Source: a virus
Length of the DNA stretch: 26,740 bases
Reading direction: 5' to 3' (one strand)
Virus record (IMG/VR): IMGVR_UViG_3300037264_003811
Span: 1 to 26,740 of that record
The translations under genes and the position numbers were made by a program. Numbering within the stretch: position 1 is the stretch's first letter; each line of letters opens with the position of its first letter. This document shows positions 1-26,740 of the stretch, one piece after another. Under the pieces are notes generated by a model, which saw only the letters and a list, made by a program, of their open reading frames with translations, was not told the DNA's origin and searched no databases.

Positions 1-1540
1 AGTTATTCTCAATAGCGATACTGTTAGAATTATATGTTATATTTCCATTATTAGAGTTACTCGCTATGTCTCCACCATTTAAGTTGTTTGATATTGCCCC
101 TCCATTATCATTGTTAACAATTCCTCCGGCATTAGAGTTATACGTAATATTAGTCACATTGCCTAAATTACCTGAAATATTGCCGTTGTTTGAGTTGCTT
201 ACTATCTGCCCGGTGTTGACGTTACTGGTGACATTCCCGCTATTGCTATTTCCGAATATAACAGTAACAGTAGTACCGTTTGCTACAATATTTCCAACAT
301 TAGAGTTGTTCTGTATAACTCCGATATTAATGTTGTCCGAAATATCATCTGTGTTGGAGTTTCTGCTGATCTCTTGTACTGGGTCAAGATTACCGCTTAT
401 ATCTCCGTTGTTGTTGTTTAGTAAGATATCCCCAAGATTAGTATTGTTAACAATTCCTCCGGCATTACTATTCTGTAATATTTCTCCTGTATTTGAGTTC
501 TCATTGATAACTCCTAAATTATCATTAGACTCAATATCCCCCGCATTTGAGTTCTCTTCAATGTTTCCTTTATTTGAATTACCTTCAATATTCCCATTGT
601 TGGAATTAGCAGATATGCTCCCAATATTACTATTCCCAGAAATCCCTCCGACGGAGAGAGTATTGTTAGATATACTCCCGATATTTGTATTACTGTGTAT
701 AGTTCCCTCTACAACATTATTATATATTCTACCCGGAATTATGTTGTCCCTAATCACCGCTCCTCCAACAGTATTGTTAGAAACCCCATAACAAACATTA
801 CCCAAAAATCCGTCAATAGAAATTATAGTTCCATAATTCCAATCAGAAATGTCTACAAGATTAGAAAGGCCGCCAAAATTATCTACGTGATAGGAAAAAT
901 TCACTCCAAAGACATTCCCCTTGCCGTCCCACTGCCGCTCAATCCAGCCATTTTCAAAGTCAAATGAAACACCAAATGTCATCTCTACATACTCTCCGTT
1001 ACTAAACGCTGCCTTAGAAACTAAATCCCACTCTCCATCTAATCCGGCATCATTATTAGGTGTTCCTACATTCCCATTAAGGTTTATCCACACTTGTCCG
1101 CCCCATATTGCTAAATCTCCAACGGCGGGAGTAAGCCCTGCATACCATACCCCAAGCCACACATTACCGTCTGAGATATCAGCAGTTCCATAGTAGGTAG
1201 GAACCAACATGAGTCTTGTGCCTTCTCTTGTGAAAGAGTTGGTATCTAATCCTCTAAGGAATACACCAAGATCACCTATTTCTGTGATTTTATACTCTTG
1301 GCCGGGAACTACTGTGTCTCCAGCTACTAAAGCCTGAGCTTCAGCATAGGTGAGTTCTTCTATACATGGACAACCACCCTCACTGCCGAATACTTCCCAA
1401 CTATCTCCATCCCAGTAATAAAATATCCCTGTATCTGGATTAAAAAGTACAACAGGGTCTCCTGCTCCAGGTGCATCAACAGGGGGAGATAGAGTAGTTA
1501 GCTCAAATTCACAGCAACAGCAATCTCTTTTATGTCCCAT
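1..1540 (-). CDS. Partial giant repeat fibre/adhesin, N-terminal 513 residues
   Basis: An open frame runs without a stop from the ATG at 1540 to the left edge, so the C-terminus is missing. The first residues are MGHKRDCCCC, a tag shared with the next gene upstream. Residues 35-50 (around LFNPDTGIFYYWDGDSW) and a stretch with GQEYKITEIGDLG resemble modules common in phage fibre N-termini. Trp- and Gly-rich beta segments follow to about residue 250. About 26 nonapeptide repeats (N-x-N-x-G-x-I-x-x) then reach the window edge. I infer an elongated virion appendage, such as a fibre or adhesin, whose repeats stack into a solenoid. The gene lies two bases after its tagged neighbour and has no Shine-Dalgarno site. 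The fibre role rests on composition, repeats and context; no receptor domain is visible. Confidence 0.85.
   Translation of the reverse strand, partial: MGHKRDCCCCEFELTTLSPPVDAPGAGDPVVLFNPDTGIFYYWDGDSWEVFGSEGGCPCIEELTYAEAQALVAGDTVVPGQEYKITEIGDLGVFLRGLDTNSFTREGTRLMLVPTYYGTADISDGNVWLGVWYAGLTPAVGDLAIWGGQVWINLNGNVGTPNNDAGLDGEWDLVSKAAFSNGEYVEMTFGVSFDFENGWIERQWDGKGNVFGVNFSYHVDNFGGLSNLVDISDWNYGTIISIDGFLGNVCYGVSNNTVGGAVIRDNIIPGRIYNNVVEGTIHSNTNIGSISNNTLSVGGISGNSNIGSISANSNNGNIEGNSNKGNIEENSNAGDIESNDNLGVINENSNTGEILQNSNAGGIVNNTNLGDILLNNNNGDISGNLDPVQEISRNSNTDDISDNINIGVIQNNSNVGNIVANGTTVTVIFGNSNSGNVTSNVNTGQIVSNSNNGNISGNLGNVTNITYNSNAGGIVNNDNGGAISNNLNGGDIASNSNNGNITYNSNSIAIENN
2..721 (-). repeat. Tandem nonapeptide-coding repeat, about 26 units
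   Basis: On the minus strand the frame encodes about 26 consecutive units of 9 residues, five of them 10. The consensus is N-[S/x]-N-x-G-x-I-x-x, for example NSNNGNIEG, NSNKGNIEE and NSNAGDIES. The 27-base period is preserved at protein level but the DNA copies have diverged, so this is an old coding repeat rather than a recent DNA expansion. The 10-residue units (such as NLDPVQEISR and NLGNVTNITY) lack the central Gly; units 13, 17 and 21 fall four apart. The regular Asn, Gly and Ile positions suggest a beta-solenoid or beta-roll. The array continues past base 1. Confidence 0.9.
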
Positions 1541-1542
1541 GA

Positions 1543-1914
1543 TTAAGGGTAGACTTTAATTGTTATATACGCCAGCCCACTAAAATCAACCGGGCTGCCA
1601 GCATTATCAAAAAAGTCTATTGCTATTCTATCAGAATCCAGCCAATATGCCACACAGCTGTAAGCGACCCCCCCTTGACCCAATGTTAGAAAAAATAGAA
1701 CTTTATATTGAGATGGAAATTGACCCGTAAGATTTCCAATATAGGCACCAAGTGATCCATATTCCCACACAAAACTCCCACTAAAATTATTTCTCAACTC
1801 TGTAGCAACTGGAGGAGATGCCGTGCCATCTTGTGTTAATATGGCCTCATAGATAAGAGGTTCATTTCCAGAAACTACCCCATCACAACAACAACAGTCT
1901 TTTTTATGTCCCAT
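1543..1914 (-). CDS. Small virion/fibre-associated beta protein with MGHKKDCCCC tag
   Basis: The 123-residue product starts at the ATG at 1914; a longer version would need a GTG at 1941. The ATG is preferred because MGHKKDCCCC then matches the N-terminus of the following gene. After the tag comes a beta-rich domain (YEAILTQDGTASPP, a central VWEYGSLGAYIGN, ending ITIKVYP). This pattern of an ILTQ-x-GT opening, a W-x-Y-x(3)-G-x-Y core and an IKVYP end recurs in small appendage proteins of Bacteroidota phages, but I know no named family. The start overlaps the upstream dioxygenase gene by 11 bases, so the two are probably translationally coupled. A virion location is inferred from context. Confidence 0.75.
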   Translation of the reverse strand: MGHKKDCCCCDGVVSGNEPLIYEAILTQDGTASPPVATELRNNFSGSFVWEYGSLGAYIGNLTGQFPSQYKVLFFLTLGQGGVAYSCVAYWLDSDRIAIDFFDNAGSPVDFSGLAYITIKVYP

Positions 1915-2518
1915 TTTGAAAATACCTATAAATTCGTTCACTCATTCTAATCAGAGGGTCATCTTTAGTTCTACCTATTTTCTCATAAGGAACACCAAAA
2001 CCAAAACTTAACAACACTCTGCGAGAATTAAAAGGTAATGCCCAGTGTTTGTACAAAGAGGCTTCAAACGTATATAAGTCTCCCTCTTCTATATCCCACA
2101 CTTCCTCCCCTACAAACAATTTATAGGATTCTGAAATAACTGGAGTATTGGCTTTTACATTTATATATCCGGGGTAAGCTGTATCGTAGTGTGGCTTAAT
2201 TTCCCCTCCAGTGGATTGATCTATGATTTGTAGGAATATGTTTTCTTTGAATCCTGTTAAATCACTAATCCTCTGAAGTATGTCAAATACCGATGATGGA
2301 AGTTCTTCAGTTCTTAAATTCCCATCACTTTGAAAAGTAGACAGGTAAGTTGAAACCTCCGTCTTAGAGATATCCCACATATGGGCAACTCCCTTTAATC
2401 CTTCTGCTACAGTCTTAATGTGTATATTTTCGACAGTGGAACCCTTTAGACCACTAATAAATTCAAGAATCTTACCTCTTTCTTCGGGGGTTATTGTTTT
2501 ACAAGCCTTAATCCCCAT
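1904..2518 (-). CDS. Fe(II)/2-oxoglutarate-dependent dioxygenase, protein-hydroxylase-like
   Basis: The 204-residue protein has the 2OG-Fe(II) oxygenase signature: an HxD pair (H110, D112, in KPHYD), a distal His (H158, in YKHW) and an Arg (R166 or R167, in NSRRVLLSFGF) suited to binding the 2OG carboxylate. Around these lie the expected double-stranded beta-helix strands, and WDIEEGDLYTF sits where the family has its G-D turn before the distal His. The layout is closer to prolyl or Asp/Asn hydroxylases than to AlkB. The N-terminal 90 residues look helical and are unassigned. The gene overlaps both neighbours and sits directly before two tagged appendage proteins, so hydroxylation of a virion protein is a reasonable inference. 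No substrate can be read from the sequence. Confidence 0.8.
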   Translation of the reverse strand: MGIKACKTITPEERGKILEFISGLKGSTVENIHIKTVAEGLKGVAHMWDISKTEVSTYLSTFQSDGNLRTEELPSSVFDILQRISDLTGFKENIFLQIIDQSTGGEIKPHYDTAYPGYINVKANTPVISESYKLFVGEEVWDIEEGDLYTFEASLYKHWALPFNSRRVLLSFGFGVPYEKIGRTKDDPLIRMSERIYRYFQNGT

Positions 2519-2790
2519 TTGTGTAGTATTTGAAGAATACTTGTATTTTCCTCAATTGTGGTGAGTTTTTGAAGTGCTTTCCATTTAGCTAACCTTTTCT
2601 CGGATACAGGTGAAATACATGCAGCATGTGTGGCTGGGGATTTCCCAGTTGCACTCAAATCTAAGGATAGAGCTTTGGGGTCACCAATCTTCTTACGAAC
2701 AGCTTCCCTGTCTTCTATATTTGCCAATACACCTACAATCTTACTTCTTGTTGCTTCCTTATCTTTTGGGAATATACTTGCAAGTTCCAT
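2491..2790 (-). CDS. Small basic helical protein of unknown function
   Basis: The 99-residue protein starts with ATG 19 bases after the 737-residue structural gene and overlaps the dioxygenase gene by 28 bases. It is Lys/Arg/Glu-rich and predicted mostly helical, with a patch SPATHAACISP in the middle. No signal peptide, membrane segment or recognised domain is visible. Its place between a large virion protein and a dioxygenase suggests an accessory to one of them. The long overlap with the next gene lowers confidence in its exact extent, but the frame is open and the spacing is typical of this operon. Confidence 0.6.
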   Translation of the reverse strand: MELASIFPKDKEATRSKIVGVLANIEDREAVRKKIGDPKALSLDLSATGKSPATHAACISPVSEKRLAKWKALQKLTTIEENTSILQILHKWGLRLVKQ

Positions 2791-2809
2791 AGTTTAATAT
2801 TTTTATAGG

Positions 2810-5023
2810 TTATGATACCAATGGTGTTGGTGGACACTGTTTATCAAATGTCAGAGTTTCAAGCACTGTTTCTCCATCTCTAACTTCAATGGTAAGAACT
2901 GTGGGTATATCACAGGCAATGATCACAAATTGCCAATCAATTTCGCTAATTGAAACTACTGATGCTAAAGTCACAGTTGATCCAGCAAAAACTGTTGCTA
3001 CAGCAGTTTCAAATGCAGCTTGGAGAGTAGCTTCTAGATCTCCTGTATCACCTAAAAGTATGTTATTGAAATAAATATCACCATCCTCAGTAGTTACTTG
3101 TGAAACATAATCACACTGCTCACAACATCCTGCTGAAGGAATAAATGGTAAAAATAACGGTGCGTTGACACCATCAGATAAGGCTATTATCCAGATGACA
3201 ACTTCAGCCTCTAAATCAAGAAATGAATAGAAATAAGGGTCAGTTGTACAAATGGTAATTGTTACATCTCCTGTGAGTGATCCAGTAACAGTGAGATTAG
3301 AAAATGTAACTCCTTGATTTATAAGAAACGAATATATCAAAGCATATAACTCAGATAGAGTAGAAGCAGCAACTAACCCAAGGCTATTCATAATATTTTT
3401 ACCAACAATAACGATGTCACCACTTTCACCAGTCCATTGTGCCCAATCTGGAATAGTTACACTCCAAGTACATCCACATTCTTCACAAGAGTTATCGAAA
3501 TAAATTCTATCTAATTTACCTGCTGCTCCATCCCCCTCATGTACTATGTGAAAGAGATCTCCTTCCAATATACTATCTGGAAGTCTACAGCCCGTAAATT
3601 GGAAGATAATAGGACTACCTGTTGGGTCTACAAATGCCCCAGCTATTACTGAAACAGTAGGAAGGGGAAGTCCTAAAGACGTATAGATTGGAAAAAGTAG
3701 TGCGAGAAGGTTTGCCTCAATAAGTGCCTGTTGACCTATACTTGCATCATAAGTTCCAATGGGGTCACCAAAGAAGAACAGATCGTCATCAACTAATGCA
3801 CTCTCTATTACTGCTGTATAAACACACTCTTCACAAGGACAATATGCTTGGAAAGTTGCACACTCTCCTGAACTTATAAGCTCAGAACTAAAATCTTCCT
3901 CATCAATGGCCCTGAAAATAGACCATTGGATATAAAAAACGTCATTGGGATCAATTACATTATTGTAATGGGAATCAATTTCTCCTGTAGCTGCACAAAT
4001 AGTAATTGTTACATCTCCAAAGGGATCATCAACAGTAATATTCACTGTTGCTGCTGCACCAGTTCCTCCAACAAGAGCAAGGGCAGCTAAATCAAAAGGG
4101 CTATAATCTGTACCGGGTACATTTAGAACCAACCCAGTGATTTCACCTGCACCACCTATAGTTGTAACTTCTACAATTGCATCATCATTCCCTCCAGTAA
4201 TAGTAAGTAAATCACCAACAGTATACCCTGTACCCGCAGCATTGATAACAGCTGTCAAAACTGCACCTACTCCTACTCCCGTCCCTGTTACGGTTACTGA
4301 ATTATACGTTATATTGTCAAGATTAAGTAAACCTTCTATTTCAGCCTGAACAGCATCTAAGGTATTCTCTGTTAAAAATATAGTAATACCCTCAGTACCT
4401 ACGAGAACAATATTACCGGCAGGATAATCAACAAAGTTCTCAATAGTAATCCAATGTGTTTCTACATCACAACCTGTACATCCCGTAACAGTAGAATCTA
4501 CTCTCCTAATTTGGTTATCTGTAAGAAGTTTACAGCCAGTAATTAAAAATTGCAGTCCAAATTGTGTCTCTATAATGTTGGTACTGGTGAGCTGGTAGGC
4601 TGGAATTCCTTCAGCAGCATAAACTGCTTGTACAGCAGCATTAAAATTATTCCTCAGAGGTGTAATTCCACCACTCCAAAGTCCAAGAGATGTAGCATTA
4701 AAAAAGAATTCATCTGTATCATTGTACTCTGGAAAAACTACCATTTGGGTACAGTCTTCACAGGTAGGGACATCTGAACATTCACAATCACAGGATACAA
4801 ATACTGGATTTTCTACAAGGGTACCATCAGCAAGCTCTACTCTATTGACTGTAGTACCATCTGCAGTAACACATAAGATTAGATATGCATTAATACATTC
4901 CTCCGGGTTAATAGGATCTGATATACAAACATCTCTTATAACAAAGGAAGAACCAGAGTTGGATTGACTTATTGCTGTACGAAGTGCCCTTGTAAGTTCT
5001 TTTGGTGAAAGTTGTGCTCCCAT
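2810..5023 (-). CDS. Large modular Cys-rich virion protein with alternating CxxC-bounded domains
   Basis: The 737-residue protein has a short N-terminal segment (1-87, including CDCEC at 78-82) and then five modules, each opening with a CxxC: CEDC 88-91, CTGC 182-185, CEEC 397-400, CEECGC 513-518 and CCEQC 633-637. Two module types alternate A-B-A-B-A. Type A carries an FFFN/FFFG/YFNN core and usually an ITGC or FTGC end. Type B carries NIVLVG or DIVIVG and ends in DVTITIC. The first B module has an extra insert at about 245-333 with GTGYTVGD and GTDYS, a motif seen in phage tail and baseplate proteins. The ATG follows the upstream stop codon directly. I infer a structural appendage or tail protein; the exact part is unknown. 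Confidence 0.8.
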   Translation of the reverse strand: MGAQLSPKELTRALRTAISQSNSGSSFVIRDVCISDPINPEECINAYLILCVTADGTTVNRVELADGTLVENPVFVSCDCECSDVPTCEDCTQMVVFPEYNDTDEFFFNATSLGLWSGGITPLRNNFNAAVQAVYAAEGIPAYQLTSTNIIETQFGLQFLITGCKLLTDNQIRRVDSTVTGCTGCDVETHWITIENFVDYPAGNIVLVGTEGITIFLTENTLDAVQAEIEGLLNLDNITYNSVTVTGTGVGVGAVLTAVINAAGTGYTVGDLLTITGGNDDAIVEVTTIGGAGEITGLVLNVPGTDYSPFDLAALALVGGTGAAATVNITVDDPFGDVTITICAATGEIDSHYNNVIDPNDVFYIQWSIFRAIDEEDFSSELISSGECATFQAYCPCEECVYTAVIESALVDDDLFFFGDPIGTYDASIGQQALIEANLLALLFPIYTSLGLPLPTVSVIAGAFVDPTGSPIIFQFTGCRLPDSILEGDLFHIVHEGDGAAGKLDRIYFDNSCEECGCTWSVTIPDWAQWTGESGDIVIVGKNIMNSLGLVAASTLSELYALIYSFLINQGVTFSNLTVTGSLTGDVTITICTTDPYFYSFLDLEAEVVIWIIALSDGVNAPLFLPFIPSAGCCEQCDYVSQVTTEDGDIYFNNILLGDTGDLEATLQAAFETAVATVFAGSTVTLASVVSISEIDWQFVIIACDIPTVLTIEVRDGETVLETLTFDKQCPPTPLVS

Positions 5024-5527
5024 TTAGGAATTTAATTTAGAATCTCTGAAAACTATAGAATATCTAAGATTGGGAACTGGTAAGATTGCATGTTTCCAAT
5101 CCCACCTAGATTCTCCTGAAAGTTGAAGAAGACTTTTACTTGGAATTAAAATGTTTGTTTTATCTGGGGTTTTGGTTAAAACCATGTTTGCATCTGATAA
5201 AAGAGAAACTATAGAAATAATAGGTCCACTTTGTTCATTATCTATATGGGCAGATATAGAATCCCCTTTTTGATATTCATTAATTGTAATGTGATCTGGT
5301 CTAGATTTTAGGTATTTATGTTCCACTAATCTATCTAAGAGAAAATTCAAGTATTCCGGTAAATTAGCTGATACAACTTTATTTCCATAGACCTTAGCTC
5401 CGTATCTCCAAATTGAACTTCTACCGGATTTACGTGACTTTTTAGGAGAAACTGGAAGTTTGGAAACTATAAGCTCTTCTTCCTCCCGTGTTATAAAATC
5501 TTCAACAAATTTAAGTCCAGATACCAC
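5024..5527 (-). CDS. AlkB-like Fe(II)/2-oxoglutarate dioxygenase
   Basis: The 167-residue protein carries the AlkB pattern in order: NEYQKGDSISAHIDNE with Fe ligands H94 and D96, an SGESRWDWKH segment with distal H146, and RYSIVFR with R155 and R161, matching the RxNxxFR-type element of AlkB. The N-terminal GLKFVEDFIT resembles the nucleotide-recognition region of the family. At 167 residues it is shorter than E. coli AlkB (216). Family members oxidatively demethylate alkylated bases in DNA or RNA, and some relatives act on proteins. The start is GTG, 12 bases after the upstream stop; the first internal ATG would remove the HxD. It lies between two large virion genes, an odd place for a repair enzyme, so a role on virion proteins or packaged DNA is possible. 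Confidence 0.85.
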   Translation of the reverse strand: MVSGLKFVEDFITREEEELIVSKLPVSPKKSRKSGRSSIWRYGAKVYGNKVVSANLPEYLNFLLDRLVEHKYLKSRPDHITINEYQKGDSISAHIDNEQSGPIISIVSLLSDANMVLTKTPDKTNILIPSKSLLQLSGESRWDWKHAILPVPNLRYSIVFRDSKLNS

Positions 5528-5538
5528 TACATAAAGTG

Positions 5539-7128
5539 TTAAATAATAATAATTGGTTCTTGTGTTATAACAACATTGAAATTAATATGCGTAGTTGGCC
5601 CTTCTCCAATATGAGAACCCCCCTGTGTAATTCTGAAAAAATATCCACGATCCTCATCAGCAATAGGTGCAATAAGTCGTCTCCAACCTATGTACTCTCC
5701 CGCAAAAGTTTCGTATTCTGTATTGTACTCATCTTGGAGTGACAAATAACCAGCTGCAAGTCCTGGTACAAAGGCAGCTGCACTATATGTCCACAATGGT
5801 GTTCCCCCAGATTCATTATGTGTAATTACCTCAATGTTGAAACCAGTATCTGAAAACCCAGCATATCCATCAATTGTAAATTTGGTTAAATGCGAGTTCA
5901 CCATGGATTCATAAAATGCAAATCCAGCATTAAAATCTACTGCATATGATGTGTGATCAACTGTAGGAGCTAACGTAATTTCTACCTGCCCCACCCATCG
6001 TCTTGCAGTCTGATAATATTCATTAGTTGCAATAGTTGTAACATCTGCTACAATAACCTCTGTATCTGCTGGAGTCCTAACTCCATCATCATCAACAGAT
6101 GTTCCAGATATTGTAATATCTGCTGTTCCTGTACCACCAGATGCCGTACCTGCAGCTGCTGCAACAATAAACACATGTGCTCCATACGCCCCATTTGTTG
6201 TACCAATTGTAGTATCATCATCCCCTTGGTTCAGATTATAATCTGTTGCCGCTGCTTGATAATATCCTCCTGCATAAAACTGCCCTGCAAGTCCCTGTCC
6301 CAAATGACTATATGACCGTTCAACTATCTTTGCTGCTTGTTCAATGGGGTCAATCCAGTTCCCATCTTGATTTAGAAACAGGTCAGGAGAAGCCCCCTCC
6401 CCACCAATTCCAAGACAATCATCTACTTCTGCACAAAGTTCTACTTCTATAACTTCAGAACCAGCAGTAACCCCCAATAGATATGGAGGATTACTTTGAA
6501 TTAATGCACCGGCACCATAACCTGATAGTCGTACTTGTCCTGTTGCACCATTGATAAAGAAATTCTCAAAAAGTGTTGTACCAAGTCCACTTGGCAAATA
6601 TATTGCATAAGTACCTATAGGATCTGTTGCTGTAACATCGGACAATACCACATCCAGATTACATGCTGCTACTGGTGTACCAGCACTACCATCAACAAAA
6701 TATTCTGCTCTTACACCTATTCCGGCAGCAGGAGCAGCAGAGGATTCCCTTTGAACACGTAATGCGGGAAGTACAGTGTTAGTAGAAGCAGCAGTAACAG
6801 CACCCGTTATAGCGACTCCACCTCCAGCATTGTTGTGACTTGTAAATGTAGAAGAAGCATCCGTTCCAACAAGAGTAAATGCACTTACATTATTAATTGT
6901 AGTATCAAAACTTGCTTGATTATGGGTTCTGTTTGCATTTTGAACAAGATTGTCCTCGAAGAAGTTAGTATCAGTTGCTGCTGTAGATGTTATATCTATA
7001 GTACCTGCAACACTTGCATCAAGTGCAACAGTTCCATCTGAAGATGTAAGCTCTACAACATCATTATAGGTTACTTCAAAGTCATTGACTCCATCAGAGA
7101 GAGTAAATTTTTGAATAAGATGTGACAT
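5539..7128 (-). CDS. Probable virion fibre or appendage protein, beta-rich
   Basis: The 529-residue protein is rich in Thr, Ala, Gly, Asp and Asn with few Lys, typical of trimeric phage fibres. The N-terminal region (1-60) has short strands (KFTLSDGVNDFEVTYNDVV) that may be the anchor. The middle (60-260) looks like repeated beta turns, and the C-terminal 230 residues form a likely beta-sandwich with WVGQVEITLAP and IDGYAGFSDTGFNIEV. A short helical EQAAKIVERSYSHL near residue 270 could be a hinge. It shares one base with the upstream peptidase stop (TAATG), so translation is probably coupled. Receptor binding is inferred; no named domain is recognised. Confidence 0.7.
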   Translation of the reverse strand: MSHLIQKFTLSDGVNDFEVTYNDVVELTSSDGTVALDASVAGTIDITSTAATDTNFFEDNLVQNANRTHNQASFDTTINNVSAFTLVGTDASSTFTSHNNAGGGVAITGAVTAASTNTVLPALRVQRESSAAPAAGIGVRAEYFVDGSAGTPVAACNLDVVLSDVTATDPIGTYAIYLPSGLGTTLFENFFINGATGQVRLSGYGAGALIQSNPPYLLGVTAGSEVIEVELCAEVDDCLGIGGEGASPDLFLNQDGNWIDPIEQAAKIVERSYSHLGQGLAGQFYAGGYYQAAATDYNLNQGDDDTTIGTTNGAYGAHVFIVAAAAGTASGGTGTADITISGTSVDDDGVRTPADTEVIVADVTTIATNEYYQTARRWVGQVEITLAPTVDHTSYAVDFNAGFAFYESMVNSHLTKFTIDGYAGFSDTGFNIEVITHNESGGTPLWTYSAAAFVPGLAAGYLSLQDEYNTEYETFAGEYIGWRRLIAPIADEDRGYFFRITQGGSHIGEGPTTHINFNVVITQEPIIII

Positions 7129-7835
7129 TAAATTCTAGTATAAACGGTTACATTATTAATCTTAGAAGCTCTGTAGGTATTTTTCTTTTTATTATCTTCT
7201 GGATTTAGTGAGTATGCTACATGTATCCAGTTTGGGACATTAATTCCAAATTCCCAAATTAAGACATAATACTCTAAATTGTTCTTTATGTGGTTAAATA
7301 ACTCAAGGTTAGTAGGTCCATTTGGAGATCCATCTTGGTCTATATCTATTGCACAAATATTACCAAGGACCATATGATGACTTGTTGGAGATCCACCAAC
7401 TTTTGTATTAAGTTCTTTAGATCTAAAAAATGACGATATATGTATTGGTTTATTAAAATAAGATCTAAGAGGATCAAAGAACTTAGTTCCAGCATTCCTC
7501 ATTATTGATAATTGTCTATCATCAGGAATGTTAGAAACATTGTGAGAGGTTCTTACTGATTCAATATAGCTGATGTACTTGGATATACGATAAGGTCTTT
7601 TTGGTTTATCATTTCCAGTACTTCCTGAGGACTGATTCCCTTCAAAATTGCGCAGTCCTCCAAGGTTGGGTATAGAATCTGTTCCCCACTTAGAGTAGTT
7701 TCCAAAATGGGAGAATTGTATAAAAGCATATTCTCTTCCATATTGTAACTCTCTGGAGTAGGAACTTCCTGATGTAGAGAACGTCCAAAGGAGGACAATA
7801 ATACTACTAAGAACACGACCGATCCTATAATCCAT
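7128..7835 (-). CDS. M15-type zinc peptidase (peptidoglycan hydrolase), signal-bearing
   Basis: The M15 domain occupies about residues 82-210 of 235. It has RISKYISYIESVRTS at its start, FDPLRSYFNKPIHISSFFRS, VGGSPTSHHM, AIDID and NWIHVAY. Likely zinc ligands are H153 or H154, D164 and H205. The spacing from the first His to Asp is longer than the usual HxxGxAxD, by about three residues. M15 enzymes cut D-Ala-containing or L-Ala-D-Glu peptide bonds in peptidoglycan, so this is either the endolysin or a virion-borne wall hydrolase. In this frame the N-terminus (VLSSIIVLLW) is signal-like, followed by a poorly structured linker. A second open frame overlaps the first 94 codons, and the two may really be one gene (see next entry). 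Confidence 0.75.
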   Translation of the reverse strand: MDYRIGRVLSSIIVLLWTFSTSGSSYSRELQYGREYAFIQFSHFGNYSKWGTDSIPNLGGLRNFEGNQSSGSTGNDKPKRPYRISKYISYIESVRTSHNVSNIPDDRQLSIMRNAGTKFFDPLRSYFNKPIHISSFFRSKELNTKVGGSPTSHHMVLGNICAIDIDQDGSPNGPTNLELFNHIKNNLEYYVLIWEFGINVPNWIHVAYSLNPEDNKKKNTYRASKINNVTVYTRI

Positions 7836-7867
7836 TTCATTATTAAAACTAAGGTATTGGACAACAT
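7553..7867 (-). CDS. Overlapping signal-bearing frame upstream of the M15 domain
   Basis: This 104-codon frame starts with ATG three bases after the preceding stop, matching the tight packing here. A second ATG at 7840 gives MKWIIGSVVFLVVLLSSFGR, a good signal peptide or membrane anchor. It overlaps the first 94 codons of the M15 frame. It could be a separate small exported protein, a shadow, or the true N-terminus of the peptidase. One extra A in the A5 run (T5 at 7598-7602 on the plus strand) would join it to the M15 domain exactly at RPYRISKYISY. Third positions favour the M15 frame slightly (by eye about 31% versus 41% G+C), so I cannot decide. Confidence 0.4.
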   Translation of the reverse strand: MLSNTLVLIMKWIIGSVVFLVVLLSSFGRSLHQEVPTPESYNMEENMLLYNSPILETTLSGEQILYPTLEDCAILKGISPQEVLEMINQKDLIVYPSTSAILNQ

Positions 7868-7870
7868 AAT

Positions 7871-8641
7871 CTATGTAATAATATACCAGTTGACACCATC
7901 TGATTGAACCTTAATACTAGATCCTAATTCTGTTAATTCTACTGTCTGTGAGGCTCCGGCTATTGTAGTATCATTGACTATAACTTCTCCAACTTGTGCT
8001 GAGAGGAACACAGAATTGTTTCCACCATCATTATGAAGAACTTTAATTGTAAACTTTCTTCCACATCCAGAAACTTCATCTGTAGCAGAGTAAGCATCTG
8101 CTGCTAACGGAAGAGTAAGAGTAACATCAGAAGCTTCTTCTTCACTGTCAGCTATAACTAGAACTGTTCCATCTGTTAAAGCTATATCATCATCCTCATC
8201 TATAGTTCTTATTGCAGACACATCTGAGGAACATACACATGCTAAAAATGTAGAACAAGAAATACCACTTATTGTTCTTTCTCCAGCATTATCTGTAGAG
8301 GTATCATCTGGAGTATCATCATGAGTAAGAACATAAGTAATAACAAATGGAGCAAGAGTCTCATCTGTTATAGTAAACTCAAGATCTAAAAACTCATCGT
8401 TTGCGGGGGTACCAGGATTAATAGTACCTATAGTCCAGGTATCTACTAAAAAAACACCCTGAGTTGGAGTACTTCCAGAGATAGTAATACCTGCAGGAAC
8501 TGTAACTACAACCTCAGCATTGGTAATAACAGCAGTCCCATTATTAAATACTCTTATTCTACCCTCTCCTGTGTTAAAGAACTCATCAGAGTTTAGAGCC
8601 AGAGATACAGTTTGTCCGTTTACAAGTACGTTAAATGCCAT
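7871..8641 (-). CDS. Virion surface protein with DUF11-like Ig domain and fibre-tip-like domain
   Basis: The 256-residue protein has two parts. Residues about 12-120 match the DUF11/CARDB-like Ig pattern: a conserved NNGTAVITNAEVVVTVPAGI and then VDTWTIGTINPGTPA. Residues about 140-256 form a beta domain with DVTLTLPLA, FTIKVLHNDGG and a final SDGVNWYIIT, an ending common in phage fibre tips and head decorations. A Cys patch (SCSTFLACVC) marks the junction. Ig-like domains on virions are thought to aid loose attachment to surfaces or mucus glycans, so a decoration or adhesin role is inferred. It follows the upstream stop by two bases. Confidence 0.72.
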   Translation of the reverse strand: MAFNVLVNGQTVSLALNSDEFFNTGEGRIRVFNNGTAVITNAEVVVTVPAGITISGSTPTQGVFLVDTWTIGTINPGTPANDEFLDLEFTITDETLAPFVITYVLTHDDTPDDTSTDNAGERTISGISCSTFLACVCSSDVSAIRTIDEDDDIALTDGTVLVIADSEEEASDVTLTLPLAADAYSATDEVSGCGRKFTIKVLHNDGGNNSVFLSAQVGEVIVNDTTIAGASQTVELTELGSSIKVQSDGVNWYIIT

Positions 8642-8643
8642 AA

Positions 8644-9102
8644 TTAATCTACTCCAGCGTTAATAATTGGGGGAATTTCCTCACATACACCTGTTTCAGG
8701 ATTACAGAATTCTCCTTCAGGACAGACAACAAAAATGCAAAGGTTTTGAACACATACTAATACCCTACCAACAGAAGAAAAGATAGTATCGGGACAGATA
8801 ATTTTAAATCTAATCTCTGGAAAAGTCCCAGGTATAGCCTCAGGAGTAAAAGTAAAGGATATAACCCCAGAAGCATTTATTGTTACACTAGAGAAGGAGT
8901 CATCAAATCCAACAATCTGATAGAGAACAGGATCTGCACAAGTGCCAACTTCTCCTAACTCAGAAACATCAATTATCCCAGCACCACCTGGAGGGACTGA
9001 GTCTTCACAAGCTACTACTGCACTCCCCGCCCTTAGACAGGATGGACAAGCTGGAGCTGGAGGAGGAATGGAGACACCACTTAGTATGCAGTTACAAGCC
9101 AT
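8644..9102 (-). CDS. Small Cys-rich beta protein with MAC-x-CI tag
   Basis: The 152-residue protein begins MACNCI, almost the same as the MACSCI start of the gene just upstream. A Pro/Cys-rich segment (PPPAPACPSC) follows, then an Ig-like beta region (about 35-115, with VTINASGVISFTFTP) and a Cys-rich end (VCPEGEFCNPETGVCEE) resembling a small disulphide knot. No signal peptide is present, so it is probably assembled in the cytoplasm into the virion. Its ATG overlaps the upstream gene by 11 bases, which suggests coupled translation and related stoichiometry. Function unknown; virion component by context. Confidence 0.68.
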   Translation of the reverse strand: MACNCILSGVSIPPPAPACPSCLRAGSAVVACEDSVPPGGAGIIDVSELGEVGTCADPVLYQIVGFDDSFSSVTINASGVISFTFTPEAIPGTFPEIRFKIICPDTIFSSVGRVLVCVQNLCIFVVCPEGEFCNPETGVCEEIPPIINAGVD

Positions 9103-9601
9103 CGCAGTTACAGTTTAGAAGTTGAAACTCCTTTTGAAGTTTTTGAAAGAACTCTGTTGCTAGTTCTTCTTTTTTGAGCTCTGAGTTAATATGAACAGAC
9201 TTAAGATAAAAGGAAAGTCTCTGAATAATCTCAAAGTCTATGTCTGTCTTGGCCCTAGATAAGAGGTTAAGGATACAACACTCTGAGTTAGGAGTATATG
9301 CCTTAGATTTAGAATAGATCTTACCACAGTTCTCTAGTGTAAAACAGTAGATTCCATCCATGAACGTTAGGTTGGCACCTAATCCTAGAGTGGTTGAATC
9401 TATTCTATTTTTACCTGAAGCATTAACCTCTACAGTATAGATGGCTCCAACTGGGGTCTTGATATCTAGAGAATAGGTAGTAGGAAATACATAGTCCTCC
9501 CCGGTTGCCCAAACTGAGGCATCTTCATATATAAGAGCCTCATTGGTTATTGAGGAGAGATGAAAGTTGAAGTATCCTTTGACTATACATGAACAAGCCA
9601 T
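9092..9601 (-). CDS. Virion-associated protein with MAC-x-CI tag, beta then helical
   Basis: The 169-residue protein opens with MACSCIVKG. Residues about 10-100 are beta-rich (YSLDIKTPVGAIYTVEV, FMDGIYCFTLENCG). Residues about 108-160 are a charged helical region (IDFEIIQRLSFYLKSVHI, then KKEELATEFFQKLQKEF), ending in CNCDGL. The beta-plus-helix design with Cys at both ends suggests an oligomeric structural part such as a neck, fibre base or whisker, but no family is recognised. It starts 11 bases after a tiny membrane-protein gene and overlaps the next tagged gene. Confidence 0.68.
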   Translation of the reverse strand: MACSCIVKGYFNFHLSSITNEALIYEDASVWATGEDYVFPTTYSLDIKTPVGAIYTVEVNASGKNRIDSTTLGLGANLTFMDGIYCFTLENCGKIYSKSKAYTPNSECCILNLLSRAKTDIDFEIIQRLSFYLKSVHINSELKKEELATEFFQKLQKEFQLLNCNCDGL

Positions 9602-9612
9602 TATGAGTCTGT

Positions 9613-9735
9613 TTAGGAACTAGGTTTAAACCAGCCTTTAACCTTGTTAACCAATTCTCTAAATCTGAGAGTATCAAATTTAAGAATCCTAAGTAGGAAC
9701 AATATAATAAGGAGTGTAAGCAGAAAGAGTGTCAT
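9613..9735 (-). CDS. 40-residue single-pass membrane protein
   Basis: A short frame from the ATG at 9735 encodes 40 residues: a hydrophobic segment (TLFLLTLLIILFLLRIL, residues 2-18), then a basic amphipathic tail (FRELVNKVKGWFKPSS). It fills the only gap in this part of the operon, with 25 bases before it and 11 bases before the next start, which supports a real gene. The topology (short N-terminal anchor, cationic cytoplasmic tail) fits a holin-like or other membrane-acting phage peptide. The nearby peptidase gene makes lysis a plausible context. Identity cannot be proved by sequence alone. Confidence 0.6.
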   Translation of the reverse strand: MTLFLLTLLIILFLLRILKFDTLRFRELVNKVKGWFKPSS

Positions 9736-9760
9736 TGTTGATTGTTGATAGATTTAATCT

Positions 9761-10651
9761 CTAGTTATATGAAAAACCAGGACAATCCGTTGTAATGCTT
9801 GGACCTCCAAGAACATCAACCACAATTGTAATTGGTTCTAATGCATTTATCTGTACATGATCAATTGTTACATCAATTTTAAAGGTTAAACCCACAATAG
9901 ACGTTGTAACACCTATAGGAGCAACTCCATTCGCAATCAACAACGCCTCAACGTTTGCTGATAATGTAGACAGTAGAGAACCTCCATTCACACCAGGACT
10001 ACGGATTTCGTAGGGTCCACCAACAACAGGTGTAGAAGCAACTAATATGCTTTCTGTTCCTAGGTTAGTAAGATTTCCAGCACCCCAAGCACCTACGGAT
10101 GTAGATACACCGTAGTCGGTATTATTACCAAAGAGCTTAGAAGTAACTGTCATAGTACCATCTACCCCATCAACTGCTGTTACATGAGCATTAATTGTAG
10201 TAGCTGCACCATAAGTCGTCCCAGCAATACCTGTGAGATTAATGGCATTAACAAGATTTCCTACAGAAATAGTATCTGTTCCACCAACATCAACTTCATC
10301 AGCAGCAACTGGAGAGTCCTTAAAAGTATATACCCTACCATTTATAGTAACAGTATCGTTGTCTTCAATACCACCTCCATCAGAATCATAAACTCCAACA
10401 GACCGATAGGCAGGATTGGGAAGAACATAACTAACTACACAGAATGATTCAACAGTAGATGGATCAGCATCTACTACAAGAACACCATTTTGAACTGTAA
10501 TCCTAACACAACTTTCAGTAACCTGATCATAGAAAGTTAGACCGCACTTTGATAGCTCAAAAATAGCATCAGCAAGAGAATTAAAACCTACTCTTTTACT
10601 ACCAACTACCTTCCATAGACCTCCAGATTCTACATGTACTTTATTAGCCAT
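9761..10651 (-). CDS. Structural virion protein with DTVTINGRVYTF-type domain
   Basis: The 296-residue protein has an N-terminal region (1-85, with GGLWKVVGSKRVGFNSL) and a central domain (about 95-185) with DTVTINGRVYTFKDSP and a following SVGNLVNAIN. That arrangement, a T-x-NG-x-x-Y-T-F strand and a helix with NL-x-x-AIN, is common in phage tail and other virion proteins. The C-terminal 100 residues contain an ISTLSANVEAL-like helix and beta strands. It is the first gene after a strong terminator, so it may begin a separately expressed fibre module. A tail or appendage component is likely; the exact place is unknown. Confidence 0.72.
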   Translation of the reverse strand: MANKVHVESGGLWKVVGSKRVGFNSLADAIFELSKCGLTFYDQVTESCVRITVQNGVLVVDADPSTVESFCVVSYVLPNPAYRSVGVYDSDGGGIEDNDTVTINGRVYTFKDSPVAADEVDVGGTDTISVGNLVNAINLTGIAGTTYGAATTINAHVTAVDGVDGTMTVTSKLFGNNTDYGVSTSVGAWGAGNLTNLGTESILVASTPVVGGPYEIRSPGVNGGSLLSTLSANVEALLIANGVAPIGVTTSIVGLTFKIDVTIDHVQINALEPITIVVDVLGGPSITTDCPGFSYN

Positions 10652-10680
10652 TATATGAGAATTTATTAATATACTAACAG

Positions 10681-10706
10681 GAAAAATAAGGGGAGAAATC
10701 TCCCCT
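10681..10706 (-). terminator. Intrinsic terminator after the 543-residue virion gene
   Basis: On the minus strand the sequence reads AGGGGAGA-TT-TCTCCCCT followed by TATTTTTCC: an 8-bp GC-rich inverted repeat (in practice 6-7 bp with a 4-base loop) and a U-rich tail. It lies in the 66-base gap downstream of the 543-residue gene and upstream of the 296-residue gene. It probably ends or attenuates transcription of the head block. Confidence 0.75.
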
Positions 10707-10717
10707 ATATATTAGCC

Positions 10718-12349
10718 TTAGTCAACGCAATATAGAATCACTTTATTTGGACAATGACTAGAAAGCAGGTATGGATTGATAATTGCCTCAAACTCAGACT
10801 GAGTTACACTATCATCAAAAGGAATCAAAACTATAGTCCTACCCCTGTTTCCATATACATTACCTTGAACACTAATATCAGCATTAGGAAGTACATGTTC
10901 TATAGAGTACACACAATAGGACTCTGCACAGACAATGCCTAAATGACCTTCTGTACCTCTACTACCAGCTAAAGGAGAACCCCATCTACCGTGAGGATCC
11001 CATCCCCAAGGATTATAGTCTCTTCCCATTCCACCAACACTCTGGTTAGCGGCTCTTACTTGCCATTCATATCCAAATCCTTCTGGAATGGTAGCAACTT
11101 GAACTCTATTAATATGGAAGCTTCCACAAGTAAAACCTGAGTCTTGACCTATATTAACACCTAGTTTTCTGGAGAACCATCCTCTAGGGGTATCAGGAGA
11201 GGTATAGCAATTGCAGAAGATATCAACTGGTTTAGCCACTAGTCTAAGTCCACAGGTTGGAGTAGTTGTAGTAGGTGTAGAACAACCTTTACATGTTCCT
11301 TCTGTGATAATGTCTTCAAAAGGAGAACCTTCAACACAAGGCTCAAGTGGGGTTGATACTTCACCATCATCATCAAACAACTCAATAGGAACACAGGAGT
11401 TAATTCTCAGCTGATAGTCACAACAAGGAGCACCTGAGCCATTCAATCCTCTGGTAATTACAGCAGATCCTACTGAGCCATTTGCCTCAAATGCAGCATT
11501 AATAAGCTGAACAATTCTAGGAAGTCTAGAGATCAAGGAAAGTCTCTCTGCACCAACAACTGATACAGTATTAGTGAAATTTACAGTAATTTCGTCTTCA
11601 TCACCCGCATTAATAGTAATACCATTAATGGCTTCAACATAGTTACAATTATCACAGGTATCCGCGACAGCATCAATTGTACTAAGACAAAAGATATAAT
11701 CATTCGCATACAAAGGGTAGGCATAAAATGGCTGAGTAGCCACTGATCTATTTCTTGCTCTTTGGAGAAACTGACCACTAGTCAGGGCATTACCTGTATT
11801 CTTCCCATTAATTTGGTCTGCTAAAAGGCAGAAAAGAGCCTGGCAATCTACACCATCTGTACAGGAATCACAGGCACAACAACCAGCATTTACTGAGAAG
11901 GTATAAACAGCTGGACGGTTATAGGGGTATTGGTTCTGAGTTAGATCATCTTCTACTGTAATATTAAGTGAATAATCTTCATCACACCTAATACAGCTAG
12001 CTGAGATATCCAAAACATCTACCAATCCACAAACTGGGGGTTTTACGTTAGCACCACTAATGTTACACCCATAGATCTTATCCCCAAATGGCCCTCTAAG
12101 GGTATCTGCAAGCCCATCTCCATTAAGGTCAACTCCTTGAGCAATAACTATCTTATCTGCTGTAAGAATAGTTTCTCCAGGAGATAGTGAGACATTGGTG
12201 TCATAGTTATAAATAACTAGTTGATTAGCAAGGACCCCATTTAGAGTAGGTGGTCCTGAGGCATCAAACAGATACACCGCTGTACCTGCAGGAAACAGAC
12301 TCTGATTACCAGAGGATGCAAGAATGTTTTCTCGAACAATGTTTGGCAT
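10718..12349 (-). CDS. Cys-rich major virion structural protein, head or neck
   Basis: The 543-residue protein contains 27 cysteines. The N-terminal 95 residues carry AGTAVYLFDASG and KIVIAQGVDLNGDGLADTLR, a pattern I associate with virion proteins of large Bacteroidota phages. CxxC clusters start at CIRC (119-122), CCACDSC (157-163) and CDNC (232-235). The CDNC module, with CCDYQLRINSC near residue 310-319, resembles the type A modules of the 737-residue protein. The last 170 residues include a Gly/Trp-rich stretch (GRDYNPWGWDPHGRWGSP). It follows the MCP and two connector-like genes and is followed by a terminator. An auxiliary capsid, tail or neck role is possible; I cannot choose. Confidence 0.7.
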   Translation of the reverse strand: MPNIVRENILASSGNQSLFPAGTAVYLFDASGPPTLNGVLANQLVIYNYDTNVSLSPGETILTADKIVIAQGVDLNGDGLADTLRGPFGDKIYGCNISGANVKPPVCGLVDVLDISASCIRCDEDYSLNITVEDDLTQNQYPYNRPAVYTFSVNAGCCACDSCTDGVDCQALFCLLADQINGKNTGNALTSGQFLQRARNRSVATQPFYAYPLYANDYIFCLSTIDAVADTCDNCNYVEAINGITINAGDEDEITVNFTNTVSVVGAERLSLISRLPRIVQLINAAFEANGSVGSAVITRGLNGSGAPCCDYQLRINSCVPIELFDDDGEVSTPLEPCVEGSPFEDIITEGTCKGCSTPTTTTPTCGLRLVAKPVDIFCNCYTSPDTPRGWFSRKLGVNIGQDSGFTCGSFHINRVQVATIPEGFGYEWQVRAANQSVGGMGRDYNPWGWDPHGRWGSPLAGSRGTEGHLGIVCAESYCVYSIEHVLPNADISVQGNVYGNRGRTIVLIPFDDSVTQSEFEAIINPYLLSSHCPNKVILYCVD

Positions 12350-12407
12350 TAGAAAAGAATTTAATAAATTAAGTTAGTATAGTTAGTATTATTAGAGTTA
12401 ATTTAGT
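12350..12407 (-). other. G-poor leader of the 543-residue gene
   Basis: The 58-base gap reads, on the minus strand, as an A/C/T sequence with almost no G (repeats of TAACT and CTAAC). No Shine-Dalgarno site or hairpin is visible. Such an unstructured leader suits initiation in Bacteroidota, where Shine-Dalgarno pairing is weakly used. No promoter match is clear. Confidence 0.5.
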
Positions 12408-13130
12408 CTAGTTCAAAAATGCCTTCTCTGTAAAGAGAATTTCATTTTGCTTAGTTTGGTAATCATCTATTTGACCGAGATCTCTGAGAGTAAGAAGAAC
12501 CGCAAGGTTTACTACCTTTCTCCACACATAGGTACTATCTATTAGAAAGTCTTGATCATCACATATACTCTCACCAGAACTGTTAACATAACACTTTGGA
12601 TCACAAGAGAGTAGACTAGGGGTAGCTATTTCTGGTATCTTTCTAATGTAGTCTAGAGTTACCGACTTAATATCAAAGTTGTCTCTGTAGACATAGAACC
12701 CCCCAACTCCCTCATCTGCAAATGTCTCTTCCCAGTTAAAACTGGGCTTCCAGTGGGGATTATAGAGAGCTTCTGAGAGATCGTCTGATTGAATTATATT
12801 AACTCTTAAATCTTTATCTCCACAACTGGGTTTTGACCCTACAGCCTGAAGTCTTACTCTTCTATAGTAATTAGAGGGAATAGCAGCTATTACGTGATCT
12901 GGTTTGGTCTCTGTTATCACTAATGGAATGTTTTTAAGCTCAATCTGCCTAAAATGATCCCGGACTGAGGGGTTAACCTCTATAATTACTGAATAATTCT
13001 CTTGAAGGATGTTAATAGCATGGTTCAAGTAACTATCTCTATCTACAACAGCTATAGCTTTATTGAAGTCTGAATTGACTCTATTGAGCTGTTTTCCATA
13101 TTCATAGCTCAGTTGTGTAGATTTTATCAT
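12408..13130 (-). CDS. Probable head-tail connector (ring/adaptor) protein
   Basis: The 240-residue protein starts with a helical region (1-75), continues with a beta-rich middle and ends in a helical segment (about 190-235) with TYVWRKVVNLAVLLTLRDLG and then QIDDYQTKQNEILF. A compact protein with a helical ending of this kind, placed shortly after the MCP, fits the gp4/gp11-like adaptor rings below the portal in podoviruses. Two CxxxC-like spots (SCDPKC, SICDD) recall the Cys-rich neighbours. The connector role comes from position and fold guess, not from a diagnostic motif. Confidence 0.6.
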   Translation of the reverse strand: MIKSTQLSYEYGKQLNRVNSDFNKAIAVVDRDSYLNHAINILQENYSVIIEVNPSVRDHFRQIELKNIPLVITETKPDHVIAAIPSNYYRRVRLQAVGSKPSCGDKDLRVNIIQSDDLSEALYNPHWKPSFNWEETFADEGVGGFYVYRDNFDIKSVTLDYIRKIPEIATPSLLSCDPKCYVNSSGESICDDQDFLIDSTYVWRKVVNLAVLLTLRDLGQIDDYQTKQNEILFTEKAFLN

Positions 13131-13147
13131 GAGAGTTAATCATTGCT

Positions 13148-14113
13148 CTAGCCATTACTCTTAATCAGGTGTTCTAGTCTGATGATCATTTCTTGATTTT
13201 GAGGATCTGAGAGATAATCATAAATTCCTGCTTCATGCCTAGAGACTACATTTCCAAATAGCATCCACCCAGAATTTCTTTGATACTTCAGAGCTCCCGA
13301 CTTTTTACCCTTAGCAATAAGGGTTCTAAGTTCAAGTTCTTCATTAGTAGTTCCACAGATGTGAATAAAGAAATCCTGTTTAGTAAGATTATCAGAAACT
13401 TTAGTAGTAGAGTCATTTAGATATGCCCACATGAGCTCATCAATCATAGTTCTATCTACATCAGTATCAGAGATCAGTTGTAGAGCTAGGGCTATCTTAG
13501 ACTTTTTAGCATCAGTAAGAGCATCATAGAGTTTGACCGCCTTAGTGGTCTGAGTTCTATTGTCCTTTTTGGCTTTAGAATCAATATTTTTATCTACTAT
13601 GACATATCTTACTCTAGTGGACATAAGAGGATTTATACTCTCTCCACCTGAGGAAAACTCAGATGATGCTTCAAGGCCCATCAAGAGAATCTTATCTAGA
13701 GGTCTTTCCTTATCAAGGACAGCTTCTCCTTCTTTCTGGATGAATTTTACCTCATCATGGATGAAGAAAGGATCTCTTCTATCATAAACATCTGCAGTTT
13801 CAATATAATGTCCTGCCCTAATATGACCTTCTGGATACTTGACCTTACAACCTTTAACTAGTTTATCTAGTTCTGTCTGAAGGTCTGAAGTTACTTTTTC
13901 ATAACCCTTAAGTCTCCACATTCTCTTAGATTCGCTCCACTTAATTCTAGAAATCTGTCTAGAACTAGGAAATCTTTCTCTCTTGTACTCCCCGGTTTCT
14001 TTAAATCCTTCTTTATCTCCAGACTTAATCATGGAGAATTGGGACATTACTCCCTCAATTGCAGTAAATTTTCTGCTCCCTTTTCTGGGTCTGATTGTTA
14101 CTAATTCTGACAT
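13148..14113 (-). CDS. Conserved-position protein after the MCP, function unknown
   Basis: The 321-residue protein has a basic N-terminus (TIRPRKGSRKF; RRE/K-rich to about residue 75), a middle with HYIETADVYDRRDPFF, and a mostly helical C-terminal half (DALTDAKKSKIALALQLI; DFFIHICGTTNEELELRTL). No membrane segment or signal is present. The basic N-terminus could contact DNA or the acidic scaffold. It starts 19 bases after the MCP stop, so it is probably co-expressed with the capsid. I do not recognise a family; head completion or neck assembly is the natural guess from its place. Confidence 0.65.
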   Translation of the reverse strand: MSELVTIRPRKGSRKFTAIEGVMSQFSMIKSGDKEGFKETGEYKRERFPSSRQISRIKWSESKRMWRLKGYEKVTSDLQTELDKLVKGCKVKYPEGHIRAGHYIETADVYDRRDPFFIHDEVKFIQKEGEAVLDKERPLDKILLMGLEASSEFSSGGESINPLMSTRVRYVIVDKNIDSKAKKDNRTQTTKAVKLYDALTDAKKSKIALALQLISDTDVDRTMIDELMWAYLNDSTTKVSDNLTKQDFFIHICGTTNEELELRTLIAKGKKSGALKYQRNSGWMLFGNVVSRHEAGIYDYLSDPQNQEMIIRLEHLIKSNG

Positions 14114-14132
14114 TTGTTATGATTGTTTTATT

Positions 14133-15683
14133 CTAGAGGGTTACCGCGGGCTTAAACCAGGCGGTTAGGCTGACGTCCTTAACTCTAATGCCAAAGGTAT
14201 CAGCTGCATAAAGAATATAAGATCTATTGGGACCTGTACATGGGAAGGCTCCACCACCACCTCTGCCATTGTTAATTGGGCCCATAGGTGACCAAGTTCC
14301 ACATTCATAAGTAAATACTTCTGAATCTGCTCTCTTAAGAAGTTCGATATTAGAACCAGTTCCATTTCCGAGGCCATGATCTAATACAATAAACTCATAA
14401 GAAGTAAGTGGAAGGCCAGTAGATGGGTGCAAGAGAGACCCATTAAGGTAAGTAGAGTCTAAAATAGACCAATGTTCTACCCTAACTGAACCAAAAGGCT
14501 GAATATTATACTTGGTAAACTGAGCTGTTTGGAACTCATACCCATTATAGTTCTTGGGATCAAAAGCTTTTGTTGTCCCTACAAATCTATTAAAGTCAGC
14601 TACAACAGCAGAAGTAGAGAACTTCTTAGCAATCCAGTCATTCCAAAGTTTCAGACCACCCTGACCTGTGTAGATAACTATATTTCTTTGATCTGGGGGA
14701 ACTCTATCAAACCATACTGCCTGAAGGAATTCTACAAACATATCAATAGAACCACCTTCTACAGGATAATCAATTACATTACCATCTTCAAGAAACTCAA
14801 GTAGACCGGGTCCACCCCTTCTATGATAAGATGAAGTTTCATCAGTCTTAGTTCTACCAATATCTCTACCATAGTAGAGCATCAGTTCTTTTTCCCACTT
14901 AGCTTGACGCAGGAACTCTGCCTCAATCCAAGAAATAAGCTGAGCTGGATAATCTGTCATCAAGGCTCCCTTAGCATCACAGGCTTGAAGTTTTAGGTTA
15001 AGTTGGTGAGCTTTATTTGTGACTTCCACATGCTTACCCCAATCAGTTAGGCTAGATTGAAACTCAATATAGGACATACCCATAAACTGAGTTGACCCGT
15101 AACCTCTAGAAGCTTCTCCATATACAGCTCCCAACTTGATCCATCTAAGATTAGACTCTAAGAGCTCAGGAGGGAAGAATGAGCTGGGGTCTTTGTCTGC
15201 TAGGACTACCGGGTAGATAAACCCTGAACCATGAGATCCTGGAAGTTCTTCCACAATAACAGAGGCTTCCTTGGCAACGTCAGGGGCTATAATATCACCA
15301 ACTACAAAAGATTCAAGATCTAGTTTAACATTAAATCTAGTACCATGTACCCCAGGAGCGGCTACACCAGGATGTTGGTTTTCATAGGAAACTGCCTGGA
15401 CTTCCCCAGTACCTCGAAGTTTCCACCTTACATAGTCAGTATCAATAGTTCTTACCCTACCTGAACCTTGAAGCCAGTTCTGCAGAGAAGTTCTCCCAGT
15501 TTCAAGAGAGGGAGCATGGGTTGAGATGTACTGAATTACCGGATCTGTGAGGTCAATCCAAGGTTTTACAAATTGATGAGTATGTAAGAGAACATTCTCA
15601 TCGGCATAATTTGCCCAATATTTGTCTCTCTTAGTAGACTCCTCATAGATCTTAAATTTAGATACGCCCTGAGTAGGTCTCAT
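14133..15683 (-). CDS. Major capsid protein, HK97-fold type
   Basis: The 516-residue protein has the size, composition and position of an MCP: after TerL, portal and a scaffold candidate. The N-terminal 60 residues form a charged arm, and YVRWKLRGTGEV (84-95) leads into the likely E-loop. Helical and beta parts of the P and A domains follow, with a long helix around IEAEFLRQAKWEKELMLYYG (253-272) and VEFLQAVWFDRVP near 317. IVIYTGQGGLKLWNDW (335-350) is a turn commonly seen in crAss-type MCPs. The gene ends with TAG and the next begins 20 bases on, so TAG is a stop here. No protease domain is visible. The family call is from overall resemblance. Confidence 0.85.
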   Translation of the reverse strand: MRPTQGVSKFKIYEESTKRDKYWANYADENVLLHTHQFVKPWIDLTDPVIQYISTHAPSLETGRTSLQNWLQGSGRVRTIDTDYVRWKLRGTGEVQAVSYENQHPGVAAPGVHGTRFNVKLDLESFVVGDIIAPDVAKEASVIVEELPGSHGSGFIYPVVLADKDPSSFFPPELLESNLRWIKLGAVYGEASRGYGSTQFMGMSYIEFQSSLTDWGKHVEVTNKAHQLNLKLQACDAKGALMTDYPAQLISWIEAEFLRQAKWEKELMLYYGRDIGRTKTDETSSYHRRGGPGLLEFLEDGNVIDYPVEGGSIDMFVEFLQAVWFDRVPPDQRNIVIYTGQGGLKLWNDWIAKKFSTSAVVADFNRFVGTTKAFDPKNYNGYEFQTAQFTKYNIQPFGSVRVEHWSILDSTYLNGSLLHPSTGLPLTSYEFIVLDHGLGNGTGSNIELLKRADSEVFTYECGTWSPMGPINNGRGGGGAFPCTGPNRSYILYAADTFGIRVKDVSLTAWFKPAVTL

Positions 15684-15726
15684 AGTTTGGTGGGTTAGGT
15701 TAAGTTATGGGTCAGAATAGGTTAGA
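15684..15726 (-). other. G-poor leader of the major capsid gene
   Basis: On the minus strand the 43 bases contain repeated CTAACC/TTAACC motifs and only one G. No Shine-Dalgarno site is present before the ATG at 15683. This unstructured C/A/T-rich leader may help high-level initiation of the most abundant virion protein. No terminator or promoter is recognisable. Confidence 0.5.
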
Positions 15727-16887
15727 TTAGTTATAATCTAGGAAAGCATTTTTTCTTTGAGTTTTCTTGGGTTGAGCTCCCTTTCTAGTACCTAAGTACT
15801 TAAGGATCTCATTGTCTCTTTCCTCCTTAGCTTCTTCCTTAACTATGGTATTTTCAAAATTATCCATTAGAGAAAGGTAAAAAGCCAACTGTTTTTCTGT
15901 ACTCTTGTTGAATTCATTCATTGCTACCTGAGCTTTAGTGAGTCTTTGGGATACTTTCTTTTTAGATTGTGGATCCTCATACTCTACTATCTCGGTAGGA
16001 TTATACATCCATTTCTTAAATTCTTCTTGTTTAGGCTTAGGAACAGAGAACCCTAGAATCTTACCTGAGGATATTACTTTATCTACCTCTTGTCTTTGGG
16101 CTTTAACTCCATCTTCATAAGACCTTCTATATTCATCTTGTTGAAATTTTTCATGAGAAATTAGGGTCTGCTTGAGGTTGGCAAAGAATTGAAGTCCTTC
16201 TTTGGCCTTAGACTTTAACCTTCCAGACTCCTTAAAAGTCTCAATGAGCTCTTCACTATCTTCTGTTGGTATTTCCTTGAGCCTATGCATTTCTTTCATC
16301 ATAGTCTCTATATCTTCATTTTTTGCATCATCTAGATCCATGCTAGCAAAAGCTTCACACAAATCAGCCTGTTTGATAACATCCTTGGTAAGTTCAGGAT
16401 TTGGAGAATTTAGAAGAATATCAATATATTCAGCTCCCTGAGAAACCGAGTTGATAGCAGCTTCTTTAGCTCTATCCATTGCTTCTATTACCTTAGAATC
16501 CAAGAGTTCTACAAACTCCTCAGGACTCATTTCCTTCTTGATATCTCCAAATAACCCAGGTCTTTTAGATTCTAAGGAGAGGGCATAAAGAGCACTATCT
16601 GAGTAGTCTTTATACTTATCTCCTGTTATATCATCTTCACTGGATTCATCTTCCTTCTCTGGAAGATCTGATTTACCTTCTTCTGAGTCCTCTTCTTCCT
16701 CCTCTTCTGGTTCTTGGTTAAATTTGTTAACCCCAGGTTTAGGAATAGAGATGGTAGTAGGCCCTTCTTGAACCTCTGGTTCTTCAGCTTCTATTAAATC
16801 ATTTAGATTTGCAGAGAACAAGATTCCTTTACCTACTTCAAACTCAGCTACTGGTTGTTCTGATGGGTCCATGTTTGATTTTTGCAT
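15727..16887 (-). CDS. Probable head scaffolding protein
   Basis: The 386-residue protein lies between portal and MCP, the usual place of a scaffold. It has a disordered N-terminus with a very acidic tract (about 59-87, EEEEEEDSEEG and DESSEDD), then almost entirely helical charged sequence predicted to form coiled coils (for example 155-265, 320-370). The C-terminus is basic (RKGAQPKKTQRKNAF), like scaffold tails that touch the capsid shell. Cys content is minimal, unlike the downstream virion proteins. A head protease/scaffold fusion is not seen. The first ATG (16887) is used; a second at 16872 is possible. Scaffold assignment is by position and composition. Confidence 0.7.
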   Translation of the reverse strand: MQKSNMDPSEQPVAEFEVGKGILFSANLNDLIEAEEPEVQEGPTTISIPKPGVNKFNQEPEEEEEEDSEEGKSDLPEKEDESSEDDITGDKYKDYSDSALYALSLESKRPGLFGDIKKEMSPEEFVELLDSKVIEAMDRAKEAAINSVSQGAEYIDILLNSPNPELTKDVIKQADLCEAFASMDLDDAKNEDIETMMKEMHRLKEIPTEDSEELIETFKESGRLKSKAKEGLQFFANLKQTLISHEKFQQDEYRRSYEDGVKAQRQEVDKVISSGKILGFSVPKPKQEEFKKWMYNPTEIVEYEDPQSKKKVSQRLTKAQVAMNEFNKSTEKQLAFYLSLMDNFENTIVKEEAKEERDNEILKYLGTRKGAQPKKTQRKNAFLDYN

Positions 16888-16969
16888 GACAAATTTATTA
16901 CTTTAATTATTGACAGAGGAGATTTATTATAATTACACTAAAAAAAATTGGTAAATGTATTGCAGTTTG
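16888..16969. other. Spacer between portal and scaffold genes
   Basis: This 82-base AT-rich spacer holds a minus-strand T8 run but no stable hairpin before it, so it is not a convincing terminator. A TAAATTTG close to the scaffold ATG resembles the Bacteroidota -7 element (TAnnTTTG), but it lies too close to the start codon for a normal leader and lacks a TTTG upstream. Confidence 0.4.
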
Positions 16970-19558
16970 TTATTTCTTTTTAGGAGAAGCAGGTCTAGGA
17001 ACTGGTTTATTGGCTACAATCTTTTTAACCTTAACTTCATCTTCTGACACTTTAAGCTCATCCTTATGTTTCTTGAGTTCTAGATCTCTATCCTTTTGTC
17101 TCTCTCTAGCTTCATGGTTGAGTTTAAAAATCTCAAACTGTAACTGTTCCCTTTTAGCCTGGAGATCATCATCAATGCTGTTCATATCAATATCTTGTTG
17201 TTGAGCAAACCTACTAGACTCAATCTTAGCTATTAAGAGCTGATTCTGATGCTCCCTATTTTGCTTTTCTAGGTCTGCTTGGGTGGCTAGATTAGCAAGT
17301 TCCTTCTGCATCTGAGCCTGCATTTGGAGCATTTCTTGTTCTTTTCTAGATTGTTCTTCTCTTAGTTTCTGGTTCTTTTCCTCAGCCTGTTCTGCTATGT
17401 TTAGTACATCAGCTCCTGAACTAGCCCATTGGAGCTTGATTAGTTCAGGAAAACTAATAAGGCCATTTTGAATCATGGCTTGGCCTAGTTCTTTGACTTT
17501 TTGGATATTGTTAAAGTCTTTAGAAGAATTTCTGATCTTAATTCCTAACTCAGCCTGGTCTAGAACCTCCCAATCTACTTCTAGGTCAGCTATACTCATA
17601 TCATCCAGGAGATAGGTACGGGAGAAATCATTGTCTCTAAAGGCATTTCTACATGCTTTGACCATGATGTTTAGTACATTTTCCACTATCTTATTATGGG
17701 TAGAGAAGATATCTTCAGTCTGGTAAGAGGACTGAACTATGTTCTGTTGGTTGTTAGTAACAGCAGTGTAGGCTCCTACTTGTCCTAATCTTGAGGGATT
17801 GTAGGACATAGAAATAGCAACTTGGTTTCTAAGAAATTCAAGATACTGGAGTTTACCTGCTATGTCATTTATGGTAGAAAGGTCAATTTGTTTTATAATT
17901 TGAGCATCAAATGGAGTGAAGTTTTCTTGGTTTGCATCTACTACTGCTATTTTGCCATACTTCATCATCATTAGAAATTTCTGCCAACTCCAGTCCTTGG
18001 GTTTGGCACCTTCGGCCCAGACAAGAATTTTCCCAATATCAGTGGCTTCCATTTCATGGATTCTAGCCATCTGGACATTAAACTTATATTGCCAGGGTTT
18101 ACCAAGATCAATAGGTGCTACATTCTCCGCATTACCAAAAAGTTTATTATACTCTGCTCCTACATAAGGAAGTTTAACAACCCAAGGATCATGAATAGAT
18201 CTATGGGCATACGGGATAGGACCTTTTTCTAGATAGATAGCATCTCCTACCCCAATCTTGGTACACTGATAAGGTTCTGGAATCCAAGCTATATCCTGCT
18301 TAAAATCTCCCTTGGTTTTATTAAAGACATATGACTCATCACACCAAAACTTTAAAACTTTCCCATTTTGATTTCTATGAACCCTCTTAAACTTTCTTAG
18401 AGACTTATAGACTATATGAGCTTTTCTAATTGAGTTATAAGAGTCAATATCTGAACCAAACCTTGAATAGAGAGATTTGATGTGATTTTGACCATCTATA
18501 GTTCTAATATCTGGAATATTGGACAGAACACCGGTTCTGGTATCATACTCTGCTATTTGAGAGACCATTCTTGGATCTAGTTCACCTACCCTTCCACCAC
18601 CTCCTACTGAGAAGACCTCAAACATTTGTTTAAGGTGTTTCTCCTTCATTAGATCCCCATACTGAGAGAAGAAGTCAGTGAACTTCATATACTGCTCATA
18701 TTTGGCCCACTCTCCATCTTCTATAAACATAGTGTTGGCAGAGCCTGAGTAGGAGAATCCCATAGAATTCACCAGCTCAATAACTGGTTTATCATGTCTA
18801 ACTCCTATATAGTAGATTTCTTCTCCAGTGATTAGGGCATGTTTAAAGCCCTGATCTGTTATGAATTTAATGTCATACTCATGAAGTAGGTAATCTAGAA
18901 GTTTCTGAGCTTGAAGTTCTGAAGGAGACTTATACTCATTTCTCATGAAATTTTCAATCTCCTTGGGAGTCTTAGACTTTACCTTCTGTTGGATCTCTGA
19001 GTTTAGATCTTGTTGCTCCTCTGGTTTAAGAGAGTAGGGGTCTTGGACTCCATGTCTCATCATTACCTCTAAAGTAATCTGTTCTAGGGTTGGCCCAATA
19101 ATAGTCTCCTGAATATGGGATTGAAGGAGCTCTAATCTCTTCTTTTTTCTAAAGTTAACCCCATAGCCAGAAGCATCAATAGCCATAGGATTAAGGGGCC
19201 GCATTTGCTGTTCCCCTACTAGACTCTTGGCTATTTGATCTATAACAGAGTGATGTCTTACATTATCCTCTATGAAGATTTCTTCATCTTCATCAGGGAT
19301 GTGCATACTTGAATAGTGAGACATTGCCTCTTCACCCCTGCCATTGTAGAGATTGTAGTTTAGTTTTAGTCTTTCTATTCTCTTTTTAGAGTAGTGAGAT
19401 CCATGATAGTAGTCATAGTAGTCTGCACAGTTCTCTACCCACTCAAAGTCATTAGCTTTCTTTTTATCCCAAGAAAGTCTCTGAATTGGAAGCCTTGGGC
19501 CAGTCCAGAACTTATCAGAACCATAGTCTTTAGAGTACTTCGAGAATTTAGAATGCAT
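16970..19558 (-). CDS. Portal protein
   Basis: The 862-residue product begins at the ATG at 19558 (a longer version would need TTG at 19603). The ATG overlaps the TerL end by 11 bases. Portal-type features: an N-terminal region with FEWVENCADYYDYY, an Asn/Tyr-rich LNYNLYNGRG segment, SLVGEQQMRPL (about 113-122; a G-E-x(3)-R-P pattern typical of crAss-like and P22-like portals), long helices with SMSYNPSRLGQVG..., and a C-terminal Lys/Glu/Gln-rich coiled coil (about 700-840) like the barrel of long portals. The size and position directly after TerL support it. It would form the 12-fold ring through which DNA is packaged. Confidence 0.85.
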   Translation of the reverse strand: MHSKFSKYSKDYGSDKFWTGPRLPIQRLSWDKKKANDFEWVENCADYYDYYHGSHYSKKRIERLKLNYNLYNGRGEEAMSHYSSMHIPDEDEEIFIEDNVRHHSVIDQIAKSLVGEQQMRPLNPMAIDASGYGVNFRKKKRLELLQSHIQETIIGPTLEQITLEVMMRHGVQDPYSLKPEEQQDLNSEIQQKVKSKTPKEIENFMRNEYKSPSELQAQKLLDYLLHEYDIKFITDQGFKHALITGEEIYYIGVRHDKPVIELVNSMGFSYSGSANTMFIEDGEWAKYEQYMKFTDFFSQYGDLMKEKHLKQMFEVFSVGGGGRVGELDPRMVSQIAEYDTRTGVLSNIPDIRTIDGQNHIKSLYSRFGSDIDSYNSIRKAHIVYKSLRKFKRVHRNQNGKVLKFWCDESYVFNKTKGDFKQDIAWIPEPYQCTKIGVGDAIYLEKGPIPYAHRSIHDPWVVKLPYVGAEYNKLFGNAENVAPIDLGKPWQYKFNVQMARIHEMEATDIGKILVWAEGAKPKDWSWQKFLMMMKYGKIAVVDANQENFTPFDAQIIKQIDLSTINDIAGKLQYLEFLRNQVAISMSYNPSRLGQVGAYTAVTNNQQNIVQSSYQTEDIFSTHNKIVENVLNIMVKACRNAFRDNDFSRTYLLDDMSIADLEVDWEVLDQAELGIKIRNSSKDFNNIQKVKELGQAMIQNGLISFPELIKLQWASSGADVLNIAEQAEEKNQKLREEQSRKEQEMLQMQAQMQKELANLATQADLEKQNREHQNQLLIAKIESSRFAQQQDIDMNSIDDDLQAKREQLQFEIFKLNHEARERQKDRDLELKKHKDELKVSEDEVKVKKIVANKPVPRPASPKKK

Positions 19559-21911
19559 GGAATGGTTGTTTAGTTTTTCTAGAGTTCCTCTTAGAGTGTC
19601 CAAATGGCTTCATAATACTACTAAATAGGTTATCTAGACTATCCTTTTTAGGGTCTTTATCAGTAGCCTCTAGCATGTAGACCTCTCTTTCCTGGGATAA
19701 CCATAAGACAAGGAGTTTAAAGCTAGACACATGGTCAAAGTTTCTCTGTCTATCATAGGTTATAAGTTCAGAAAGTAATCTGGGAGACTTGATTTTATCT
19801 AAGTTTAAGAGAACCTTTCCATCAGGAAGAGTCTTCCAAGACTCCAATAACCACTGTCTTAAAAGTTGCTCACAGTGAATATTTAGTCCTTTAGACATAG
19901 AAATACCTACTTCATATTTTCTAGAAGGATTTAAAAGGGCCTTAGAAATAGCCTCATAAGGAGAGATCTGAAGAAGGTGATATCTACCATTCATCTTACA
20001 GTACCTAATAAAATCTGGTAGATTGTTTTCTACCATGACCTTGGCATTGTAGTAAATGGCTAGCTTAATGGCTATTTCATGAACATCATTGATAGAGTCA
20101 TATCTTCCTATATATTCAGCTACTATATCATCCTGGGTTCCTTGATTCCAGTTGTTTTCAGAGTACCCTTTATGAACTAAGATAGAGGCAAGAGAAGTAC
20201 CATATCCATCATCTTTAAGTGGGTCATAGGAGATCTTATAAAGTGACCTCTTATAAGTGGGACTAGGGATCCTATCAGGAGGATGCTCATAAACTACTAT
20301 ACTTCCATTAATCTGTCCCTGAAGAGAGTCTAGATTCATAGTTGTTATGGGTTTAGATCTTCTAGATAGGTCCTCTTCCCATACTGTTCTGTTTCTTTCT
20401 TGAGGGTCATAGTGTAGAGTCCCAATACTGGCCCAGATTCTAAACATATCATGAGTCTCAATGTAGGCTAATCTTTCTCTAAGCTTAGCAGTAGGAAAGA
20501 TTGTACTAGAAAGAGTCAAGAACATCTCACTAGGTACAATTGGCCTAGCCATAATATACCCATCTAGAGCTGCAGAGGTATCTGATTTTTCTCTCTTAGC
20601 TCTTTCACTTAACTCTTGTTCATAAGCTAATTCTAGGTTGGTGTTTCCATTCTCATCCTTGAAGTCTGTATCTACATAGTAGGCCGGTATAAAGAGCCCT
20701 ATAGGTTTAGATCTTCCTTCCCACAGGTCAGGATAAGGGAGCATGTTATAAGACTCTGGATCCTCAAAAACTATTTTAGACTCCACAACCTTCTCCATAT
20801 TCCCAGCGGTTCCTATAAGTATCAGAGAACCAAACTTAGTTCTTCTCATCTGAGCCGTTTCTGATGCTGCTAGAACATCTAAAAGATTAGGAAGAAGTCC
20901 TACTTCCTCTATAACAATAACTGTAGGGCCATGACCTACAGCAGCTTGAGGGTTTTCTACAGTAAATACACCATGTAGAATCTTAGTCCCTGTACCTCCA
21001 ACCATCCAAGTATTACCTTCATAATACTTATATTCATGCCTAAATGGAGAATCAAAGTTATTTGGGGTAAGTTTTCCAACAGAGTCATTGGCAAAGTACC
21101 CTGGTATAAATTCTTCTCCTTTACCCCATGCTCCAAAGTGTTTTTTAATCCATTCCTGAGTATGGAAGAATTTCTTAAGGAGTTCAGCTGATTTAGCCCC
21201 CTGAGCTGAGCCTACAAAAACTTCAACCCCTGCAGGAGCTGTTAAGTAAGACTCATCAAAAAATCTCTTACCATAGAAGTTATATTCGTGTCCTATGATA
21301 GCATTTGCAGTGAAATAAGATTTTGCTGATCTCCTACTTCCAAAAATTAGAAGATTAAGTGCCTCATTATCAAACAGAGGTTTTCCTAGAGGTTCCTTAA
21401 ATGTGTGATAAATGTAATCTCTGGCCTCTATATATTCTTTATAAGAGCCATCTGGCTTAAGAAGATTGGGTTTATGCTTCTGTAGGAGCTTGGTTTCTTT
21501 GGGAGAAAGTGGTTTATTATCCTCTATCTTCTTTACTATTCTATTACAGGTAAACTTATTGTCTCCATCAAAACCTGAGAACCCCCTGGCTGTTATCCAA
21601 CCATAAGAATAGATCCACTCTACATCTCTTAAGAGAGGAGTTATGATCCTTTCTGTATTCCCTTTTTCATCCTCATCTCTAATAATACAGAAGTTCACAT
21701 AGTAGTATAAGAACCCTGGCATGTATCTCCAGCCACCACTTTCTCCATCTGAGTCTAATGCCCAAAACCCCTCAAGGCACCTTTTTTCATGCTCTTCCCA
21801 GTATTTCTGATAAGCAGTAGTGTCTGGGTGATATTCTGGATGATCCTTAAATAAGAAACTAGAGATACTGTATAGTAAGGGGAATAGTCTGACTGGGCCT
21901 TTCTCTTTCAT
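19548..21911 (-). CDS. terL: Terminase large subunit (ATPase and nuclease)
   Basis: The 787-residue protein has the two terminase domains. ATPase: Walker A GSRRSAKS (191-198) after LLIF, Walker B VIVIEE (331-336) with the catalytic Glu, and a coupling motif LILIGTAGN (363-371). RNase H-like nuclease: acidic residues in YDPLKDDG (561-568), VENN (626-629) and a C-terminal RLLSELITYD. The N-terminal part with YYYVNF and RGFSGF looks like those of large Bacteroidota-phage terminases. It packages DNA into the procapsid through the portal. It begins six bases after the TerS candidate. Confidence 0.95.
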   Translation of the reverse strand: MKEKGPVRLFPLLYSISSFLFKDHPEYHPDTTAYQKYWEEHEKRCLEGFWALDSDGESGGWRYMPGFLYYYVNFCIIRDEDEKGNTERIITPLLRDVEWIYSYGWITARGFSGFDGDNKFTCNRIVKKIEDNKPLSPKETKLLQKHKPNLLKPDGSYKEYIEARDYIYHTFKEPLGKPLFDNEALNLLIFGSRRSAKSYFTANAIIGHEYNFYGKRFFDESYLTAPAGVEVFVGSAQGAKSAELLKKFFHTQEWIKKHFGAWGKGEEFIPGYFANDSVGKLTPNNFDSPFRHEYKYYEGNTWMVGGTGTKILHGVFTVENPQAAVGHGPTVIVIEEVGLLPNLLDVLAASETAQMRRTKFGSLILIGTAGNMEKVVESKIVFEDPESYNMLPYPDLWEGRSKPIGLFIPAYYVDTDFKDENGNTNLELAYEQELSERAKREKSDTSAALDGYIMARPIVPSEMFLTLSSTIFPTAKLRERLAYIETHDMFRIWASIGTLHYDPQERNRTVWEEDLSRRSKPITTMNLDSLQGQINGSIVVYEHPPDRIPSPTYKRSLYKISYDPLKDDGYGTSLASILVHKGYSENNWNQGTQDDIVAEYIGRYDSINDVHEIAIKLAIYYNAKVMVENNLPDFIRYCKMNGRYHLLQISPYEAISKALLNPSRKYEVGISMSKGLNIHCEQLLRQWLLESWKTLPDGKVLLNLDKIKSPRLLSELITYDRQRNFDHVSSFKLLVLWLSQEREVYMLEATDKDPKKDSLDNLFSSIMKPFGHSKRNSRKTKQPFHAF

Positions 21912-21916
21912 GAATA

Positions 21917-22432
21917 TTATTTTCTTCTCTCTCTAGCTGAGAGCTTACCTCCTCCTCTAATCTTAGACTTAGAATTAGATTCTATCATTCTCTTCTTAAC
22001 CTTTTCCAGTCCATCCCAGATCCTGGGAAGTTTGTCTGCTATCTTTAGGTATTTCTCAAACTCATCCTTCTTATCTAACTTAAGTTTCTTAAATACAGAA
22101 GTGATTTCATCCATCTTATCCATTTGGATCTTGAACATCTGCTCCTCTAGTGTATGAACAAGTTTAGAGTAAGCATCAAGTAGATATCCATACTTATCAA
22201 TATCTAGCTTATAATAAGTCTCATGAACTTCCTTAATCCTATCCTCTTTAGGCATCCTGGCAAGCTTATTTACTTCTGAATCTATTTCCTCAATCATAAA
22301 CACGGCCCAACAGATCTTAGAGACCTCTTTATCAGAGTGAGTAGATTTTAGTTTCTGGAACTCTGAGATATACTTAAGAGTAGGATTCTGATCAAAAAAG
22401 GAATGTTCTGGATCTCCTGATACTAGCGCCAT
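21917..22432 (-). CDS. Small helical protein before TerL, terminase small-subunit candidate
   Basis: The 171-residue protein is almost wholly helical and charged, with long amphipathic helices (about 35-60 and 85-150), and ends in a basic tail (SKSKIRGGGKLSARERRK). Small terminase subunits are usually encoded just upstream of the large one, are about this size and bind DNA through helices and basic tails. No helix-turn-helix is obvious in the first 40 residues, so the call is positional. It shares one base with the upstream stop codon. It could also be a crAss-type head-gene companion of unknown role. Confidence 0.5.
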   Translation of the reverse strand: MALVSGDPEHSFFDQNPTLKYISEFQKLKSTHSDKEVSKICWAVFMIEEIDSEVNKLARMPKEDRIKEVHETYYKLDIDKYGYLLDAYSKLVHTLEEQMFKIQMDKMDEITSVFKKLKLDKKDEFEKYLKIADKLPRIWDGLEKVKKRMIESNSKSKIRGGGKLSARERRK

Positions 22433-22650
22433 TAGAATACTTTATTTTCTGATAGTTCTATTTCTGAGCACCAGTCTGTACTTTCTCCACCAAATGAGAC
22501 ACAATACTCATATTCATCTAGCTCAAGATAATACACAACTGAGATAACTAGTCCCATAGGAAGTTCCACCTCTGGTAAATTATAGTATACCCTATCCCCT
22601 ATATTATAGGTAGGAGCTTTGATAGTAATACTTTTGGTCTTGGGTGGCAT
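22432..22650 (-). CDS. Small SH3-like or beta-barrel protein, unknown
   Basis: I chose the ATG at 22650, giving 72 residues and a start 10 bases after the previous stop. Upstream starts at 22764 or TTG 22773 would overlap that gene by over 100 bases. The sequence has a run of short strands (IGDRVYY, MGLVISVVYYL, YEYCVSFGG, DWCSEIEL), the pattern of an SH3-like or KOW-like barrel. Such small proteins often bind nucleic acid or other proteins. Function unknown. Confidence 0.6.
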   Translation of the reverse strand: MPPKTKSITIKAPTYNIGDRVYYNLPEVELPMGLVISVVYYLELDEYEYCVSFGGESTDWCSEIELSENKVF

Positions 22651-22660
22651 GATTGTGATA

Positions 22661-22918
22661 TTAACTGGTTTTACCAAGAGGCTGGGAGATGCAATATCTT
22701 GCTCCTGAGGAGTAATAATATTCTCCAGCAATTCTTCTGATAACTTCAGTATAGAAAATGGCATTCTTATCAATTATATCTGTGAACCAAATAATTGAAC
22801 CAACTCTGATTTTATTGTTGGAATTCAGAAGCCTGAACTGATACTCACAGTCTGTCCTTAGATTATCATCTGTATCCTCATATTCTCTCTTACTTACTGT
22901 ATAAATCTGATTTAGCAT
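22661..22918 (-). CDS. Small beta-rich protein, unknown
   Basis: The 85-residue protein has alternating strands (KIRVGSIIWFTDII, AIFYTEVIRRIAG) and a charged N-terminus. It overlaps the previous gene by seven bases (TGC TAA with ATG inside). It resembles the following 72-residue protein in size and strand layout, so the two may be related barrels. No domain is recognised. The spacing and reading frame support expression as part of this small-gene operon. Confidence 0.6.
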   Translation of the reverse strand: MLNQIYTVSKREYEDTDDNLRTDCEYQFRLLNSNNKIRVGSIIWFTDIIDKNAIFYTEVIRRIAGEYYYSSGARYCISQPLGKTS

Positions 22919-23142
22919 GGGCAGTTACACTTACATGAATATTTCCCAAACGGATTAACCTTTAGTTCTACTAGGGTGGGAACAACTCTACAGGAGTTCC
23001 CTTGACATGAATTACAAGAAGTAGCAGGCTTGAAGGAGGTTAGTTTAAAGCACTCTTGGTGTAAGAGAACCTTCTCATTATCCCTATTTCTAGTATCTCT
23101 AAGACAAGTCTGGGCTACCACTTTAAGTTTTAAGCAGAACAT
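22912..23142 (-). CDS. Small Cys-rich protein
   Basis: The 76-residue protein has ten cysteines, in pairs such as CNSCQGNSC (43-51) and a C-terminal CKCNCPC. The pairs could bind zinc or form disulphides. No signal peptide is present. It overlaps its upstream neighbour by 13 bases and the downstream gene by seven. The Cys-dense tail recalls the CNCDGL and DCCCC ends of the fibre-module proteins. Function unknown. Confidence 0.62.
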   Translation of the reverse strand: MFCLKLKVVAQTCLRDTRNRDNEKVLLHQECFKLTSFKPATSCNSCQGNSCRVVPTLVELKVNPFGKYSCKCNCPC

Positions 23143-23303
23143 CCTTCACAAGTATATGGTGAATCTGAGGATTGGATAAGATTATGTTTGGTCTTAATCT
23201 CTAATATCTGGTCCTTAATTTCTAGTTTTTGATCTAGATCAACTGCATCTTTGAGTTTATTCTCAAGGGCAGAGATCTGGGTTAGGACTGCAGATATCTC
23301 CAT
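23130..23303 (-). CDS. 57-residue coiled-coil protein
   Basis: An ATG overlapping the upstream stop by one base (TAATG) opens a 57-codon frame ending TAA. The first 38 residues have a heptad-like pattern (ISAVLTQISALENKLKDAVD, then LEIKDQILEIK), predicted as a coiled coil; the end is CEGC. It fills an otherwise empty gap of 160 bases and is coupled to genes on both sides. Role unknown. Confidence 0.65.
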   Translation of the reverse strand: MEISAVLTQISALENKLKDAVDLDQKLEIKDQILEIKTKHNLIQSSDSPYTCEGCSA

Positions 23304-23527
23304 TATTTAACCACTTTTAGGGAATCTGAGTAAGTAGAGTCCAATACAGTAGAGTCTTGAGGAACACTGTCTTGAGGAGTAAACCATCCAGATACACTAG
23401 AAGTGTCTAGGAGTCTGTTTCCCCTAGAATTATTAAAGATTGCTAATATTAGCAAGAATACACCAGCAAGGATAAGTAATACAATTACTCCTTGCTTGAA
23501 GAATTTTGGAACTTTAGATTCTGACAT
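23303..23527 (-). CDS. Small single-pass membrane protein
   Basis: The 74-residue protein has a short basic N-terminus (SKVPKFFKQG), a hydrophobic span (VIVLLILAGVFLLILAIF, about 14-31) and a Ser/Thr/Asp-rich outer part. This N-in, C-out topology is seen in phage inner-membrane proteins such as holin-like or spanin-like factors, but the short tail has no coiled coil. It is the first gene after a terminator, so it may begin a separate transcript. No promoter is certain. Confidence 0.65.
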   Translation of the reverse strand: MSESKVPKFFKQGVIVLLILAGVFLLILAIFNNSRGNRLLDTSSVSGWFTPQDSVPQDSTVLDSTYSDSLKVVK

Positions 23528-23563
23528 TAGAGTTGTTTTTTTTATAAAATTAGAACATATTAG

Positions 23564-23601
23564 TTAAAAACAAAATACAGAGGAGAGGGAGGACCCCTCT
23601 C
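23564..23601 (-). terminator. Intrinsic terminator after the DUF1573-like gene
   Basis: On the minus strand: GAGAGGG, loop GTCCT, CCCTCTC (plus positions 23583-23601), followed by a U-rich stretch (TATTTTGTTTTTAAC). The stem is 7 bp. It lies between the 135-residue and 74-residue genes and separates the chaperone-side cluster from the small-gene cluster leading to TerL. Confidence 0.7.
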
Positions 23602-23633
23602 TTATCTGTATCTTTGAGGTAGGAAGGAACCCA

Positions 23634-24041
23634 CTAACTATTAGACGAGTTAGTCAGAAGGGGAGATAAATCAACACTCCCTTTGAAGGTAAGTACTATT
23701 TTAGATTTGTTTGGATTAACAACCTTTACACCCTTGTCGTTAAATTCTTTTAATGGTTTTCCATCTCTTAGATACACATTTATACTTTTATTAAATGCAA
23801 GTTTTCCAGTTGGATATAGTTTATCAATGTTTGTAGGGTCCACTTTAGGTCCAGATTGATCTTCGTATTCTGCTATGACTGTATTTCCCTCAACCCTACA
23901 ATTTGCAGTACAACCACACCCAACTTTTAGTTGTTGAATTTCTTTAGGATCTCCTTCAAATTCCCACACTACTATGTTCTTTTTAGAACCTAAAGTAAGG
24001 TCTCTTTGAAAGATAAAATCTGTATTCTTAAAGGTTAGCAT
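23634..24041 (-). CDS. DUF1573-like beta-sandwich protein
   Basis: The 135-residue protein has VVWEFEGDP, then KVGCGCTANC (38-47), then a strand series (TGKLAFNKSINVYL, KIVLTFKGSV). The W-x-F/L-x-V-x-CGCT pattern with a closing strand ending in G-S-V is that of DUF1573 (an Ig-like, ASH/MSP-related domain). Such domains are often found in Bacteroidota and their phages; function is not established. No signal peptide, so cytoplasmic or virion. It lies eight bases downstream of a Cys-rich gene and ends in TAG before a terminator. Confidence 0.65.
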   Translation of the reverse strand: MLTFKNTDFIFQRDLTLGSKKNIVVWEFEGDPKEIQQLKVGCGCTANCRVEGNTVIAEYEDQSGPKVDPTNIDKLYPTGKLAFNKSINVYLRDGKPLKEFNDKGVKVVNPNKSKIVLTFKGSVDLSPLLTNSSNS

Positions 24042-24049
24042 GATTCAGT

Positions 24050-24406
24050 CTATTTTGACAATCTTCTAATTAGTAAAAACTTAACACCAAATTGGGATTT
24101 ATAGTTCTCCCACTCTTCTTCAGTCATAAATTCTCCCCAGTTACCAGCAGTACATTCATCGGTTCTGTTCCATATCTTTTCTGGAATCAGGCACTTGCAG
24201 GGTTCAGTACAAACCCCATCCCGTACACACTGGGCACAGGCAAGGAGTCTGAAGTGGTACTGTTCTATCTCATGAATCTCTGGTGTCCAGTCAGATCCAT
24301 CTAACCACTTAAGATATCTTCTTAATAGGTAGATGTAAACTGCCCTCCACCTAGAGGGATAGAAATAGTATTTAGCCTGAGATATAAGTGTTCTTAATTT
24401 GTTCAT
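24050..24406 (-). CDS. Small Cys-cluster protein, unknown
   Basis: The 118-residue protein has a basic aromatic N-terminal half (YYFYPSRWRAVYIYLLRRYL) and a Cys cluster (CAQCVRDGVCTEPCKC, then DECTAGNWG) that may bind a metal ion. The final GEFMTEEEWENYK segment is typical of a conserved small-protein tail in Bacteroidota phages, although I cannot name it. The first 35 bases overlap the end of the GroES-like gene. A membrane-peripheral or zinc-ribbon role is possible. Confidence 0.6.
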   Translation of the reverse strand: MNKLRTLISQAKYYFYPSRWRAVYIYLLRRYLKWLDGSDWTPEIHEIEQYHFRLLACAQCVRDGVCTEPCKCLIPEKIWNRTDECTAGNWGEFMTEEEWENYKSQFGVKFLLIRRLSK

Positions 24407-24962
24407 CTAGTGCTAGTATGAAACTTTCTGGTACCAGGTAGGTAAAAGAATCCTTAACATGTGGCCTACCACCAAACTTGTCAAGGTTGTATCTATATTG
24501 TTCCCATTTGGAAATAACTCCAATCATGAGTGGGGGTTCAGGAATCTTTCTACCATATTCTGGATCATCCTTAGTTTTAAGACTCCAATCTACCCAGTCT
24601 TCATTAACCTTAGCATCTGTGATATAGTCATCTACATATACTATGTCTCCTGGTTTTAGATGAGAATAATTGGCTGTTAGGTTCCCAACAGAGAGAATTT
24701 TAGCTATAGGAAAGAGCCTAGAACCCAAGTTAGGCTTCTCATCATCACCTAGGTCAATATTGATAGTCCTTCCCTTATGATCCACAAAGCTATTTTTTCC
24801 CTTTACTATCAGTCCATTATCTACCTTAATAGGGACAAAGTGATAGTAGAGTTGAATAAGAACCTTATTAGAGAGAGGTTTGATAGTTGGATCCACAAAC
24901 CAATCATCCTCACACCATTTGGTGAAGGTGTCTATTACTGCTAAATCTAATACTTCTGACAT
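24372..24962 (-). CDS. GroES-like co-chaperonin
   Basis: The 196-residue protein matches the GroES plan: PLSNKVLIQL (29-38) for the PL-x-DRV-x-V start, a mobile-loop-like NGLIVKGK (49-56) with a hydrophobic triplet where GroES has IVL, PIAKILSVG (85-93), LKPGDIVYV (102-110), and a closing TYLVPESFILALDE (174-187) like the SE-x-DILA end. The N-terminal extension and an insert at about 120-170 make it longer than GroES (97). Phages such as T4 encode a co-chaperonin (gp31) that helps host GroEL fold the capsid protein. The same role is inferred here, given capsid genes downstream. It overlaps the next gene by 35 bases. Confidence 0.8.
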   Translation of the reverse strand: MSEVLDLAVIDTFTKWCEDDWFVDPTIKPLSNKVLIQLYYHFVPIKVDNGLIVKGKNSFVDHKGRTINIDLGDDEKPNLGSRLFPIAKILSVGNLTANYSHLKPGDIVYVDDYITDAKVNEDWVDWSLKTKDDPEYGRKIPEPPLMIGVISKWEQYRYNLDKFGGRPHVKDSFTYLVPESFILALDEQIKNTYISG

Positions 24963-24989
24963 TTGATATTATTAATTAGTTATTTAAGT

Positions 24990-25274
24990 TTATCTACTTC
25001 TCTTAAGAGATTCTATTTCCCTTTTAGAGTCTTCTATAAGATCCTGATTAAGATTCAGTAGAAAAGAAATTTTCTTTTTCACAGCTTCTATATCTGGGAT
25101 ATTATCTAAAGAATCCCACACTACAGAATGAGTTCCACCTCTATCTGGTTTAACCCTTCCTGCTTGTAGAACTTGTAAATACTGAATATAGAGTCTCACT
25201 GATTCCAACTCTGTTGGATCTGTAAGATCAAATATTTCTGATGGTTTAGTGTTTACTATGTATTCTCCTGACAT
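24990..25274 (-). CDS. Small acidic-basic helical protein, unknown
   Basis: The 94-residue protein (start MSGEYIVNTK) has an ATG within the last codons of the upstream gene (19-base overlap) and ends 27 bases before the co-chaperonin gene. The middle has RLYIQYLQVLQ, and the C-terminal 35 residues form a charged coiled coil (KKKISFLLNLNQDLIEDSKR). It may be an oligomeric accessory factor. No domain is recognised. Confidence 0.65.
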   Translation of the reverse strand: MSGEYIVNTKPSEIFDLTDPTELESVRLYIQYLQVLQAGRVKPDRGGTHSVVWDSLDNIPDIEAVKKKISFLLNLNQDLIEDSKREIESLKRSR

Positions 25275-25591
25275 TGTTGATTTATTAAATATTGGGTTTT
25301 AAATTTTCTAAATTCTTGAAAGTTAGGTCTGTCTTCAATAACTCCATCACAAGGAGCAGTAAGAAATGGCCCAGCATTTCCTTTAATATCTTTGCCAATT
25401 CCAAATATTCCAGTCATAAACTCAACTAGACTATTTATACTACCAGTATTAGGAGTATAGGGAATAGTACTACTGTCCTTCGGGAATTCAAACAGTCCTG
25501 GACCCATCTCCCTCTTGGGCTTAGGTTCCCAGCACTCTGCACTATTAGTACTAAATATTTGGTTTCTATATTTTATTAATCTTATTCCCAT
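25256..25591 (-). CDS. Small protein, possibly the body of a frame-disrupted gene
   Basis: From the first ATG (25591) this frame encodes 111 residues beginning MGIRLIKYRNQIF. It has a Gly/Pro-rich middle (GPGLFEFPKDSSTIPYTPN), a helical LVEFMTGIFGIGK and a Cys near the end. A short frame directly upstream (25566-25634) begins with MAGLAMFDKMV and would run into this one if one A were removed from the AAAA run. The longer version starting with TTG at 25615 is less likely. The real N-terminus is probably the upstream one. Function unknown. Confidence 0.55.
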   Translation of the reverse strand: MGIRLIKYRNQIFSTNSAECWEPKPKREMGPGLFEFPKDSSTIPYTPNTGSINSLVEFMTGIFGIGKDIKGNAGPFLTAPCDGVIEDRPNFQEFRKFKTQYLINQQCQENT

Positions 25592-25634
25592 ATTGTTGTT
25601 GAACCATCTTATCAAACATTGCTAATCCTGCCAT
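25566..25634 (-). pseudogene. Short upstream frame: possible displaced N-terminus of next gene
   Basis: ATG at 25634, with AGGGG 7-11 bases upstream, opens 22 codons (MAGLAMFDKMVQQQYGNKIN and two more) before TAG. The sequence looks like a proper phage N-terminus rather than noise. A +1 shift at AATAAAATATAG (one A fewer in the A4 run) would give KINKYRNQIFSTNS and continue through 25256. It could be a true mutation, a sequencing or assembly error, or a programmed event. Confidence 0.45.
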
Positions 25635-25663
25635 TTATTTCCCCTTTTGACTAACTTGTCTAA

Positions 25664-25891
25664 TCAGTATGGGAAGAGGAACATCTCCTTCTCACTAAAT
25701 TCTCCACTATACTCTGCTGTCATAAAAGGAACTTTCTCTAAAAGCTCTGATACCCTAAATCCATAATCTAGGGTTATAAATTCATAACTGGAGATAGGTT
25801 TGTCATAGAGTGTATAGTTTGCTTTAAACTGTGCAATTCTACTAACATCTTTTACTAGTATACCGTACTCACTCTGATGTCTGAGTTTCAT
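25664..25891 (-). CDS. Small protein, 75 residues
   Basis: The ATG at 25891 has GGAGG upstream and overlaps the previous gene by 23 bases. A longer frame from 26047 would overlap that gene by 179 bases and is not preferred. The product has YTLYDKPISSYEFITLDYGF in its middle and an acidic end. SYEFITLDYGF resembles SYEFIVLDHGL in the MCP (428-438), with ELL a little later in both. Homology or coincidence is undecided. The stop is TGA. Confidence 0.55.
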   Translation of the reverse strand: MKLRHQSEYGILVKDVSRIAQFKANYTLYDKPISSYEFITLDYGFRVSELLEKVPFMTAEYSGEFSEKEMFLFPY

Positions 25892-26132
25892 GTACCTCCG
25901 TGCCCAAGTCTCCTTGTCTCTTTCCTGGAAAGGCAGGAACAATGAATCTTTGTCCTTTATAGGTGTAGTATATGTCACCTCTAAGAAAGGCTTTAAAGGC
26001 CTTCCTTGCCATTGTCCTTTTGTTGATAAATCTTTCTGGGTTTCCATCCTGATTAATTGGGTGTTTTTCTACCTTGTAAGTAGCTGTTTCCCACCCAAAT
26101 TTAAGCAAATTTTCTTTATTTCTCTTCGACAT
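25869..26132 (-). CDS. Small basic protein, unknown
   Basis: The 87-residue protein (ATG at 26132; TTG at 26153 would add seven residues) starts MSKRNKENLLKFGW. It has a basic helix (KRTMARKAFKAFLRG) and a beta-like IYYTYKGQRFIVPAFPG. The ATG overlaps the upstream gene by 17 bases. A nucleic-acid-contacting role is possible given the charge; no family is recognised. Confidence 0.6.
   Translation of the reverse strand: MSKRNKENLLKFGWETATYKVEKHPINQDGNPERFINKRTMARKAFKAFLRGDIYYTYKGQRFIVPAFPGKRQGDLGTEVHETQTSE
25895..25899 (-). promoter_or_regulatory. Shine-Dalgarno-like site for the 75-residue gene
   Basis: GGAGG stands three bases before the ATG at 25891. It supports this internal start over the longer frame. 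The spacing is short for a normal site, and most other genes here lack any such motif, so its strength is uncertain. Confidence 0.4.
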
Positions 26133-26553
26133 CTGGGATAATATTAGTGTCAATATTTGAGGTAAATCCTATAGTAGAACTGATATTACTAGAATCTAGG
26201 AGATTTTCTATATAGGACTTAAATGTGTAATAGTCTCCCTTAACTATGTACCATCTAGTACTGTCCTCAATTATAAACTTGTTTTTCATAATTCTTCCCT
26301 TAGGGGTCAAGGCCTGTTGGATAGAGACATGTCTAATATCAGGAACAGTTCTTCTAATCAAGACATCTTTTTTGATAACATTTTCTATTTGTTCTTCTGA
26401 GACCTTAAGTTTCTTAGGAATTAGAAAATACCCCATATTCCTAAATTCCTGTCTTTCTTCCTCAGACAGGTACTTGTAGACAGGAATTGTCTTGGTTTCC
26501 TTGATATCTGTATATATCTCAAATTCATATCTGTATTTACTATCTCCCCTCAT
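26116..26553 (-). CDS. 145-residue protein, unknown
   Basis: It starts at an ATG 14 bases inside the previous gene. The N-terminal half is strand-rich (YRYEFEIYTDI, PVYKYLSEEE) and Lys-rich (IPKKLKVSEEQIENVIKKDV). The middle has KNKFIIEDSTRWYIVKGDYY, and the C-terminus is Ser/Asn-rich. No signal, membrane segment or known motif. Member of the small-gene operon upstream of the head genes. Confidence 0.65.
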   Translation of the reverse strand: MRGDSKYRYEFEIYTDIKETKTIPVYKYLSEEERQEFRNMGYFLIPKKLKVSEEQIENVIKKDVLIRRTVPDIRHVSIQQALTPKGRIMKNKFIIEDSTRWYIVKGDYYTFKSYIENLLDSSNISSTIGFTSNIDTNIIPDVEEK

Positions 26554-26740
26554 TTTTAATCCTATTAGAATTTATAGTAAGTTGGGTTTCTAGCTCATCA
26601 TACCTCTCTTGAGTTATCTTTCCTGCATCTAGCATTCTCTTATAAGACCTTAATTTAGATAGAACAGGAAGTGACTTGACCTTAAATACCCCAAACTTAT
26701 GAATTAATATCTTGGGCATTGTTGGGTCATATAGAGACTT
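26540..26740 (-). CDS. Partial gene, C-terminal 66 residues
   Basis: An open frame enters from the right edge and ends at TAG (26540-26542), overlapping the next gene by 14 bases. The visible part has ILIHKFGVFKVKSLPVLSK and then a helical SYKRMLDAGKITQERYDELE, which looks like a coiled-coil end. The N-terminus is outside the window, so function cannot be judged. Confidence 0.6.
   Translation of the reverse strand, partial: KSLYDPTMPKILIHKFGVFKVKSLPVLSKLRSYKRMLDAGKITQERYDELETQLTINSNRIKNEGR

Follow-up and report, generated by a model that had tools for sequence, protein, structure and literature searches.

A nonapeptide array of predicted beta-helical fold in a probable receptor-binding fibre protein of a crAss-like phage

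Results and Discussion

Gene setting of P0001

The window, as the whole stretch of DNA analysed here is called, is a 26.7-kb virus record. Its terminase, portal and capsid proteins have matches among PHROGs annotated accordingly (6681, 6547 and 11589), and the terminase shares 36% identity over 96% with its counterpart from Cellulophaga phage phi14:2 (Crassvirales). With a crAss-type terminase, portal and major capsid protein the record displays the features expected of Crassvirales, and judged by sequence the contig is a fragment of a crAss-like phage. At the far end of the structural block lies the gene for the fibre protein P0001 (positions 2–1540, minus strand), of which 513 residues are encoded. 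The contig ends before the reading frame does, leaving the 3′ end open and the C-terminus cut, as the preliminary description had noted. Both the structural block of the window and the tail genes surrounding its relatives place P0001 in a tail or structural gene setting of tailed phages.

P0001 starts with the Cys-rich tag MGHKRDCCCCEFE (1502–1540, minus strand), a candidate docking peptide. The protein encoded by the adjacent gene (1543–1914, minus strand) opens with nearly the same ten residues (MGHKKDCCCC) as P0001 (MGHKRDCCCC), with 82% identity over 11 residues in blastp and 88% over 32 nt at the DNA level. In the related locus L013, the corresponding gene and its neighbour have another N-terminal tag in common (E 9e-6). 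The fibres of phi-crAss001 dock via their first 26–58 residues (PMC10172136), and by comparison such shared tags would fit proteins that are docked at equivalent sites, which makes the adjacent gene product a possible second particle-docked protein. Elsewhere in the structural block, two adjacent proteins (8644–9102 and 9092–9601, minus strand) start with MACNCI.. and MACSCI.., possibly another shared Cys-containing N-terminal tag.

Three further genes were noted in passing. A Peptidase M15 domain (E 2.6e-9) is encoded at 7128–7835 (minus strand), probably belonging to a lysis or tail-associated cell-wall enzyme. The product of 5024–5527 (minus strand) matches the 2OG-Fe(II) oxygenase family PF13532 (E 2.9e-13), and that of 1904–2518 (minus strand) resembles a 2OG oxygenase by eye, with no Pfam hit. 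Both lie close to the Asn-rich array described below, with structural genes around them; the idea that they act as its Asn-hydroxylating partners was dropped because the oxygenase genes have no match in the loci of the relatives.

Sequence of the nonapeptide array

The last 258 residues of P0001 (residues 256–513; window positions 775–2, minus strand) consist of about 28 tandem units with the consensus N-S-N-x-G-x-I-x-x. An array of N-x-N-x-G-x-I-x-x units had been described between positions 2 and 721 with about 26 or more repeats; explicit segmentation upholds the array and moves its boundary and its unit number to the present values. Autocorrelation of the C-terminal 273 residues gives z-scores of 11.7, 10.0 and 6.8 at lags of 9, 18 and 27 residues. 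The motif N.N.G.[IV] occurs 19 times in P0001, whereas 5000 shuffles of unchanged composition contain it 0.55 times on average and never more than 5 times, confirming that the nonapeptide repeat is real. At the four fixed sites, units of the P0001 array use different codons in 51% of all same-residue comparisons. The mean DNA identity between units amounts to 54%, and Tandem Repeats Finder detects just two copies in the underlying DNA. Codon diversity and low DNA identity of the units therefore point to selection at the protein level rather than to DNA slippage. On the opposite strand, a frame of 262 codons stays open across the array (3–791, plus strand), probably as a side effect of the codons used in the array.

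Across the family of related arrays introduced below, 277 nine-residue units show the fixed sites Asn1 in 100% (a figure favoured by the segmentation score), Asn3 in 86%, Gly5 in 82% and Ile7 in 97%. Position 2 is Ser in 63% of these units, and outward positions are far more variable than inward ones. The number of units per array ranges from 8 to 51.

Predicted structure of the array

AlphaFold2 models were obtained for the module of the window and for the related protein L008. In the former, with a mean pLDDT of 63.9, the array reaches 70–81 for about its first 12 units and much lower values thereafter, so that the second half of the array as well as parts of the preceding neck are of low pLDDT; in the latter, with a mean pLDDT of 68.6, the array reaches 70–84 over about 13 units. 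In both models the array forms a regular solenoid, each unit of which carries short strands at positions 2–3 and 7–8, resulting in four two-residue strands per 18 residues.

Structural comparison with VIA-align retrieved gp150 of phage phi92 for the window model (Z 19.2, rmsd 2.8 over 278 residues), and AlgE6 (Z 17.5) and the Dettilon tailspike (Z 17.3) for the L008 model; the rmsd of the best match of either model (Z 19.2 and 17.5) lies at 2.8–3.0, and the absence of a family from the VIA-align listing does not exclude that family. Foldseek searches of the PDB gave weak E-values throughout for both models. The array is thus predicted, at moderate model confidence, to form a right-handed parallel beta-helix as found in phage tailspikes. 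The two models and the fold comparison back the earlier proposal of an Asn-ladder, Ile-core solenoid serving as a rigid part of a fibre.

A probable turn of two units

That two repeats make up one turn had been suggested by analogy to RTX nonapeptides, and the parity of the units lends support to a turn of 18 residues. The clearest case is L054, in which the NxN motif is present in 15 of 18 units of one parity and in 0 of 18 units of the other, and the similarity between units alternates from one lag to the next (p 0.0005). Even-lag similarity is individually significant in L054, L006 and L014 only. Pooled over the family, irregular units are found at even spacings with a frequency of 0.585 versus 0.485 in shuffles (p 0.0003); this signal rests largely on L006, L054 and L013, the p-value rising to 0.01 without L006 and L054 and to 0.10 when L013 is removed too.

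An 18-residue turn would also explain the ten-residue units that had been recognised at the outset. In the array of the window, explicit segmentation places them at ordinals 1, 5, 15, 19 and 23, all of which are odd, and they may represent bulges that arise on one side of the turn only. The higher-order period of four proposed alongside them held only in part: a spacing of exactly four is confined to parts of the window array, whereas even spacing persists across the family. The pattern is therefore explained better by irregular units placed at even-numbered intervals along a putative two-unit turn.

Neck domain and cap

Between tag and array, residues 57–255 (776–1372, minus strand) form a conserved neck domain of about 195 residues in the family, which aligns with the related loci in tblastn at E-values from 1e-39 to 1e-9 (alignments A1 and A2). 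It contains invariant Trp, Tyr and Asp residues and, in most members, the motif D-[IV]-[ST]-D-W close to its end. Within the neck, residues 127–174 (1019–1162, minus strand) resemble carbohydrate-binding modules of the CBM5/12 type. Foldseek matches the window model to Serratia ChiB with a probability of 0.92 and an rmsd of 2.0 over 46 columns at an E-value of 1.6, and this fold match was assigned to the neck because both Pfam CBM_5_12 and chitinase A1 match the same segment in relatives. When ten isolated family segments were scanned, CBM_5_12 matched three (best E 2.8e-4), the segment of the window itself giving no match, and in full-length scans the curated Pfam score was not reached (L028, 16.9 versus a cut-off of 26.2). 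The CBM5/12-like assignment hence rests on the fold of a divergent segment, for which carbohydrate binding would be the expected function. All3316, a weak match of the neck, is a membrane-anchor protein of a CIS and was not accepted as a functional parallel.

The array is followed in most members by a cap with the sequence NNxNNGxIxG...[IV]xDTIVNK. The C-terminus of L015 differs from this common cap, and L054 stops without it.

Relatives and the transferable cassette

A scan of IMG/VR for three consecutive units retrieved 13 further contigs, all of which carry true arrays, and looser scans added L028, L030 and L054. At least fifteen uncultured phage contigs thus carry the cassette, L006 and L011 being an identical protein on two contigs. 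In every member whose contig extends far enough the neck is followed by the array, usually with the same cap behind it. When 20 regions of the window were used as queries, the neck alone matched the contigs of the relatives. Since these contigs are mostly fragments, the neck-only match shows dissimilar surroundings rather than the complete absence of other window genes; neck and array therefore behave as a transferable cassette, spread among otherwise dissimilar contigs.

The sequences preceding the cassette differ. Cys-rich tags are found in the window protein and in L013, and a collagen-like GPAGPAG stretch in L016, while L006, L009, L014 and others display YadA-head-like GDNN repeats together with a tail protein of about 900 residues; in L054 a similar tail protein is encoded separately, directly upstream of the array gene. 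Among the relatives a large tail protein is accordingly fused to the cassette or encoded alongside it, with a tape-measure-like gene as neighbour. Two loci show peculiarities of their own. In L054 (10712–13563) the array gene stops, and an out-of-frame reading frame 6 bases on resumes array-like sequence followed by GTSGTSG repeats, reflecting either a frameshift or an assembly error. The 141-kb source contig of L013 also yields a crAss-type terminase match, which is split by about 336 residues within an open frame of 1123 residues (L058/L059; 131026–134037, minus strand), possibly by an intein.

The three-unit pattern has no match in 84,980 bacterial and archaeal genomes, and the single match of a two-unit pattern in the same genomes was attributed to chance. 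In IMG/VR the two-unit scan returned mostly one unrelated protein of about 150 residues, and L055–L057, obtained with a neck motif, proved to be unrelated proteins. No match to P0001 was found by tblastn among 50,697 phage records with the low-complexity filter on, nor to the tail proteins of L054 and L009 by tblastn against phages, and neither P0001 nor the terminase of the window yielded anything in searches for related loci. The family was not enlarged by additional searches with the neck, in which one weak phage match lay mostly N-terminal to it.

Proposed function and alternative explanations

Taken together, P0001 is probably a fibre of a crAss-like phage, acting as a non-enzymatic receptor-binding tip with a length-variable beta-helix. 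Four other explanations were weighed against this reading. The fold matches fall in a broad class with many enzymes, and the best of them include depolymerase tailspikes, alginate lyases and epimerases, as would be expected if the array were a pectate-lyase-like catalytic beta-helix digesting host capsule or exopolysaccharide. However, a fold in common does not show function, and the near-uniform nonapeptides are devoid of the long loops typical of catalytic beta-helices. Because no position is conserved as Asp, Glu, His or Arg among the 277 nine-residue family units, a depolymerase is distinctly improbable. An inert spacer, which only sets distance while the CBM-like neck or another protein binds, would agree with the high regularity and variable length (8–51 units) of the array and with the location of the CBM-like segment in the neck. 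Yet the array lies C-terminal to the neck, i.e. distal in the usual orientation, where it would not hold the neck off the particle, and its outward positions vary far more than the inward ones, making a mere spacer rather unlikely.

The remaining two explanations concern the Asn-rich character of the array. A low-complexity, disordered tail devoid of fixed structure is suggested by the Asn-rich, AT-rich sequence and by the low pLDDT that the window model shows over the distal half of the array, but is very improbable in view of the diversified codons at fixed sites, the single consensus common to otherwise dissimilar phages, the fixed coupling of the array to neck and cap, and the helix predicted at pLDDT 70–84 over 12–13 units. 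The antifreeze protein of ryegrass is an Asn-ladder beta-roll, and the Asn ladder of the array in combination with the Ser-rich outward position 2 could indicate an ice- or surface-binding solenoid working in the same way. Here the phage tail/fibre gene setting, the variation of the outward positions 4, 6 and 8 and the lack of a conserved flat face of the TxT type stand against it, so that this function is extremely unlikely.

For P0001 as a receptor-binding fibre, docking, oligomeric state, glycan binding and a role in adsorption are inferences. The short Cys-rich N-terminus would dock the protein to the particle, and the neck with its CBM5/12-like, putatively binding segment would come next. 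It would lead into a long right-handed parallel beta-helix, each 18-residue turn of which is built from two nonapeptides; judged by their spacing, Asn1, Asn3 and Ile7 may stack as inward ladders, with positions 2, 4, 6 and 8 facing outward. In the relatives, the conserved cap (..NNxNNGxIxG..DTIVNK) would close the rod. The beta-helix most likely extends outward from the particle and, together with the neck, would offer a repetitive surface for host surface glycans. By exchanging the cassette and varying the number of units, phages might tune reach and avidity. More tentatively, the array may constitute a distinct subclass of beta-helices, in which two near-identical nonapeptides make up an 18-residue turn, both half-turns bear Asn ladders and the core is mainly Ile; crAss-like and other tailed phages would employ it as an adhesive rod that can be transferred and adjusted in length.

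A probable receptor-binding cassette that occurs in otherwise dissimilar tailed-phage contigs, and is missing from the curated protein-family libraries searched, would aid the recognition of host-recognition genes in uncultured phages. The regular repeat with fixed Asn, Asn, Gly and Ile, in combination with its variable length, provides a simple natural test of fibre length versus adsorption, and the array is also a candidate scaffold for designed rods.

Comparison with known systems

The array shows no convincing match to Pfam, NCBIfam or PDB sequences, and a literature search for the nonapeptide repeat found nothing specific. The nearest profile is PHROG 4433, of unknown function and with no structure attached; 9 of 13 members match it with their arrays (best E 5.6e-6), and the match covers the repeat region rather than the neck. 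The best viral model match in BFVD, the uncharacterised A0A6J7WGB5 of an uncultured Caudovirales phage (E 1.1e-9, 24% identity), is likely a member of the nonapeptide-array family.

Other solenoids differ from the array in period and consensus and were excluded on these grounds. As the preliminary description had pointed out, the RTX beta-roll likewise has a nine-residue repeat with two repeats per turn; this likeness in length stands, but the GGxGxDxUx pattern with its calcium-binding Asp (HemolysinCabind) is absent, there is no Pfam match, and the folds retrieved are right-handed beta-helices of the pectate-lyase and tailspike type. In contrast to the pentapeptide repeat PF00805 (A(D/N)LxX), the array has a period of nine with negative z-scores at lags 5 and 10, and in contrast to the hexapeptide left-handed beta-helix ([LIV]-G-x4) it gives z-scores of −1.3 at lag 6 and 0.1 at lag 12, so that the signal at lag 18 belongs to the nonapeptide; neither family has a Pfam match in the array.

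The neck segment of about 48 residues is alike in fold, and weakly in sequence, to the CBM5/12 chitin-binding modules of Serratia ChiB and chitinase A1, and the head and tail fibre proteins gp21, gp22 and gp29 of crAss001 likewise belong to a crAss-like virion and carry short N-terminal anchors (PMC10172136). The predicted fold of the array is like that of the tailspikes of phi92 (gp150), Pam1, Sf6, HK620, P22 and Dettilon (VIA-align Z 15–19), which share with P0001 the phage tail/fibre gene setting. However, these tailspikes display longer, irregular turns with loops, often harbor catalytic residues and are only about 10% identical to the array, whereas the latter would be composed of short 18-residue turns of two near-identical nonapeptides. 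In conclusion, the beta-helical phage adhesin is a known principle, and its nonapeptide variant and the accompanying cassette are unnamed in the libraries searched.

Follow-up and report, generated by a model that had tools for sequence, protein, structure and literature searches.

Two Fe(II)/2-oxoglutarate oxygenases of apparently separate origin in a phage late operon, one from a family found beside tail fibres

Phages carry many Fe(II)/2-oxoglutarate (2OG) oxygenases of putative function, for which the published guesses are DNA repair (PMC2984593) or nitrogen metabolism, specifically nitrogen/2OG balance (PMC3037559). Phage S-SCSM1 has 24 such enzymes, whose functions were not investigated in that study (PMC9602691), and a study of Baltic viruses reported prolyl 4-hydroxylase (P4H) genes of cryptic use (PMC9301287). 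The cyanophage enzymes, found in T4-like phages, belong to PF13640, PF13661, PF13759 and PF05721 (PMC9602691). The viral contig analysed here encodes two proteins with Fe(II)/2OG oxygenase features. The first, of 204 residues, shares a double-stranded beta-helix (DSBH) and a 2-His-1-Asp motif with P4H, PHD2 and AspH-type hydroxylases but has no significant similarity to any curated family, is tied to a small overlapping open reading frame and, unlike the cyanophage oxygenases, matches no Pfam family. The second, of 167 residues, has significant similarity to the AlkB family (PF13532, ALKBH8) and its full catalytic set (N83/Y85, HxD, H and R-x5-R). It differs from ALKBH8 in being a single domain, with no RRM or methyltransferase domains, in its altered nucleotide-recognition lid and in its position among phage late genes. 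We found no published report of this fibre-linked pair of small frame and oxygenase in a search that had most subscription journals outside its scope.

The contig, IMGVR_UViG_3300037264_003811, is 26,740 bases long and makes up an entire IMG/VR viral record; it was analysed as a whole (the window), so that the ends of the window are the ends of the contig. All recognisable genes lie on the minus strand, in a run of terminase, portal, capsid, endolysin and appendage-type late genes that continues to the contig end. The terminase large subunit (TerL; 19548-21911) matches PHROG 6681 (E = 2e-95) and is 36% identical to that of Cellulophaga phage phi14:2. The portal gene occupies 16970-19603, the major capsid protein (14133-15683) matches PHROG 11589 (E = 8e-45) with 29% identity to that of Flavobacterium phage FpV4, and the endolysin is a peptidase of the M15 type (7128-7835; PF08291, E = 2.6e-9; PHROG 894, E = 1e-16). 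FpV4 and the window agree in the order TerL-portal-capsid and in two more proteins. The TerL and capsid identities and this FpV4-like gene order therefore point to a distant crAss-like/Fipvunavirus-like phage. The TerL relative phi14:2 is itself a member of Crassvirales, Steigviridae. The host is probably a member of the Bacteroidota. The genes for terminase, portal, major capsid and endolysin mark the window as a late virion operon. The original prediction had described the oxygenases as lying inside a fibre module; this was mostly right, with the additions that the setting is a late virion operon and that a repeat protein of ~30% Asn lies downstream of the 204-residue enzyme and its cluster.

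The AlkB-like reading frame (5024-5527, minus strand) is intact, begins with GTG and ends at a stop that adjoins the ATG of the next gene. Its score against PF13532 (50.9 bits, E = 2.9e-13) exceeds the curated cut-off of 31.2, and its best PDB sequence match is human ALKBH8 (E = 1.7e-15). The residues H94-x-D96, H146 and R155-x5-R161 are invariant in an alignment of 8 AlkB-like members. Family score and catalytic residues thus identify the predicted product as a genuine AlkB-family (PF13532) Fe(II)/2OG oxygenase. Profile-guided scans found relatives in the viral records L090 and L092 (41% identity) and L094 (50%), and a maximum-likelihood tree unites these with the window enzyme on a long branch (support 100/100). 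The lid motif LKRRxQHYGYKYDY is lost in this clade, where all four members carry a RSSIWRYGAKVYG-type sequence instead and also lack a loop that precedes the last arginines. Across AlkB proteins generally, the nucleotide-recognition lid varies and does not define the family as a whole. A change of substrate in the window clade is plausible from these alignments, and the substrate could be either a nucleic acid, as in repair, or a protein.

The 204-residue enzyme is encoded by an intact frame at 1904-2518 (minus strand) with the motif H110-x-D112, H158 and R166/R167. No significant match was found in PHROGs, PDB sequences, Pfam or NCBIfam, and viral contigs scanned with one sequence at a time (TerL or either of the oxygenases) gave no matches. 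Among 50,697 phage records, tblastn identified no true relative of the enzyme; a weak Aeromonas match was rejected as an unrelated protein. The family was reached from a weak local match by way of a fragment alignment and then a viral scan, the last round of which gave 136 relatives, and 80 loci were kept. Full-length homologues are 43-47% identical, and H110, D112, H158, R166 and R167 are fully conserved across 77 homologues. An AlphaFold2 model built with 37 sequences (pLDDT 87, pTM 0.86) contains the double-stranded beta-helix for which the original prediction had named AlphaFold as a check; the single-sequence model has a pLDDT of 37. In a Foldseek search of the PDB this model gave 332 matches at E <= 0.001, with AlkB/ABH2, PHD2 and P4H ranking first, and VIA-align placed it in a tie between AlkB and prolyl hydroxylases (Z 12.4-13.6); residue specificity is therefore not readable from the fold. 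The homologue in locus L133 reached E = 0.11 against the aspartyl/asparaginyl beta-hydroxylase family PF05118, under its curated cut-off. The modelled DSBH, the invariant 2-His-1-Asp and the 2OG arginine place the protein, by predicted fold and conserved motif, in the Fe(II)/2OG oxygenase superfamily. The proposal of two different subfamilies within 3.6 kb thus held, on PF13532 for one enzyme and on the conserved motif and DSBH for the other, and each of the two predicted sets of catalytic residues was borne out by its alignment.

Members of the 204-residue family were found only in phages in this analysis; a search of 395 Bacteroidota genomes, run without a positive control, gave none. One homologue is already deposited in BFVD (A0A6J5NI56, from an uncultured Caudovirales phage; 44% identity, TM 0.91 to our model), annotated only as uncharacterized. 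The discovery of the family began with a 2OG-like frame beside the portal gene of a TerL relative (L077), which was rejected as a member; since the family profile does not match it, we treat it as possibly a separate oxygenase.

Directly upstream of the 204-residue enzyme, a 99-residue partner frame (2491-2790, minus strand; profile E = 1.9e-29) shares 28 nt with the start of the oxygenase gene. A homologue of the partner occupies this position in 73 of the 80 loci and a frame-broken copy does so in L142; the remaining six contigs end at the partner position. A frame of ~90 residues therefore precedes the enzyme in 74/74 loci that have upstream sequence, one copy being frame-broken. End-to-start spacing in the 73 intact pairs runs from -10 to -82 nt, i.e. 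they overlap, and the 28 nt of the window falls inside this range. In the four records examined for copy number the enzyme occurs once per record, always in the cassette by the fibres. The L133 context is of myovirus type: it includes a head-tail adaptor and, called by direct reading of the sequences, a sheath-like protein and a DNA polymerase gene. The pair is thus present in phages of at least two unrelated kinds. We infer that the enzyme and its partner of ~90-100 residues make up a mobile cassette of two genes that belongs to tail-fibre loci and is exchanged between unrelated phages.

Four further genes, all on the minus strand, flank the oxygenases in the window. A small adhesin-like protein starting MGHKKDCCCC... 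(1543-1914) overlaps the stop of the 204-residue enzyme gene and matches residues 275-358, in the C-terminal part, of a 385-residue fibre-like protein (phmmer E = 1.4e-7) whose gene lies two upstream of the oxygenase in L163, L164, L165 and L175, four near-identical loci bearing the cassette. One gene away from the 204-residue gene cluster, on its downstream side, is a fibre-like protein (1-1540) of at least 513 residues, cut by the contig end, with the N-terminus MGHKRDCCCC... and a ladder-like repeat of ~31% Asn over 120 residues. A large repetitive late protein of 737 residues (2810-5023), a probable virion or appendage protein, separates the two oxygenase clusters; it has no Pfam match, and its residues 217-334 match PHROG 9703 (head decoration; E = 4.4e-6). 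A 529-residue frame (5539-7128) lies upstream of the gene for the AlkB-like enzyme, after a gap of 11 nt; it has no family match in PHROGs or Pfam and from its operon position is a probable virion protein.

The two enzymes had been proposed to act together as one virion-modification system. No other phage examined carries both: the AlkB-like gene was found in none of 44 records carrying the 204-residue enzyme and in none of 44 TerL-related records, and no homologue of the 204-residue enzyme was found in the L090, L092 and L094 records bearing the AlkB clade, many records of both kinds being fragments. The paired system was dropped on these absences; the other part of the proposal, a link to fibres, stood for the 204-residue enzyme and is conserved. 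The identification of two oxygenases in the window is well beyond chance, and each seems, from these distributions, to travel on its own. The two genes lie in a common operon and have separate evolutionary histories. The best explanation for the AlkB-like enzyme is that it comes from a divergent clade of phage AlkBs and was acquired independently of the 204-residue enzyme. Taken as a whole, two oxygenases of separate origin, with the 204-residue cassette serving fibre modification and the AlkB-like enzyme coming from this independent clade, is the reading we favour, with roughly even chances of being correct.

Both enzymes might instead be nucleic-acid demethylases or repair proteins merely placed among late genes, as has been proposed for cyanophage 2OG oxygenases, and we regard this as somewhat unlikely. 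The AlkB-like protein has ALKBH8 and a DNA 6mA demethylase as its nearest sequences, and the 204-residue fold ties with AlkB. Gene context points both ways. The AlkB genes of L091 and L093, whose products resemble bacterial copies, adjoin DNA ligase and DnaB/primase, and within the window clade the L094 gene lies two genes from a RuvB-like ATPase (followed by a thioredoxin-like gene, AlkB and then protease genes). Against this, the L092/L090 AlkB is flanked by a scaffold-like and a capsid-like gene; in L092, a phage unrelated to that of the window, the neighbours are a scaffold-like protein (PHROG 4866, E = 0.006) and a probable capsid gene assigned by position and length. The window clade moreover lacks the lid motif and loop common to most replication-module and bacterial AlkBs, and wherever upstream sequence is present the 204-residue family is tied to the gene pair by the fibres.

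The neighbours of the 204-residue enzyme speak for fibre modification. A protein above our threshold for Asn richness (>=22% N over 120 residues) occurs in 60 of the 80 cassette loci (27/36 non-redundant), at a median distance of 254 bp, and in 0/80 control TerL loci of equal GC, which represent a different genome region and another phage group; because homologous loci have common ancestry, 60/80 overstates independence. Among the 65-103 proteins of each of the four near-complete records, the one richest in Asn is 1.5-3.7 kb away from the cassette, a placement with an estimated chance of ~5% per genome, the independence of the four being lowered by common ancestry. No protein above the threshold was found in L138, L159, L160 and L167, where upstream sequence is present. 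A profile of the Asn-rich fibres of other loci gave no significant homology in the window fibre at 1-1540, so that the likeness between them is one of repeat type and composition. Taken over these loci, the linkage of the 204-residue enzyme to fibres is strongly conserved in other phages.

The fibres flanking the cassette vary, however, and some have TP or Gly-X-Y repeats, which bears on the possibility that we are dealing with a prolyl 4-hydroxylase, in the manner of chlorovirus or algal P4H, whose targets would be Pro-rich (TP)n or collagen-like segments of the fibres. Algal P4H are the only PDB sequence-profile matches of the family and keep the catalytic register, but at E = 0.5 they are below significance. 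By fold, the model matches 3gze, with (Ser-Pro)5, and the chlorovirus enzyme 5c5t at Z 12.4-12.7. Pro-X repeat proteins occur in 29/80 cassette loci versus 0/80 controls and Gly-X-Y proteins in 18/80 versus 2/80, but checks of whole records indicated that TP proteins are not unique to the cassette neighbourhood. In the window itself, STPTTTTPT in a distant gene is the sole repeat of this sort, and we consider this reading unlikely. Fibre regions are known sites of gene exchange, a point that counts for the view that the cassette is an auxiliary metabolic gene altering host 2OG/nitrogen balance and that its position is a generic insertion hot-spot. Although the nitrogen/2OG idea has been published for cyanophage 2OG oxygenases (PMC3037559), this is very improbable, as a hot-spot would not keep the same overlapping partner frame in all phages nor hold the cassette by the most Asn-rich protein in 4/4 records.

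Under the fibre-modification reading, which is the most economical one, the 204-residue enzyme would most likely act during assembly and hydroxylate side chains of the neighbouring fibre, our best guess for which is the Asn-ladder fibre; the small overlapping frame would be its co-translated partner or adaptor. Asn is favoured as the target residue because the cassette is linked to Asn-rich fibres, and Pro would be the main alternative. A bolder form, which we hold to be rather unlikely, is that a widespread, phage-only cassette hydroxylates Asn of Asn-ladder fibres after translation and moves, along with pieces of adhesin, between phages of podovirus-like and myovirus-like type, and that the late-operon AlkB clade has likewise become a virion-protein hydroxylase. 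A family locked to an overlapping partner frame beside Asn-ladder fibres offers a concrete substrate candidate that is testable by mass spectrometry. If this is correct, tail fibres would be modified by hydroxylation through enzymes of a family that unrelated phages exchange, with relevance to adsorption and host range.

Two collagen-like Gly-X-Y proteins containing Pro (GPVGATGPTG) are encoded directly downstream of the oxygenase in the 430-kb phage contig L097 (10307-15322). In L077, a phage related through its terminase large subunit, a distinct 2OG-like ORF (4981-5523, motif WHDDH...H...R) overlaps the stop codon of the portal gene; this ORF gave no match to the 204-aa family profile. An AlkB of the classical type, unannotated, is encoded in the 595-kb genome of megaphage LR756511.1.

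Within the window, the product of 24372-24962 (minus strand), read by eye from its sequence, looks like a GroES-type co-chaperonin. For comparison, a GroEL gene lies upstream of the terminase in Cellulophaga phage phi14:2. The ORF at 7553-7867 (minus strand), whose product has a hydrophobic stretch at its N-terminus, largely overlaps the endolysin gene in another frame. It may be a lysis/spanin-like gene embedded there, or it may have arisen by chance.

Two neighbouring late proteins, encoded at 1-1540 and 1543-1914 (both minus strand), have in common the N-terminus MGHK(K/R)DCCCC, and a protein of phage record L094 (8753-9277) also carries a Cys-rich CCCC stretch near its start. These CCCC-type N-termini may serve as an anchoring or metal-binding tag.

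Follow-up and report, generated by a model that had tools for sequence, protein, structure and literature searches.

AlkB enzymes and their closest described relatives

AlkB enzymes are found in cells and, among viruses, in giant viruses and RNA viruses of plants. A text search of one literature library returned no paper naming AlkB together with crAss-like phages, and we know of no functional data for the AlkB of an uncultured Caudovirales phage (UniProt A0A6J5Q1J5). Among ALKBH8-type proteins, all that could be purified repaired DNA to some extent in vitro, and the R. etli ALKBH8 was able to repair etheno adducts; Agrobacterium lacking ALKBH8 showed no raised alkylation sensitivity, its ALKBH8 had no role in tRNA-Gly wobble modification, and RNA modification was favoured by the authors for the canonical bacterial ALKBH8s (PMC4051686). 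Human ALKBH8 carries its own RRM and acts on tRNA. S. pombe Ofd2, with a presumed small lid, interacts with histones; no DNA repair was detected and a protein substrate was proposed (PMC3175000). A protein substrate was likewise proposed for ALKBH7, which has no lid (PMC11431407).

The locus compared here with these systems is an AlkB gene in the window, by which we mean the whole 26,740-base stretch analysed, an IMG/VR record. The record is a fragment, and the early region of the phage falls outside it.

The AlkB gene in a block of virion genes

The minus strand carries the large genes of the window, between about 26.5 and 1.5 kb. Farther up this block, profile matches gave firm assignments for the terminase large subunit (19548..21911, minus strand; phrog_6681, E = 2.1e-95), the portal protein (16970..19603, minus strand; phrog_6547, E = 1.2e-80) and the major capsid protein (14133..15683, minus strand; phrog_11589, E = 8e-45; 55–70% identity in eight viral contigs). 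Over 96% of its length the terminase was 36% identical to its counterpart in Cellulophaga phage phi14:2, with many crAss-like records matching more weakly, and the capsid protein was 29% identical to those of Flavobacterium phages. Judged by terminase, portal and capsid, this 26.7 kb fragment derives from a phage related to crAss-like phages, and it was left without a family-level assignment. Small ORFs upstream of the terminase, in the window (25140-25867) and in a 124.9 kb relative (L002 1817-2920), contained short segments similar to parts of the major capsid protein, in an order that differed from that in the protein itself. Window 25579-25403 resembled capsid residues 268-324 (E = 4e-5) and L002 2525-2734 resembled residues 277-334 (E = 5e-8), both E-values applying to a 20–27 kb subject only.

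The AlkB gene (5024..5527, minus strand) runs from 5527 to 5024 and encodes 167 aa. Its GTG start, reported in the initial annotation, was confirmed: the GTG at 5527 is the only standard start in the frame that keeps the conserved N-terminus, and the frame stays open farther upstream but offers no ATG, GTG or TTG there. The same annotation placed the gene, with no spacer, between two large virion genes. This was accurate on the downstream side, where the AlkB TAA (5024-5026) abuts the ATG (5021-5023) of a 737-aa gene (0 nt), and inaccurate on the upstream side, where the stop of a 529-aa gene at 5539 is 11 nt from the AlkB start at 5527. The AlkB gene is real, intact and of phage type, and the block that holds it does contain virion genes; both flanking genes are likely to be virion genes as well. 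The 529-aa product (5539..7128, minus strand), a probable tail or virion protein, shared 34% identity across 151 aa with a product of 742 aa that sits at a similar position in a crAss-like relative (L028), and its gene is directly preceded by that of an M15-type peptidase or endolysin (7128..7835, minus strand; PF08291, E = 2.6e-9; phrog_894 endolysin, E = 9.9e-17). The 737-aa product (2810..5023, minus strand), a probable virion protein, gave only weak PHROG matches, head decoration among them (E = 4.4e-6), and no relatives of it were found by scanning. A further ORF of 204 aa (1904-2518, minus strand) carries a PHYD...KHWA...RRVLLSFGF pattern like that of a second 2OG dioxygenase; this assignment was rejected, as the motif stood alone: neither family nor PDB searches gave a match, and no fold match was confident.

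The gene starts in the block are A+T-rich, and none of those examined has a clear Shine-Dalgarno sequence. The AlkB start is not unusual among them, so its GTG says little about how much enzyme is made, and low expression, which had been proposed from this codon, does not follow with any force. Promoter-like sites in the AlkB region were no commoner than in shuffled sequence; since the gene also lacks a promoter spacer of its own, it is probably co-transcribed with its neighbours. Its position in one block with the structural and lysis genes of the phage makes production in the late phase probable, as had been suggested from the outset.

Fold, active site and phage clade

The window AlkB matched PF13532 (2OG-FeII_Oxy_2; E = 2.9e-13, 50.9 bits, cut-off 31.2) and, in the PDB, human ALKBH8 (E = 1.7e-15), both far beyond chance. 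By alignment, E. coli AlkB N120, Y122, H131, D133, H187, R204 and R210 correspond to window N83, Y85, H94, D96, H146, R155 and R161. All on the minus strand, these comprise the NxY motif of the 2OG pocket (N83 and Y85; 5273..5281), the HxD iron ligands (H94 and D96; 5240..5248), the third iron ligand (H146; 5090..5092) and R155-YSIVF-R161 (5045..5065), which holds the 2OG-binding arginine and the AlkB-type second arginine. The family matches and intact catalytic residues bear out the original description of an AlkB-type enzyme. An AlphaFold2 model was built on a 71-row alignment of mostly bacterial proteins, in which the lid was poorly aligned; it gave a mean pLDDT of 87 and a pTM of 0.83, with most of the core above 90 and residues 31-50 at about 60. 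The model has the double-stranded beta-helix AlkB fold and matched AlkB-family structures in Foldseek (E 3e-14). VIA-align Z values, to be read as ties when within 1 of each other, were 20.1 for Ofd2 (5yl6), 20.0 for ALKBH8, 19.7 for ALKBH6, 19.3 for ALKBH5, 18.4 for ALKBH7 and 17.5 for E. coli AlkB, and the low end of the AlkB family overall was 16.5. With the active site and the fold both conserved, the protein very likely has dioxygenase activity.

Phage relatives were recovered by alignment-based scans of viral contigs, which found L124 first and then L126-L131; a scan of viral contigs with the window AlkB as a single protein found nothing, and tblastn of 50,697 phage records gave no AlkB relative below E = 0.01. 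The window AlkB was 36–42% identical to clade AlkBs from unrelated phages, and the proteins recovered by these scans were 37–41% identical to it over most of its length. All 8 rows of the clade alignment matched PF13532, and in every clade member the lid contains R-[NS]-x-[IV]-x-R-[YF]-G and the 2OG pocket NEYxKG. A tree of 43 rows joined the window, L124, L126, L127 and L129-L131 proteins in one group with support of 100/100, beside bacterial ALKBH8-like proteins. An earlier tree without the phage relatives, in which the window AlkB stood on a branch of length 4.6, was set aside. Profile-profile comparison of the phage clade with the ALKBH8-like alignment gave E = 2.7e-45, a value inflated by the presence of the window AlkB as first row of the latter. 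The nearest solved relative of the phage-clade profile was ALKBH8 (E = 4e-25), followed by NMAD-1. The closest viral structure to the model was A0A6J5Q1J5, which is also phage-encoded (156 aa, 40% identity, TM 0.81 to the model).

The lid signature was absent from all other AlkB homologues scanned outside the phage clade. Among the matches fetched as best loci from 395 Bacteroidota and 398 Pseudomonadota genomes, none carried it, and on no fetched locus did the phage model outscore the ALKBH8 model by more than about 5 bits; this comparison covers best loci only and uses a phage model built from the very sequences it recognises, and it is a sample rather than proof that cells lack the signature. 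On sequence grounds, the window AlkB is assigned to a clade known to date from phages alone. New here is this phage-only AlkB clade with a lid signature of its own, as distinct from an ordinary bacterial AlkB.

Lid, neighbourhoods and probable role

The nucleotide-recognition-lid region of the window AlkB (residues 24-56; 5360..5458, minus strand) was modelled with low confidence, as three predicted strands at pLDDT of about 60, and contains 8 K/R and 0 D/E. Within it lies R36-S-S-I-W-R41-Y-G43 (5399..5422, minus strand), the window form of the signature found in 8/8 phage alignment rows. The initial annotation had pointed to the lid and base-recognition residues as the features to compare with AlkB: a lid region is present, and it is short and different, with E. 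coli W69 and Y76 not conserved. From the first helix to LPEYL it spans about 30 residues, versus about 50 in the long lid of E. coli AlkB, an enzyme that otherwise shares the fold and the Fe/2OG residues; W69 aligns with a gap and Y76 with K45. The E. coli base-contact residue D135 also falls at a gap, and ungapped counting from H94 places E98 there, a position that is not acidic in the other clade members. Bacterial ALKBH8-like AlkBs, represented by a Roseobacter denitrificans plasmid pTB4 protein, are the sister group, with the same core and about 30% identity. They differ in their KRRVQHYGYRYDY lid, in HIDCxPCF and in an additional loop ahead of the final RxSxxxR, all three of which the phage clade lacks. 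Where these proteins have the ALKBH8 lid motif, the clade carries its short signature.

We propose, with about even confidence, that the window protein is an accessory AlkB-family dioxygenase of the phage clade, a dealkylase or hydroxylase acting late on alkylated nucleic-acid bases and repairing them by direct reversal. Made with the structural and lysis genes in the late phase, it would consume Fe(II), oxygen and 2-oxoglutarate to oxidise base-attached alkyl groups in nucleic acid that is single-stranded or flexible, which could be phage DNA before packaging or late mRNA or tRNA, and direct reversal would restore the coding or template function of those bases. A nucleic-acid substrate is suggested by the usual role of the family, by ALKBH8 and NMAD-1 as nearest solved relatives, by the basic lid and the protein's pI of 9.4, by the in vitro DNA repair of purified ALKBH8-type proteins (PMC4051686) and by the repair-gene neighbours of some cellular homologues (an error-prone polymerase; an SOS peptidase and a glycosylase). 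E. coli-like specificity is disfavoured by the short lid and the unmatched W69 and Y76. Counting against nucleic-acid repair are that same lack of W69/Y76 counterparts, a lid charge that is not conserved in the clade (near neutral in L129-L131, basic in the window AlkB), the top Z of Ofd2 (tied with ALKBH8), for which a small lid is presumed and no DNA repair was detected, and the unaltered sensitivity of Agrobacterium after loss of ALKBH8.

By sequence, the closest solved structure is that of the human ALKBH8 AlkB domain (3thp and 3tht), from an enzyme that hydroxylates the tRNA wobble position. It speaks for an alternative in which the phage enzyme hydroxylates or demethylates one particular base of a tRNA or mRNA and so promotes late translation, with repair as a side activity. 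The preference for RNA modification expressed for canonical bacterial ALKBH8s (PMC4051686) is in keeping with this. We consider it unlikely: KRRVQHYGYRYDY and HIDCxPCF are absent from the window AlkB and from all clade members, the lid differs from that of the human domain, the protein has no RRM or methyltransferase domain and the window has no tRNA genes. Removal of host- or phage-applied base methylation, as a counter-defence or epigenetic eraser rather than in response to damage, is suggested by the second-nearest solved relative, NMAD-1, which was deposited as a DNA N6-methyladenine demethylase. The similarity to NMAD-1 is distant by sequence and no partner of the methyltransferase or restriction type was recognised in the window; we rate this reading as very improbable.

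An AlkB had originally been expected among early or replication genes. That this is the rule is not supported: phage AlkBs were found in both settings, behind DNA ligase genes (L019, L021, L125) and in head modules (L127, L018). Within the clade, L127, whose AlkB is identical to that of L128, has the order terminase (phrog_2, E = 3e-12), 752-aa portal-like protein, 377-aa acidic scaffold-like protein, AlkB and 394-aa capsid-like protein; a profile backs the terminase, and the other three calls come from order, size and composition. The L124 AlkB gene lies shortly before those of the small and large terminase subunits. The remaining members have no clear structural module around them: in L126 the AlkB gene overlaps the end of a 1112-aa gene with a helicase gene near, and in L129-L131 it lies near genes for ThyX, a trypsin-like protease and glycosyltransferases. 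Three of the five clade lineages (window, L127/L128 and L124) are therefore in or beside virion modules, and since such modules occupy a large part of phage genomes, no significance is claimed for this number. An AlkB among virion genes recurs, as does an AlkB among repair genes, and the virion location is not claimed to exceed chance.

Outside the clade, an ALKBH8-type AlkB (L018 928-1560) is flanked by a phage portal gene on one side and by a prohead protease and capsid gene pair on the other, with an apparent small antitoxin-type gene next to it. In L019, L021 and L125, related phage contigs of which one is 448 kb, an ALKBH8-type AlkB lies close behind an NAD-dependent DNA ligase. One viral-labelled contig has an AlkB domain within an ORF of 935 aa (L022 6351-9158); apparent genes for an integrase and for a conjugation-type ATPase are also present, and the contig is possibly a mobile element.

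The gene may have come to lie between virion genes by accident, its late expression being functionless; this account, compatible with any substrate and not exclusive of the others, we rate only a little short of an even chance. A crAss-like relative of 124.9 kb (L002, G001) has the same gene order from the terminase through the capsid gene (70% identity) to several small downstream genes and has no PF13532 match anywhere on the contig, and L028 gave no blastp match to AlkB, though it covers the corresponding region. On the evidence of these two informative relatives, AlkB is accessory in this phage group. GC around the gene is 33%, versus 38–40% in most neighbouring windows, and the differing neighbourhoods of clade members also agree with accidental placement. 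Against it stand the L127/L128 member inside a head module, the L124 member beside terminase genes, and the retention of catalytic residues and lid signature over deep divergence, which indicates that the AlkB protein itself is under selection.

The short lid bears on a further alternative, in which a small lid and an open active site would let the enzyme hydroxylate a virion protein from the same operon. Because the small lid of Ofd2 and the lack of one in ALKBH7 go with proposed protein substrates, this is a rival to nucleic-acid repair, and it is strengthened by the high Z of Ofd2 (20.1, at 25% identity), by that of ALKBH7 and by the adjoining structural genes. The nucleic-acid enzymes ALKBH8, ALKBH6 and ALKBH5 score equally high, the gaps below 1 being ties; the lid signature is kept across the clade; and the L126 and L129-L131 members are outside any clear structural module. 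We regard a protein substrate as quite unlikely, and late repair of nucleic-acid bases stays the preferred reading.

A more specific idea, that the phage AlkB lineage remodelled its lid for a late task tied to assembly, be it clearing of lesions before packaging, entry into the virion or hydroxylation of a capsid or tail protein, is doubtful; a tie to assembly, if true, would newly connect base repair with packaging. With a lid signature of its own, the phage-only clade offers a set of small proteins for studying how AlkB substrate choice evolves, and for asking whether alkylation damage is countered by phages in the late stage of infection.
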